NCBI GenBank assembly: GCA_902826935.1
Contig: CADEGR010000014.1
Span: 6,163-57,637 of the forward strand
DNA from: an uncultured Alphaproteobacteria bacterium
GTDB taxonomy: Bacteria > Pseudomonadota > Alphaproteobacteria > Geminicoccales > Geminicoccaceae
DNA length: 51,475 nucleotides
Reading direction: 5' to 3'
Positions 1 to 51,475 of this stretch are shown here, one piece after another. Each line of letters starts with the position of its first letter. The first letter of the stretch is position 1. Under the pieces are notes generated by a model. That model did no database searches, was not told the DNA's origin, and was given only the letters and a program-made list of their open reading frames with translations. Both the position numbers and the translations under genes were made by a program.

Positions 1-493
1 CGGCCAGCTGCCATTGCTCGGCGAGGGCCTGCTCGAGGCGGCGCAGATCGCTGGCCGGCTGGTGCAGGTCCGGCTCAGCGACCTGCACATAATGGAGCCG
101 CACGACCGGATCCAGCGCGATCGGCCGGAGATCGGCCGCCTTGCGCACCACCTGGCGGTGCACCTGGCTGTCGGCCGGCACATCGACCACCAGATCGCCC
201 ATGAGGCAGGCCTGGCAGCCGAGCCGGCGGCCGCCTGCCAAGCCCTTGCGCGCGGCATAGCGGGCCTCGACCGGCGAGGCCAGCGAGACATGGCCGGCCT
301 TGGCGCTGATGCCGTGCTTGGCGAACTCGCCCTCGGCCGGGATCACCTGGCAGCGGCCGCACAAGCCGCGGCCGCCACAGATCGAATCGAGATCGACGCC
401 AAGCCGGCGCGCCGCCTGCAGCAAGGGCGTGCCAAGCGGGAACCGGCCGCGCTTGCCCGAGGGCGTGAAGACGATGCGGGCGGTTTCGCTCAC
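1..493 (-). CDS. Corrinoid activation protein, ferredoxin/ASKHA type (partial)
   Basis: These are the N-terminal 164 residues of a protein that runs off the left edge. It starts at a GTG 13 bases after the stop of the methyltransferase gene. The visible part is a plant-type [2Fe-2S] ferredoxin domain: a CGGRGLCGRC motif places Cys at about residues 39, 45 and 48, and a fourth ligand comes from the CQAC at 93-96. In RACo/RamA-like proteins this domain precedes a large ASKHA-fold ATPase region (DUF4445) that reductively reactivates Co(II) corrinoid proteins. The ASKHA part is not visible, so the assignment rests on the ferredoxin domain and on the neighbours, a corrinoid protein and a pterin methyltransferase. 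A stand-alone ferredoxin is less likely because the reading frame stays open beyond the domain. Confidence 0.8.
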   Translation of the reverse strand, partial: MSETARIVFTPSGKRGRFPLGTPLLQAARRLGVDLDSICGGRGLCGRCQVIPAEGEFAKHGISAKAGHVSLASPVEARYAARKGLAGGRRLGCQACLMGDLVVDVPADSQVHRQVVRKAADLRPIALDPVVRLHYVQVAEPDLHQPASDLRRLEQALAEQWQLA

Positions 494-506
494 CTCGGGG
501 CCAGCG

Positions 507-1415
507 TCAGGCGGAGGGGCGCGCCCGGCGGCGCTCGCGCCGGCCGGCCTCGGCCACGCTGCCTGCCGGCGCCGGCTCGCGATAGGTTCGCAGCCAGCGG
601 CGGCAATCCTGGTCATGGCCAAGCAGCACGTCGGCGCCCCTGACCGCGGCCATCTCCTCGGGATGCAGGGGATTCATGATCGCCGAGGTCATGCCCGCAC
701 CGCTTGCCATGGCCAGGAACGCGGCGTTCATGCCGTGCCGGTTCGGCAGGCCGAAGCTGACATTGGAGGCGCCGCAGGTGGTGTTGACCTTGAGCTCGGT
801 GCGCAGCCGCCGGATCAGATGGAAGGCGGCCTTGCCGGCATTGCCGAGGGCGCCGATCGGCATGACCAGCGGATCGACCACGATATCGGCGCGCGCGATG
901 CCGTAATCGGCGGCGTGCTCGACGATCTTCCTCGCCACATCGAAGCGGACGTCCGGATCCTCGGAGATGCCGGTCTCGTCGTTGGAGATCGCGACCACGG
1001 CGGCGTTGTATTTCTTGACCAGCGGCAGGACCGCCTCCAGCCGCTCGGTCTCGCCGGTCACCGAATTCACCAGAGGCTTGCCCTGGTAGACGGCGAGGCC
1101 CGCCTCGAGGGCGGCCACGATCGAGCTGTCGATCGCCAGCGGCAGATCGGTCAGGGACTGCACCAGCTGGATGGTCTGGGCGAGGATGGCCGGCTCGTCG
1201 GTCAGCGGAATGCCGGCATTGACGTCCAGCATGCTGGCGCCGGCGGCCACCTGGGCCAGGGCATCGGCCTCGACCTGGCTGAAATCGCCGGTTGCCATCT
1301 GCGCCGCCAGCTTCTTGCGGCCGGTCGGATTGATCCGCTCGCCGATCACGCAAAACGGCCGCTCGAAGCCGATCACGACCTCCCGGGTCGCCGAGCTGAG
1401 CACGGTGTCGGTCAT
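507..1415 (-). CDS. Pterin-binding corrinoid methyltransferase (MeTr/DHPS-fold)
   Basis: This 302-residue protein has the TIM-barrel pterin-binding fold shared by dihydropteroate synthase, the MetH folate domain and acetogen MeTr. Visible motifs are GERINPTGR at 25-33, DVNAG at about 64-68, IDSS at 95-98 and VNSVTGE near 116. The family moves a methyl group between tetrahydrofolate and a corrinoid protein in the cytoplasm. A GGAG about 11 bases upstream supports the ATG. It sits between the B12-binding protein gene and the activator gene on the same strand, so the three probably form one operon. The last 35 residues are unusually Arg-rich. It is unlikely to be folP: it is fused to no pterin pathway gene and has the GERINPTGR start typical of methyltransferases. 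Whether it makes methionine (split MetH) or serves demethylation cannot be decided here. Confidence 0.88.
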   Translation of the reverse strand: MTDTVLSSATREVVIGFERPFCVIGERINPTGRKKLAAQMATGDFSQVEADALAQVAAGASMLDVNAGIPLTDEPAILAQTIQLVQSLTDLPLAIDSSIVAALEAGLAVYQGKPLVNSVTGETERLEAVLPLVKKYNAAVVAISNDETGISEDPDVRFDVARKIVEHAADYGIARADIVVDPLVMPIGALGNAGKAAFHLIRRLRTELKVNTTCGASNVSFGLPNRHGMNAAFLAMASGAGMTSAIMNPLHPEEMAAVRGADVLLGHDQDCRRWLRTYREPAPAGSVAEAGRRERRRARPSA

Positions 1416-1527
1416 GGGCTCACTCCGTCATCGTCCGCTGCGGCGGCTGGCGGCATCGATGCAGATCATGCCGCACCGGCGGCGCCGGCGGGGGGGATCA
1501 AGGCGGCGCGGCGGGCCGCGCCAGCCG

Positions 1528-2232
<705 letters not shown>

Positions 2233-2424
2233 CGGCACCATCCCGGCATGAGGACACGCACATCGCCTCAGTCTCCCAGACCATAGCTAGGTCGCCGGGT
2301 CGCCAACGGCTTGCGTGCCCGCGACCCGGAGTGGAGCCAATGCGACATACGCATTCCCCCGTTGCCGTGCAAGGCCGATGCCGCGGCGGGCGGGCCGACC
2401 AGCTGGCATCTTGCCTGATCTTGG

Positions 2425-2439
2425 TTAACCGGCGGTTAA
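2425..2439. promoter_or_regulatory. CtrA-like box TTAA-N7-TTAA
   Basis: TTAACCGGCGGTTAA reads on the minus strand as TTAA-N7-TTAAC, the full consensus for the alphaproteobacterial cell-cycle regulator CtrA. It lies about 190 bases upstream of the corrinoid protein gene and just past the stop of the dioxygenase gene. TTAA is rare in this GC-rich DNA, so two copies at exact spacing are unlikely by chance. It is also an inverted repeat with 7-base arms and could act as a terminator stem, though no U tract follows. Confidence 0.4.
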
Positions 2440-2442
2440 GGC

Positions 2443-3327
2443 TCACTGGCCGGCCAGCGCGGCGTCGGCCGCGGCGGGGGTGAAGAAGCGGCGGCCCGCG
2501 GCCCGCTGGTTCTCGTAGATCGAGCCCTGATTTGGCGCGGGCGGCAGCGGCAGGCGCACCGGCACCGGGGCGAGCCGCGGTCCGGCGGGCTCGGTGCCGG
2601 TGAGCAGCTGCGCCTGGTAGGCGGCAAAGTCCTTGACCCCAAGCAGTGGCCAGGCATCGGCCGCCCGATATTGATGCAGCAGCAGGCGGCGCGGCCGGCC
2701 GGAGGTGTTGGTCGCCGAGCCGTGGATCAGACGGGCATGGTGCACCGTGATCGAGCCGGCGGGGCCGGTCAGCGGCACGGCCTGGTCGAGCATGACATCC
2801 TCGGGCCGCATGGCGCCGCAGAACACGCCCGCATGGTGATGGTCGAAGATCGGCCCGAGGTGGCTGCTGGGGACCACCAGGAGCGGCCCGTTCGCCTCGT
2901 CGACGTCGTCCAGCATGACGCCGACCGCGGCCAGATCGTCATTGGTATGGGGGTAGAAGGCCCAGTCCTGGTGCCACTCGACCGGGGCGCCGTAGCCCGC
3001 CGCCTTGAGGTTGAGCTTGCTGACATCGAAGCGGATCGCCGGCCCGAGCAGCGCCTCGAGGACCGCAAGGATCGCCGGATGCCGGACCAGGGCGGCATAG
3101 GCCGGATCGTGGCGATCGGGGTTCTTGATCCGGCGGACCCGCGGCTCGGCCGGCGAATGGCTGTCCTCGAGGTCGTAGATCTCGTCATGCCGGTCGAGGG
3201 CGCGCGCCCGCTCGACGAAGCCCTCCGTGACCCGCCGCAGCGCCGCGACCTCGGCCGGCGCCAGGACGTCCGGCACGACCAGATAGCCTTGGGCGCGGTA
3301 GAAGGCGATCGCCTGTTCGTCGAGCAT
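2443..3327 (-). CDS. Phytanoyl-CoA dioxygenase family protein
   Basis: This 294-residue Fe(II)/2-oxoglutarate-dependent oxygenase belongs to the PhyH family. The facial triad is visible: H119 and D121 in WHQDW, and a distal His at about 202 in RLIHGSATN. An Arg cluster about ten residues later (RPRR) probably binds 2-oxoglutarate. A GGGGAG ribosome site precedes the ATG at 3327; an upstream ATG at 3399 would add an unconserved, low-complexity leader. It lies downstream of an SDR and a sugar-acid dehydratase on the same strand, with a gap of about 100 bases, so co-transcription is possible. Bacterial PhyH proteins hydroxylate varied small molecules, and the substrate cannot be read from the sequence. 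Confidence 0.85.
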   Translation of the reverse strand: MLDEQAIAFYRAQGYLVVPDVLAPAEVAALRRVTEGFVERARALDRHDEIYDLEDSHSPAEPRVRRIKNPDRHDPAYAALVRHPAILAVLEALLGPAIRFDVSKLNLKAAGYGAPVEWHQDWAFYPHTNDDLAAVGVMLDDVDEANGPLLVVPSSHLGPIFDHHHAGVFCGAMRPEDVMLDQAVPLTGPAGSITVHHARLIHGSATNTSGRPRRLLLHQYRAADAWPLLGVKDFAAYQAQLLTGTEPAGPRLAPVPVRLPLPPAPNQGSIYENQRAAGRRFFTPAAADAALAGQ

Positions 3328-3429
3328 CAGATTGGCTCCCCGATCCTCGCCCGCGCACACCACCGGCAGGCGTTGCCCTCGATGCTGCGCGCAGGCCAAA
3401 GCGCCGTCAATCGGCCCAGGACCCGGCCC

Positions 3430-4200
3430 CTACATCGCGGTGAAGCCGCCATCAGCCAGCAGGACCTGGCCGCAGATCAGATCCGACGCGCCGGAGGCCA
3501 GGAACAGCACCAGATCAGCGATCTCGACCGGCTGGCCGAACCGGCCGAGCGGCATCTTGTCGAGCATCGGCTGGCTCTTCTTGGGATCGCCCCAGACCTT
3601 CTGGCCCATGTCGGTCATGATGATGGTCGGGCAGACGGCGTTGCACTGGATGTTGTGGCGCGACCATTCCGCGGTCATCGCCTTGGTCAGCATGTTCAGG
3701 CCGCCCTTCGAGGCGGAATAGGCGGCATGGTCGTCGAGCGCCACCACGCCCGATTGCGAGGAGATGTTGATCACCTTGCCGCGCCGCTGGGCGATCATGG
3801 CCGGGGCCAGCGCCTGCGCCAGCAGGAAGGGTGCGCGCAGGTTGACCGCCATGATCCGGTCCCAATCGGCGGCGGTGGTGTGGACGATGTCCTTGATCAC
3901 CGTGATGCCGGCATTGTTCACCAGGATGTCGATCGTGCCGAGCTGGGCCTGGGCGTGGCGCGCCGCCTCGCCGGGGCCGTCGACCGTGCCGAGATCGGCC
4001 TCGATGATCGCCGCCCGCCGGCCCGCGACCTCGACCGCGGCACGGGCCTCCGCCAGCCCCTCCGGGTCGCGCCCGACCACCGCTATGTCCGCGCCGGCAT
4101 CGGCCAGCACGCGCACGATCTCCAGGCCGATGCCCCTGGAGCCGCCGGTCACCAGGGCCCGGCGGCCATGCAAGGAAAATCGCTCGACGAATGCCGCCAT
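3430..4200 (-). CDS. SDR family oxidoreductase (sugar/sugar-acid type)
   Basis: This 256-residue classical short-chain dehydrogenase has a TGGSRGIG cofactor loop (18-25), NNAG (95-98), a catalytic Ser near 148 and a YSASK active site (Tyr161, Lys165). The start at 4200 has a GGGGAGG ribosome site. The overall pattern, including a GRFGQPVEIADLVLFLAS tail, is that of gluconate 5-dehydrogenase or 2-deoxy-D-gluconate 3-dehydrogenase relatives. The next gene upstream encodes an enolase-superfamily dehydratase on the same strand 78 bases away, which supports a sugar-acid role. The cofactor and substrate are not certain. It is one of six classical SDRs in this window. Confidence 0.87.
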   Translation of the reverse strand: MAAFVERFSLHGRRALVTGGSRGIGLEIVRVLADAGADIAVVGRDPEGLAEARAAVEVAGRRAAIIEADLGTVDGPGEAARHAQAQLGTIDILVNNAGITVIKDIVHTTAADWDRIMAVNLRAPFLLAQALAPAMIAQRRGKVINISSQSGVVALDDHAAYSASKGGLNMLTKAMTAEWSRHNIQCNAVCPTIIMTDMGQKVWGDPKKSQPMLDKMPLGRFGQPVEIADLVLFLASGASDLICGQVLLADGGFTAM

Positions 4201-4278
4201 GGCTGCCTCCCCTGAGCCCGCTCCCGGCTGGATCGTAGGCAGCTTGGCGACCGGCCGCAACGGCCGCCCGGCGCCGGC

Positions 4279-5481
4279 TCAGGCGAGATCGCTGCGCCGG
4301 ACCGTGGCATCGGGCCGCTTGGCGACCTCGGGCAGGAGCCTGGTGCCGAGGCCTGGCCCGCTCATCGGGTAGATCTGGCCCGCCTCGATCCGCGGCAGCT
4401 CGGTCACCAGCTCCCGGTACCAGCCGGTATAGAAGGCGCGCACGCTCTCCTGGATCAGGGCGTTGGTGGCGTTGAGCGAGAGATGGCACGATGCCGTGAA
4501 CACCACCGGCCCGGTGCAGTCATGGGGGGCGACCGGCAGCTGATAGGCCTCCGCCATGGCCGCGATCTTGCGCGCCTCCGACAAGCCGCCGACCCAGGCG
4601 ATGTCGAGCATCACGACGCCGGTCGCCCGGCTCGCCATCAGCTCCTTGAACACCGGCCGGGTCGCCAGGGTCTCGCTGGCGCAGATCGGCACGTCGGTGC
4701 AGGCCGCGAGCTCGGCGACCGCCTCGAAATCGGTCATCCGGATCGGGTCCTCGAACCAGAATGGCGCGAACGGCTCGAGCGCCCGGAAGATCTGACGGGC
4801 CGGCCGCGGCGTCCATAAGGAATGCAGCTCGACCATGACATCCATCCGGTCGCCGACCGCGGCCCGGATCTGCTCGAACGGCCGAACCGCGCGCTTGAGG
4901 TCATCCGCCCCGATGGCGAGCCCGCCCGACGCCTCGGCCGCGAAGTCGAACGGCCAGATCTTCATGCCGGTGATGCCCTGCTCGAGCAGGCTTTGGGCCA
5001 GCTCCCCGGCGCGCTCCAGGAACGCCTCCAGGTCCTCATAGGGTCCGGCCTGGCTGTCCAGCCCCCAATTGCCGGTCAGCTGGCCCTTGCTCTGGCGGAC
5101 ATAGCGGTAGCCGGCGCAGGTGTTGTAGGTCCGGATCGAGGGCCGAGACAGGCCGCCCAAGAGCTGGTGGATCGGCTGGCCAGTCGCTTGGCCGAACAGG
5201 TCCCAAAGGGCGATGTCGATCGCCGAGAGCCCGCGCATCTCGGCGCCGGAGGAGGCAAAGCCAAGGTACCAGCCGAGGAGCGCCTTGGAATGCTTGTCGA
5301 TGGCGAGCGCATCCTGGCCCAGCAGCATCGGCGCCGCCGTCTCATGGACATAGGCCGCGACCGCGTTGGCGCCCATGAAGGTCTCCCCCAGGCCGATCAG
5401 GCCCTGATCGGTATGGACCTGGACCCAGAGCAGGTTCGGGAATTCCTCGAGCTGAATGGTCTCGATGGCGGTGATGTGCAC
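4279..5481 (-). CDS. Mandelate racemase/muconate lactonizing family dehydratase
   Basis: This 400-residue enolase-superfamily protein has a capping domain (1-125) and a barrel. The barrel carries the metal ligands Glu218 (VELH), Glu244 (FEDP) and Glu270 (ASE), with His320 in APHDCTGPV and a basic residue in MKIW at about 174. This arrangement, with an extra His after the first ligand, resembles D-mannonate, D-galactonate or related aldonate dehydratases. Such enzymes remove water from a sugar acid to give a 2-keto-3-deoxy acid. I place the start at the GTG at 5481 because AGGGAG precedes it and the family N-terminus (xxIxxIET) begins there; longer in-frame starts overlap the divergent promoter region. 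The exact substrate is unassigned. Confidence 0.85.
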   Translation of the reverse strand: MHITAIETIQLEEFPNLLWVQVHTDQGLIGLGETFMGANAVAAYVHETAAPMLLGQDALAIDKHSKALLGWYLGFASSGAEMRGLSAIDIALWDLFGQATGQPIHQLLGGLSRPSIRTYNTCAGYRYVRQSKGQLTGNWGLDSQAGPYEDLEAFLERAGELAQSLLEQGITGMKIWPFDFAAEASGGLAIGADDLKRAVRPFEQIRAAVGDRMDVMVELHSLWTPRPARQIFRALEPFAPFWFEDPIRMTDFEAVAELAACTDVPICASETLATRPVFKELMASRATGVVMLDIAWVGGLSEARKIAAMAEAYQLPVAPHDCTGPVVFTASCHLSLNATNALIQESVRAFYTGWYRELVTELPRIEAGQIYPMSGPGLGTRLLPEVAKRPDATVRRSDLA

Positions 5482-5582
5482 GACGTTTGTCTCCCTGTTA
5501 TCCCGATTTCTGCAGATTCGGCGCCTCCGCACGATCGGCCACCCGCTGCCGAAGCCTGCCGGAAACTTGGGTTCGTTGGGGT

Positions 5583-5595
5583 TTGATGGTATCAA
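5583..5595. promoter_or_regulatory. Operator-like inverted repeat
   Basis: TTGATGGTATCAA is a 5-base inverted repeat with a 3-base centre. It lies about 100 bases upstream of the sugar-acid dehydratase gene and about 55 bases upstream of the divergent cyclase gene. The form resembles LacI- or GntR-type operators that control sugar-acid genes, but no matching regulator gene is in the window. It is weak evidence on its own. Confidence 0.25.
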
Positions 5596-5650
5596 TTTTC
5601 AGGCTGAGGCACTGCATTTGGCGCAGAAAGCTATTGATGGGAGGCGGCCC

Positions 5651-7618
5651 ATGACCGGGGCCATGCAGCGGCGGTTGGCGGCAATTCTGGCCGCGGACGT
5701 GGTCGGCTATAGCAAGCTGATGGGCCAGGACGAAGCCGGCACGCATGGGCGCCTGAAGGCGCATCGCAAAGACTTCATCGAGCCGCTGATCGCCGAGCAT
5801 GGGGGTCGGATCGTCAAGCTGACGGGCGATGGCGTCCTGGTCGAATTCCCGAGTGCCGTCGAAGCGGTCCTCTGCGCCACAACAATCCAGCGTGGCATGG
5901 CCAAGCGAAATGAGGGCGAACCGCCTGAGCGGCGCATCGATTTTCGAATCGGCATCAATCTTGGCGACATCATCTTCGATGAGGGCGACATCTATGGTGA
6001 TGGTGTCAACATTGCTGCACGTCTGGAGGGATTGGCCGAGCCTGGCGGTATTTGCCTTTCACGCACCGTCTACGATCATGTCCGTGCCAAGGTCGATCTA
6101 GGTTTCGAATCGCTAGGCGAGCATCGGGTCAAGAACATAAGCGATCTAGTTGCTGTCTATCGTGTGCTGCCAAGCGGAGCGACTAGGATCACCAAACAAC
6201 CCCGCCAACGTCTACGTCATAGGCAAAAGGAGTTATGGCTAGCCGCAACATTCGCTCTGCTGATTGTTGGCGGCGGCACTTGGTGGGCGGCGCCCAAGCT
6301 TGGCGGGCTATTTGATGAAGATGCCAAGGTGTCGACACAGGCGGCGGGGTTGCCGTTGCCCGAAAAACCCTCGGTCGCGGTGCTCCCATTCGACAACCTT
6401 TCCGGCGAGCCCCGCTTCGACCGTCTCGCCGCTGGCCTTCACGAGGATATCATCACGGACCTGTCGCGCTACCGCGACCTGTTCGTGATCGCCCGAAATT
6501 CGACCGAAGGCTACAAAGGCAAATCAGTAGATATTCGCCAGGTCGCCCAAGAGCTGGGTGTTCGCTATGTCATGGAAGGCAGCCTTCAGGCTGATGCCAA
6601 ACGCATACGCATTACTGCGCAGCTGATCGATGGCGCCAGTGGCGCGCACGCTTGGTCAGAACGTTATGATCGCCCCATTGATGATGTGTTCGTTATCCAG
6701 GATGAGGTAACGCAGGCTATTGTTGCGAGGCTTGCAGGAACACATGGTGAAGTTGCAAACAGCGAGCGCCAGCTTGCCAAGCGCAAAACCACCAATAGTC
6801 TCAAAGCATATGAACTTTACCTCATTGCTGTTGAGGGGAATGACAAATATACTGAAGAAGATGCCAAGAAAAGCGAAGATATGTTGAGCAAAGCTATTGG
6901 GCTTGATCCAAATTTTGCAATGGCTTACGTGCAGCTTGCGTGGACATATGAACGCTATATTAGCTACGGCTGGAATCTGCCAACCGATGAGGCCTATGCG
7001 CGCTGGCTCAAGGCGTCGCAGAAAGCCTTGGAACTGGACCCATTGAATGCGCCCGCGCATATGACCCTTGGCTGGTACTATTCATACAAGAGTGACTTCG
7101 CTCGTGCGCTCGTCGAAATGAAGACGGCCATAAATCTCGCGCCGAACAGCGCCGATAATCTGATTCACGCCGCCGGCCTGCTGCCCTGGTTGGGTCAGCC
7201 GGAAATGGCTTTGGAGAACGTCGAGCGTGCTTTGCGGCTCAACCCTCGTTACCCAGATTGGTGGCTGAATAGCATGGGTACGGCGTACTTTTATGCCGGT
7301 CAGTTTGCCGAAGCACTCAAGACAAGGAAGCGAGAGCCAGAACCTTGGATGGCGGATCTGGCGATGGCGTATGCGCAAACTGGCAATCATGAACAAGCGT
7401 CGAAAGCGGCGGCCGACTTATTGACCAAGGAACCAGATTATTCAGCCGAAAGAACATTGAGCGACTACGGCACCTTCGCCCGCGACGAGGAACTCAACCT
7501 CTTTCTCGACAGCCATCGCAAGGCCAAGCTGCCGGTTTGCGCCACCGATGCCCAACTCACGAAATATGCCAACATGACCCACCTGCCGACGTGCGACGCC
7601 GAGCGGGCCCGCTCCTGA
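5651..7618 (+). CDS. Adenylate/guanylate cyclase with TolB-like and TPR regions
   Basis: This 655-residue protein starts with a class III nucleotide cyclase domain. Metal-binding Asp are at about 16 (AADVVGYS) and 60 (TGDGVLVEF), and the transition-state Asn/Arg are in GDGVNIAARLE (120-124). A single membrane segment follows at about 195-213, then a TolB-like region beginning PSVAVLPFDNLSG (about 240-370), then TPR repeats to the C-terminus. This architecture is common in rhizobia and relatives, where it probably makes cAMP from a membrane-anchored sensor. The start at 5651 has GGGAGG six bases upstream. Base composition shifts sharply: 6650-7000 is visibly AT-rich against GC-rich neighbours, suggesting transfer or relaxed selection. 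It diverges from the sugar-acid dehydratase gene. The ligand sensed is unknown. Confidence 0.9.
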   Translation: MTGAMQRRLAAILAADVVGYSKLMGQDEAGTHGRLKAHRKDFIEPLIAEHGGRIVKLTGDGVLVEFPSAVEAVLCATTIQRGMAKRNEGEPPERRIDFRIGINLGDIIFDEGDIYGDGVNIAARLEGLAEPGGICLSRTVYDHVRAKVDLGFESLGEHRVKNISDLVAVYRVLPSGATRITKQPRQRLRHRQKELWLAATFALLIVGGGTWWAAPKLGGLFDEDAKVSTQAAGLPLPEKPSVAVLPFDNLSGEPRFDRLAAGLHEDIITDLSRYRDLFVIARNSTEGYKGKSVDIRQVAQELGVRYVMEGSLQADAKRIRITAQLIDGASGAHAWSERYDRPIDDVFVIQDEVTQAIVARLAGTHGEVANSERQLAKRKTTNSLKAYELYLIAVEGNDKYTEEDAKKSEDMLSKAIGLDPNFAMAYVQLAWTYERYISYGWNLPTDEAYARWLKASQKALELDPLNAPAHMTLGWYYSYKSDFARALVEMKTAINLAPNSADNLIHAAGLLPWLGQPEMALENVERALRLNPRYPDWWLNSMGTAYFYAGQFAEALKTRKREPEPWMADLAMAYAQTGNHEQASKAAADLLTKEPDYSAERTLSDYGTFARDEELNLFLDSHRKAKLPVCATDAQLTKYANMTHLPTCDAERARS

Positions 7619-7622
7619 TCCC

Positions 7623-8738
7623 TCACTTCGTCGGCAGCTGGTAGCCTTGGCTGGCGAGGCGGATGCGGTAGAGGCCGGAGCCGGCGGTGACGTAGAGCAG
7701 GTTGCTGTCCTGGCCGCGGCCGAAGGCGAGGTTGGTGGGCAGGATCTGGCCGGTCGGGATGAAGGCCAGCTCCTTGCCGCCGGGGGTGTAGGCGTAGATC
7801 CCGGGCGCGTCGATGCGGCGGACGGCGGCGTAGACGTTGCCGGCGGTGTCCGCGGCCAGGCCGTCGGCGCTGTCGAAGGGCTCGAAATTGACGAACTCGC
7901 GGCGGTTGCTGGCGGTGCCCTCGGGCGAGAGGTCGTAGGCCCAGATCACCATGGCGCCGCGCTGGGTCGCCTCGGTCTCGCCCAGGCGCGTGAAGTCGAG
8001 CGCGCCATTGTCGTTGCTGACCACGTACAGGGTCCGCTGGTCGGGCGAGATCAGGAGGCCGTTGGGCTTGCCGGCGTCCGAGATGATGCGCGCGACCTGG
8101 CCGTTCTGGTCGACCCGGTAGACGCTCATGGTCGGCTGCCAGACCGGCTCGTGGCCGAGATAGCGGGGATCGGTGAAGTAGATCCGGTCCTGGGCGTCGA
8201 TCGCGACGTCGTTCGGGCTGTTGAACGGCCGGCCCTCATAGAGCGAGGCGAGGATGAAGGAGCGGCCGGTCGCCATGTCGGTCATGGTGATCCGCTGGCC
8301 GCCGAAATCGGCGCCCTCGGCCGCCACCAGATTGCCGGTGCCGTCGAACTTCAGGCCGTTCGACATGCCGCTCGGCGAGCGGAAGATGGTGGTCGCGCCG
8401 CTCGTCGGGTCGTAGCGCCAGATGATGCCGGCCTGGGGCAGGGGATTGTCGCCGGTCCGGCAGCCGCTGGTGAAGGTGATGTCGCTGAAATAGACCTGCC
8501 CGTCGGGGGCGACCGCGACGCCTTCGGGGAAGCAGGCGCCATCGAACAGCAGCTCGAGGCGCGCATCCGGCGGCACGACCGCCGGGTCGCCGGTCGGCGG
8601 CGCGAAGCTGGTCGGCTGCTGGCCTTGCGCTGGACCGGCCGGGCTGGCCAGCGCCGCGAGGACCAGCAGCGCACCCACGCCTCCGGCCACGCCGGTCCGC
8701 CTCGCGCGGCGCACGCGGCGCCCCAGCTGCTGCCACAT
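7623..8738 (-). CDS. SMP-30/gluconolactonase/LRE family protein, exported
   Basis: This 371-residue beta-propeller protein of the SMP-30/gluconolactonase group has an Arg-rich N-terminus and a hydrophobic stretch ending in an Ala-rich cleavage region near residue 39, which indicates export. Family landmarks are FPEGVAVAPDG, PSGMSNGLKFD, FNSPNDVAID and KPNGLLISPDQ, with acidic and Asn residues placed as metal ligands. The family hydrolyses sugar lactones or related esters, and here it would act in the periplasm. GGAG precedes the ATG at 8738; an earlier ATG at 8813 lacks a ribosome site. It ends four bases past the stop of the cyclase gene, so the two genes converge tightly. Confidence 0.83.
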   Translation of the reverse strand: MWQQLGRRVRRARRTGVAGGVGALLVLAALASPAGPAQGQQPTSFAPPTGDPAVVPPDARLELLFDGACFPEGVAVAPDGQVYFSDITFTSGCRTGDNPLPQAGIIWRYDPTSGATTIFRSPSGMSNGLKFDGTGNLVAAEGADFGGQRITMTDMATGRSFILASLYEGRPFNSPNDVAIDAQDRIYFTDPRYLGHEPVWQPTMSVYRVDQNGQVARIISDAGKPNGLLISPDQRTLYVVSNDNGALDFTRLGETEATQRGAMVIWAYDLSPEGTASNRREFVNFEPFDSADGLAADTAGNVYAAVRRIDAPGIYAYTPGGKELAFIPTGQILPTNLAFGRGQDSNLLYVTAGSGLYRIRLASQGYQLPTK

Positions 8739-9005
8739 GATCGCTCCAATCCCTGCCGGGTGTCGCCGCCGCTGCGCCAGGAAGCCCGGCCGCCGGCCAG
8801 CGCCGCACCGCAATCGCCATCCCCTCGAACGGCCGCATGCTAGGTCGGGCAGCGCCGGCTGGCAATCGTCCGCGGGCGCCGAGGCGTCAGGACGGCCCGC
8901 GAGGGCGGATGGCTCGCCAGCCCGCGGGCGATCGCCTAAGCTGGCCGCAGCGGTCCGGCCGCGCCATGCCGGCGGGCCAAATGCCGCAGCTGCAAAGGAG
9001 CGCCC

Positions 9006-9770
9006 ATGTCCGATCTGTTCGACCTCAGCGGCAAGGTCGCCCTGGTCACCGGCAGCTCGCGCGGCCTAGGCGCGGCGATCGCCGAAGCCTTGGCCAGCCA
9101 TGGCGCCCTGGTGCTCCTGAACAGCCGCGATCCGGCCGCGCTCGAAGCCCGCGCGGCGGCCTTGCGCGCCGCCGGCCATGCCGCCGAGACCCTGCCCTTC
9201 GACGTCACCGATCCGGCCGCGGTCAAGGCGGCCTTCGAGGCGATCAAGGCGCGCCACGGCCGGCTCGACATCCTGGTCAACAATGCCGGCGTCCAGCACC
9301 GGGTGCCGCTGACCGAGTGGCAGGACGAGGATTGGAACCGGGTGATCGAGGCGAACCTGTCCGCCTGCTTCCGCCTGGCGCGCGAGGCGGCGCGGCTGAT
9401 GCTGGCCCAGGGATCCGGCCGGATCATCAATACCGGCTCGGTCGGCGCGATCCTGGCCCGGCCGACCATCCACGCCTACATCGCCGCCAAGGGCGGGCTG
9501 CATGCTTTGACCCGCTCGCTCGCCGCCGAGCTCGGGCCCAAGGGCATCACCGTGAACGCGCTGGCGCCCGGCTATTTCGCGACCGAGCTGAACACCGCCC
9601 TGCTCAAGGATGCCGAGTTCACCGCCTGGGTCGAGCGCCGCACGCCGCTCGGCCGCTGGGCCGAGCCGGCGGAGCTGGGCGGCGCCGTGGTGTTCCTGGC
9701 GGCCAAGGCCGGCTCCTACGTCAACGGCCATGTGCTCGCGGTCGACGGCGGCCTGTCGGTGACGCTCTAG
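9006..9770 (+). CDS. SDR family oxidoreductase (gluconate 5-dehydrogenase-like)
   Basis: This 254-residue classical SDR has TGSSRGLG at about 15-22, NNAG near 93, a catalytic Ser in NTGSVG and a Tyr-Lys pair in HAYIAAKGG. Its opening FDLSGKVALVTG and closing LAVDGGLSVTL match gluconate 5-dehydrogenase-type enzymes, which interconvert 5-keto-gluconate and gluconate. AAAGGAG lies seven bases before the ATG. It is divergent from the exported lactonase gene across 267 bases, a layout compatible with shared control of a gluconate route, but that link is inference. Its stop codon overlaps the stop of the next, convergent gene. Confidence 0.88.
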   Translation: MSDLFDLSGKVALVTGSSRGLGAAIAEALASHGALVLLNSRDPAALEARAAALRAAGHAAETLPFDVTDPAAVKAAFEAIKARHGRLDILVNNAGVQHRVPLTEWQDEDWNRVIEANLSACFRLAREAARLMLAQGSGRIINTGSVGAILARPTIHAYIAAKGGLHALTRSLAAELGPKGITVNALAPGYFATELNTALLKDAEFTAWVERRTPLGRWAEPAELGGAVVFLAAKAGSYVNGHVLAVDGGLSVTL

Positions 9771-10444
9771 CGGCGGGCCGCGGCCGGGACCCACAGGGCG
9801 TCCGGCCAGGCCTCCAGCGCCAGCGGGCTATCGCGCTTTTGCAGCAGGAAGAACTGCGAGCGCGGCGTGGTGTCGGTGACCACCAGGTGGAACGCCGCGC
9901 GCTCGCCCGGCGCCAGCAGGCCGCCCGAGAACTGGACCTCGTCATAGGGCTCGCGCACCTCCGCCGCCTCGGCGAAGCGGTCGGAGCGGAACGGCCGGCC
10001 GGCGCTGCTCGCCTGGCCGAAGGACAGGCCGTCGCCAAACGGGCTCTGGAGATCGGCGAACTCGCGCAGCTCGAGCGTGAACAGCGACCAGGCCTGGCTG
10101 GTGCGGTTGCGCACGATCTTGGTGAGCGCGAAGCCGACCGCGTGCTGGCTCGAGATCCGGTTGCCGAAGCGATGGCGCATGCCGCGGATCGCCAGGATCG
10201 CCGGGCCATCGTCCGTGATCTCCTCCTCGAGCACGAACGGATCGGCCAGCGTGCCGCTGCCCCGGCCCGCCAGCAGGCGAAAGCCGCCCAGCTCGTCGCT
10301 GAAGGTCAAGCCGCCCAGATGCAGCTCCCGGGCGGCAGCGCCTGGGAGCCAGCCCAGCAGCAGCCCGAGGACCAGGACGCCGGTCCAGCGCAGTCGCGCG
10401 GCGGCGCGATGGCCGATCTCCGCACGTCGCCCGCTGGTTGCCAT
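9767..10444 (-). CDS. Exported protein of unknown function
   Basis: I do not recognise this 225-residue protein. It has a signal peptide: basic residues, then a run of Leu/Gly (VLVLGLLLGWLPG), then an AAARE cleavage region near residue 39. The mature part is beta-rich without Cys pairs. The start at 10444 is supported by GGGGAGG six bases upstream. Its TAG stop overlaps the stop of the convergent SDR gene by three bases. The recurring phrases about sidedness (FALTKIVRNRTSQAW, LLAPGERAAFHLVV) look like an Ig-like or beta-sandwich fold. It is probably periplasmic; no enzymatic motif is visible. Confidence 0.7.
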   Translation of the reverse strand: MATSGRRAEIGHRAAARLRWTGVLVLGLLLGWLPGAAARELHLGGLTFSDELGGFRLLAGRGSGTLADPFVLEEEITDDGPAILAIRGMRHRFGNRISSQHAVGFALTKIVRNRTSQAWSLFTLELREFADLQSPFGDGLSFGQASSAGRPFRSDRFAEAAEVREPYDEVQFSGGLLAPGERAAFHLVVTDTTPRSQFFLLQKRDSPLALEAWPDALWVPAAARR

Positions 10445-10886
10445 CAATGCCTCCCCGAGCGCCGTCAACGGGCGTCCCGGCGACGATTGTGCAATGGCGG
10501 GCCAGCAGCGTCGAGGCTTTCGCAACCGGGCGGCGACGAGGCGGCGGATCGGGCAGGGGGTGTTGACATGCCGCCGGCAAAAGCCGAGTGTCGACGCGAG
10601 CCGCGCGCCAACGCTTACCGGCTGGCTGCTGGCTGCCGTCAGCAGGCCAAGTGCGGCTCCCGGTGTCGGTCCACGGCACTTGTCGACACTCCATGGAGGA
10701 CGCTTTTGGCACGACCCCATGAGCCCGGCAGTGCCCCGATGTGGCGCGCCGGCGGAATGTGGCCCTGTGCCAGCATCAGGACCGGCGCTTAATCCGGCAG
10801 CATGGCGATCGCAGGCGGCCAGCAAGGTCGCGACCATCGCAGAGCGCCAGCCAACCAATCTGACTGACAATCGAGGAGACGCATCG
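10445..10886. other. 442-base non-coding region between divergent genes
   Basis: This gap separates the divergent exported protein and DUF4168 genes. It contains a TTGACA at 10563-10568 but no convincing -10 partner. A possible 74-codon frame starting at 10567 has no ribosome site and uses implausible Cys/Arg-rich codons. I see no RNA gene or strong hairpin here; it presumably holds both promoters. Confidence 0.5.
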
Positions 10887-11249
10887 ATGTTTGCCAATCT
10901 GTCCCGTCGCGTTGCCGGCCCGCTCCTGGCGCTGACCCTGCTCGCGGTCGCACCCCAGGCGGTCCGAGCCGCGGACGAGCTGACGGACGCCAAGCTGCAG
11001 TCCTTCGCCACCGCCGTGCTGGCGGTCAACGACGTCGTGCAAAAGTGGCAGCCGCAGATTCAGCAAGCTGGCGACGAGCAGCAAAAGCAGGCCATGGCGG
11101 TCCAGGCCAATGGCGAGATGCAGACGGCGGTCGAGCAGACCCAAGGCATCACGGTCGACGAGTATCAGAACATCATCCAGCTGGCCCAGAACGACCAGGG
11201 CCTGCGCGACCGGATCGATGGGCTGCTCAGCAAGATGGTCCAGAAATAG
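10887..11249 (+). CDS. DUF4168 domain-containing exported protein
   Basis: This 120-residue protein has a signal peptide (hydrophobic LLALTLLAVAPQAVRAAD, cleavage near residue 29). A helical domain follows, with the pattern LQSFATAVLAVNDV, a Gln-rich middle and a final ITVDEYQNIIQLAQNDQGLRD, which matches DUF4168. The function of the family is not known; members are small and periplasmic. GAGGAG lies about ten bases before the ATG. The mature protein is strongly alpha-helical and could form a coiled coil. The next gene, 65 bases on, encodes a SlyD-like prolyl isomerase on the same strand, so the two may share a transcript. Confidence 0.82.
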   Translation: MFANLSRRVAGPLLALTLLAVAPQAVRAADELTDAKLQSFATAVLAVNDVVQKWQPQIQQAGDEQQKQAMAVQANGEMQTAVEQTQGITVDEYQNIIQLAQNDQGLRDRIDGLLSKMVQK

Positions 11250-11314
11250 GCAGGTTGACCGCTGCCCGGCGGATCAAGCAACCATGCACGCTTTCGATGT
11301 GGGAGGATCCGGCG

Positions 11315-11755
11315 ATGCGGCGCGCGGCAACTGGTAATGTGATCGTCTTTCATTATGTCGGCCGGCTGGCCAATGGCGACGTGTTCGACTCGTCCGTGGA
11401 TGGCCAGCCGCTCAAGCTCAGGCTCGGCAACGGCCAGCTGGTGCCGGGCGTCGAGCAAGCGCTGGTCGGCATGGCCGAGGGCGACACCAAGCGGGTCAAG
11501 ATCCCGGCCGCCGATGCCTATGGCGAGCGGCGGCCGGAGCTGGTCCAGGAGATCGGCCGCGACAATCTGCAGCCGCATGTCAAGGTCAAGGTCGGCTCGC
11601 GCCTCGGCGCCAACGACGACCACGGTCGGCGCATGGAGCTGACCGTGGTCGGGCTGACCGAGACCACGGTCACGCTCGATGCCAACCATCCGCTGGCTGG
11701 CCAGGACCTGGTGTTCGATCTGCAGCTGATCTCGGTCGCCGGCCCGACCCGCTGA
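11315..11755 (+). CDS. FKBP-type peptidyl-prolyl isomerase, SlyD-like
   Basis: This 146-residue FKBP is of the SlyD/FkpB type. FHYVGRLANGDVFDSS opens the FKBP fold, an insert-in-flap chaperone segment occupies about 70-125, and DANHPLAGQDL closes the family hallmark. It catalyses cis-trans isomerisation of prolyl bonds in the cytoplasm; no signal peptide is present. The His-rich metal-binding tail of E. coli SlyD is absent. I prefer the ATG at 11315 because GGGAGG lies eight bases upstream; an in-frame ATG six codons earlier overlaps that ribosome site. Confidence 0.9.
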   Translation: MRRAATGNVIVFHYVGRLANGDVFDSSVDGQPLKLRLGNGQLVPGVEQALVGMAEGDTKRVKIPAADAYGERRPELVQEIGRDNLQPHVKVKVGSRLGANDDHGRRMELTVVGLTETTVTLDANHPLAGQDLVFDLQLISVAGPTR

Positions 11756-11776
11756 CCGGTTCCGCCGGCCTGCCGA

Positions 11777-12541
11777 TCAGGCCAGATACTGGCCGCCATT
11801 GACGTCGATCGTGGCGCCGGTGACGAAGCCGCTCAAGGCGTCGGTCGCGAAGAACAGATAGGCGCCGACGCAATCCTCGGCCTGGCCGGCGCGCCCGAGC
11901 GGGATCCGGCCGGCCATCTGCTCGAGCAGGTCCGGCGTCGAGTTGCGGTCTTGCAGCGGCGTCAGGATCAGGCCCGGCGCCACCGCGTTGACCCGGATGT
12001 TGCGGTCGGCATAGTCGCGCGCCAGATAGCGGGTCAGGCCCTGGGCGAACGACTTGGCAGCGCTATAGATCGCGGTACCGGGCCCGCCGGCCTGGCGGGC
12101 CGCGATCGAGGTGGTGTTGATGATGTTGCCGCGGCCCTGGCGCAGGAAATGCGGCACGGCCAGGCGGCAGGCCATGACCAGCGCGCGCGCGTTGAGGTCG
12201 ATCACTTGGTCGATCATCGCCTCGGTCAGCTCGGCGAAGGCCTGGCGGGCGACCACATCGCCGGCATTGTTGATCAGGACATCGAGCCGGCCGAAGCGGT
12301 CGACCGTGCCCTCGATGACCCTGGCCAGATCGTCGCTGCGGGTTACGTCGCCCTGGAGCAGCACGGCCTGGCCGCCGGCTTGATGGATCCCTTCCGCCAC
12401 CGCCTCGGCGCCGGCAGCACCGGTGTGGTAGTGCACGCCGACATGGGCGCGCAGGCGGCCGAAGCCCGTGGCGACCGCGGCACCGATGCCGGAGCTGGCG
12501 CCGGTGACCAGAACGACCTTGCCGGCCAGTTCGTCGAACAT
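11777..12541 (-). CDS. SDR family oxidoreductase
   Basis: This 254-residue classical SDR has TGASSGIG at 14-21, NNAG near 91, a catalytic Ser in NTTSIAARQ and a YSAAK active-site pair. A final GATIDVNGGQYLA matches 3-oxoacyl-ACP reductase-like or sugar dehydrogenases. GGGAGGG precedes the ATG at 12541. It converges with the SlyD-like gene across about 20 bases. The substrate is not assignable from sequence; sugar, polyol and 3-oxoacyl groups all remain possible. Confidence 0.87.
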   Translation of the reverse strand: MFDELAGKVVLVTGASSGIGAAVATGFGRLRAHVGVHYHTGAAGAEAVAEGIHQAGGQAVLLQGDVTRSDDLARVIEGTVDRFGRLDVLINNAGDVVARQAFAELTEAMIDQVIDLNARALVMACRLAVPHFLRQGRGNIINTTSIAARQAGGPGTAIYSAAKSFAQGLTRYLARDYADRNIRVNAVAPGLILTPLQDRNSTPDLLEQMAGRIPLGRAGQAEDCVGAYLFFATDALSGFVTGATIDVNGGQYLA

Positions 12542-12655
12542 GCGATCCCTCCCATCGGGTGCCTTGCGGCTTGCCGCCATTCTAGCGGCTTGCCGGCCCA
12601 GGCGGGAAGGGCGGCCGCCGCTTGACGGCTGGTCCGGCTGGCGGAACGATCAGCC

Positions 12656-12880
12656 ATGGACCTTGCCTCGACCATCATGCTGCTGCTGGCGGCCGCCTTG
12701 ATCGCCGGGCTCGCCAATTGGCGCGAGCGTCGACCGCGGGCGCTGGGCGACGTGCCGCTGCTGCCCTATCCGGCCATCCAGATGCTGGCTTTGGCGCTGG
12801 CGATCCTGCTGCTCGCCCATCTGATCAGCCTGGTCACCGGCCTGCCGCTCGGCGGCCGCAGCGGGCGCCCGACCTTCTAG
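12656..12880 (+). CDS. Small two-helix membrane protein
   Basis: This 74-residue protein has two hydrophobic helices, at about 3-20 and 41-61. They are separated by an Arg-rich loop (NWRERRPRALG) and a conserved-looking PLLPYPAIQM. The N-terminus is probably outside by the positive-inside rule. I cannot give a function; similar short proteins occur next to housekeeping genes in alphaproteobacteria. It is divergent from the SDR gene by 114 bases and converges with another very short membrane protein. Confidence 0.65.
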   Translation: MDLASTIMLLLAAALIAGLANWRERRPRALGDVPLLPYPAIQMLALALAILLLAHLISLVTGLPLGGRSGRPTF

Positions 12881-12900
12881 ATCGCCGGCCAGATCACCGG

Positions 12901-13059
12901 CTAGGTGACCGGCTGATCCACCCCGCTGCCCTGGATCGCCTGCCGCAGCAGCTCGAACAGGCTGTGCAGCAAGGCCTGGATGGTCTGGCCGAAGGTCGTC
13001 TCGGCGAGCAGCAGCCCGATCAGGATGCCGATGATGAAGAGTACCGCCGGCTTGTTCAT
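12901..13059 (-). CDS. 52-residue single-helix membrane protein
   Basis: This open frame encodes MNKPAVLFIIGILIGLLLAE at its start, one hydrophobic helix followed by an amphipathic helix rich in Leu and Gln. A GGAGG ribosome site lies four bases before the ATG, and the frame uses the GC-rich third positions of its neighbours, so I consider it real despite its size. The function is unknown. It ends 20 bases from the stop of the convergent 74-residue membrane protein. Confidence 0.65.
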   Translation of the reverse strand: MNKPAVLFIIGILIGLLLAETTFGQTIQALLHSLFELLRQAIQGSGVDQPVT

Positions 13060-13148
13060 GCCCGCCTCCAGCAGAACGGCGCCGCTGCAGGACGGACGCC
13101 TAGCTTCTCAGTCGATCAGCCTCCTGTATGCTAAACCGGTACGTTCTT

Positions 13149-14339
13149 TCAAGCACGCGTCGGCGCGCGCGGCGTCAGCACCGGCATCGGCAGCCGGCCG
13201 AGGATATGCTCGCTCCGGCCAATCACATGGGCGCTGGCGCCGACGATCAGCGGATCTGGCCCCTGGAGCGTGGCGGCATCCTTGTTGGGGTAGGGCAGGC
13301 TGTCCAGGAAGTGGCGCATGCAGTTCAGCCGGGCGCGCTTCTTGTCGTCGGACTTGATGATGGTCCAGGGCGCGTCGGCAGTGTCGGTATAGAAGAACAT
13401 CGCCTCCTTGGCCTCGGTGTAGTCGTCCCATTTGTCGAACGAGGCGACGTCCATGGGCGACAGCTTCCACTGCTTGAGCGGATCGCTCTGGCGCTGGCGA
13501 AAGCGCCGGCGCTGCTCTTCCCGGGTCACCGAGAACCAGTATTTGAACAGCCAGATGCCGCTGCGCGCCAGCATGCGTTCCAGCTCGGGCGCCTGGCGCA
13601 TGAATTCGAGGTAGTCGCTGGCGGTGCAAAACCCCATGACCCGCTCAACCCCGGCCCGGTTGTACCAGGAGCGATCGAACAGCACGATCTCGCCGGCGGT
13701 CGGCAGATGGCGGACATAGCGCTGGAAGTACCACTGGCCGCGCTCTTCCTCGGTCGGCTTCTCCAGGGCGACCACGCGGGCGCCGCGCGGATTGAGATGC
13801 TCCATGAAGCGCTTGATCGTGCCGCCCTTGCCGGCGGCATCGCGGCCCTCGAACAGGATCACGACCCGCTGGCCGGTCTCCTTGACCCAGCGCTGGACCT
13901 TCAGAAGCTCGACCTGGAGCTCGGCCTTCTGCAGATCGTAGACGGCCTGGCGCATCCGGCTGCGATAGGGATATTCGCCGCTCTCGAAGAACCGCCGGAT
14001 CGCGTCCGGATCCTGCTTCAGCTCGGCCAGCTCATGGCGCGCTTGCGCTGCCCGCTCGGCCGGCGTCGGTTCGGCCGGCGTGGCTTCGCCGGTGCCACGG
14101 CGTGCGCGTTTGCCTGATTTGCGGCCTGGTCCATGCCGTGGCGCCTTGTCAGGGGCGGCGCTTGCCGCTGAGGCGGCGGGATCGCCTGGCGGCGATGCCG
14201 CGTTGGCGTCTTCGGCGGCACCGTCCGGGACGACCGCTGCCGCGCTCGGTCGGTCCGGCCCGGGCGTCGGATCCTGCCCATTGCCGCGGGCCGCGCGTTT
14301 CGCCTTGCCCGGCCGAATGGGTGCGCCTTGGTCGGCCAT
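13149..14339 (-). CDS. Polyphosphate kinase 2 family protein
   Basis: This 396-residue protein has a PPK2 domain from about 110 on. The Walker A motif GRDAAGKGGTI, the Walker B and lid regions (LFDRSWYNRAGVE) and the family block PLKQWKLSPMD are all present. PPK2 enzymes phosphorylate nucleotides from polyphosphate, or run in reverse. A single PPK2 domain of this build fits class I, which acts on NDPs, but the class is inferred. The first 105 residues are an Ala/Pro/Arg-rich low-complexity extension, longer than usual. GGGGAGG precedes the ATG at 14339; an earlier in-frame ATG at 14393 is less likely. Confidence 0.92.
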   Translation of the reverse strand: MADQGAPIRPGKAKRAARGNGQDPTPGPDRPSAAAVVPDGAAEDANAASPPGDPAASAASAAPDKAPRHGPGRKSGKRARRGTGEATPAEPTPAERAAQARHELAELKQDPDAIRRFFESGEYPYRSRMRQAVYDLQKAELQVELLKVQRWVKETGQRVVILFEGRDAAGKGGTIKRFMEHLNPRGARVVALEKPTEEERGQWYFQRYVRHLPTAGEIVLFDRSWYNRAGVERVMGFCTASDYLEFMRQAPELERMLARSGIWLFKYWFSVTREEQRRRFRQRQSDPLKQWKLSPMDVASFDKWDDYTEAKEAMFFYTDTADAPWTIIKSDDKKRARLNCMRHFLDSLPYPNKDAATLQGPDPLIVGASAHVIGRSEHILGRLPMPVLTPRAPTRA

Positions 14340-14585
14340 GGCCTGTCCTCCCCGCTTTGGCCGAGGCGATCCTTGCTGCGCCTCGGCCTGCACCCGGATA
14401 CCTTGACAGCTGGCGCCGGGCGGCTCAAGCCGGTCGACCTGCGACCCAGCGCCGCCGCAATGCTTGCTCGTTCATGTTACGTTAGCTTTGCGGCGGCATG
14501 ATGCCCGGCAAGCAAAAGTGCGGGCGCCGCTGGCGTCTGGTTCGGCACCGGTGGCCCAGCCCCGCCGGCGCAGCACTGATTAAGG

Positions 14586-15371
14586 ATGGCGACGGGCATG
14601 CGGCTCCTCAAGGAAATGGTCAAAGGCACGCCGGTCGAGCGGCCGGCGCGGCGTCTTTGGCTGAAGACGCAAAGCCTGATGGGGCGTGAAGAGGCGATCA
14701 TCGACGATCAGGCCTTCACGATCATGCAGCAGCGCCTGACCAGATCGTCCAACTGCCTGGACATCGGCTGCGCCCAGGGCCTGTATCTGGCCGAGATGCT
14801 GCATCTGGCGCCGGCTGGCCAGCACCATGCCTTCGAGCCGATCCCGGCCTTGTACGAGGCGCTCCGCGCCAGGTTCCGGCGGCACCCCAATGTCCAGTTC
14901 CACAATCTGGCGCTGTCCGACAGCGCCGGGCATACCCAATTCCATTGGAATGTCAGCAACCCCGGCTGGAGCGGCCTGCGCGAGCGCGCCTATCCGAGCC
15001 CGGACGACCAGATCCGGATCATCGATGTCGAGCTTTGCCGGCTGGATGATCTGCTGCCGGCGGACCACCGGGTCGATCTGATGAAGGTCGATGTCGAGGG
15101 CGCGGAGCTGGCCGTGCTCACCGGCGGGCGAGCCTTGATTGAGCGCTGCCGGCCGCTGATCATCTTCGAATATGGCTTAGGCTCAGCCGAGTTCTACGAG
15201 GCCTGGCCGGAGAAGATGTTCGACCTCCTGGCCAGCTGCGGCCTTGGCGTCGCCTCGCTCGGCGCCTACCTCGCGGGCCGTCCGCCGCTCGAGCGTGCCG
15301 AGTTCTGCCGTCAGTTTCACGAGCATTTGTGCTACTACTTCATCGCCTACCCGCCGAGCGGCGCCAGCTGA
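14586..15371 (+). CDS. FkbM family methyltransferase
   Basis: This 261-residue SAM-dependent methyltransferase has the glycine-rich SAM loop LDIGCAQG near 58-65 and an acidic motif in AFEPIPALYEAL. The FkbM signature DLMKVDVEGAE is near 160-170, and EYG comes later. FkbM relatives O-methylate sugars, polyketides and lipids. The start is uncertain: ATG at 14586 follows AAGG directly, while ATG at 14598 has AAGGA 11 bases upstream. It stands alone between unrelated genes, so the acceptor cannot be guessed. It converges with the cytochrome c gene. Confidence 0.85.
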   Translation: MATGMRLLKEMVKGTPVERPARRLWLKTQSLMGREEAIIDDQAFTIMQQRLTRSSNCLDIGCAQGLYLAEMLHLAPAGQHHAFEPIPALYEALRARFRRHPNVQFHNLALSDSAGHTQFHWNVSNPGWSGLRERAYPSPDDQIRIIDVELCRLDDLLPADHRVDLMKVDVEGAELAVLTGGRALIERCRPLIIFEYGLGSAEFYEAWPEKMFDLLASCGLGVASLGAYLAGRPPLERAEFCRQFHEHLCYYFIAYPPSGAS

Positions 15372-15401
15372 GATCCCGGCCGCAGGGCCCGGCGGCAGCT
15401 T

Positions 15402-15431
15402 GAAGCAGGCGGCCATGCTGGCGGCCGCTTC
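15402..15431. terminator. Candidate bidirectional terminator hairpin
   Basis: An inverted repeat, GAAGC...GCTTC with inner GGCC...GGCC, lies between the convergent FkbM and cytochrome c genes. No U tract is present, so this is only a possible terminator or pause structure. Confidence 0.25.
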
Positions 15432-15490
15432 GACGACTTGGCCCGCCGCTTCCTAGGTGGCGGCGAGCGCGCTATGGCGGCCGGCCACCG

Positions 15491-15808
15491 TCACTTCAAC
15501 GTCATGATGTAGGCGATGATGTCGTCGGTTTCCTCGGGCGTCAGCTTGAGGTTCGGCATGGTCGGATGCGACGTCTGCAGGAACGCGCGCAGCCCCAGCG
15601 CAGTGGCCGCCGGATCCGCGGCGGCCTCGAAGAACGAGGGCGCATCGCCAACCGGCTGCCGCGTCTGATCGGCGGCCACGACATGGCAGGCGGTGCAATC
15701 CTGCTCGGCCAGCTTGGCGCCGGCCACCGCGTCGCCGATCAGCTCTTCCGCGGCGGCCGCCGTGCTGAGCAGCGATGGCATCAGAACCAAGAGCAAAAAG
15801 GCGCGCAT
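15491..15808 (-). CDS. Small exported class I cytochrome c
   Basis: This 105-residue protein has a clear signal peptide (MRAFLLLVLMPSLLSTAAAA) and one heme site, CTACH, with Cys38, Cys41 and His42. The likely axial Met lies in the SHPTMPNL segment. The length after cleavage, about 85 residues, suits a soluble periplasmic mono-heme cytochrome. I chose ATG 15808 because it starts the signal peptide exactly; an in-frame ATG at 15883 would bury it. Electron partners are unknown; it has no linked dehydrogenase or oxidase. Confidence 0.9.
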   Translation of the reverse strand: MRAFLLLVLMPSLLSTAAAAEELIGDAVAGAKLAEQDCTACHVVAADQTRQPVGDAPSFFEAAADPAATALGLRAFLQTSHPTMPNLKLTPEETDDIIAYIMTLK

Positions 15809-15909
15809 GCCGACCCATCCAACCTTGCTCCGGAGTGGGTAGATTTGATCAGCCCTGATGGCGGAACACAAGCGGCGTAGCACCCGATCGCCGCCGCACC
15901 GCGTGGCGC

Positions 15910-16527
15910 CTAAGGCTGAACCGTTGCCGGGAGCATCGCGGGTGCCGGGCCAGGGCCGGCTGCCGGTGCCGGCAGAGCTGCTGGCGCCGCAGGCGAGGGC
16001 GCTGGGATAGCGGCTGTTGTTGGGGCCGGGCTGGCCGGCGTGCTCGATGCCGTGGCCGGAATTTCGGCTGCGACCGGGGCCGGGCTAGCCGGCGCAATCG
16101 ACGCCGGCGTGCTCGCCGCAGGTGGGCTGGCCGGCGTGACCGGCGCTGCAGCCGCCGCTGGGCTGGTCGGTATCTGCGGGATGACGGCCGGCGGCTGCGG
16201 CTGGCTCGCCGCCGTGGCGGCACCGGCGGCGGGCATGGTGACCCGCAGGCAGGCATCCGGCACGGGCTTGCCGGCCGCCAGGATCTGGTCGCACTGGATC
16301 TGCAGGATCGCCTGCATGTCGTTGCGCAGCGAGTCCAGCTCGGCATCATTATCGGCCGGCGCCAGCGCCCGCTGCACGAACGCCGGTGCGGCCTGGCTGA
16401 GGATTGGACCGGCCAGCGGCGCCGCGGCGCAGCCGGCGACCGGCAAGCAAACCAGCAGCGGGCCGGAATGCCGGTGCAAAACCTTCAAGAGATTATCATA
16501 AGGTTTCATCATCCTAAGCGTTAGCAT
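15910..16527 (-). CDS. Pro/Ala-rich lipoprotein
   Basis: This 205-residue protein has a lipobox (LPVAGC, Cys at about 33), so it is predicted to be lipid-anchored in the envelope. A short helical region (about 40-95) carries two Cys, in IQCD and DACLR. It is followed by about 105 residues of Pro/Ala/Ser low complexity that probably span the periplasm or peptidoglycan. The start could instead be ATG 16512 or 16509, which give a more usual signal length. The function is unknown. The two Cys in the helical part could form a disulfide. Confidence 0.75.
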   Translation of the reverse strand: MLTLRMMKPYDNLLKVLHRHSGPLLVCLPVAGCAAAPLAGPILSQAAPAFVQRALAPADNDAELDSLRNDMQAILQIQCDQILAAGKPVPDACLRVTMPAAGAATAASQPQPPAVIPQIPTSPAAAAAPVTPASPPAASTPASIAPASPAPVAAEIPATASSTPASPAPTTAAIPAPSPAAPAALPAPAAGPGPAPAMLPATVQP

Positions 16528-16580
16528 GCTAGCGCTCGAAAGTCACGGCGGAAACCGGCTGGCGGTTGGCTCAGAACGCG

Positions 16581-16739
16581 TCACGGCTCGTTGGCGGGCG
16601 GCCGGGCGTGCTTCAGCTTGCGGATATAAGCCTTCTTGCCGCGGCTCGCCTTCGCCTTGAACTGCGGCTGCGCCAGCTGTCGGGCGACCGGATTGCGCGG
16701 CTTGATCACAGGGCGAATGGGCTTGGCCCGCCTCGACAT
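16581..16739 (-). CDS. 52-residue basic protein, ArfA-like
   Basis: This very basic protein begins MSRRAKPIRPVIKPRNPVAR and ends with a KKAYIRKLKH block. The pattern NPVARQL..P.F....KK..YIRK.KH is like the C-terminal half of ArfA (alternative ribosome rescue factor) and related short basic families. In ArfA this tail enters the empty mRNA channel of stalled ribosomes. That function is inference here: the N-terminal RF2-recruiting part is different and short. GGGAG lies nine bases before the ATG, so the frame is well supported. It is divergent from an SDR gene. Confidence 0.6.
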   Translation of the reverse strand: MSRRAKPIRPVIKPRNPVARQLAQPQFKAKASRGKKAYIRKLKHARPPANEP

Positions 16740-16914
16740 GGTGGCTTGCTCCCGCAAGGCTGCCGGCGGCATCGTCGACATTGCCAGCGGGCCTGCCTTT
16801 TGCAGATCGGTGTATCCTGCCACAAGGTCAATGATCGGGCGCCGGCCGTTGCTTGACGGCGGAGCGGTCGTCTCGTCTGCTGGGTCTGCGGCAGACATTG
16901 CCTGGGAGGCTGGC

Positions 16915-17607
16915 ATGAGCGAGCGCGTGTTCCTGATCACCGGGGCGTCCAGTGGGATCGGCGCGGCGACAGCCCGGGCGGCCGCGGCCGCCGGCTTCCG
17001 GCTGGCCCTCGCCGCGCGCCGCGCAGACCAGCTGGCCAGCCTGGCCGCCGAGCTGGGCGGTCCGGAGCGCGTGCTGACCGCCCGCTGCGACGTCACCTCG
17101 GCGGCCGATCAGGAGGCGCTGGTGGCCGCCACTTTGGCCCAGTTCGGCCAGCTCGACGTGGTCTTCGCCAATGCCGGAGTCGGCGGCTCGCCGGGCGGCT
17201 TCAGCGGCGCTGATCCCGAGCGGTGGCGCACCATGCTGCTGACCAACGTGCTGGGGGTCGGCCTGACCATCCGCGCCAGCATGGTCGCCCTGCGTGCCAG
17301 CCGCGGCCACGTCGTGCTGACCGGCTCCGTCGCCGGCCGGCGAACGCTGGCGGGCTCGATGTACAGCGCCAGCAAATGGGCGGTCACGGCGATCGGCTAT
17401 GGCCTGCGTGACGAGCTGCGGGGCAGCGGCGTGCGGGTCACGCTGATCGAGCCCGGCATGGTCGACACACCCTTTTTCGACACCGCGAAGCCCGATGCGC
17501 TGCGGCCCGAAGACGTGGCCCGCGCGGTGCTGTACGCCGTCAGCCAGCCGGCCCATGTCGACGTGCATGAGCTGATGGTGCTGCCGACCCCGCCCATGGC
17601 CAACTGA
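16915..17607 (+). CDS. SDR family oxidoreductase
   Basis: This 230-residue SDR has TGASSGIG at 9-16, NAGVGG near 85, a catalytic Ser in LTGSVAG and a YSASK pair. Its length and a PGMVDTPFFD segment, followed by a domain that drives substrate binding, place it among the serine-3-dehydrogenase/YdfG-like or sorbitol-type SDRs. GGGAGG lies four bases before the ATG at 16915. The substrate is unassigned. It is divergent from the short basic protein and converges with a GFA-family gene over 40 bases. Confidence 0.85.
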   Translation: MSERVFLITGASSGIGAATARAAAAAGFRLALAARRADQLASLAAELGGPERVLTARCDVTSAADQEALVAATLAQFGQLDVVFANAGVGGSPGGFSGADPERWRTMLLTNVLGVGLTIRASMVALRASRGHVVLTGSVAGRRTLAGSMYSASKWAVTAIGYGLRDELRGSGVRVTLIEPGMVDTPFFDTAKPDALRPEDVARAVLYAVSQPAHVDVHELMVLPTPPMAN

Positions 17608-17611
17608 GCGC

Positions 17612-17643
17612 GCCGCCTAGCCCGGTGGCCTGTGCGAGGCGGC
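17612..17643. terminator. Candidate bidirectional terminator
   Basis: GCCGCCT and AGGCGGC form a perfect 7-base inverted repeat with an 18-base loop, exactly between the convergent SDR and GFA genes. No U tract is present, so termination is inference. Confidence 0.35.
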
Positions 17644-17647
17644 TGTC

Positions 17648-18109
17648 TCAGCGGTCCGGGTGCTGTCGGCTGTCGAGCCGGGCCAGCAGCTCGGCCGGCA
17701 TGTCGTCGGCCGTGCGCGAGCCGGGCAGTCCATGCAGGCGATCCAGCCAGGGCAGGCGGCTCTCGAGGCCGAACTGGCGCTCAGGCGCAACTTCTGCCGG
17801 CCGATCGAGGCTGGCGATCGCCAGGTCGACATAGTCGCGGCCGAGATATTGGAAGACCAGCGGCGTGCCGCAGTCGCGGCAGAAGCCGCGCTCGGCCAGG
17901 GCAGAGCTGCGGAAGGTGGCGGGCGCCCCTTGGGTCCAGGCGAACTCGCCGTGCTTGATCAGGAACAGGGCGGCAAACGGGCTGCCGCAGGCGTTCTGGA
18001 ACATCCGGCAATGGCAGACATGGGCGCCATAGGGCGTGCCATAGAGGGCGTAGCGGACCGCGCCGCATTGACAGCCGCCGGTATGGGTTGGAGCTAGGCT
18101 TGGGGTCAT
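17648..18109 (-). CDS. GFA/CENP-V family zinc protein
   Basis: This 153-residue protein carries the zinc sites of the glutathione-dependent formaldehyde-activating fold: CQCG near 13-16, CHCR near 32-35, a Cys in NACGSP, and FCRDCGTPL near 77-85. The family binds zinc through these Cys clusters. Some members act on S-hydroxymethyl-glutathione but most are uncharacterised, so no reaction is assigned. The size and Cys spacing are normal for the family. It is cytoplasmic. Confidence 0.85.
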   Translation of the reverse strand: MTPSLAPTHTGGCQCGAVRYALYGTPYGAHVCHCRMFQNACGSPFAALFLIKHGEFAWTQGAPATFRSSALAERGFCRDCGTPLVFQYLGRDYVDLAIASLDRPAEVAPERQFGLESRLPWLDRLHGLPGSRTADDMPAELLARLDSRQHPDR

Positions 18110-18295
18110 GGGCGTGCCTCCTGAAGCCGCCGCGGCGACCGTTCGTCGTCAGGGTCTTGCCGGCCTCGGCAGCCAGTGCCGCGCACGCGGACCCGGCGAT
18201 GCGACCGGCTGGCGGCGGCACTTGGCCATTGACCTCTTGCGTCGCGGCGTTATCAACCATGCTGACGGCTCCAGGCGCGGAAAGGAAGTGCTCGG

Positions 18296-18691
18296 GTGAA
18301 CGTGATTGGCTTTGTCCTGCGCTGGCTGGGCGCGCTCGTGCTGGTGCTCGGGACCTACAATCCGACGCCCTACAACTTCGCCCGCTGGGTGCTGGAGGCG
18401 CCGGAGGACAATCTGCCGATCAAGGTCGTGGTCGGCCTGCTGATCCTGATCGGCTTCGTGATCTATGTCCGCGCTGCGGTGGAATCGCTGGGCCGGATCG
18501 GCCTGCTCCTGGCCACGGCGCTGGTGGCGGCGCTGATCTGGTGGCTGAGCAGCGAAGGCCTGCTGAGCGCCGATCCGAGCCAGCCGATGCTGGCCTGGAT
18601 CGTGCTGGTGGCGATCGCGACCATCCTGGCGCTCGGCATGTCCTGGTCGTTCCTGCGCCAGCGGGTGACCGGCCAGATCGATACCGTGTAG
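18296..18691 (+). CDS. DUF6524 family membrane protein
   Basis: This 131-residue integral membrane protein has four hydrophobic helices, at about 3-21, 43-58, 66-84 and 97-116. The family phrase GTYNPTPYNFARW near 19-31 is characteristic of DUF6524. The start codon is GTG, with AAAGGAA upstream. The function is unknown in this family. It ends four bases before the stop of dadA on the other strand. Confidence 0.8.
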   Translation: MNVIGFVLRWLGALVLVLGTYNPTPYNFARWVLEAPEDNLPIKVVVGLLILIGFVIYVRAAVESLGRIGLLLATALVAALIWWLSSEGLLSADPSQPMLAWIVLVAIATILALGMSWSFLRQRVTGQIDTV

Positions 18692-18695
18692 GCGC

Positions 18696-19940
18696 TCAGC
18701 GGACCTGGGTGCCGTCCAACGGCAAATCCGGAGCGCGCCCGGCGATCAGGTCGGCGACCAGCCGCGCGGTGCCGCAGGCCATGGTCCAGCCCATCGAGCC
18801 GTGGCCGGTATGGTACCAGAGGTTCTGCAGCCTGCCGCGGCCTAGGATCGGCAGGCCATCGGGGGTCATCGGCCGCAGGCAGGCCCAGTAGCTCGGCCGG
18901 CTGAGGTCGCCGGCCTGCGGGAACAGCTCGCGCGCCGAGTTCAGCATCGTCGCGAAATCGGCCGGCTGGTGGCTGGTGTCGTAGCCGGCGAACTCGGCGA
19001 TCGCGGTCAGCCGCACCCGGTCGCCCAGCCGGGCATAGGCGACCAGATGATCGTCATCGACGCCGCCCAGGCAGGGCGGTTGATCGCCGTTCCGGATCGG
19101 GATGGTGAGCGAATAGCCCTTGATCGGGTAGACCCGGATCGGCTCGCCGAGCGGCCGGGTCAGACGCGGCGCCTCGACGCCCAGCGCCATGACATAGGCA
19201 TCGGCGGTCAGCTGGCCCTGATCAGTCGCCACGCCGGTCAAGCGATCGCCGTCGGCGATCAGGCCGGTGATCCGGGTGTCGAAGCGAAAGGCGACACCCC
19301 GCTCGGCGCACCAGGCGGCGAGGCCGCGGGTGAACTTGCAGGCATCGCCGCGCTCGTCGGTCGGACAGTAGATGGCGCCGGCGATCCGATCCTTGGTCGC
19401 GGCCAGCGCCGGCTCGAGCTTGGCCGCCTGCTCGCGATCGATCACCTGGATCTCCTGGCCGCCGTCCGCCAGGATCTGGCTGTGGTCGATCGCCCGGGCG
19501 AAGCTGGCCGGCGTCCGATACAAGTAGAGCAAGCCGCCTTGGCCGCCGTCATACGCGATGCCGGTCTCGGCGGCCACGGCTTGCAAGGCGCTCTGGCCAT
19601 AGCGGCACAAGCGATGCTTGTGCCAGGTATTGCGCAAGGCGCGACCGGCGGTGCATTGCGCCAGGAACTGTAGCGACCAGCGCCACATGGCCGGATCTGG
19701 CTGCAGCCGATAGCGCAAGGGCTGATCGTTGCGCACCAGCGACTTCAAGAGGATCAGCGGCGCCTGGGGCGACGCCCAGGCAAAAGCGTGGCCGGGGCAG
19801 ATCAGGCCGGCATTGGCGAAGCTGGTCTCGGCGGCCGCGCTCGACTGGCGATCGACCACCGTGACCTCATGGCCATCTTTCCAGAGCCGTTGGGCAAGCG
19901 TCACGCCGGCCAGGCCAGCGCCCAGGATCAAGATCCGCAT
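18696..19940 (-). CDS. dadA: D-amino acid dehydrogenase
   Basis: This 414-residue FAD flavoprotein of the DadA type has a GAGLAGVTLA nucleotide loop near 7-16, the DadA phrase ETSFANAGLICPGH, and GYSLTIPI and WYHTGHGSMGW near the end, which bind FAD and substrate. It oxidatively deaminates D-amino acids at the inner membrane and passes electrons to quinone. The length and motif order match the family. A racemase (dadX/alr), often adjacent, is not in the window. Other DAO-fold amine oxidases are possible but fit less well. Confidence 0.88.
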   Translation of the reverse strand: MRILILGAGLAGVTLAQRLWKDGHEVTVVDRQSSAAAETSFANAGLICPGHAFAWASPQAPLILLKSLVRNDQPLRYRLQPDPAMWRWSLQFLAQCTAGRALRNTWHKHRLCRYGQSALQAVAAETGIAYDGGQGGLLYLYRTPASFARAIDHSQILADGGQEIQVIDREQAAKLEPALAATKDRIAGAIYCPTDERGDACKFTRGLAAWCAERGVAFRFDTRITGLIADGDRLTGVATDQGQLTADAYVMALGVEAPRLTRPLGEPIRVYPIKGYSLTIPIRNGDQPPCLGGVDDDHLVAYARLGDRVRLTAIAEFAGYDTSHQPADFATMLNSARELFPQAGDLSRPSYWACLRPMTPDGLPILGRGRLQNLWYHTGHGSMGWTMACGTARLVADLIAGRAPDLPLDGTQVR

Positions 19941-20107
19941 GGCCGGTTCCGCTGCCGCAAATTGCTCCTCCCGCTTGGTTGCGGCGCACGGCAGGGTCCG
20001 CCCTACGCACGCCTAACCGAAGCGCCAGGCGCGCCTTGACTGGACACCAGATCACCCAGGCTTGTCCAGGTAGCAAGCCGGGAGCGGAGGCGCGGATGAG
20101 GCCGCCG

Positions 20108-21784
20108 TCACGGCGTATCGGTGGCCAAAGGGGGCTGGCTGCTCGGCAAGGTGGCCGGCGGGCGCACGGTCGCCGGCACGGCCGGCGGGGCGGCCAGGAT
20201 CAGGTCGGCCGCCTTCTCGCCGATCATGATGCAAGCGGCATTGGTATTGCCAGACACCACGCTCGGCATGATCGAGGCATCCGCGACCCGCAGGCCGGTC
20301 AGGCCGTGGACCCGCAACTCGGCATCGACCACCGCCAGCGGGTTGCTGTCGGGCCCCATCATGCAGCTGCTGGTCGGGTGGAAGATGGTGCCGCCGCGGG
20401 CGCGGGCATGGGCCAGCAGCTCCGCCTCGGTCGCCCGCTCCGGTCCTGGCTCCAGCTCGGCGGCGATGTATGGCGCCAAGGCCCGCGTCTGGCTGAGCCG
20501 GCGCGCCAGCTGCAGGCCTGCGACAATGCATTGGCGGTCGGTCTCGGTCGCCAGATAGTTCGCCCGGATCGCCGGATGCTCGAACGGATCGCGCGATCTG
20601 ATCATGACCGAGCCGCGGCTCTCCGGGCGCAGCTGGCAGATCGAGGCGGTGAAGCCGGAGAAGGGGTGCAGCGGCTGGCCAGGCTTGTCGGCGCTGAACA
20701 GGATGATGTGGAATTGGAGGTCCGGGGTCAGCAGCTCCGGCCGGGTCCGGGCGAAAATGCAGCCCTGGCCGGCGCCGATGGTCAAAGGGCCGGTGCGCCG
20801 CAGCAGCCACTCGATGCCCATGCCGAGCTTGCGCCAGGGGCTGGCGACCAGATCGTTGAGGGTGATCGGCTGGGTGCAGCGGTAGAGCGAGCGGACCTGG
20901 AAGTGATCCTGGAGATTGCCGCCGACGCCAGGCAGCTCATGCACCACCTTGATGCCGTGCTCGGCCAGATGCGCCGCCGGGCCGATCCCGGAAAGCTGCA
21001 GGATCTGCGGCGAGCCGATCGCACCGGCCGCCAGGACGATCTCGCGGCTGGCGCTGACCGACCGCAAGCGGCCGCGGCGCCGATACATCACAGCAGTGGC
21101 CCGCCGGCCCTCGACCACGATCCGGGTCGCATGGGCGTGGGTCACGATCTGGAGATTGGGCCGGCCGCGGATCGGATGCAGGTAGGCGACTGCCGCCGAG
21201 CAGCGTCGCCCACGCCGGGTGGTCAGCTGAAAGTAGCCCGCACCCTCCTGCTCGCCGGCATTGAAGTCGGTGCGCCTGGGAATGCCGAGCTCGCCGCAGG
21301 CATGGATGTAAGCCTCGCAGAGCGGATGTGGGGCGCCGGTATCGGAGACCGCGAGCGGGCCGCCGACCCCATGGGCTGGATCGGCGCCTCGGGCTTGATC
21401 CTCGGCACGCCGGAAATACGGCAGCACGTCCGCCCAGCCCCAGCCGCGATTGCCCTGCTGGCGCCAGAGATCGAAGTCCTGCGGCTGGCCGCGGATATAG
21501 ACCAAGCCGTTGATCGCGCTGGACCCGCCCAGCACCCGGCCGCGCGGCCAAGCGATCCGCCGGTCCTCCAGGGCTGGCTCAGGCTCGGTCTGGTAGCCCC
21601 AGTTCAAGCGCCGATTGAAGATCGTGCGGTAGTAGCCGACCGGAATGTGGATCCAAGGATTGCGATCGCGCCCGCCGGCTTCCAACAGCAAGACGCGATT
21701 GGCGGGATCGGCGCTCAGGCGGTTGGCCAGGACGCAGCCGGCCGAGCCGGCGCCAATCACCACATAGTCGTAAGCATCGGCCAT
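20108..21784 (-). CDS. GMC family oxidoreductase (choline dehydrogenase-like)
   Basis: This 558-residue GMC flavoprotein has VIGAGSAGC at 9-17, the FAD motif VLGGSSAINGLVYIRG near 88, AAGAIGSPQILQLSGIGP near 270, and active-site His in the HPTSSCMMG segment and Asn in SGNTNAACIMIGEK. The family oxidises alcohols. Choline, glucose-type and aliphatic alcohol dehydrogenases share this pattern, so the substrate is open. The last 25 residues are Pro/Ala-rich. It lies downstream of motB, after a long gap, and upstream of dadA on the same strand. It is cytoplasmic; no signal peptide is seen. Confidence 0.9.
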   Translation of the reverse strand: MADAYDYVVIGAGSAGCVLANRLSADPANRVLLLEAGGRDRNPWIHIPVGYYRTIFNRRLNWGYQTEPEPALEDRRIAWPRGRVLGGSSAINGLVYIRGQPQDFDLWRQQGNRGWGWADVLPYFRRAEDQARGADPAHGVGGPLAVSDTGAPHPLCEAYIHACGELGIPRRTDFNAGEQEGAGYFQLTTRRGRRCSAAVAYLHPIRGRPNLQIVTHAHATRIVVEGRRATAVMYRRRGRLRSVSASREIVLAAGAIGSPQILQLSGIGPAAHLAEHGIKVVHELPGVGGNLQDHFQVRSLYRCTQPITLNDLVASPWRKLGMGIEWLLRRTGPLTIGAGQGCIFARTRPELLTPDLQFHIILFSADKPGQPLHPFSGFTASICQLRPESRGSVMIRSRDPFEHPAIRANYLATETDRQCIVAGLQLARRLSQTRALAPYIAAELEPGPERATEAELLAHARARGGTIFHPTSSCMMGPDSNPLAVVDAELRVHGLTGLRVADASIMPSVVSGNTNAACIMIGEKAADLILAAPPAVPATVRPPATLPSSQPPLATDTP

Positions 21785-22147
21785 GGCTGGAGGCAGCTCC
21801 GCAGGCTTGCTGACGCCGCCATGAGCATGCCGGGCGCTGGCCCGCTCGCCAAGCCCCGGCGGCTGGCCACGCGGCCAGTCGACCAGACTTGGCCTGCGAC
21901 ACGGCCGGAGCGCGGCGGCGCCGGCCGACGCCGATGATCATGCCCGGATCACCATGGGCGGGACTGCCGGCATGCCGAACCACCTGCTCCCAAGGTCAAG
22001 CTGGGGGCTCCCGCCCAGCATCGGCCGCGCGGACCGACCTCGTTGTGGCGTGGCGGCCCGGCGGATGCTGGTGCTCGATCTGCCGGGGCCAGCGCTGTCA
22101 GCAGCAGCGGGCCATCACGTCGGGCGGCGGCTTGCCTTGGCGACAGC
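21785..22147. other. 363-base non-coding region after motB
   Basis: This gap lies between the motB stop and the GMC oxidoreductase start, both on the minus strand. Short frames on either strand lack ribosome sites and show no protein-like pattern. I see no strong hairpin or RNA feature. Confidence 0.5.
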
Positions 22148-23113
22148 CTACGGCCCGGGCTTGGCTGCCGGGTCGGCTGGCAGCGCGTCATTGCGCAGCA
22201 AAAGCATGGTGATCCGGCGGTTGCGCGGAGCGGCGGGATCGTCCGGTGCCAGCAGCTCGGTATCGGCTTTGCCGATCACGCTTTCGATCCGCCTTGGATC
22301 AAGGCCGCCTGCCAGCAGGACTCGGCGGGTGGCGTCGGCCCGATCGAGCGACAGCGACCAGTTGTCGTAGCCGCCGAAGCGGCGCAGCGCCAGGCCGTCG
22401 GTATGGCCGGTGATCCGGATCCGGTGGGGCAGCGGCTGGATCGCGCTGACCACCTGCTGGAGCAGGTCGCGGGCCGGCTGCAGCATGGCAGCGCCGCCGA
22501 GCGGGAACATCGACAGCTGCGCCTGATCGAGCATCTGAATCCGCAAGCCTTCGGCCACGCGCTCGATCTCGAGATGTTCGGCCAGCTTCGCCAGGGCAGG
22601 CGTGCTCTTGAGCTGGCCGTGGAGGCGCTCCTCGAGCCGCGCGAACTGCTGCTCGTCGCTCAGCGGCTGGCTGCTCGAGGTGGCAAGATCGCCCTCGATG
22701 CGGTTCAGGCTGCGCCGGTTCAGCCGCTGCCAAAGCGGCTGCCGGCCAAAGGCGCCGCCGACCTCCTCGCCGGCGCTGCCAGGTGCTGCGGCACTAGCCG
22801 GTGATGCTGGGGCCGGTGGTGCCGGGGCCGGCTCGCCGATCACGATCTGCTGGGCCAGGCCGAAGGCATGCTGCAGCGAGTCGGCAGCGCTACCCAGCTT
22901 TCGTTGATCGGGCGACGAGACCGAGATGATCAGCACGAAGAAGCACATCAAAAGGGTGACCAGATCGGCGAAGGTCACCATCCAGGCTGGGGCCGAGGCG
23001 CGCACCACCTCCTTGGCGGAGCCATGCATGCGCCTGGCACGGCTGCGCCCGACCGAGCCCGCGCCGGCCGCCCGCCCGGCCACGCCCGCCGGCTTCAGCG
23101 GCGCCGCCGACAC
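22148..23113 (-). CDS. motB: MotB/PomB-type flagellar stator protein
   Basis: This 321-residue protein has one membrane helix at about 43-66 (WMVTFADLVTLLMCFFVLI) containing the ion-binding Asp of the stator, and a C-terminal OmpA domain with the peptidoglycan motif ITGHTDG and RADATRRVL. An Ala/Pro linker joins them. The helix wording is closest to sodium-type PomB. It pairs with MotA 37 bases upstream and anchors the stator to the cell wall. The start is the GTG at 23113; no good ATG fits, and the ribosome site is weak. No flagellin, hook or chemotaxis gene is in the window, so the rest of the motor must lie elsewhere. Confidence 0.87.
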   Translation of the reverse strand: MSAAPLKPAGVAGRAAGAGSVGRSRARRMHGSAKEVVRASAPAWMVTFADLVTLLMCFFVLIISVSSPDQRKLGSAADSLQHAFGLAQQIVIGEPAPAPPAPASPASAAAPGSAGEEVGGAFGRQPLWQRLNRRSLNRIEGDLATSSSQPLSDEQQFARLEERLHGQLKSTPALAKLAEHLEIERVAEGLRIQMLDQAQLSMFPLGGAAMLQPARDLLQQVVSAIQPLPHRIRITGHTDGLALRRFGGYDNWSLSLDRADATRRVLLAGGLDPRRIESVIGKADTELLAPDDPAAPRNRRITMLLLRNDALPADPAAKPGP

Positions 23114-23150
23114 GGCCCGTGGACCCGCGCCAGGCGCCCATGCCCAGCCA

Positions 23151-23912
23151 TCAGGCCGCCCGGCCCAGACGCTGATGCTCCGGCAGATAGGCGTTCAGGA
23201 ACTCGACCAGGATGTCCGGATTGGTCTTGGCCTGAATATGCAAGGTGCCTTCGATCACCAAGCTGCGGTTGAGCTGCTCGACCGCCAGCTTGGCAGCCAG
23301 CTTGTCCGCCATCGGCAGCGCGATCAGGTTCGAGATCAACGCGCCATAGAGCGTCGTCAGAAGGGCCAGCGCCATGCCGGGACCGATCGCCTGCGGATCC
23401 TGCATCTTGCCGAACATCTGGATCAGGCCGACCAGCGTGCCGATCATGCCAAAGGCAGGCGCCACCTCGCCCAGCACCCGGAACAGGCGCACGCCCTCCT
23501 CGAGCCGCTCGATATACAGGTCGCGTTCCCGGGTCAGGGCGCTCTCGATCACCTCCACGCTCATGCCGTCGGCGCATAGCTGCACGCCCTTGCGCAGGAA
23601 CGCGTCCTTGACCTTAAGCCCCTCCAGGCCGACCGGCCCGAGCTTGCGGGCGATCTTCGCGACCTCGGTGATCTGCTGGATCAGCTCCCGGGAGTTGATC
23701 CGATTGCCGGTGAAGGCGATCGAGACGCCCATTCGCAGCGCCACGAAAGCATCGCTCAGGGTGAAGCGCAGGAGCGTCACCATCAAGCTGCCACCGGCCA
23801 CGATCAGCAGGCTGGGCAGGTCGACGAACGCCATCACGTCGCCACCGATCAGGATGGCGAACAGGACGATGGCGATCCCGCCGCCCGTGCCGATCAGGGT
23901 CGCAAGATCCAT
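23151..23912 (-). CDS. motA: MotA/PomA-type flagellar stator protein
   Basis: This 253-residue protein has the four-helix MotA/PomA layout. MDLATLIGTGGGIAIVLFAI starts it, a second helix (DLPSLLIVAGGSLM) follows, and the pair GMIGTLVGLIQMF and LALLTTLYGAL forms the ion channel. The start and the phrase DPQAIGPGMALALLTTLYGA resemble Vibrio PomA, so sodium coupling is likely but inferred. ATG 23912 has GGAG ten bases upstream; the frame is open further upstream into an Arg-rich stretch with no homology. It is followed by motB, forming a stator operon. Confidence 0.9.
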   Translation of the reverse strand: MDLATLIGTGGGIAIVLFAILIGGDVMAFVDLPSLLIVAGGSLMVTLLRFTLSDAFVALRMGVSIAFTGNRINSRELIQQITEVAKIARKLGPVGLEGLKVKDAFLRKGVQLCADGMSVEVIESALTRERDLYIERLEEGVRLFRVLGEVAPAFGMIGTLVGLIQMFGKMQDPQAIGPGMALALLTTLYGALISNLIALPMADKLAAKLAVEQLNRSLVIEGTLHIQAKTNPDILVEFLNAYLPEHQRLGRAA

Positions 23913-24001
23913 CAGCTCGACGCTCCGACGTCGCCGCCGGCCTCGCCTTCGACCAGCCAGCGCACGCGACGCCCGAGCAGTAGCACAGCCAATCATAGCA
24001 A

Positions 24002-24009
24002 ATGGTTAA
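24002..24009 (-). promoter_or_regulatory. CtrA half-site TTAACCAT upstream of motA
   Basis: On the minus strand this reads TTAACCAT, the known CtrA half-site, about 90 bases upstream of the motA start. CtrA commonly controls motility genes in alphaproteobacteria, so the placement makes sense. One 8-base match is limited evidence. Confidence 0.35.
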
Positions 24010-24010
24010 A

Positions 24011-24058
24011 GCGCCTCGGTGCAACCGAAGATCGATTGAGCGTTGGCGCGGTTTTTTT
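24011..24058 (+). terminator. Terminator-like hairpin with seven U, no upstream gene on this strand
   Basis: GCGCC (24011-24015) pairs with GGCGC (24045-24049) and encloses a perfect TCGGT-GCA-ACCGA hairpin (24016-24028). A run of seven T follows at 24052-24058. It reads on the plus strand, where the upstream DNA is the antisense of motA, so there is no gene to terminate. It may end a small RNA or act as an attenuator for the 89-residue membrane protein downstream. Confidence 0.4.
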
Positions 24059-24145
24059 CTCGAGCGCAGCGTCGTTCGGGGCCGTGGGCTATCCCGAAGG
24101 AGACAAAGTGGATGCGCCCGTGTCGGCTGGAGAAGGGGAACGCCA

Positions 24146-24415
24146 ATGCCAACGCTCGCCGCTGCCTTGGCCGCCAGCCTGGTCTTCGCGCTGGCCGCAC
24201 TCTTGGCGTCGCTGACCCGGCGGCCGCAGGCCGCCTCGCCGGTTGCGACCGGCCTGCAGCTGACGGCGATCGCCGGCGGCCTGGCGCTGCTCGGGCTCAG
24301 CCTGGGCGATGGCAGCAGCCTGCGCGGCTGGCTGCCGCTCTTGCCCGCGGTGATCGGCATTGCCGCGATCGCCTTGACGCGGGCGCGGGCCCGGCGGCCA
24401 AGCCTGTATCAGTAG
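24146..24415 (+). CDS. Small three-helix membrane protein
   Basis: This 89-residue protein is almost entirely hydrophobic. Three helices can be drawn at about 3-23, 35-54 and 63-79, and it ends in a basic tail (RARARRPSLYQ). AAGGGGA lies six bases before the ATG. No family is recognised. It starts about 90 bases after the U-run hairpin, which could therefore attenuate it. It converges with denD. Confidence 0.6.
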   Translation: MPTLAAALAASLVFALAALLASLTRRPQAASPVATGLQLTAIAGGLALLGLSLGDGSSLRGWLPLLPAVIGIAAIALTRARARRPSLYQ

Positions 24416-24428
24416 CCTTCCTGGTGGC

Positions 24429-25415
24429 TCAGCTGATCCTGCCGCCCAGCTCGTCCTCGACATGGGCCCGGATCACCTCGGCCATGTCGCGGTCCGCCTG
24501 AAAGCCCAGCTCGTGCGCTCGCCTGGCATCGAATGCCGGCAGCCAGCCCGAGACAATCTTCTGGATGGTCGGATCCGGCTGCCAGGTGATCCGGGCGGCG
24601 CAGTCTGGACCGGCGACCTCGGCCAAAGCGTCCACCATCTCCCGGATCGTGACCGTGATGCCGGGCAGGGTCAGCATGCGGACCGGTCCGAAGGCGTCAC
24701 CCGGCAGCTCCATGGCGTGGATCAGGGCCTCGACCACCCGGCGCGGCGAGAGGATGTACATCGCCGCCTGCGGCTCGACCGGGCAGATCGCGTTCTGGCC
24801 GGCGAGCGGCTCGCGGATGATCGAGCTGGCGAAGGTCGAGGCAGCTTTGTTGGGCCGGCCGGGCCGGACCACGATGGTTGGCAGCCGGAGCGCTCGGCCG
24901 TCGAGGAAGCCCTTGCGGCTGTAGTCGCTGACCAACAGCTCGCCGATCGCCTTCTGGGCGCCGTAGGAGGTCTGTGGCGTCAGCGCCATCTGGTCGTAGC
25001 CGACCGCGGGCAGCTCGCCGCCGTAGACCGCGACCGAGCTGGCGAAGACCAGCCGCGGCTGGCTGCCGAGCGCCCGGCAAGCCTCGAGGACATGCCGGGT
25101 GCCCTCCAAATTGACCGCCATGCCGAGGTCGAAATCGGCCTCAGCATTGCCGCTCACGATCGCCGCCAGATGGTAGACCGCGGCCACGTCCGGGCCGATC
25201 AGGCGACGCACCTGGCCGGAATCGGTGATGTCACCGGCGACCGTCCGGAGCCTCGGATCGTCGGGCAAGCCCTCGGCCTCGGCGACGTCGAACAGGGTCA
25301 GCCGCTCGATTGGCCCGCGGCCTTGTCCGGCCAGCTCCAGCGCGCCACGCCGCAGCAGCGCCACAGCGAGCTTCTTGCCGATGAAGCCGGCGCCACCGGT
25401 GATCGCGATATGCAT
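24429..25415 (-). CDS. denD: D-erythronate dehydrogenase (DenD-like)
   Basis: This 328-residue extended SDR (NAD-dependent epimerase fold) has TGGAGFIG at 6-13, an AVYHLAAIVSG block, and a catalytic Ser/Tyr/Lys set in FASSVAVYGG and TSYGAQKAIGE. The phrase RLPTIVVRPGRPNKAAS is typical of DenD. DenD oxidises D-erythronate to 2-oxo-tetronate in the four-carbon acid pathway described with OtnK, OtnC and OtnI. The divergent neighbour 116 bases away is OtnC-like, which strongly supports the call. A general NAD-dependent epimerase is the less likely alternative. Confidence 0.85.
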   Translation of the reverse strand: MHIAITGGAGFIGKKLAVALLRRGALELAGQGRGPIERLTLFDVAEAEGLPDDPRLRTVAGDITDSGQVRRLIGPDVAAVYHLAAIVSGNAEADFDLGMAVNLEGTRHVLEACRALGSQPRLVFASSVAVYGGELPAVGYDQMALTPQTSYGAQKAIGELLVSDYSRKGFLDGRALRLPTIVVRPGRPNKAASTFASSIIREPLAGQNAICPVEPQAAMYILSPRRVVEALIHAMELPGDAFGPVRMLTLPGITVTIREMVDALAEVAGPDCAARITWQPDPTIQKIVSGWLPAFDARRAHELGFQADRDMAEVIRAHVEDELGGRIS

Positions 25416-25531
25416 GGTCCTCCTCCCGCCTTGCCGAGCTGCCGGGCCGCCGTGCTACGCTTGCCCAAGGTGGCTGAGCGTAGCCGATCCAGGGCGCTGC
25501 CGCGATAGCGCCGGGCCGAGGGAGGCAGGGG

Positions 25532-26170
25532 ATGGACCAGGAGAGCCGCCTGCGCGAGGAATTGGTCGGGCTGGGGGTGCTGATGGCGCGCCTGGGCCAT
25601 GCCCATGGCAGCACCGGCAATCTGAGCGTGCGCCTGGCCGATGGTTGGCTGATGACGCCGACCGGCAGCCGGCTGGGCCAGCTGGACCCGGCGCGGCTGA
25701 CCCGGCTGGACGCCGCGGGCCGCCATGTCGCCGGCGATCCGCCGACCAAGGAAGCCTTCCTGCATCGCTGCGTCTATGAGCGCCGCCCGAGCGCTGGCGC
25801 GATCGTGCATCTGCATGCGACCCATTCGGTCGCCGTGTCCTGCCTAGCCACGGTCGATCCCGAGGACGTCCTGCCGCCGCTCACCGCCTATTACGTCATG
25901 CGGGTCGGGCAGCTGCCGCTGGTGCCGTATTTTCCGCCGGGCGACGAGCGGCTGGCGCTAGCGGTCAGTGTCCTGGCGGACCGTCATGCCGCGCTCCTTT
26001 TGGCCAATCATGGCCCGGTCGTGGCCGGCAAGTCGCTGGATGCGGCGGCGGCGGCGATCGAGGAGCTGGAAGCGACCGCCAAGCTGCATCTGCTGCTGCA
26101 GGGCCAGAGCACCCGGCCGCTCAGCGCCGAGGCAGTCGCGGAGCTGCGCGCCCGCTTCCCCATCGATTGA
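25532..26170 (+). CDS. otnC: 3-oxo-tetronate 4-phosphate decarboxylase (OtnC-like class II aldolase)
   Basis: This 212-residue class II aldolase-fold protein has GHAHGSTGNLSVR near 24-36, a metal-binding His pair in HLHATHS near 91-97, and a third His in LLANHGPVVAG. This set binds zinc as in L-fuculose-phosphate aldolase. The adjacent divergent DenD makes OtnC, which decarboxylates 3-oxo-tetronate 4-phosphate to dihydroxyacetone phosphate, the best fit. The kinase (OtnK) and isomerase (OtnI) that complete the route are not in the window. A 18-base palindrome overlaps its stop codon. Confidence 0.83.
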   Translation: MDQESRLREELVGLGVLMARLGHAHGSTGNLSVRLADGWLMTPTGSRLGQLDPARLTRLDAAGRHVAGDPPTKEAFLHRCVYERRPSAGAIVHLHATHSVAVSCLATVDPEDVLPPLTAYYVMRVGQLPLVPYFPPGDERLALAVSVLADRHAALLLANHGPVVAGKSLDAAAAAIEELEATAKLHLLLQGQSTRPLSAEAVAELRARFPID

Positions 26171-26185
26171 CCGCCCGGGCGGTCA
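26168..26185. terminator. Perfect 18-base palindrome at the otnC stop
   Basis: TGACCGCCCGGGCGGTCA is a perfect palindrome beginning with the TGA stop codon of otnC. It can fold as a 7-base stem with a CCGG tetraloop. No U tract follows, so it may be a terminator of the type without U residues, or mark the transcript end for stability. Confidence 0.4.
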
Positions 26186-26399
26186 TCTAAACAGCTAAAA
26201 TTTCTCGATAGTTTCTGGAGAGTTCTTCCTGAAAGGATGAGCGTTGTTCTGCGCGCGCTCGCGCAAACATTTGAATTGCATAAAAAATCTCAACTAAATG
26301 ACGAAACAGCGAAGTAGATCTTGACGAGTACATCGCTTCGCATTAGCGTGCAGAACCGTACATCATAGTGATGCAGCGCTTGGGAGGACGAGCTCTGCG
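26186..26399 (+). promoter_or_regulatory. AT-rich intergenic stretch before RHH gene
   Basis: This stretch of about 210 bases is markedly AT-rich against its surroundings, with runs such as CTAAAATTT and CATAAAAAATCT. TTGACG at 26321-26326 is followed 17 bases later by TAGCGT, a weak -35/-10 pair that could drive the ribbon-helix-helix gene. AT-rich islands like this often mark promoters or nucleoid-protein binding in GC-rich genomes; that is inference. Confidence 0.3.
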
Positions 26400-26606
26400 A
26401 TGCGAGCCAGGCGGGGGCACAAGCTAGCAACCAGGATCACGGTCAGCGTCGATGATCGGGACTACGATCAGTTGACGGTTCTGGCCGAGGAACACCGGGT
26501 CTCCCTCGCCTGGCTCGTCCGTTACGCCGTGAGCGACATGCTCGATCGCCATCGCCAGGACCAGCTGCAGCTGCCGCTCGAGCTGACTGCCGATCGCCGC
26601 CGCTGA
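26400..26606 (+). CDS. Ribbon-helix-helix (CopG/Arc-type) protein
   Basis: This 68-residue protein has a basic N-terminus, a beta strand TRITVSVDDRDYDQL and two helices (LTVLAEEHRVSLAWLVRYAVSDML), the pattern of a ribbon-helix-helix DNA-binding dimer. It could be a transcription factor or an antitoxin; no toxin gene is next to it. GGGAGG lies 14 bases upstream of the ATG, a little far. Two hairpins follow the stop. Confidence 0.75.
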   Translation: MRARRGHKLATRITVSVDDRDYDQLTVLAEEHRVSLAWLVRYAVSDMLDRHRQDQLQLPLELTADRRR

Positions 26607-26609
26607 GCT

Positions 26610-26654
26610 GTGGCCATGCAGCCACGCCGGCCAGCGCGCATGGCTGCCATGCGC
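26610..26654 (+). terminator. Tandem hairpins after the RHH gene
   Basis: GTGGC-CATGCA-GCCAC (26610-26625) and GCGCATGG-CTG-CCATGCGC (26636-26654) are two perfect inverted repeats directly after the RHH stop. A short T-rich region comes later (GATATTGTTT). They could terminate transcription or insulate the GNAT gene downstream. Confidence 0.4.
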
Positions 26655-26720
26655 GGCGCGATATTGTTTCCCCGTCTTTCTATCTTAAGTTCTAGGGCGT
26701 TGGGTTGACGGAGGGTCACC

Positions 26721-27281
26721 ATGCCGAATGGAGCCGTGCTCTATCGCCGCCTGCGCCGGCAGGATCAGGCAGCATTGCGCGCCCATCTGCTGCGGCTCGA
26801 CCGCGCGGATCGGCATCTGCGCTTCGGCCGGACCGACATGAGCGACGCCGACATCCGGCGGCATTGCCAGCGGATCGACTGGTCGCGCGCGGTGCTGATC
26901 GGGTGCGAGATCGATGGTCAGCTGCGCGGCGTGGGCGAGCTCGACGTGTTCGATCGGGATGGCCAGGACAGCGCCGAGATCGCCGTCACGGTGGAGGCAG
27001 CGATGCAGGGCCAGGGCATCGGCAGCACCCTGTTCCGGCGGCTGGTGATCATGGCGAGCAATCGCGGCCTGCGCCGCCTGTTCCTGATCTGCTTCACGCA
27101 AAACGCCCGGATGCAGCGGATCGCCAAGCGTTATGGCGCCGAGCTCAAGCAGTATCAAGGCGAGATCGAGGGCGAGCTGACGCCGCCCTGGCCGACCAGC
27201 GGCAGCCTGGCGGCCGAGCTGCTGGACGAAGCCCTGGCGACTTGGCGCACGCTGCTGCGCGGTCTGCAGCCCGCGCGCTAG
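26721..27281 (+). CDS. GNAT family N-acetyltransferase
   Basis: This 186-residue protein has the GNAT fold: AEIAVTVEAAMQGQGIGSTLF (91-111) is the acetyl-CoA motif A with a QGQGIG pyrophosphate loop, preceded by a VGELDVF strand. It transfers an acetyl group from acetyl-CoA to an amine; the substrate is not evident. GACGGAGG precedes the ATG. It starts after the hairpins that follow the RHH gene and converges with the sulfatase gene. Confidence 0.88.
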   Translation: MPNGAVLYRRLRRQDQAALRAHLLRLDRADRHLRFGRTDMSDADIRRHCQRIDWSRAVLIGCEIDGQLRGVGELDVFDRDGQDSAEIAVTVEAAMQGQGIGSTLFRRLVIMASNRGLRRLFLICFTQNARMQRIAKRYGAELKQYQGEIEGELTPPWPTSGSLAAELLDEALATWRTLLRGLQPAR

Positions 27282-27283
27282 GC

Positions 27284-27310
27284 GATCGCGCAGGCTCGCT
27301 CCGCGCGATC
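27284..27310. terminator. Bidirectional terminator hairpin
   Basis: GATCGCGC and GCGCGATC form a perfect 8-base stem with an 11-base loop, directly between the GNAT and sulfatase stops (its last bases overlap the sulfatase stop). No U tract is seen, but the placement fits a shared terminator. Confidence 0.4.
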
Positions 27311-28715
27311 AGCGCAGCGGCCGATCCTCAGCTTCCTTGCAGCCCAGTCCCTCGCAGATCGAGAGCGCGCGCAGCTTGTTCGCCAAGTCGTGCAGGAGGT
27401 CCGGCGCAGCGGTCTTGACGATATTGTCGAGCTGATCGGGATCGCGCGCCAAATCGTACAGCTCATGCTCGCCGCCGCCATATTCGACATAGGTCCAGCG
27501 CGCCGTGCGCAGCCCGAAGAAGCTGTCGACGCTCATGGTTTCGTCAGACTCGATGCCGAAGCGCTGCAGCAAGAAGCTCTCGCGCCATGAGCCGTTCGGA
27601 TCCTCGAACAGCGGCAGGAACGATCGCCCGTCGACGAATGACGGCGGTGCGATGCCGGCCATCGCGGCCGCCGTCGGCGCCAGGTCGATGTTCACGACCA
27701 GCGGCGTAAGCCGCCGGCCCTCCGGCACGCCGGGGCCGCGCACGATCAGCGGCACGCGGATGTCTTCCTCATAGGCAGTATCCTTGCCCGCCGGCATGCG
27801 GTGCTGGCCCAGATGATGGCCATTGTCCGAGCTGTAGACGATGTAGCTGTTGGCCAGCTGACCGGCCTGGTCGAGCGCCTGGACGATGGTCTCGACCAGG
27901 TCGTCGATCGACTGCAGGCTTTCCAGCCGGCGCCGGTAGAGCGTCGTCAGGTTCGCGATCTGACTGTCGGTCAGCACAGGCAGATCGCGCAGCAGCGCCG
28001 GCTTGTCGCTGACATCGGCCTCGTTGAACGAGGGCGGCCACGGCGGCGGCGCCTGCTCGAAGCGGCCGGCATGGCGGGGTGCGGCATTGGCCGGGGCGTG
28101 CGGCGCGAACGTTGACACAAAGAGGAAGAACGGCTGGCCGGCCGCCGCTTGTTGGCGGATCACGGCCGCCGCCTTGCGCGCCAGGACGTCGGTCAGATAG
28201 TCGTCGGGCGCATGGCCGTAGCCGACCATATGGCCATTCTCGTTGAGCAAATAGTCCCAATTGGCATAGCCGCCATTGGCGCCGAACCAATCGCTCCAGC
28301 CGGGCGGGATCTTGTCCCGCTCGGGATGGTAGCCATTCAGATGTTTGCCGAAGAACGCGGCGTGGTAGCCGGCCGCCTGCAGCCAGGTCGCGATGGTCGA
28401 CTGGTCGCGGCCCAGCTTGTGGAAGGCAAGATAGCCGCCTTCCGGCGCCTGATTGCCCAGAACCTTCGTGTTGTGGGCGTATTGCCCGCGCAGGATCGAG
28501 GCACGCGACGGGCAGCAGAGCGGATAGCTTACGAAATAGTTGTCGAAGGTGGTGCCGCGGTCCTCCAGCAACGCCTTGGTCCTGGGCATGAAGGCGTGGC
28601 CGGTCCAGTCCTCGTCGTCGCTCAGGATGAAGATGATGTTCGGCCGCGCCGCCGCTTCCACCGCGCCGATGCCAGCCAGCAGACCAAGCCAGACGGCCAG
28701 GATAAGGGCCCGCAT
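27309..28715 (-). CDS. Type I sulfatase, exported
   Basis: This 468-residue sulfatase has a signal peptide (residues 1-22). The metal-binding acid cluster is LSDDEDW at 31-37, and the active-site motif CCPSR at 67-71 has Cys67 to be converted to formylglycine. FFGKHLNGYH and SSDNGHHLGQHR follow. It hydrolyses sulfate esters in the periplasm or outside. No formylglycine-generating enzyme is in the window, so maturation must come from elsewhere or from an anaerobic enzyme. The sugar ABC permease genes lie just upstream on the same strand, which suggests a sulfated sugar as substrate. Confidence 0.9.
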   Translation of the reverse strand: MRALILAVWLGLLAGIGAVEAAARPNIIFILSDDEDWTGHAFMPRTKALLEDRGTTFDNYFVSYPLCCPSRASILRGQYAHNTKVLGNQAPEGGYLAFHKLGRDQSTIATWLQAAGYHAAFFGKHLNGYHPERDKIPPGWSDWFGANGGYANWDYLLNENGHMVGYGHAPDDYLTDVLARKAAAVIRQQAAAGQPFFLFVSTFAPHAPANAAPRHAGRFEQAPPPWPPSFNEADVSDKPALLRDLPVLTDSQIANLTTLYRRRLESLQSIDDLVETIVQALDQAGQLANSYIVYSSDNGHHLGQHRMPAGKDTAYEEDIRVPLIVRGPGVPEGRRLTPLVVNIDLAPTAAAMAGIAPPSFVDGRSFLPLFEDPNGSWRESFLLQRFGIESDETMSVDSFFGLRTARWTYVEYGGGEHELYDLARDPDQLDNIVKTAAPDLLHDLANKLRALSICEGLGCKEAEDRPLR

Positions 28716-28745
28716 CGGCGGCCTCGGGCGGGTGCGCGCGTCAGC

Positions 28746-29672
28746 CTATTCCTTGACCGCGCCGGTCATGCTCGAGACGTAGTGGTCGACGAAGAAGGAG
28801 TAGACCAGGGCGACCGGCAGCGAGCCCAGCAAGGCGCCAGCCATCAAAGCGCCCCAGTGATAGACGTCGCCTTCGACCAGCTCGGACAGCACCGCGACCG
28901 GCACGGTCTTGTTCTCCGACGAGGAGATGAAGGTGAGCGCGTAGATGAACTCGTTCCAGCACAAGGTGAAGGCGAAGATGCCGGCCGACAGCAGGCCCGG
29001 AATCGCCAGCGGCAGGATGATCTTGGTCAGAATCTGCCAGCGGCCCGCGCCATCGATCAGCGCGCATTCTTCCAGCTCATAGGGGATCGACTTGAAGTAG
29101 CCCATCAAGAGCCAGGTGCAAAAGGGGATCAGGATGGTCGGATAGGTCAGGATGAGGGCCAGCGGGCTGTCGAACAGGCCGTATTGGAACACGATCAGGG
29201 CGAGCGGGATGAACAGGATCGAGGGCGGCACCAGATAGGCCAGGAAGATCAGCCCGCCAACCGTGTCCGAACCCTTGAAGCGGACCCGGACGACGGCATA
29301 GGCGGCCATCACGCTGGCCGCGACCGACAGCAAGGTCGCCGCGACCGACACGATCATGGTGTTCAGCATCCACCAGGGATAGTCGGTCTCGAAGATCAGC
29401 TTGTAATAATGGGCGAGGGTCGGGTTGCGCACCCACCACGGATTGGACTGATCGATCAGCTCGACGTTCGGCTTGATGCTGGTCAAGCCCATCCAATAGA
29501 ACGGAAACAGCAGCACGATCAGGAACAGGGCGACCGGCAGATAGACCATCACGAACCGCTTCTCGGTCGAGATCAGATAGTCCATGCCTTCGCCCTGGGG
29601 CCGCTTGCGCTGCCGCCAGCGGCCGACCAGACCTTCGGCGGGCGCGACGGACTGCGAGATCGGCTCGGCCAT
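28746..29672 (-). CDS. Carbohydrate ABC transporter permease (MalG-like)
   Basis: This 308-residue membrane protein has six helices and the permease EAA-type loop CALIDGAGRWQILTKIILP near 199-217, which docks the ATPase. Helices are seen at about 42-62 and 105-130 and in four later stretches. It belongs to the MalG group of sugar importers. AGGAGG lies eight bases before the ATG 29672. It begins 11 bases after the stop of the MalF-like permease on the same strand, so the two are one unit. Confidence 0.9.
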   Translation of the reverse strand: MAEPISQSVAPAEGLVGRWRQRKRPQGEGMDYLISTEKRFVMVYLPVALFLIVLLFPFYWMGLTSIKPNVELIDQSNPWWVRNPTLAHYYKLIFETDYPWWMLNTMIVSVAATLLSVAASVMAAYAVVRVRFKGSDTVGGLIFLAYLVPPSILFIPLALIVFQYGLFDSPLALILTYPTILIPFCTWLLMGYFKSIPYELEECALIDGAGRWQILTKIILPLAIPGLLSAGIFAFTLCWNEFIYALTFISSSENKTVPVAVLSELVEGDVYHWGALMAGALLGSLPVALVYSFFVDHYVSSMTGAVKE

Positions 29673-29683
29673 TTTGGTTCCTC

Positions 29684-30634
29684 CTAGTCGTCGCTGCCGC
29701 CCTGCTGCCATTTGCGGCGCTGCAAGCCGAACCAGCTGAACAGAATGGCCGCCAGCAGGAACGGAATCATCGCCGTCGCGATCGCCGCTCCCTCGCCCAG
29801 GCTGCCGCCCACGATCGCGCGCTGGAACGACAAGGTCGCCATGAGGTGGGTGGCGTTGAGCGGGCCGCCCCGGGTCACGGCGTAGATCAGCTGGAAGTCG
29901 GTGAAGGTGAACAGCACCGAGAAGGTCATCACCACCGCGATGATCGGCGTCAGCATCGGGAAGGTGACGCTCCGGAACATCTGCCAGCGATTGGCGCCAT
30001 CGATCGTGGCGGCCTCGTACAAGGAGGGCGGGATGGTCTGCAGCCCCGCCAGCAGCGTGATCGCCACGAATGGAATGCCGCGCCAGATATTGGCGATGAT
30101 CACCGAGGCCCTGGCATTCTCAGGGTCGCCCAGGAAGTTGATGTAGCCGTCGATCAGGCCGAGCCGGGTCAGGCTCCAGCTGATGATCGAGAACTGGCTG
30201 TCATAGATCCACCAGAATGCGATCGCCGAGAGCACCGTCGGCACGATGAACGGCAACAGGATGATCGCGCGGATGATCGCCTTGAATGGCATCGAATTGT
30301 TCAGCACGATCGCCAAGTACAGACCAAGTCCGAATTTGACGATGCTCGCGACGATCGTGTAGAGGAAGGTGTTGAACACCGACAGCCAGAAGATCGGGTC
30401 GTCCCACAGCCAGATGAAGTTCTCCAGGCCGATGAAGACGCCGGACCGGCCGATCTTGGTGTCGGTGAAGGACAGCCAGATGCCGAGGCCCAGGGGATAG
30501 GTCAAGAAGAAGATCAAGAACACGGCGGCCGGGATCATGAACCACAGGCCGATCAGGTTCCGGTTGTTCTTCAGCCGGGTCCAGGACCACCATGGCAGCT
30601 CGAAGCGAGCCGATTGCTTGGCGAGGGTGGCCAT
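29684..30634 (-). CDS. Carbohydrate ABC transporter permease (MalF-like)
   Basis: This 316-residue protein has the MalF-type membrane layout: a first helix at about 26-46 (LIGLWFMIPAAVFLIFFLTY) and five more. The EAA loop EAATIDGANRWQMFRSVTFP is near 208-227. Together with the MalG-like neighbour it forms the channel of a sugar importer in the inner membrane. The binding protein, normally upstream, and the ATPase are missing: the 313 bases upstream hold no gene and the next gene encodes a dehydrogenase. The sulfatase downstream gives the only clue to substrate. Confidence 0.9.
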   Translation of the reverse strand: MATLAKQSARFELPWWSWTRLKNNRNLIGLWFMIPAAVFLIFFLTYPLGLGIWLSFTDTKIGRSGVFIGLENFIWLWDDPIFWLSVFNTFLYTIVASIVKFGLGLYLAIVLNNSMPFKAIIRAIILLPFIVPTVLSAIAFWWIYDSQFSIISWSLTRLGLIDGYINFLGDPENARASVIIANIWRGIPFVAITLLAGLQTIPPSLYEAATIDGANRWQMFRSVTFPMLTPIIAVVMTFSVLFTFTDFQLIYAVTRGGPLNATHLMATLSFQRAIVGGSLGEGAAIATAMIPFLLAAILFSWFGLQRRKWQQGGSDD

Positions 30635-30947
30635 CTGCGCGCTCTCCCTGTCGACCTGACGCCGCGATCCTGGCTGCCGCCGTTACGACCGCCGCCGGAC
30701 CTCATGGTAACGGTGCAATCGCCCGGGGGCGGCCGTCGGCGCCATCGGCATAGCGGCGCTGCCGCCGCTCCTGGATTGCTGCCTGGTCACCGGCGTGACC
30801 TCCCAGATCTCGCTGCAGCCATCTGGCGGCGGCAGCCTTTGGCACCTTTGATCCGCGTCCGCTGGCCCTGATCCAGCGCTCGCGACGACGGCATTGGTGC
30901 TAGCGCAAGGCTATCGACATTCGCGCCTGGTGTCACCGTCGATGAGG
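30635..30947. other. 313-base region upstream of the permeases, no gene
   Basis: This stretch lies between the MalF-like permease start and the stop of the 2-hydroxyacid dehydrogenase. No frame has a ribosome site or protein-like composition, and no remnant of a sugar-binding protein is recognisable. I see no strong hairpin. Confidence 0.5.
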
Positions 30948-31979
30948 TCAATCCGCCGCTGCCGGCGGCGGGCCACTCACAACCGACCGGTTGACGCAGT
31001 TGCGCAGCCGCCCCTGGCGCAGGAAATCGCGCACGGTCTCGGCGGATTTTCGCCGCAGATCGGCCCGTCCGGCGGGCGAGAACCAGGCGGCATGCGGGGT
31101 CAGCAGCAGGCGCCCGTCCAGCCAGGGCTCGCGGCGCCGGAAGGCCTGGATCAGGCTATGCTCGGGATCGGGCGGCTCATGCGGCAGGACGTCCAGCCCG
31201 ACGCCGTCGATCCGGCCTTCGCGCAGCGCCTGCTCGAGGGCTGCGAGATCGATCAGCCGGCCACGCGCGGTGTTGATCAGCAAGGCGCCAGGCCGCAGCA
31301 CGGCAAGCGCTGCCTCGTCGATCAGGTGCCGGGTTTCGCTGGTCAGCGGGCAATGCAGGCTGACCACGTCGACATTGGCCAAAAGCTCGTGCAGCGAGCC
31401 GGCGCGCTGGTAGCCCAGCGCCAGCTCGACGCCATCGGCCAGATAGGGGTCGTGGAACATGACCGTCATATCGAGGCCGGCCGCGCGGCGGGCCGCGGCC
31501 GTGCCGATCCGGCCGAGCCCGACCACGCCGAAGCGCAAGCCGCGCAGCCGCCGGACCAAGGGCGCTCCCGACCAGTGCCAGCCGGCTTCGGGATCGGCCA
31601 GGAGGCGCTGGTGATAGGACACCAGGCCGCGGGCCAGCCCGAGCATCAGGGCGATCGCATGGTCCGCAACCTCGGTGGTGCCATAATCCGGCACGTTGCA
31701 GACCGGCAGGCCACGGGCGGCGGCCGCCTCGATGTCGACATGGTCGAAGCCGACCCCGGCGCGCACGATCAGCCGACATTGGCGCAGCCGGTCCAGGAGC
31801 GCCCGGTCGACCGGGATGTCGATATAGCTGATCAGCGCATCCGCGCCGGCCCAGAGCTCGTCCGGGATCTGCTCCGCCCGCCGCGCGCGGCGCACCACCA
31901 GCTCCGCATCGCGGCCAAGCACGTCGCGCTCGATCGCGCCATCGTCGTCGAACGCGGCGTCGGGCAGCAGGATCATCAT
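30948..31979 (-). CDS. D-2-hydroxyacid dehydrogenase (CtBP-like)
   Basis: This 343-residue NAD-dependent D-2-hydroxyacid dehydrogenase has VVGLGRIG near 146 for NAD binding and the catalytic Arg in NTARGRLID, Glu in DVLPHEPP and His in LTPHAAWFS. The closing region resembles the C-terminal-binding-protein subgroup. It reduces a 2-keto acid to the D-2-hydroxy acid, or the reverse. The start at 31979 has GAGG about ten bases upstream; a longer in-frame start adds an unconserved leader. The substrate is not known. It is separated from the permease genes by 313 bases. Confidence 0.88.
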   Translation of the reverse strand: MMILLPDAAFDDDGAIERDVLGRDAELVVRRARRAEQIPDELWAGADALISYIDIPVDRALLDRLRQCRLIVRAGVGFDHVDIEAAAARGLPVCNVPDYGTTEVADHAIALMLGLARGLVSYHQRLLADPEAGWHWSGAPLVRRLRGLRFGVVGLGRIGTAAARRAAGLDMTVMFHDPYLADGVELALGYQRAGSLHELLANVDVVSLHCPLTSETRHLIDEAALAVLRPGALLINTARGRLIDLAALEQALREGRIDGVGLDVLPHEPPDPEHSLIQAFRRREPWLDGRLLLTPHAAWFSPAGRADLRRKSAETVRDFLRQGRLRNCVNRSVVSGPPPAAAD

Positions 31980-32157
31980 GGCGGTTGGCCTCGTTGGATG
32001 CGCCGGCTTGGACTGCCGGCCGGCGGCATGGCTGACCCTAACTATTGGCCGCGATGCGTCCAGCCCGAAGCGCCCGCTTATGAATAATTTCATCCATTCC
32101 TGCTAGCCGTTGCCGTTCAGGGCGCTAACCGCTTGCCCCGAGGGCGGCATCGCCTAG

Positions 32158-32949
<792 letters not shown>

Positions 32950-32960
32950 CAGGTGCTGGA

Positions 32961-33620
32961 ATGGCGGCGGACACGGATCTCGGCCGGCAGGCGCAAGTCC
33001 TGCTCGACTTTCTCGCGACCAGCGAGCGGCTCAAGCTGGAGCTGCGCCATAGCTGGCTCTCGAATGGCCGGCAGGAGAGCGTCGCCGAGCATTGCTGGCA
33101 GATGGCGCTGATGGCGATGCTGCTGCATCCGCATCTGACGCTGCCGGTCGATCTAGGCCACGCCCTGAAGCTGGTCCTGGTCCATGACCTGGTCGAGGCG
33201 GAGGCCGGCGATGTGCCGTTCTTCGAGCAGAGCGAGCGCAAGGCGACCAAGCATCAGCGCGAGCTGCAGGCCGCCAGGAACATGCGGGCAGCGCTGGGAG
33301 CGCCGACCGGCGACGAGATCTTCACGCTCTGGCAGGAGTTCGAAGCGCGCACCACGCCGGCCGCCAAGTTCGCCGCGGCCCTTGATCACCTCGAGGTGCA
33401 GGTCCAGCACAACCTGGCCCCGTTCGAGAGCTGGACCGAGCACGAGCTGGCGCTGGTCTACACCAAGATGGACCTGCCCTGCAGCTTCGACCCGTTCCTC
33501 GCGGCGTTCTGCGCGGCGGTCAAGGCACAGGCGGAGGTCAAGATGCAGGCGGCCGGGGTCGATCTCGCCGCCCTGCAGGATCGTTTGAGGCAGCCAACCG
33601 GCAGCTGCAGCGGCATTTGA
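32961..33620 (+). CDS. HD-domain hydrolase (YfbR/HDDC2-like)
   Basis: This 219-residue protein has the HD metal-binding set: His in HSWLSNGRQESVAEHCW near 30-46, the VHDLVEAEAGD motif near 75 and a last Asp in ALDHLEVQ. This spacing matches YfbR- or HDDC2-type 5-prime-deoxynucleotidases, which dephosphorylate deoxynucleoside monophosphates. It follows the SDR with an 11-base gap. A hairpin about 45 bases past the stop may end the operon. Confidence 0.83.
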   Translation: MAADTDLGRQAQVLLDFLATSERLKLELRHSWLSNGRQESVAEHCWQMALMAMLLHPHLTLPVDLGHALKLVLVHDLVEAEAGDVPFFEQSERKATKHQRELQAARNMRAALGAPTGDEIFTLWQEFEARTTPAAKFAAALDHLEVQVQHNLAPFESWTEHELALVYTKMDLPCSFDPFLAAFCAAVKAQAEVKMQAAGVDLAALQDRLRQPTGSCSGI

Positions 33621-33663
33621 TCGCTTTAGTAGTGGCCGGTCGCAAGCCAATCTATTTTCCCGT

Positions 33664-33680
33664 CGCGATTTCACATCGCG
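33664..33680 (+). terminator. Hairpin after the HD gene
   Basis: CGCGAT-TTCAC-ATCGCG is a perfect 6-base stem with a 5-base loop, 43 bases past the HD gene stop. It is followed by GCCCGTTTGA, not a good U tract. A terminator is possible. Confidence 0.35.
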
Positions 33681-33778
33681 GCCCGTTTGAATTTGCGCGC
33701 GCTTTTTGATTGCCTGGCCAACAGTAAATCGGCGATATTGATTGATGGCAGTGCCAACATCGCGCGTGGGGGTGTCCG

Positions 33779-34009
33779 ATGTTGACCCGAACCTCTTTCC
33801 TGGTTTTGACTGCCTGTATCTGTTCTTTATCCTATGCTGTGTTGTATTTGAGTTTGAGCGCGCCGGGTGGGCGGATCGTGCTCGAGCGCACGACCGTTGC
33901 CTGGGTTTCGCTCGGCGTCGCGATCGGCGGGCTGGTGGTGCTGGCGCTCGGCATGTTCGTGCGCTCGATCATCAGGCCCTGGCGGCAGCATACGACGGTC
34001 TTCAAATAG
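33779..34009 (+). CDS. Small two-helix membrane protein
   Basis: This 76-residue protein has helices at about 8-27 and 41-63, and a basic C-terminus (SIIRPWRQHTTVFK). GGGGG about eight bases upstream of the ATG is the only ribosome site. Codon use is less GC-biased than in neighbours, and the upstream DNA is AT-rich. No family is recognised. It converges with the BrnA-like gene. Confidence 0.5.
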   Translation: MLTRTSFLVLTACICSLSYAVLYLSLSAPGGRIVLERTTVAWVSLGVAIGGLVVLALGMFVRSIIRPWRQHTTVFK

Positions 34010-34072
34010 GCCCGTCCGAGCGCCGAGGACCGGTGCGGCACGCCCCCGCCTGCGCAAGGTGGCGCCTGCCGC

Positions 34073-34264
34073 TCAGCTCGGCGGACCGCTCCGGTTGCGC
34101 TGCTTTTCGATCTGATCGATGTACCAGCGCAGGACATCGTTGATCCGGCGCTGGTAGCCCCGGCCGGTGGCGCGGAACCAGCCGAGCACTTCGCGCTCGA
34201 GGGCCAAGGTGATCTTGACCGTCTCGCGCGGTTCTTCGCTCTGAAAGTCGGGAACCTGCACCAA
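34073..34264 (-). CDS. BrnA-like antitoxin without a visible toxin
   Basis: This 63-residue protein has the BrnA pattern: ETVKITLALEREVLGWFRATGRGYQRRINDVLRWYI, a ribbon-helix-helix core preceded by an acidic toxin-binding leader. BrnA normally neutralises the RelE-like toxin BrnT, encoded just upstream. No BrnT frame (HW..FD pattern) is seen on either side, so this copy is orphan. It may have kept a regulatory role. Confidence 0.75.
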   Translation of the reverse strand: MVQVPDFQSEEPRETVKITLALEREVLGWFRATGRGYQRRINDVLRWYIDQIEKQRNRSGPPS

Positions 34265-34359
34265 GCACCCCCAGCCTGTGCTCCCGTGAAGCTCACTTCA
34301 CAAAATAGGATAGCGCGTCATCCTGGGGGCGCATAGGTTCGATAAACATTCAATGATAT

Positions 34360-34680
34360 TTGTCTAAAATGGAATATGTGGTATTGCTTTGGAGCAAGTT
34401 GCGGATATTAGAGGTTGTGAGAAACGTGGTGACGGATTTTGCCGGCAGCGGTGCCGCTAGCCGTGATCTTAGGGATTCGACCCCGCTCGATGCCACCGCC
34501 GAGCTGACCAGCTGCGTGCGCGAGTGCCACGCCGAGGAGATCGCCGAGGTGCTGCTGGTCCTGTTCGGCGACGTCGACCAGGCGGAAGACCGCTTGGCCG
34601 CGGCCTTGGCGATCCGGGCTGACCATTGCCGGCTGCTGTGGCGCGACGTGCTGACCTACCTGGCCCAGGTGCGCGGCTAG
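34360..34680 (+). CDS. Hypothetical protein
   Basis: I do not recognise this 106-residue frame. The C-terminal 55 residues (ELTSCVRECHAEEIAEVLLVLFG, then AAALAIRADHCRLLWRDVLTYL) form two amphipathic helices with His and Cys. The start is uncertain: ATG 34360 or 34369, or GTG 34426/34429 where a weak GAGG is upstream. The first part is AT-rich, the second is GC-rich like its neighbours, so the shorter version may be the true gene. Confidence 0.45.
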   Translation: MSKMEYVVLLWSKLRILEVVRNVVTDFAGSGAASRDLRDSTPLDATAELTSCVRECHAEEIAEVLLVLFGDVDQAEDRLAAALAIRADHCRLLWRDVLTYLAQVRG

Positions 34681-34782
34681 GCCGGACCGCCGATCGTCCT
34701 TGCCAGCCGCGGCGCCCGGGCGCTAGACCAGCGGCTCCGGCAGCCGAGGTGGTGGCTGGTTCATCCTCAGGGCGGAGGCAGC

Positions 34783-35805
34783 ATGAGCGAGGCAGCAACC
34801 ATGCAGGCCGTGGTCATGGCTGGCACTGGCGGGCCGGAGGTGCTGCAGCTGGCAGATCTGCCGCGGCCCGTGCCCAGTGCCGGCCAGGTCCTGATCAAGG
34901 TCGCGGCCTGCGGGGTCAATCGGGCCGACCTCGCCCAGCGCACCGGCAACTACCCGCCGCCGCCGGGCGAGAGCGAGATCCTCGGGCTCGAGGTCGCCGG
35001 CACGATTGCCGAGCTTGGGCCGCAGGTCGAGGGCTGGCAGGTCGGCGACCGGGTGATGACCCTGGTCGGCGGAGGCGGCTATGCGACCTTCGCGGTGGCG
35101 CCGGCGGCGACCTTGATGCCGGTGCCGGAGCGCTGCAGCCTGATCGAGGGGGCGGCGATCCCGGAAGCCTTCATCACGGCCTATCTCAACATCTTCCAGG
35201 AGGCCGGCCTGCAAACCGGCGAGACCGTCCTGCTGCATGGTGGCGCCTCGGGCGTCGGCACGGCCGGCATCCAGCTGGCGAAGACGCTGGCCGGCGCCAA
35301 GGTCCTGGTCACGGTCGGCAATGCTGCGAAGGCGGAGGCCTGTCGAGCCCTCGGCGCCGATCACGCGATCCTGTACAAGGACAGCGATTTCGCCGAGGCG
35401 GTGCTGAGCCTGACCGGCAAGCGCGGCACGGACGTGATCCTCGACCATATCGGCGCCCGCTATCTCCAGCCGAACCTGAAATGTCTGGCGGTGCGCGGCC
35501 GACTGGTGATCATCGGCCTGCTCGGCGGGGCCAAGGCGGAACTCGACATCGGGCGGCTGATGGTCAAGCGGCAGCGGGTCATCGGCTCGGTGCTGCGCGC
35601 TCGCTCGATCGCCGAGAAGGCGGCGATCACCAAGGCGTTCATGGTCTCGACCACGGCCCATTTCGCGAGCGGCGCCCTGCGCCCGGTGGTCCATGAGGTG
35701 CTGCCGCTGGCAGCCGCCAAGCGGGCCCATGAGCTGATGGAAGGCAACGCCAATACCGGCAAGATTCTGCTGCTGGCCGATCCGGCGCTGTCGACCGCGG
35801 GCTGA
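34783..35805 (+). CDS. NAD(P)H-quinone oxidoreductase (PIG3/QOR family)
   Basis: This 340-residue zinc-free medium-chain reductase has GVNRADLAQRTGNYPPPPG near 44, a NADPH-binding GGASGVGTAGIQLA near 152-165, and GTDVILDHIGARYL. The YPPPPG motif defines the PIG3/TP53I3-like quinone oxidoreductases. It reduces quinones with NADPH in the cytoplasm. GGCGGAGG precedes the ATG. It has no clear operon partner. Confidence 0.9.
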   Translation: MSEAATMQAVVMAGTGGPEVLQLADLPRPVPSAGQVLIKVAACGVNRADLAQRTGNYPPPPGESEILGLEVAGTIAELGPQVEGWQVGDRVMTLVGGGGYATFAVAPAATLMPVPERCSLIEGAAIPEAFITAYLNIFQEAGLQTGETVLLHGGASGVGTAGIQLAKTLAGAKVLVTVGNAAKAEACRALGADHAILYKDSDFAEAVLSLTGKRGTDVILDHIGARYLQPNLKCLAVRGRLVIIGLLGGAKAELDIGRLMVKRQRVIGSVLRARSIAEKAAITKAFMVSTTAHFASGALRPVVHEVLPLAAAKRAHELMEGNANTGKILLLADPALSTAG

Positions 35806-35838
35806 GCCGCGGCCGGCGGCGCGGGCGAGCTGCCGTGA

Positions 35839-36516
35839 CTAGAACTCGTGGCCTTCCTCGGCGACCGCCCGGCTGAGCGAGGCCAGCTCGGCCAGCTCCA
35901 GGAGCAGGCTGGTCGCGGCGAACGGCCCGAGCTTGAAGGGCGTGGTCTTGGTCACGAGGCCGGTTCGGCAGGCCGCCAGCATCACTGCCGCCAGGCGCTG
36001 CTCCTCGGCGAAGTAGCTGGGCACCAGGGCGCTCACCGCCTGCTGCCAGGCCTCGCTATCGCGATCCCGGCTGCCTTGCGTCTCCAGCTCGACGGTCTTG
36101 GCATTCAAGGTGGCGAGGCTGCGGATCTCTTCCAGAGTCAGGCTCGCCACGGCATCGGCATAGCGCAGAAAATCGCTCGCCAGCATGTAGGGGCGGCCGG
36201 ACAGGCCGCGGATGACCTGCGCCATGATCCGCAGATTGACCCGATCGGTGCCTTCCTGGGACGCCCGGATATAGCGGATGACCATGGCGGCGGCTTCGTC
36301 GACCTCGCCCGCGCGGGCCAGCCGGCGCCGGGTCTGCTGCAGCTCGCCGATCAGGATCTCCTGGGCATCCTCGAGCCGCCAGCTCAAGAGCTTGCGCAAG
36401 GCGCCGCTCAGCCCGGCAATCATCGGACCCTGCCATGCCGCCCAGAGCTCCACCGCCAGATCGGCGAAGTTGTCCGGCAGTTTGTTCGTCATAAGGCGTT
36501 GAACCGTCATTGCCAA
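35839..36516 (-). CDS. Hypothetical helical protein downstream of purA
   Basis: I do not recognise this 225-residue protein. It looks all-alpha, without membrane helices or a signal peptide. Notable phrases are RYIRASQEGTDRVNLRIMAQVIRGL near 83-107 and an acidic C-terminus (AVAEEGHEF). The start could be ATG 36516, 36510 or 36492. It lies downstream of purA on the same strand, across 190 bases that hold alternative hairpins (36595-36660), so its expression may be conditional. No Cys-metal or nucleotide-binding motif is seen. Confidence 0.65.
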   Translation of the reverse strand: MAMTVQRLMTNKLPDNFADLAVELWAAWQGPMIAGLSGALRKLLSWRLEDAQEILIGELQQTRRRLARAGEVDEAAAMVIRYIRASQEGTDRVNLRIMAQVIRGLSGRPYMLASDFLRYADAVASLTLEEIRSLATLNAKTVELETQGSRDRDSEAWQQAVSALVPSYFAEEQRLAAVMLAACRTGLVTKTTPFKLGPFAATSLLLELAELASLSRAVAEEGHEF

Positions 36517-36594
36517 TCGCTGTGCTGGGCTGGTTGAGCAGCGCCTTGAAAGGCGGCAGTCACGTGGCCGCCATCGCCGCCACAGGCATGCAGA

Positions 36595-36660
36595 CTGTCG
36601 CTAAAACCTATCGCAATGCGACAGGAACACCAGGACATTTCGTGTACTGCGGTAGGTTTT
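36595..36660 (-). promoter_or_regulatory. Two mutually exclusive hairpins after purA
   Basis: AAAACCTACCGCA and TGCGATAGGTTTT (minus strand; 36660-36648 and 36615-36603) pair 12 of 13 across a 32-base loop, giving a terminator-like stem ending in UUUU. Within it, CTGTCGC and GCGACAG (36624-36618 and 36601-36595) form a perfect 7-base stem that traps the right arm of the first. The two folds compete, as in an attenuator, or form a pseudoknot. It lies 79 bases upstream of the unknown gene and 45 bases downstream of purA. Confidence 0.4.
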
Positions 36661-36705
36661 TGCCACATGTGTGCCATCGAGGCTGATCCGGTCAATGATT
36701 GGTCT

Positions 36706-38013
36706 TCAATCCGCGAACGGATCACGTAGCAAAATGGTGTCGTCCCGATCCGGACTGGTCGAGAGCAACGCCACCGGCGCCTCGACCAGCTCCTCCAGGC
36801 GCTTCACGTACTTGACCGCGGCCGCCGGCAGGTCGGCAAAGCTGCGGGCGCCGCGGGTGCTGCCGGTCCAGCCCTCCAGCTCCTCGTAGATCGGCTGGAC
36901 GCCTGCCTGGGCGGCCATGCCAGCGGGCAAATGGTGCAGGGTCTGGCCGAAATGGCGGTAGGCGGTGCACACCTTCAGCTGCTCGATGCCGTCCAGGACG
37001 TCGAGCTTGGTCAGGGCCATGCCGTGGATGCCGCCGACCTTGATCGCCTGGCGCACCAGCACGGCGTCGAACCAGCCGCAGCGCCGCGGCCGGCCGGTGA
37101 CCGTGCCGAACTCGCGGCCCCGCTCGCCCAGCCGGCGGCCGATCTCGTCGTTAAGCTCGGTCGGGAACGGGCCTTCGCCGACCCGGGTGGTATAGGCCTT
37201 GGTGATGCCCAGCGCATAGCCGACCGCATCCGGCCCGGTACCGCTGCCAAGCGCCGCTGCCGCCGCCAGGGTGTTCGAGGAGGTCACGAACGGGTAAGTG
37301 CCGTGGTCGACGTCGAGCATCGCCCCTTGGGCACCTTCGAACAGGATCCGGGCCCCCCGCCGGCGCAGCTCGGCCAGCCGCAGCCAGACCGGCTCGGCAT
37401 AGGGCAGGAGCTTCGAGGCCACGGTCAGCAGCTGCTCCTGCAGCGGCCCGGCCGCAATCTCCTCCTCGCCATAGCCGCGGCGCAGCGCGTTGTGATGCAG
37501 CAAGAGCTCGGCCAGCTTGTTCTCCAAGCGGCCGGGATCGGCCAGATCGCAGACCCGGATCGCGCGCCGCGCGACCTTGTCCTCATAGGCCGGACCAATG
37601 CCGCGGCCGGTCGTGCCGATCTTGCCGATGCCGCCATCGCCGCCGGAGCGGGCCCGCTCGCGCGCCCGGTCGAGCTCGCCATGGAGCGGCAGGATCAAGG
37701 GCGCGTTCTCGGCGATCCGCAAGCTGTCCGGGCCGACCGCGACGCCTTGGGCGCGCAGGCGGTCGATCTCCTCGAGCAGCGCCCAGGGATCGATCACCAC
37801 GCCATTGCCGATCAGCGAGAGCTTGCCCGGCCGGACCACGCCGGACGGCAGGAGGCTCAGCTTGTAGGTGCCGCCATCGATGACCAAGGTGTGGCCGGCA
37901 TTGTGGCCGCCTTGAAAGCGCACCACGACCTCGGCCCGCTCGGACAGCCAGTCGACGATCTTGCCCTTGCCTTCGTCGCCCCATTGGGCTCCGATGACGG
38001 CGACGTTGGCCAT
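36706..38013 (-). CDS. purA: Adenylosuccinate synthetase
   Basis: This 435-residue protein converts IMP and aspartate to adenylosuccinate with GTP, the first step from IMP to AMP. The P-loop region [14 protein letters not shown] (10-23) with its catalytic Asp, GGHNAGHT at about 35-42, the IMP contact [11 protein letters not shown], and [10 protein letters not shown] and TKLDVLDG near the end are all present. The length is normal. It diverges from a TVP38-family membrane protein gene. Confidence 0.97.
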
Positions 38014-38181
38014 GCTGGCCTCCCAGGCTCACTCGGGTTCGGCGCAATCCGGGCCGATGTCTGGCGACCGGACAGCACGGAACGAACGACAGGTCAAGGA
38101 CAATGGCCGCGCTGGCCGCATCGGTGACGGCGCCGCCAGCCGCAGCTTCACGCGCGCACCGCCCCAGGAGCGAGCCACCGC

Positions 38182-38886
38182 TTGCACGAGGATCCAACCC
38201 GTTCGCCGCGTTTCCCGGTCCGCGGCTGGCTCATGCTCGGCCTGCTTAGCGGCCTGCTGCTGGCGACCGCCGTGGTCTGGCTGTTCGCGCTGGTCGACGC
38301 GATGCCGATCCCGGGCTTCGAATTGTCGGTCGAAGCGGTCGCGGCCTTGATCGAGTCCTGGGGCATCTGGGGCATGGCCTTGTCGGTGCTGCTGATGGTG
38401 CTGCATAGCTTCGTGCCGTTTCCGGCCGAGCTGATCGCGATGGCCAATGGCATGATCTATGGCCCGGCGCTCGGCCTGGTGATCACCTGGGCCGGCGCGA
38501 TGCTGGGCGCCCAGGTGGCCTTCGGGCTGGCGCGCTGGCTGGGCCGGCCGTTCGTGCTGGCGATGCTGGCACCGCGCCATCAAGCTGCCCTGGATCGCTG
38601 GCTCAGCCAGCAGAGCGTCGGCCTGCTCCTGTTCAGCCGCTTCCTGCCGATCATCTCCTTCAACCTGATCAACTACGCCGCCGGCCTGACCACGGTCTCG
38701 TGGTGGACCTTCAGCTGGACCACCGGCCTCGGCATCCTGCCGCTGACCTTCCTGATGGTGGCGTTGGGCGATGGCCTGGCCTCGGATCAGCATGGCTGGT
38801 GGCTCTATCTGCTGGCCGCGATCGGCATCGGCGGCCTGGTCTGGTGCGGCAGCGCCTGGCGCCGAGCCTCGCCGCAGCGGCTATAG
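38182..38886 (+). CDS. TVP38/TMEM64 family membrane protein (VTT domain)
   Basis: This 234-residue protein has six hydrophobic helices and the VTT-domain phrases FVPFPAELIAMANGMIYGP near 79-97 and LLLFSRFLPIISFNLINYAAG near 152-172. VTT/DedA proteins are lipid scramblase-like or proton-linked membrane proteins in the inner membrane. The start is a TTG at 38182 with AGGAG about 13 bases upstream; ATG 38233 is a shorter choice. A 12-base palindrome (38904-38915) lies past its stop, in the gap to the convergent metallo-hydrolase. Confidence 0.83.
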   Translation: MHEDPTRSPRFPVRGWLMLGLLSGLLLATAVVWLFALVDAMPIPGFELSVEAVAALIESWGIWGMALSVLLMVLHSFVPFPAELIAMANGMIYGPALGLVITWAGAMLGAQVAFGLARWLGRPFVLAMLAPRHQAALDRWLSQQSVGLLLFSRFLPIISFNLINYAAGLTTVSWWTFSWTTGLGILPLTFLMVALGDGLASDQHGWWLYLLAAIGIGGLVWCGSAWRRASPQRL

Positions 38887-38903
38887 GGCCGAAGCCGTAC
38901 TAT

Positions 38904-38915
38904 CAGCCCGGGCTG
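38904..38915. terminator. 12-base palindrome between convergent genes
   Basis: CAGCCCGGGCTG is a perfect palindrome between the TVP38-family gene and the convergent metallo-hydrolase gene. It may help end both transcripts; without a U tract the call is weak. Confidence 0.25.
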
Positions 38916-38934
38916 GTGGTTTGGCCGAGCCCTG

Positions 38935-39984
38935 CTAGCTCTTGTCCAGCTCGCGATACCAGGCGGTGAAGGCGAAGCTGGCGACGTCGGGCCGGAAGAA
39001 GGTCCATTCGCCCAAGCTCGCCGGCACCTTGTAGCTCTGCCAGGCCTGCTCCGCGGGCGTGCCGGCCTGATGGGCAGCGCGGGCAGCCGCCTCGACATGG
39101 GCAAGCAGCTCCAGATAGGGCTTGGCATCGGCGGCGGTGGCCAGGGCGCCGTGGCCGGGCACGAACAGGGCGTCCGGATCCTTGAGAATGGCGCTGGTGT
39201 GCTGGGCGAGCTGGCTCGGCAGGGCATCGCCGTAATAGGGGAACAAACCGTTGAAATAGAGGTCGCCGCACCAGACCATGCGCGGCTCGTCGAGCTCGAT
39301 CGTGACGTCACTGGCGGTATGGCCGGCGCGGGGCTGCAGGCGCACGATCCGGCCGCCGAGATCGATCTCGGTCGGCTGGCTCGGGTCCATGATCACCCGG
39401 TCCGGCAGCACCACCAGCCGGGCTGCCTCGGCCAACGGGCCCTTCGGCTCCTTCATCTCGGCCGCCTGGCGCTCCCAGAGCAGCTTGCGGGTGGTCTCGG
39501 TCGCGATCATCGCCGGCAGCTCGGCGCCGTGGCCGTAGCCGGCGAGACCGCTGCTGTGGTCGCCGTGGAAATGGGTCAGCACCACATGGCTCGGCCGCCG
39601 GCCGGTCAGCGCCAAGGCGAGATTGCTCTGCCAGGCCGCCCCCGCCGGCGTCATGAAGCCCTCGATCGCCAGCACGCCGTCCTTGCCCGCGATGATCCCG
39701 CCATTGGAGAACGTGGTCGGGCGCGGCTGGTCCATGCCGCCGGCAAAGGGCGTGGAGACCACCGCCCAGACGCCGTCCGCGATCTTCTCGACCCGCGCGA
39801 ACGGCTCGGTCTTGAGCACCTCGTGCTTGGGCAGGGCCGCGAACAGCTGGCGGGCCGGCGAGGTCGCCAGGCCCAGGCTGAGCGCCACATAGGCGGCGCA
39901 GGACAGGCCGCTGCCGAGGGCTGCCCGCCGGCTGCAATCGCCATGCGCGGGCGCCGGGCGAGCCGGCTGATCGGCGTGCTCCAT
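38935..39984 (-). CDS. MBL-fold metallo-hydrolase with Tat-like signal
   Basis: This 349-residue metallo-beta-lactamase-fold protein has the zinc motif THFHGDH (His138, His140, Asp142, His143), a later His in RAGHT, Asp in WCGDLYF and His in VPGHG. The N-terminus carries SRRAALG at 18-24 followed by a hydrophobic stretch, so export through Tat is likely. AGGAGG precedes the ATG at 39984. The substrate is not clear; such proteins hydrolyse thioesters, lactones or sulfated esters. It lies downstream of serA on the same strand. Confidence 0.85.
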   Translation of the reverse strand: MEHADQPARPAPAHGDCSRRAALGSGLSCAAYVALSLGLATSPARQLFAALPKHEVLKTEPFARVEKIADGVWAVVSTPFAGGMDQPRPTTFSNGGIIAGKDGVLAIEGFMTPAGAAWQSNLALALTGRRPSHVVLTHFHGDHSSGLAGYGHGAELPAMIATETTRKLLWERQAAEMKEPKGPLAEAARLVVLPDRVIMDPSQPTEIDLGGRIVRLQPRAGHTASDVTIELDEPRMVWCGDLYFNGLFPYYGDALPSQLAQHTSAILKDPDALFVPGHGALATAADAKPYLELLAHVEAAARAAHQAGTPAEQAWQSYKVPASLGEWTFFRPDVASFAFTAWYRELDKS

Positions 39985-40095
39985 GGCGTATCCTCCTGGC
40001 TGACCTGGCCGGCGGCTCAGGTCCTGGTTCAGCCGTTGGCGAGCAGCCAACGATTGGGCGCAGTCAGCGGGCCAACGAGGCCCGCCAGCGCCGTC

Positions 40096-41673
40096 CTAGA
40101 AGCTCAAGGTCTTGCACTGCTTGGTGTGGGGCAAAGTGCGGATCGCGCGCAGCACATCCTCGGACACCGACTGGTCGACCTCGATCAGGGCGATCGCATC
40201 GTCGCCCGGCGCGGTCCGGCCGAGATGGAAGGTCGCGATGTTGATGCCCGCGTCGCCCAGGATCTTGCCAAGCGCCCCAATGAAGCCCGGCTTGTCGTCG
40301 TTGCGCACGAACAGCATGTGCGGTCCGAGCTGGGCATCGACCGGAATGCTGCGGACCTCGACCAGGCGCGGCCGGCGCTCCTGGAACAGGGTGCCGGCGA
40401 CGCTGCGATCGCCGCGCTCGGTATGGACGGTCAGCCGGATCAGGGTCTGATAGCCCTCGACCTGCTCCTGCTGGACGGTGGTCACCGCAATGTCGCGCTC
40501 GCGCGCCACCACCGGCGCGTTGACCATGTTGACGCTGGCCAGGAGCGGTGCCAGCAAGCCCTGCAGGATGGTCGCGGTGAGCGGCTTGGTGTTGAGCCCG
40601 GCGGCCTGGCCGGCATAGGTGATGGTCACGCCGCGCAGGCCGGTCTCGGTCAGCTGGCCGGCAAACGACCCTAGCTGCTGGGCAAGCGTCATGTAGGGCT
40701 TGAGGCGCGGCGCCTCCTCGGCGGTGACCGAGGCCATGTTGAGCGCGTTGACCACGGCGCCGGTGGTCAGATAGTCGGCCATCTGCTCGGCGATCTGGAG
40801 CGCCACCTTCTCCTGCGCCTCGGCGGTCGAGGCGCCGAGATGCGGCGTCACGACCACCTGGTCGAGCTCGAACAGCGGCGATTCCTTGGCCGGCTCCTTG
40901 GCGAACACGTCGAGCGCCGCCCCGGCGACGTGGCCGCTCCGGATCGCATCGTAGAGCGCCTGCTCGTCGACCAGGCCGCCCCGGGCGCAGTTGATGATGC
41001 GCACGCCCGGCTTGGTCTTGGCTAGCGCCTGGGCGCTCAGGATGTTGCGGGTCTGCTCGTTCAAGGGCGTATGCAGGCTGATGATGTCGGCGCGCGCCAG
41101 GAGCTCGTCCAGCTCGACCTTCTCGATGCCGAGATCCTGCGCCCGCTCGGGTCCCAGGAACGGGTCATAGGCGATCACCCGCATCTTCATGCCATGCGCC
41201 CGATCGGCGACGATCGAGCCGATATTGCCGCAGCCGACCAGGCCCAGCATCTTGCCGGCCAGCTCCATGCCCATGAACTTGGACTTTTCCCACTTGCCGG
41301 CGCGGGTCGAGCGGTCGGCGGCGGGCAGCCGGCGGGCCAAGGCCATCATCAGCGCGATCGCGTGCTCGGCCGTGGTCACCGAATTGCCGAACGGCGTGTT
41401 CATGACCACGACGCCCTGGTTGGTCGCGGCCAGCACGTCGATGTTGTCGACCCCGATGCCGGCGCGCCCGACCACCTTGAGATTGCGCGCGGCCGCCAGA
41501 ACCTTGGCCGAGACCTTGGTGGCGGAGCGCACCGCCAGGCCATCGTAATAGCCGATGATCTCGAGCAGCTCGGCCTCGTTCAGGCCGGTGCGCACCTCGA
41601 CCTCGACCTGACGGTCCTGAAATACCGCGACCGCTGCCGGGCTCAAATCGTCGGCGATCAATACCTTGGGCAT
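40096..41673 (-). CDS. serA: D-3-phosphoglycerate dehydrogenase
   Basis: This 525-residue long-form SerA has a catalytic/NAD core with VGRAGIGVDNID near 74-85, VGCGNIGSIVADRA near 146-159, Arg in NCARGGLVDE, Glu in DVFAKEPAKESP and His in TPHLGAST. An intervening ASB domain and an ACT domain (NDDKPGFIGALGKIL) give serine feedback control. It oxidises 3-phosphoglycerate, the first step of serine synthesis. The start 41673 has GAGG upstream. serC lies 49 bases upstream on the same strand, so they form an operon serC-serA. Confidence 0.96.
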   Translation of the reverse strand: MPKVLIADDLSPAAVAVFQDRQVEVEVRTGLNEAELLEIIGYYDGLAVRSATKVSAKVLAAARNLKVVGRAGIGVDNIDVLAATNQGVVVMNTPFGNSVTTAEHAIALMMALARRLPAADRSTRAGKWEKSKFMGMELAGKMLGLVGCGNIGSIVADRAHGMKMRVIAYDPFLGPERAQDLGIEKVELDELLARADIISLHTPLNEQTRNILSAQALAKTKPGVRIINCARGGLVDEQALYDAIRSGHVAGAALDVFAKEPAKESPLFELDQVVVTPHLGASTAEAQEKVALQIAEQMADYLTTGAVVNALNMASVTAEEAPRLKPYMTLAQQLGSFAGQLTETGLRGVTITYAGQAAGLNTKPLTATILQGLLAPLLASVNMVNAPVVARERDIAVTTVQQEQVEGYQTLIRLTVHTERGDRSVAGTLFQERRPRLVEVRSIPVDAQLGPHMLFVRNDDKPGFIGALGKILGDAGINIATFHLGRTAPGDDAIALIEVDQSVSEDVLRAIRTLPHTKQCKTLSF

Positions 41674-41722
41674 CGCATTATCCTCGCGGTGGATTCGGAT
41701 CTCGACCGATCCAGTAAACACT

Positions 41723-42877
41723 CTAGCTAAGCTGCAACTTGGCCTCGGCGAAGGCCCAGTCCAGCCACGGCAGCAAGGCGGCCAGGTCGCTGGCCTCGAC
41801 CGTGGCGCCGGCCCACAGCCGGAGCCCCGGCGGCGCATCGCGATAGCCGGCGATGTCGAAGGCCACCTGCTCCTCCTCCAACCGCCGCACCAGATCCTTG
41901 ATCAGGCTGGCCTGGCGCTCGGCCGGCAGGGCCTGCACCACGGGATCGACGATCTTCAGGCAGATCGAGGTGGGCGAGCGGGTCTCCGGCCGCTCGGCCA
42001 GGAAGTCGACCCAAGCCGTGGCTGCCACCCAATCCGCCACCACCCGCGCATTCGCCTCGGTCCGCTCGATCAGCGCCGCCAAGCCGCCGAGCCCCTCGGC
42101 CCAGCGCAGGCCGTCGAGCGCATCCTCGACCGCCAGCATCGAGGGCGTGTTGATGGTCTCGCCCTTGAAGATGCCCTCGATCAGCTTGCCGCCCGAGGTC
42201 AGGCGGAAGATCTTCGGCATGGGCCACGCTGGCTTGTAGGCCTCGAGCCGCTCGACCGCGCGCGGGCTCAGAATCAAGACGCCATGCTGCGCCTCGCCGC
42301 CCAGCACCTTCTGCCAGGAATAGGTCACGACATCGAGCTTGGGCCAGGGCAGCGCCATGGCGAAGGCGGCCGAGGTCGCATCGCACAAGGTGAGGCCGGC
42401 GCGATCATCGGCGATCCAGTCGCCATCCGGCACGCGGACGCCCGACGTCGTGCCGTTCCAGGTGAACACCACGTCGCGCGCCGGATCGACCGCGGCCAGA
42501 TCCGACAGCCCGCCATAAGGCGCGGTCAGAACCCGCAGATCGGTCAGCTTCAGCTGCTTTTGCGCATCGCTCGCCCAGCCCTCGCCGAAGCTCTCCCAGG
42601 CCAGGAGATCGACGCCGCGGGCGCCCAGCAAGCTCCACATCGCAGCTTCGAAGGCGCCCGTGTCGGAGGCCGGCAGAATGCCGATGCGGTAGTCGTCCGG
42701 CAGGCCGAGGAGGCGGCGCGAGCGGGTCAGCACCTCGGCCAGCCGGCCCTTGCCGAGGGCGGCGCGATGCGAGCGCCCAAGGGCGGCGTTGGCCAGCGCG
42801 CTCAGCTGCCAGCCGGGTCGCTTGGCGGTCGGCCCCGAACCAAACCTGGGATTGCGAGGACGCTCGGTTGGCTGCAT
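41723..42877 (-). CDS. serC: Phosphoserine aminotransferase
   Basis: This 384-residue PLP enzyme makes phosphoserine from 3-phosphohydroxypyruvate and glutamate. The PLP Lys is at about 190 in [13 protein letters not shown], and the family start [13 protein letters not shown] and the middle [11 protein letters not shown] are clear. It is of the alphaproteobacterial SerC type. It precedes serA by 49 bases on the same strand. Two tandem hairpins in its 5-prime region may be a regulatory leader. Phosphoserine phosphatase (serB) is not in the window. Confidence 0.95.
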
Positions 42878-42915
42878 GGCGGATCATCATGGTGAGGGGA
42901 AGGCGATGGCCGGTC

Positions 42916-42943
42916 GCGGCCAGGCCGCTTGCTGCGCCGCAGC
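42916..42943 (-). promoter_or_regulatory. Tandem hairpins in the serC leader (serC RNA candidate)
   Basis: On the minus strand GCTGC-GGC-GCAGC (42943-42931) and GCGGC-CTG-GCCGC (42928-42916) are two perfect stems separated by two bases, ending 38 bases before the serC start. A serC leader motif is known upstream of serC in alphaproteobacteria, and the tandem form fits, but I cannot match its consensus from memory. Confidence 0.4.
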
Positions 42944-43177
42944 GTCTGTCTATGAGCCTGGGCCGCGGGCGTCAACCGCCTCGATCCTAGCAGCCGCCAT
43001 TGCAACCGGCAGGATTGGAAGGCGCTCACGGCGGCCGCGCGGACCCTTGACGCCGCCCGGCCGTCGCTCCCACATAGATGGCTGTGGATTGCCGGGCCGG
43101 GGAATGGTCGAGCGCCCATGCGCCGCGGGGAAAGCGCTCGTCCGCTGGCGGTCCTTATGCTAATGAGCCTTGTGCCA

Positions 43178-43199
43178 TAGGGCCATGCGCATGGCCCTA
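43178..43199. repeat. Perfect 22-base palindrome upstream of ispH
   Basis: TAGGGCCATG-CG-CATGGCCCTA is a perfect palindrome (9-base stem with GCGC tetraloop as RNA) 30 bases before the ispH start. It may be an operator for a dimeric regulator or an RNA hairpin near the ribosome site. Confidence 0.5.
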
Positions 43200-43229
43200 A
43201 TCCGGGCGCTTTGATCCGATCGGGCCTCC

Positions 43230-44183
43230 ATGAACCGCTCTGAACTGACCGTGTTGCTGGCGAGTCCGCGCGGCTTTTGCGCGGGCGTGGAGCGCGCGAT
43301 CGAAATCGTCGAGCGCGCCTTGGCGGAGCACGGCCCGCCGATCTATGTGCGCCACGAGATCGTGCACAACAAGCATGTGGTCGATCGCTTGCGCGCCAAG
43401 GGTGCGGTCTTCGTCGAGGAGCTTGATGAAGTCCCGGAGAACGCCCTGGTAGTGTTCTCGGCGCATGGCGTGCCCAAGGCCGTGCCGGCCGAAGCGCGCC
43501 GGCGCCGGCTGCTCTTTGCCGATGCCACCTGTCCCTTGGTCAGCAAGGTGCACCGCGGCGTCGAGCAGCATCACAAGGCCGGTCGGACGGTGCTTCTGAT
43601 CGGCCATGCCGGCCATCCCGAGGTGGTCGGCACGATGGGCCAGCTGCCGCTGGGCGCGGTGCTGCTGATCGAGGACGTGGCCCAGGCGGAGCGGCTGGAG
43701 GTGCCCGATCCGGATCGGCTCGCCTATGCCACCCAGACGACGCTCTCGGTGCGCGAGACCGAGGATGTGCTGGCGGTGCTGCGGCGCCGGTTCCCCAAGA
43801 TCGCCGGGCCGCGCCGCGAGGATATCTGCTACGCCACCACCAACCGCCAGCGCGCGGTCGAGGCGCTGGCGCCAGGCGCCGATCTGACCTTGGTAATTGG
43901 CTCGCCCAATTCCTCCAACTCGGTCCGGCTGGTCGAGGTCGCCAAGGCCGCGGGCGCGCCGAAAGCGGCGCTGGTGCAGAGCGCTGCAACCATGGATTGG
44001 CAGCTCATGGACGGGGTGGCGACCGTCGCGATCAGCGCTGGCGCCTCGGCGCCCGAGGAGCTGGTCGACGAGCTGGTCGAGGCCTGCCGGGCGCGCTTCG
44101 CGATCACGGTCCGGGAGGTCGAGGTCGTCAAGGAGGACGTGTTCTTCAAGAGCCCGCCGATTCCGGCGCGCCGCGCCTCCTGA
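43230..44183 (+). CDS. ispH: 4-hydroxy-3-methylbut-2-enyl diphosphate reductase
   Basis: This 317-residue protein is the last enzyme of the non-mevalonate isoprenoid pathway and makes IPP and DMAPP. The [4Fe-4S] ligands Cys17 (GFCAGVERA), Cys101 (DATCPLVSK) and Cys200 ([10 protein letters not shown]) are present, as are [20 protein letters not shown] and the SPNSSNS substrate loop. The start has no strong ribosome site but matches the family N-terminus. It starts an operon with thrB (68 bases) and rnhA (4 bases). Confidence 0.96.
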
Positions 44184-44251
44184 GATGGCCAGGGCAGACA
44201 GGCAAGCCGGCGCCGGCGAGCGCCGCGCAGCTCTGGCGCTGAGCTGCTAGC

Positions 44252-45214
44252 ATGGCGGTCTATACCCTGATCGACGACGACTCGCTGGCCGATTTCCTGG
44301 CCTGCTACGAGCTTGGCCAGCTGCTCAGCCTGAAGGGCATCGCCGAGGGCGTCGAGAACTCCAACTACCTCGTGATCACCGAGCGCGGCCGCTATATCCT
44401 GACGCTGTACGAGAAGCGCGTCGATCCGGCCGATCTGCCGTTCTTTTTGGGCCTGATGGAGCATCTGGCGCAGCGCGGCGTGCGCTGTCCGACGCCGGTT
44501 CATGGCAGCGATGGTGCAGCCTTGCGCCAGCTCTGCGGCCGGCCGGCAGCGCTGATCGAGTTCCTGGACGGCGTGTCGCCGCGGCGCTGGCAGGCGGCCC
44601 AGTGCGCCGAGCTTGGCCGAGCGCTCGCCCGGCTGCATCTGGCCGGCGCCGACTTTGAGATGCGGCGGGCCAACGCCTTATCGCTGGACGGCTGGCACCG
44701 CGTGTTCACGGCCTGCCGCCACCACGCCGACAGCGTCTGCCCCGGCCTCGAGGCGGAGCTGGCCAGTGAGCTCGAGGCGCTGGCAGCGGCCTGGCCAGCC
44801 GATCTGCCGAGCGGCGTCATCCATGCCGATCTGTTCCCCGACAACGTGTTCTTCCGCGGCGCTGAGCTGTCCGGGATCATCGACTTCTACTTCGCTTGCA
44901 ACGACCTCTTGGCCTATGACCTCGCGATCTGCCTGAACGCCTGGTGCTTCGAGCCGGATGGCGCCTTCAACATCACCAAGGCGCGCCAGCTGTTCGCAGG
45001 CTATCAGCAGATCCGGCCGATCGGCGCCGACGAGCTGGCAGCGCTGCCCTTGCTGGCGCGCGGGGCGGCCTGTCGGTTCCTGATGACCCGGCTGTTCGAC
45101 TGGCGCCACCAGGTCGAAGGTGCGCTGGTCAAGCCGAAGGATCCGCTCGAATATCTGGAAAAGCTGCGGTTCCACCGCCATGCGGCCGGGCCCGGCGATT
45201 ACGGCTTGGGCTGA
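44252..45214 (+). CDS. thrB: Homoserine kinase (HSK2 type)
   Basis: This 320-residue protein belongs to the aminoglycoside-phosphotransferase-like homoserine kinases of alphaproteobacteria, not the GHMP type. [10 protein letters not shown] near 30 is the nucleotide loop, and [12 protein letters not shown] near 190-201 with [11 protein letters not shown] near 208-218 gives the catalytic Asp and metal site. It phosphorylates homoserine in threonine synthesis. It lies 68 bases after ispH; rnhA follows in 4 bases. Confidence 0.95.
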
Positions 45215-45218
45215 ATGC

Positions 45219-45692
45219 ATGGCAGAGGCGGCTAACCACCAGGACGACCTGGTCACGATCCATACCGATGGCGCCTGCTCGGGCAATCCCGGTCCGGGCG
45301 GCTGGGGCGCCATCCTGACCTGGCGCGGCCAGGACCGGGAGCTGTCGGGCTATGAGCCGGCGACCACCAACAACCGGATGGAGCTGGCGGCCGCGATCGC
45401 CGCGCTGGAAGCGCTTAAGCGGCCGACCCGGGTGCGCCTGTTCACCGACAGCAACTACCTGCGCCAGGGCGTGATGGCCTGGCTGCCGCGCTGGAAGGCC
45501 AATGGCTGGCGCACCGCCGACAAGCAGCCGGTCAAGAACCAGGATCTGTGGCAGCGCCTCGATCTGGCCCTGCGCAGCCACAAGGTGGAGTGGCACTGGG
45601 TAAAAGGCCATGCCGGCCACCCGGAGAATGAGCGCGCCGACGCCCTGGCGCGGGCCGCGATCAAGGCCGCGGCCGCGACCACGGCGGCGTGA
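45219..45692 (+). CDS. rnhA: Ribonuclease HI
   Basis: This 157-residue enzyme cuts RNA in RNA-DNA hybrids, removing R-loops and primers. The catalytic acids are Asp17 ([14 protein letters not shown]), Glu55 ([10 protein letters not shown]), Asp77 (FTDSNYL) and Asp141 (NERADALA), with His in KGHAGHPEN. The start ATG at 45219 is four bases after the thrB stop, indicating coupled translation. Confidence 0.96.
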
Positions 45693-45717
45693 CTGAAGGG
45701 TGAAACGGTCGCTTCAG
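45693..45717. terminator. Candidate terminator between rnhA and peroxiredoxin
   Basis: CTGAAG and CTTCAG form a perfect 6-base stem with a 13-base loop between convergent rnhA and peroxiredoxin genes, overlapping the peroxiredoxin stop. No U run is present. Confidence 0.3.
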
Positions 45718-46199
45718 AGGGCGGCCAGGATGCTGGCGGCGCTCGATTTCTCGGCCTGGCTCGGCACGTCCTCGACCATCAAGGCAGTGACCTTGCCGTC
45801 CTCGGCGATCATCGCGTAGCGCTTGGAGCGCGTGCCGAGCCCGGCGGCGCTGCCATCGAAATCCAGACCGATCGCCTTGGTGAACTCGCCATTGCCGTCG
45901 GACAGGATCTCGATCTTGCCCTCCGCCTCGACCGCCTTCGACCAAGCGCTGAGCACGAACGGGTCGTTGACCGCGACGCACAGGATCGCGGCCACGCCCT
46001 TGGCCTTGATCTCGCCAGCATGCTGCAGGAAGCCAGGCAGATGCTTCTCGTGACAGGTCGGCGTGAACGCGCCCGGGACTGCGAACAGCACGATCTTCTT
46101 GCCCTTGGCCAGGTCGGCCAGGCTGACGGTCTGGACCCCGCCGGCCTTGAATTGCCGCAGCGTTGCGTCAGGTAGACGGTCACCGATCTGGATCGCCAT
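45714..46199 (-). CDS. Peroxiredoxin (Prx5-like)
   Basis: This 161-residue thioredoxin-fold peroxidase has the peroxidatic Cys49 in PGAFTPTCHEKHLPGF and a further Cys at 74 (AILCVAVND). The pattern is the Prx5/AhpE-like group, whose members reduce hydroperoxides with glutathione/glutaredoxin or thioredoxin. A strong GGGAGGAG precedes the ATG at 46199. A palindrome lies in the shared divergent region with yqgE. Confidence 0.93.
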   Translation of the reverse strand: MAIQIGDRLPDATLRQFKAGGVQTVSLADLAKGKKIVLFAVPGAFTPTCHEKHLPGFLQHAGEIKAKGVAAILCVAVNDPFVLSAWSKAVEAEGKIEILSDGNGEFTKAIGLDFDGSAAGLGTRSKRYAMIAEDGKVTALMVEDVPSQAEKSSAASILAAL

Positions 46200-46291
46200 G
46201 AGGCAGCTCCTCCCAGACAAGCCGGCCCGAGGCAGGGCCGCGCAGGCAAGGGACTGTGGCACGCCAAGGCCGGGCAGACAACGCGTCCCGC

Positions 46292-46304
46292 TAACAAATT
46301 GTTA
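46292..46304. promoter_or_regulatory. AT-rich palindrome between peroxiredoxin and yqgE
   Basis: TAACAA-A-TTGTTA is a 13-base perfect inverted repeat in a GC-rich background, within the divergent promoter region. Its T-N11-A shape fits LysR-type operators, but no regulator is linked. Confidence 0.3.
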
Positions 46305-46369
46305 ACCCTGGGACGGCAGGATGACCGCTCGACCTTGCTGCACCAAGCTATTCGTCTAAACTGTGAGGC

Positions 46370-46951
46370 ATGGCTGCGAACATGACCGCGCGCGAGGAAA
46401 CCAGCCTGGTTGGCCAGCTGCTGGTGGCAATGCCGAACATGGCCGATCCGCGCTTTGCGCGGACGGTCATTTACCTGTGCGCGCATTCCTCGGAAGGCGC
46501 CATGGGCCTGGTCGTCAACCGGCTGATCGACAGCCTGGACTTCGAGAGCCTGCTGCAGCAGCTGGGCATGTCGGCCAAGACCGATGAGCGCGACCTGCCG
46601 ATTCATTTCGGCGGTCCGGTCGAAAGCAGCCGCGGCTTCGTCCTGCATTCGACCGACTATCAGCAGGAATCGACGCTGGTGATCGACGACGAGGTTGCGC
46701 TGACCGCCACCATCGACGTGCTGCGGGCGATTGCCACGGGCGCTGGCCCGCTGCAGCGCGTGCTGGCGCTCGGCTATGCCGGCTGGGGGGCGGGCCAGCT
46801 CGATCGCGAGATCCAGGAGAATGGCTGGCTCATGGTGCCGGCGGATGACGAGCTGGTGTTCGGCGGCGATCACGACACCAAGTGGGCCCGCGCCATGGCC
46901 AAGCTCGGCATCGACCTCAGCCTGCTTTCGACCGAGGCGGGCCACGCCTGA
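46370..46951 (+). CDS. YqgE/AlgH family protein
   Basis: This 193-residue protein of the DUF179/AlgH family opens with [21 protein letters not shown], then has [10 protein letters not shown] and [15 protein letters not shown] near 78-92. The family's role is not settled; it has been tied to alginate control in Pseudomonas. The length and order are normal. The start at 46370 follows GAGG closely; ATG 46382 is an alternative. Confidence 0.92.
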
Positions 46952-47005
46952 CGTCGATACCGCTCAGCCCGGGCCAGGGCCAGGCATCGAGCGGCGCGGC
47001 GTCGT

Positions 47006-47527
47006 CTAGCGGAGCGCTGCGTAGCTGAGCGTCGCCGGCTGCGGCTGGCCGGCATAGAGCTCCGCCAGGCCCATATAGGTCACGCGGACCCGCGCCGTGC
47101 CCTTCCGCTCGAAGTCGAGCGCCCGGGCAGCCTGCTTCGACAGATCGATGATCCGGTTCTTGACGAACGGCCCCCGGTCATTGACCCGCACGACGGCACT
47201 GCGACCATTTTCCAGATTGGTGACCCGGACCAGGCTCGGCAGGGGCAAGGTCGGATGGGCCGCGGTCAGGTCGTACATGTTGTAGACCTCGCCATTGGCG
47301 GTCGGGCGGCCATGGAAATCGGTACCGTACCAGGAGGCGACGCCCTCCTGCTCGTACTGGCTGACCATGCGCGGATGATACCACTGGCCGGACACCTGGT
47401 AGGGGGTGCCGACCTTGTAATGCGGTCGGCTGGTCCGATAGGTGCCGCCGCAGCCGGCCAGCAAAGTCAGGCTGCAAAGCACCGCCAGCGCGCCCAAGCC
47501 AAGTCTGCCAAGCTGAACCCCGCGCAT
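47006..47527 (-). CDS. rlpA: Septal ring lytic transglycosylase RlpA
   Basis: This 173-residue lipoprotein has a lipobox (LLAGC, Cys near 26) and a double-psi beta-barrel domain: GVASWYGTDFHGRPTANGEVYNMYD near 63-87 and VRVNDRGPFVKNRIIDLS near 112-129. The catalytic Asp in NDRGPF is conserved. RlpA cleaves naked glycan at the division septum. There is no SPOR domain, as in some short alphaproteobacterial forms. GGGAG precedes the ATG. Confidence 0.93.
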   Translation of the reverse strand: MRGVQLGRLGLGALAVLCSLTLLAGCGGTYRTSRPHYKVGTPYQVSGQWYHPRMVSQYEQEGVASWYGTDFHGRPTANGEVYNMYDLTAAHPTLPLPSLVRVTNLENGRSAVVRVNDRGPFVKNRIIDLSKQAARALDFERKGTARVRVTYMGLAELYAGQPQPATLSYAALR

Positions 47528-47721
47528 GCTTGGTCTCCCGTTGATCCTGACCTTTTACTAAACAACATCACAAGCACAGACCAAACCATCGCGCAAGGCT
47601 TATCGCCAGGCCGCCTGGGCTGCGGCTTGAGCGAAAGCATCAACCTGATCAGCTAAGCTGCTATGACGAAATCCGCAGTCGCGAAGCGGGAACCGCATTC
47701 AACCGCCGGCAATTCTCACCT

Positions 47722-48483
47722 TCAGCGTGCAGTCCAGCCCCCGTCGACTGGGAGGGTATGACCGGTGATCATGCTCGCGGCGTCGCTCGCCAGGAAGCCG
47801 ATGGCGAACGCCACCTCGGCCGGCTCGACCAGACGGCCGAGCGGCGTGGCGGCCAGGATCTGCTCGGTCATGCCTGGCTCGGCCAGCAGCGGCACGGTCA
47901 GCCTGGTGCGCGCGAAGGTCGGCGCCACCGCGTTGACCCGCACGCCGAATGGCGCCCATTCGCAGGCGAGCGCGCGGGTGAAATTGACCAAGGCGCCTTT
48001 GGCGGCGTGGTAGGCGAGGTTGGGATAGAGGCTGTTGCCGACCAGGCCCATGATCGAGGCGACATTGACCACCGCGCCCCGCCTGGCTGCCACCATCGCC
48101 CGGCCGGCCGCCCGGGCGCACAGAAAGCTGCCGGTCGCGTTGATCTCCAGGACCTGTCGCCAGCGCTCGCTCGGCAGATCGAGGCTCGGCAGCCGGGCGC
48201 CCGCCCCGGCGTTGTTGACCAGGATGTCGAGCCGGCCATGACGGCCCAGAACCTGGGCGATCCCAGCCTCGACCGCAGGCTCGTCGGTGACGTCGAGCGC
48301 CAGCGCCCAGCCCGGCGCCAGGTCCGCCGCCACCGCTTCTGCCGCAGGCCCATCGAGGTCGCTGACCACGACCGTCGCCCCGGCTTGCGCCAGGGCGCGC
48401 GCGGTTGCCTCGCCAATTCCGGCAGCGCCGCCGGTGACCAGTGCCACCCGGCCGTCCAGCCGCAGCGCCCCAAGATAATCCAT
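47722..48483 (-). CDS. SDR family oxidoreductase
   Basis: This 253-residue SDR has TGGAAGIG at about 16-23, NNAGAG near 90, a catalytic Ser in VASIMG and YHAAKG as the active-site pair. A closing TLPVDGGWTAR is standard. GGAGGG precedes the ATG at 48483. The substrate is unassigned; it is probably a 3-oxoacyl or sugar-type dehydrogenase. It is divergent from glmS with 289 bases between. Confidence 0.86.
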   Translation of the reverse strand: MDYLGALRLDGRVALVTGGAAGIGEATARALAQAGATVVVSDLDGPAAEAVAADLAPGWALALDVTDEPAVEAGIAQVLGRHGRLDILVNNAGAGARLPSLDLPSERWRQVLEINATGSFLCARAAGRAMVAARRGAVVNVASIMGLVGNSLYPNLAYHAAKGALVNFTRALACEWAPFGVRVNAVAPTFARTRLTVPLLAEPGMTEQILAATPLGRLVEPAEVAFAIGFLASDAASMITGHTLPVDGGWTAR

Positions 48484-48714
48484 CCGCCGCGCCCTCCGTT
48501 GGCCACCGCCATGCTGCCATCGGCATGCGCCCGCGCGCCAGCCGCGCTGGGCCGGCGGTGGTGCTGGCGCATCGGCAGCCGTGGCGACTCGGCCACAGCG
48601 CGGACGGTCGCGCCCTGCCAGCAGCGCCGCTATAGTCCTGCCGCATTCACAAGGCGGCCAAGCGCGCTTATCGACCAGCCTCATGGCCGCTGCCGGCCGG
48701 CGACGGCAGCGCGC

Positions 48715-48729
48715 TTAAGCGCTCGTTAA
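48715..48729. promoter_or_regulatory. CtrA-like box TTAA-N7-TTAA upstream of glmS
   Basis: TTAAGCGCTCGTTAA matches TTAA-N7-TTAA. It lies 43 bases upstream of the glmS start, a typical promoter place. It differs from the full CtrA consensus (TTAA-N7-TTAAC) in the final base. Control of cell-wall precursor supply by CtrA would be sensible but is inference. Confidence 0.4.
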
Positions 48730-48772
48730 GCTTGTCGGCATAGGCTGAATGGCAGATGGGAGGGAGCAGGCG

Positions 48773-50596
48773 ATGTGTGGAATTGTCGGCATTCTGGGCA
48801 GCCAGACCGCTGCGCCCCTGCTGCTGGAGGCGCTCAAGCGCCTGGAATATCGTGGCTATGACAGCGCCGGCATTGCCACCCTGGTCGATGGCCAGATCGA
48901 GCGCCGCCGCGCCGAGGGCAAGCTCGTCAATCTCGAGCGCGTGCTGCGCGAGCGCCCGCTCGCTGGCGCCATCGGCATCGGCCACACCCGATGGGCGACC
49001 CATGGCGCGCCGACCGAGGACAACGCCCATCCGCATGAGGCGAACGGCGTGGCCGTGGTCCACAACGGCATCATCGAGAATTTCGAGGCGCTCCGTTACG
49101 AGCTGATCCAGAAGGGCCACCACTTCACCACCCAGACCGACACCGAGGTGGTGCCGCATCTGGTCGGCGCCTATCTCGAGCAGGGCCTGGCGCCGGTTGC
49201 GGCCGCGAAGGCGGCGCTGGCCCGGCTGGAGGGTGCCTTCGCGCTCGCCTTGCTGTTCCAAGATCAGCCGGATCTCTTGATCTGCGCCCGGCGCGGCAGC
49301 CCGCTGGCGATCGGCTATGGCACCGGCGAGATGTATGTCGGCTCGGACGCCCTGGCGCTCGCCCCGCTGACCGACCGGATCCAGTATCTGGACGAGGGCG
49401 ACTGGGCGGTGGTTCGGCTCGAAGGGGCCACCATCTACGATGCCCAGGGCGCCGAGGCGGCGCGCCCGATCGTGCAGACCGCCTTTTCCGGCGCGCTGAT
49501 CGGCAAGGGCAACTACCGCCACTTCATGCACAAGGAAATTCACGAGCAGCCGGCGGTGCTGGGCGATACCTTGCGCGCCTTTGCCAGCCCCTTGGATCAC
49601 CGGATCCAGCTGCCCGATCTGCCGATCGATTTCGCCGGGCTGTCACGGCTGCAGATGGTCGCCTGCGGCACCGCCTCCTATGCCTGCATGGTCGGCAAAT
49701 ACTGGTTCGAGCAGCTGGCGGGCCTGCCGGTCGATGTCGAGATCGGCTCGGAGTTCCGCTATCGCGGGACGCCGCTGGATCCGAAAGCCGCCGGTCTGTT
49801 CGTCTCCCAATCCGGCGAGACGATGGACACGCTGGAGGCGATGCGCCACGTCAAGCGCGCCGGGCTGAAGACGATCGCGGTGGTCAACGTGCCGGAGAGC
49901 ACGCTGGCGCGCGAAGCGGATTGTCAGCTGCGCACCTTGGCCGGACCCGAGATCGGGGTGGCCTCGACCAAGGCCTATACCACCCAGCTCGCCACGCTCG
50001 CCTGCCTTGCGATCGGCGCTGCCAGGGCGCGCGGCCGCCTCACGCCGGAGCGGGAGGCGGCGCTGACCCAGGCGCTCGACGAAGTGCCGGCGCGCGCGGC
50101 CGAGGTCTTGATGCAGGACGCGGCCTTCGAGCGGCTCGCCCACGAGCTGAGCCATGCCCGCGACGTGCTCTATATCGGCCGCGGCACCAGCTATCCGATC
50201 GCCCTTGAGGGAGCGCTGAAGCTCAAGGAGATCAGCTACATTCACGCCGAGGGCTATGCCGGCGGCGAGCTCAAGCATGGGCCGATCGCGCTGATCGACG
50301 AGCATGTGCCGGTGATCGTGGTGGCGCCGCGCGATGCTCTGTTCGAGAAGACCGCCAGCAATCTGCAGGAGGTCGTGGCCCGGGGCGGCAAGGTGATCCT
50401 GCTGAGCGACCAGCAAGGCTGCGATCAGCTGCGCCAATATGTCCACACCTCGATCGCCCTGCCGACGGTCGATCCGGTCGTGGCGCCGCTGCTCTACGCC
50501 ATCCCGGTGCAGCTGCTCGCCTATCATACCGCCGTGGTCAAAGGGACCGACGTCGATCAGCCGCGCAACCTGGCCAAGTCCGTGACCGTGGAGTGA
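48773..50596 (+). CDS. glmS: Glutamine-fructose-6-phosphate aminotransferase
   Basis: This 607-residue enzyme makes glucosamine 6-phosphate for peptidoglycan and LPS. Cys1 in MCGIVG is the glutaminase nucleophile; HTRWATHG and HNGIIEN follow. The isomerase half has VACGTASYACMVGKYW near 301-316, SQSGETMDT and AEGYAGGELKHGP, and it ends with the family tail NLAKSVTVE. GGGAGG lies upstream of the ATG. No glmU or glmM is in the window. Confidence 0.97.
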   Translation: MCGIVGILGSQTAAPLLLEALKRLEYRGYDSAGIATLVDGQIERRRAEGKLVNLERVLRERPLAGAIGIGHTRWATHGAPTEDNAHPHEANGVAVVHNGIIENFEALRYELIQKGHHFTTQTDTEVVPHLVGAYLEQGLAPVAAAKAALARLEGAFALALLFQDQPDLLICARRGSPLAIGYGTGEMYVGSDALALAPLTDRIQYLDEGDWAVVRLEGATIYDAQGAEAARPIVQTAFSGALIGKGNYRHFMHKEIHEQPAVLGDTLRAFASPLDHRIQLPDLPIDFAGLSRLQMVACGTASYACMVGKYWFEQLAGLPVDVEIGSEFRYRGTPLDPKAAGLFVSQSGETMDTLEAMRHVKRAGLKTIAVVNVPESTLAREADCQLRTLAGPEIGVASTKAYTTQLATLACLAIGAARARGRLTPEREAALTQALDEVPARAAEVLMQDAAFERLAHELSHARDVLYIGRGTSYPIALEGALKLKEISYIHAEGYAGGELKHGPIALIDEHVPVIVVAPRDALFEKTASNLQEVVARGGKVILLSDQQGCDQLRQYVHTSIALPTVDPVVAPLLYAIPVQLLAYHTAVVKGTDVDQPRNLAKSVTVE

Positions 50597-51475
50597 CCAG
50601 CTGTCGCCGTGCTGCAGGATGTGCTGCCTGAGGCTCGATCGACCGCCAGGTGAGTGCGTCGGTCGCCACCCTCACCAAGACCGCCTCGGCGCGCGCGGCT
50701 ATCTCGACTGCGGCAACGCCGACGCATGCCGCTGGAGCAACACGGCGGCACATGGGCGCTCATCTGGCCAAGCGTCCGAAGGCTCGCCGCCAGCGGCCAG
50801 CCCTTGCCCGGCGGCCATAGACCTGGCGGATCAGCGGAACATTGGTCTTTGGCTACGTCTGGCGACTAGGATCAGAACCTGATCAGGCTAACCGCTTAGC
50901 CCAATCAACCCAATCTTCAGCTATTCCGGCGATCCTGCCGATGGTCCATGCGACCCTGGGAATCCGCGCCGTTAGCAAGTCTATTGACCGACGCGCGGAT
51001 TCCCAGGATCGCATGGACCAAGAACGCTGCGTCAGCTTCGGCCCAAAGCGTTAAGAAATGGTTGGCTGCTTCGACCATTGCGGCAGCAGCGGCGAGGGGC
51101 GTGACCAGTCAGCTGCAGGCATCGATCGGGGTGCGGCCTTAGGCTTGAGCCGCCCCCGGCCCACTCGATAAATATGACAGAGATGGTGATACCCCGGTCG
51201 GCGATCGTCGGACGCTTGGCGGCAAGGCTTCACCAGGCTTGGCGCGACGGGCTCCGGGCCGTGGTGCAAGGCGTCTGCGCCAGCCGCAACGGCGGCCAGC
51301 ACCTCCCCCGCCGGCTCACGCGCCTAAGGCCTTGCGCCGCCAGCGCCGTGATCTCGAGCACAAGATCATCGGGCAAGGGGCTCTGGCTGCGCGCGCGTCG
51401 CAGACCTGTCACCACGGCGCCCGTTCGCCCCATGGCGGCAGAGCTGCTCGAGCCTGGCCGACGCGCGCGATCCGG
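50597..51475. other. 879-base region without a convincing gene
   Basis: After glmS no frame has both a ribosome site and protein-like composition. A 70-codon plus frame (50842-51054) runs through the inverted repeat and is unlikely. A minus frame at 51230-51433 could be a gene entering from the right edge but is not recognised. The region includes a 28-bp inverted repeat and resembles decayed or regulatory DNA. Confidence 0.5.
50942..51020. repeat. 28-bp inverted repeat with 23-base spacer
   Basis: The arms at 50942-50969 and 50993-51020 are reverse complements at 27 of 28 positions (one C/T difference), beginning TGGTCCATGCGA. The 23-base spacer is not symmetrical. Such a long stem could be a MITE-like remnant, a terminator or structured RNA, or a binding site for a large dimer. 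No flanking direct repeat or transposase is visible. Confidence 0.7.

Follow-up and report, generated by a model that had tools for sequence, protein, structure and literature searches.

An abundant intergenic palindrome in an uncultured alphaproteobacterial genome, perhaps an old miniature element that has lost its mobility and whose arms are kept as protein sites

What keeps a long and nearly perfect inverted repeat in DNA that carries no gene? The question is raised by the end of the window, by which we mean the whole stretch of 51,475 nucleotides analysed here, taken from an uncultured alphaproteobacterium of the Geminicoccaceae. An earlier note had singled out a 28-bp near-perfect inverted repeat at 50942-51020, standing in about 880 gene-poor bases, and had proposed a MITE or other mobile remnant, a palindromic element or a structured RNA. 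The repeat is real: a repeat search recovered exactly the same arms and spacing, with 28 nt in each arm (50942-50969 and 50993-51020), 27 of 28 positions complementary (96%) and 23 nt between them. The surroundings are indeed poor in genes, since our gene caller, which was home-made and trained from nine genes of the window, places none in the 879 bases from the end of glmS at 50596 to the end of the window at 51475, which coincides with the end of contig C14. Folded as RNA, positions 50935-51027 reach -60.7 kcal/mol against a mean of -27.3 for shuffled sequences (z -9.8), a value equalled by none of 200 shuffles. The GlmS protein has its nearest homologue within the plasmid collection in Azospirillum (65%), which makes an alphaproteobacterial host likely.

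A search for other genomic copies, the check that had been recommended, found 42 related places in the same genome, a draft of 289 contigs that is 94.69% complete; the single copy without conservation that would have suggested a chance remnant was not what emerged, and the arms are conserved among these places. The hairpin used as a query gave 80 strand-wise matches, a profile search of the fetched loci gave 82 (corresponding to 41 places), and one further place, on contig C146, was reached with a longer query. Both arms can be aligned in 40 of the 42. The arm motif TGGTCCATGCGAYCCTGGGARTCCG, searched in this genome without its first base and with up to three mismatches, occurs at 95 places, 57 of them exact, and its reversed control at none. 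Eighteen additional arm-bearing places were fetched beyond the 42; in four of these (L066, L074, L077 and L078) the profile aligns over nearly the whole unit, and they are pairs with a decayed second arm, while in the remaining 14 it aligns over part of the unit, mostly about half. Half elements, with an exact arm and no partner arm, exist alongside the pairs.

The conserved length, measured over 41 copies oriented by their flanks, is about 275 bp, and its parts in the copy of the window are the following.

50866 to 51142, plus strand: whole repeated unit, from CTAG to TTAG with the A side on the left, delimited by conservation over 41 aligned copies
50870 to 50887, plus strand: left terminal repeat, consensus GGTCAAAACCCGATCAGG
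50900 to 50941, plus strand: outer module, consensus TTAACCC..CTTCAGC..CCGGCGATCCTG, mean pairwise identity 0.66, repeated in genome G010
50942 to 50966, plus strand: left arm of 25 bp, with pairing that reaches 50969, mean pairwise identity 0.92
50967 to 50995, no strand: loop or spacer between the 25-bp arms, 29 nt in the window, mean pairwise identity 0.50
50996 to 51020, minus strand: right arm of 25 bp, with pairing from 50993, mean pairwise identity 0.88
51021 to 51066, minus strand: outer module of the B side, inverted and diverged, identity 0.60; the unit profile scores nearly equally on both strands
51122 to 51139, minus strand: right end, in inverted relation to the left end, degenerate in the window copy

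The spacer keeps a length of 27-31 nt across 40 copies. At a 1% shuffle threshold, a profile built from the left end also picks up the right end in 10 of 38 copies (the window copy is not among the ten) against 3 of 38 in the forward-strand control; the likeness of the right end is weak, and the terminal repeats, supported to this extent, are degenerate. The left end is flanked by CTAG in five, TTAG in two and CTAA in two of the 28 copies in which it is recognisable; at the right end, no consistent duplicate of the left-flank target was found in the copies. Several copies start immediately after the TAG stop of a gene, and among the 12 copies with a gene stop close by on the A side, that stop is TAG in nine and TGA in three, compared with a background of 66 TAG stops in 195 called genes.

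The placement of the family is intergenic and avoids divergent gaps. All 60 examined places are clear of called genes if an overlap of up to 15 nt is allowed, and the neighbours of the 38 places at which both were called are in tandem in 20 cases, convergent in 16 and divergent in only two. In the window, 38% of intergenic bases lie in divergent gaps and 4% in convergent gaps, although the excess is approximate because this background comes from a single window.

Conservation within the unit is uneven. Averaged over all pairs of 39 copies, identity is highest in the arms, at 0.92 on the left and 0.88 on the right (values biased upward, as most copies were recovered via their arms). It falls to 0.66 and 0.60 for the two outer modules, 0.54 and 0.46 for the left and right ends, 0.50 for the loop and 0.32 for sequence outside the unit. 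In the same 39 copies, the flanks of the closest pair are 0.80 identical and the median is 0.57, and thus none of the copies seems to be of recent origin. Even the arms vary, with decay in several of the right ones, and the abrupt boundaries of their conservation would argue against gene conversion. When only the outer parts served as the query, on loci already fetched, there were 45 matches: an arm follows with no mismatch in 29, with one to four in 13 and with seven in one, and the two without a recognisable arm flank one assembly gap. A coding role for the arms was considered and rejected, since their two free positions, judged by eye, fit no single reading frame and, within a stretch of 54 nt, each of the six frames is interrupted by a stop in some copies.

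A long inverted repeat in bacterial DNA is commonly taken for a hairpin, and here the two meanings that conservation of such a repeat can have are separable. Two arm positions vary freely, one as Y and one as R, and at each of them the base in one arm is independent of the base in its partner arm (Fisher p 1.0 and 0.72). Over the whole arm, in 39 copies, differences within a copy (2.95) are as many as between copies (2.91; permutation p 0.68). The covariation score, calculated for 20 aligned copies out of the 42, was 0.051 against 0.052 after shuffling, and thus gave no sign of the compensatory changes to be expected in a stem maintained for pairing; each arm is apparently kept as sequence and not as one side of an RNA stem. 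Because the arms are the best-kept part and do not covary, the stem appears to be incidental to the presence of two inverted sites, and this suggests that the arms are still under selection as sequence. Three arm sequences folded alone gave z values of 0.37, 0.91 and 0.24, so that a single arm makes no hairpin.

The structured RNA guessed at in the earlier note therefore finds no backing in compensatory arm changes, nor is there an Rfam family in the window at gathering score; the four matches at E up to 1 (three microRNA families and one snoRNA family) all fall far below it. A more specific form of the idea, that the hairpin acts at the 3' ends of transcripts as a terminator or as a 3'-end stabiliser for the adjacent gene, is unlikely in our view but would account for the great stability of the stem and for a placement that is convergent and biased to gene 3' ends. 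In the 20 aligned copies, 95.8% of stem cells can still pair and the combinations at arm position 13 are mostly G-U or G-C. However, such a level of pairing is what keeping both arms as sequence would also give, arm position 21 is unpaired in 6 of the 20 copies, and base preferences at position 13 differ between left and right arms. Further, both the half elements and the missing covariation speak against a role that needs both sides of a stem.

The reading that we prefer, and to which we give about an even chance, is that the family is an old palindromic element, intergenic and specific to this lineage, which once spread as a miniature mobile element without coding capacity, is now immobile and has its arms kept as candidate protein sites. 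The element would have spread through this genome with its degenerate terminal repeats at CTAG-like sites, inserting mostly beside the 3' ends of genes, and would since have stopped moving, so that its ends and flanks are now fossil. Each 25-bp arm would be a putative recognition site of a sequence-specific DNA-binding protein, with two such inverted sites about 54 bp apart from centre to centre, and selection would act on them in place. Copy number, anatomy, placement, the conservation of the arms and their lack of covariation are shown by the data, whereas past mobility, present immobility, selection in place and the binding protein are what we infer from them, such a protein being the most economical explanation for the retention of the arms. 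If a protein does bind them, the genome already contains dozens of natural variants on which this can be tested; if none does, the family clearly exemplifies a miniature element outliving its means of moving.

The suggestion of a MITE, mobile remnant or palindromic element has held up in part. In its favour are the 42 places, their intergenic position and the probable, though degenerate, inverted repeats that terminate the unit at CTAG-like sites; a consistent target-site duplication was not found, nor was a parent element with these ends. The 23-base consensus of the left end, searched genome-wide with up to three mismatches, occurs at seven places, all of which are left ends of copies already in the set, which leaves no parent with the same left end at that threshold, although more diverged parents are possible. 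Like known bacterial MITEs (Correia/NEMIS, ERIC, RUP and RPE; PMC2229807), the family is small (about 275 bp), non-coding, multi-copy and intergenic, with apparently inverted ends, TA-containing termini and a strong fold. It differs from them in being longer, in its very degenerate ends and in having its best-kept part in an internal pair of arms instead of at the ends. Because the duplication and the parent are missing, we do not file the family as a proven MITE.

Past movement could also have been of another kind. A REP/BIME-type family moved by a RAYT transposase that is now lost, or that lies in an assembly gap, would resemble this one in several ways: the GTAG and CGTC families described in PMC3733652 too occur as inverted pairs with a spacer and as single halves, lie between convergent or unidirectional genes near 3' ends, and have termini that give TAG stops. 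This origin is nonetheless doubtful. The arm is not itself palindromic, its conserved part is far longer than in REPs, and its consensus, read by eye, carries neither the GTAG nor the CGTC tag. In addition, no Y1 (RAYT-type) transposase was matched in the 94.7% of the genome that is represented, a criterion that applies to GTAG REPs, since CGTC REPs are said to have no dedicated RAYT (PMC3733652). As the arm fails the REP features tested, the family is not filed as REP despite its REP-like placement.

One genome of another genus in the family, G010, bears on this question. Among 31 family genomes, it is the only one besides the present genome with the same spacing of the outer module, which it has at five places. 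There, the module belongs to a different repeat with an exact 16-mer of its own, GCCGCGCGCAGCGCCT, found at 11 places in five of the seven G010 loci examined (which include L142:2-820, L143, L144, L050 and L052). G010 has two Y1 transposases, and one of them has this motif roughly 150 bp upstream, a point in favour of a RAYT; the other has no such motif nearby. In G010, at L141:2195-2323, there are also two exact 33-bp direct repeats, the second of which overlaps the beginning of the reading frame for the Y1 transposase that lacks the motif.

The arms could instead matter for methylation. Alphaproteobacteria have intergenic inverted repeats that contain GANTC, known as CIR repeats (PMC2229807), and the Caulobacter repeats CIR1-CIR4, which are CcrM-associated, share with the window family their alphaproteobacterial host, intergenic position, inverted structure and GANTC. 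The motif is present in 35 of 40 left arms and 28 of 40 right arms, with a variable N, and is thus conserved within the inverted repeat. In 296 kb (the window and the fetched loci), GANTC occurs 337 times against 716 expected from a second-order model, a ratio of 0.47 that makes it the rarest of 16 N-centred palindromes and may hint at CcrM. However, TCNGA (0.49) and CTNAG (0.53) are nearly as rare, conservation of the four GANTC bases does not exceed that of the other arm positions, the N is limited to A, G or, rarely, C and thus not free, and GcrA has no match in this genome. The architecture also differs: CIR1-CIR4 are described as having about 110 bp and two arms with GANTC at or near a loop (PMC2229807), whereas in the window family the motif falls within the two strands of a single long stem. 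We consider it improbable that the family is a CIR-like carrier of CcrM methylation sites with a regulatory or replication-linked role; the GANTC in the arms and its rarity elsewhere speak for such a role, and the missing GcrA and the unexceptional conservation of the bases weaken the case.

There is an equally slim chance that the arms form a dedicated lineage-specific system, in which about 95 near-invariant 25-bp sites, dispersed among the genes and mostly in inverted pairs with nearly constant spacing, would serve an architectural or chromosome-organising binder. Compared with the present genome, the genus of G010 keeps one outer module but another invariant motif, as though a binding site and its protein had been replaced jointly between lineages. 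Hardly credible at all is a chance remnant or assembly artefact, for although 22 of the 42 copies are found no more than 1 kb from the end of a contig, where about 12% would be expected, the many diverged copies in contig interiors with varied gene contexts already refute it, and the reversed control of the arm pattern found nothing to set against its 95 places. The excess near contig ends does mean that the assembly is disturbed there, and the arms may be the cause of the breaks.

Two contigs, C65 (609 bp, 80%) and C63 (480 bp, 75%), match the end of the window (50873-51464) beyond the unit, and some copies thus lie inside a larger repeat. On contig C18 (L145:2101-2322), an identical stretch of the outer module flanks a run of N on both sides, a doubling that is probably an assembly duplicate.

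The distribution of the arms is narrow. At up to two mismatches, they are present in one of 31 family genomes, the one studied here, and absent from the other 30. The arm pattern has no match in IMG/VR, the 83-base hairpin has none in phages and a single 29-base match (E 0.6) in plasmids, and none of the papers listed in literature searches describes the arm motif in its title or abstract. With fixed spacing, the outer module occurs in nine of 385 genomes of the class (12 times in the present genome and once in each of the others), and a looser pattern occurs in 13 of the 31 family genomes.

In the contig collection, where the search may omit near records of the genome itself, the exact 23-base arm pattern occurs on two MAG contigs. 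One, from a Desulfobulbaceae MAG (L046:6626-6704, 42% GC), holds one arm pair with the 29-nt type of spacing, three bases from the contig end, and is consistent with transfer or with a chimera. The other (L045:1-640), from the Rhizobiales MAG RBC094, carries two half elements, each behind a copy of the 3' end of one gene, and is the only contig of that MAG with arms. At its start, 212 bases match contig C227 of the present genome at 99.5% identity, with divergence beginning just past the arm, and it is probably a misbinned contig from a near relative.
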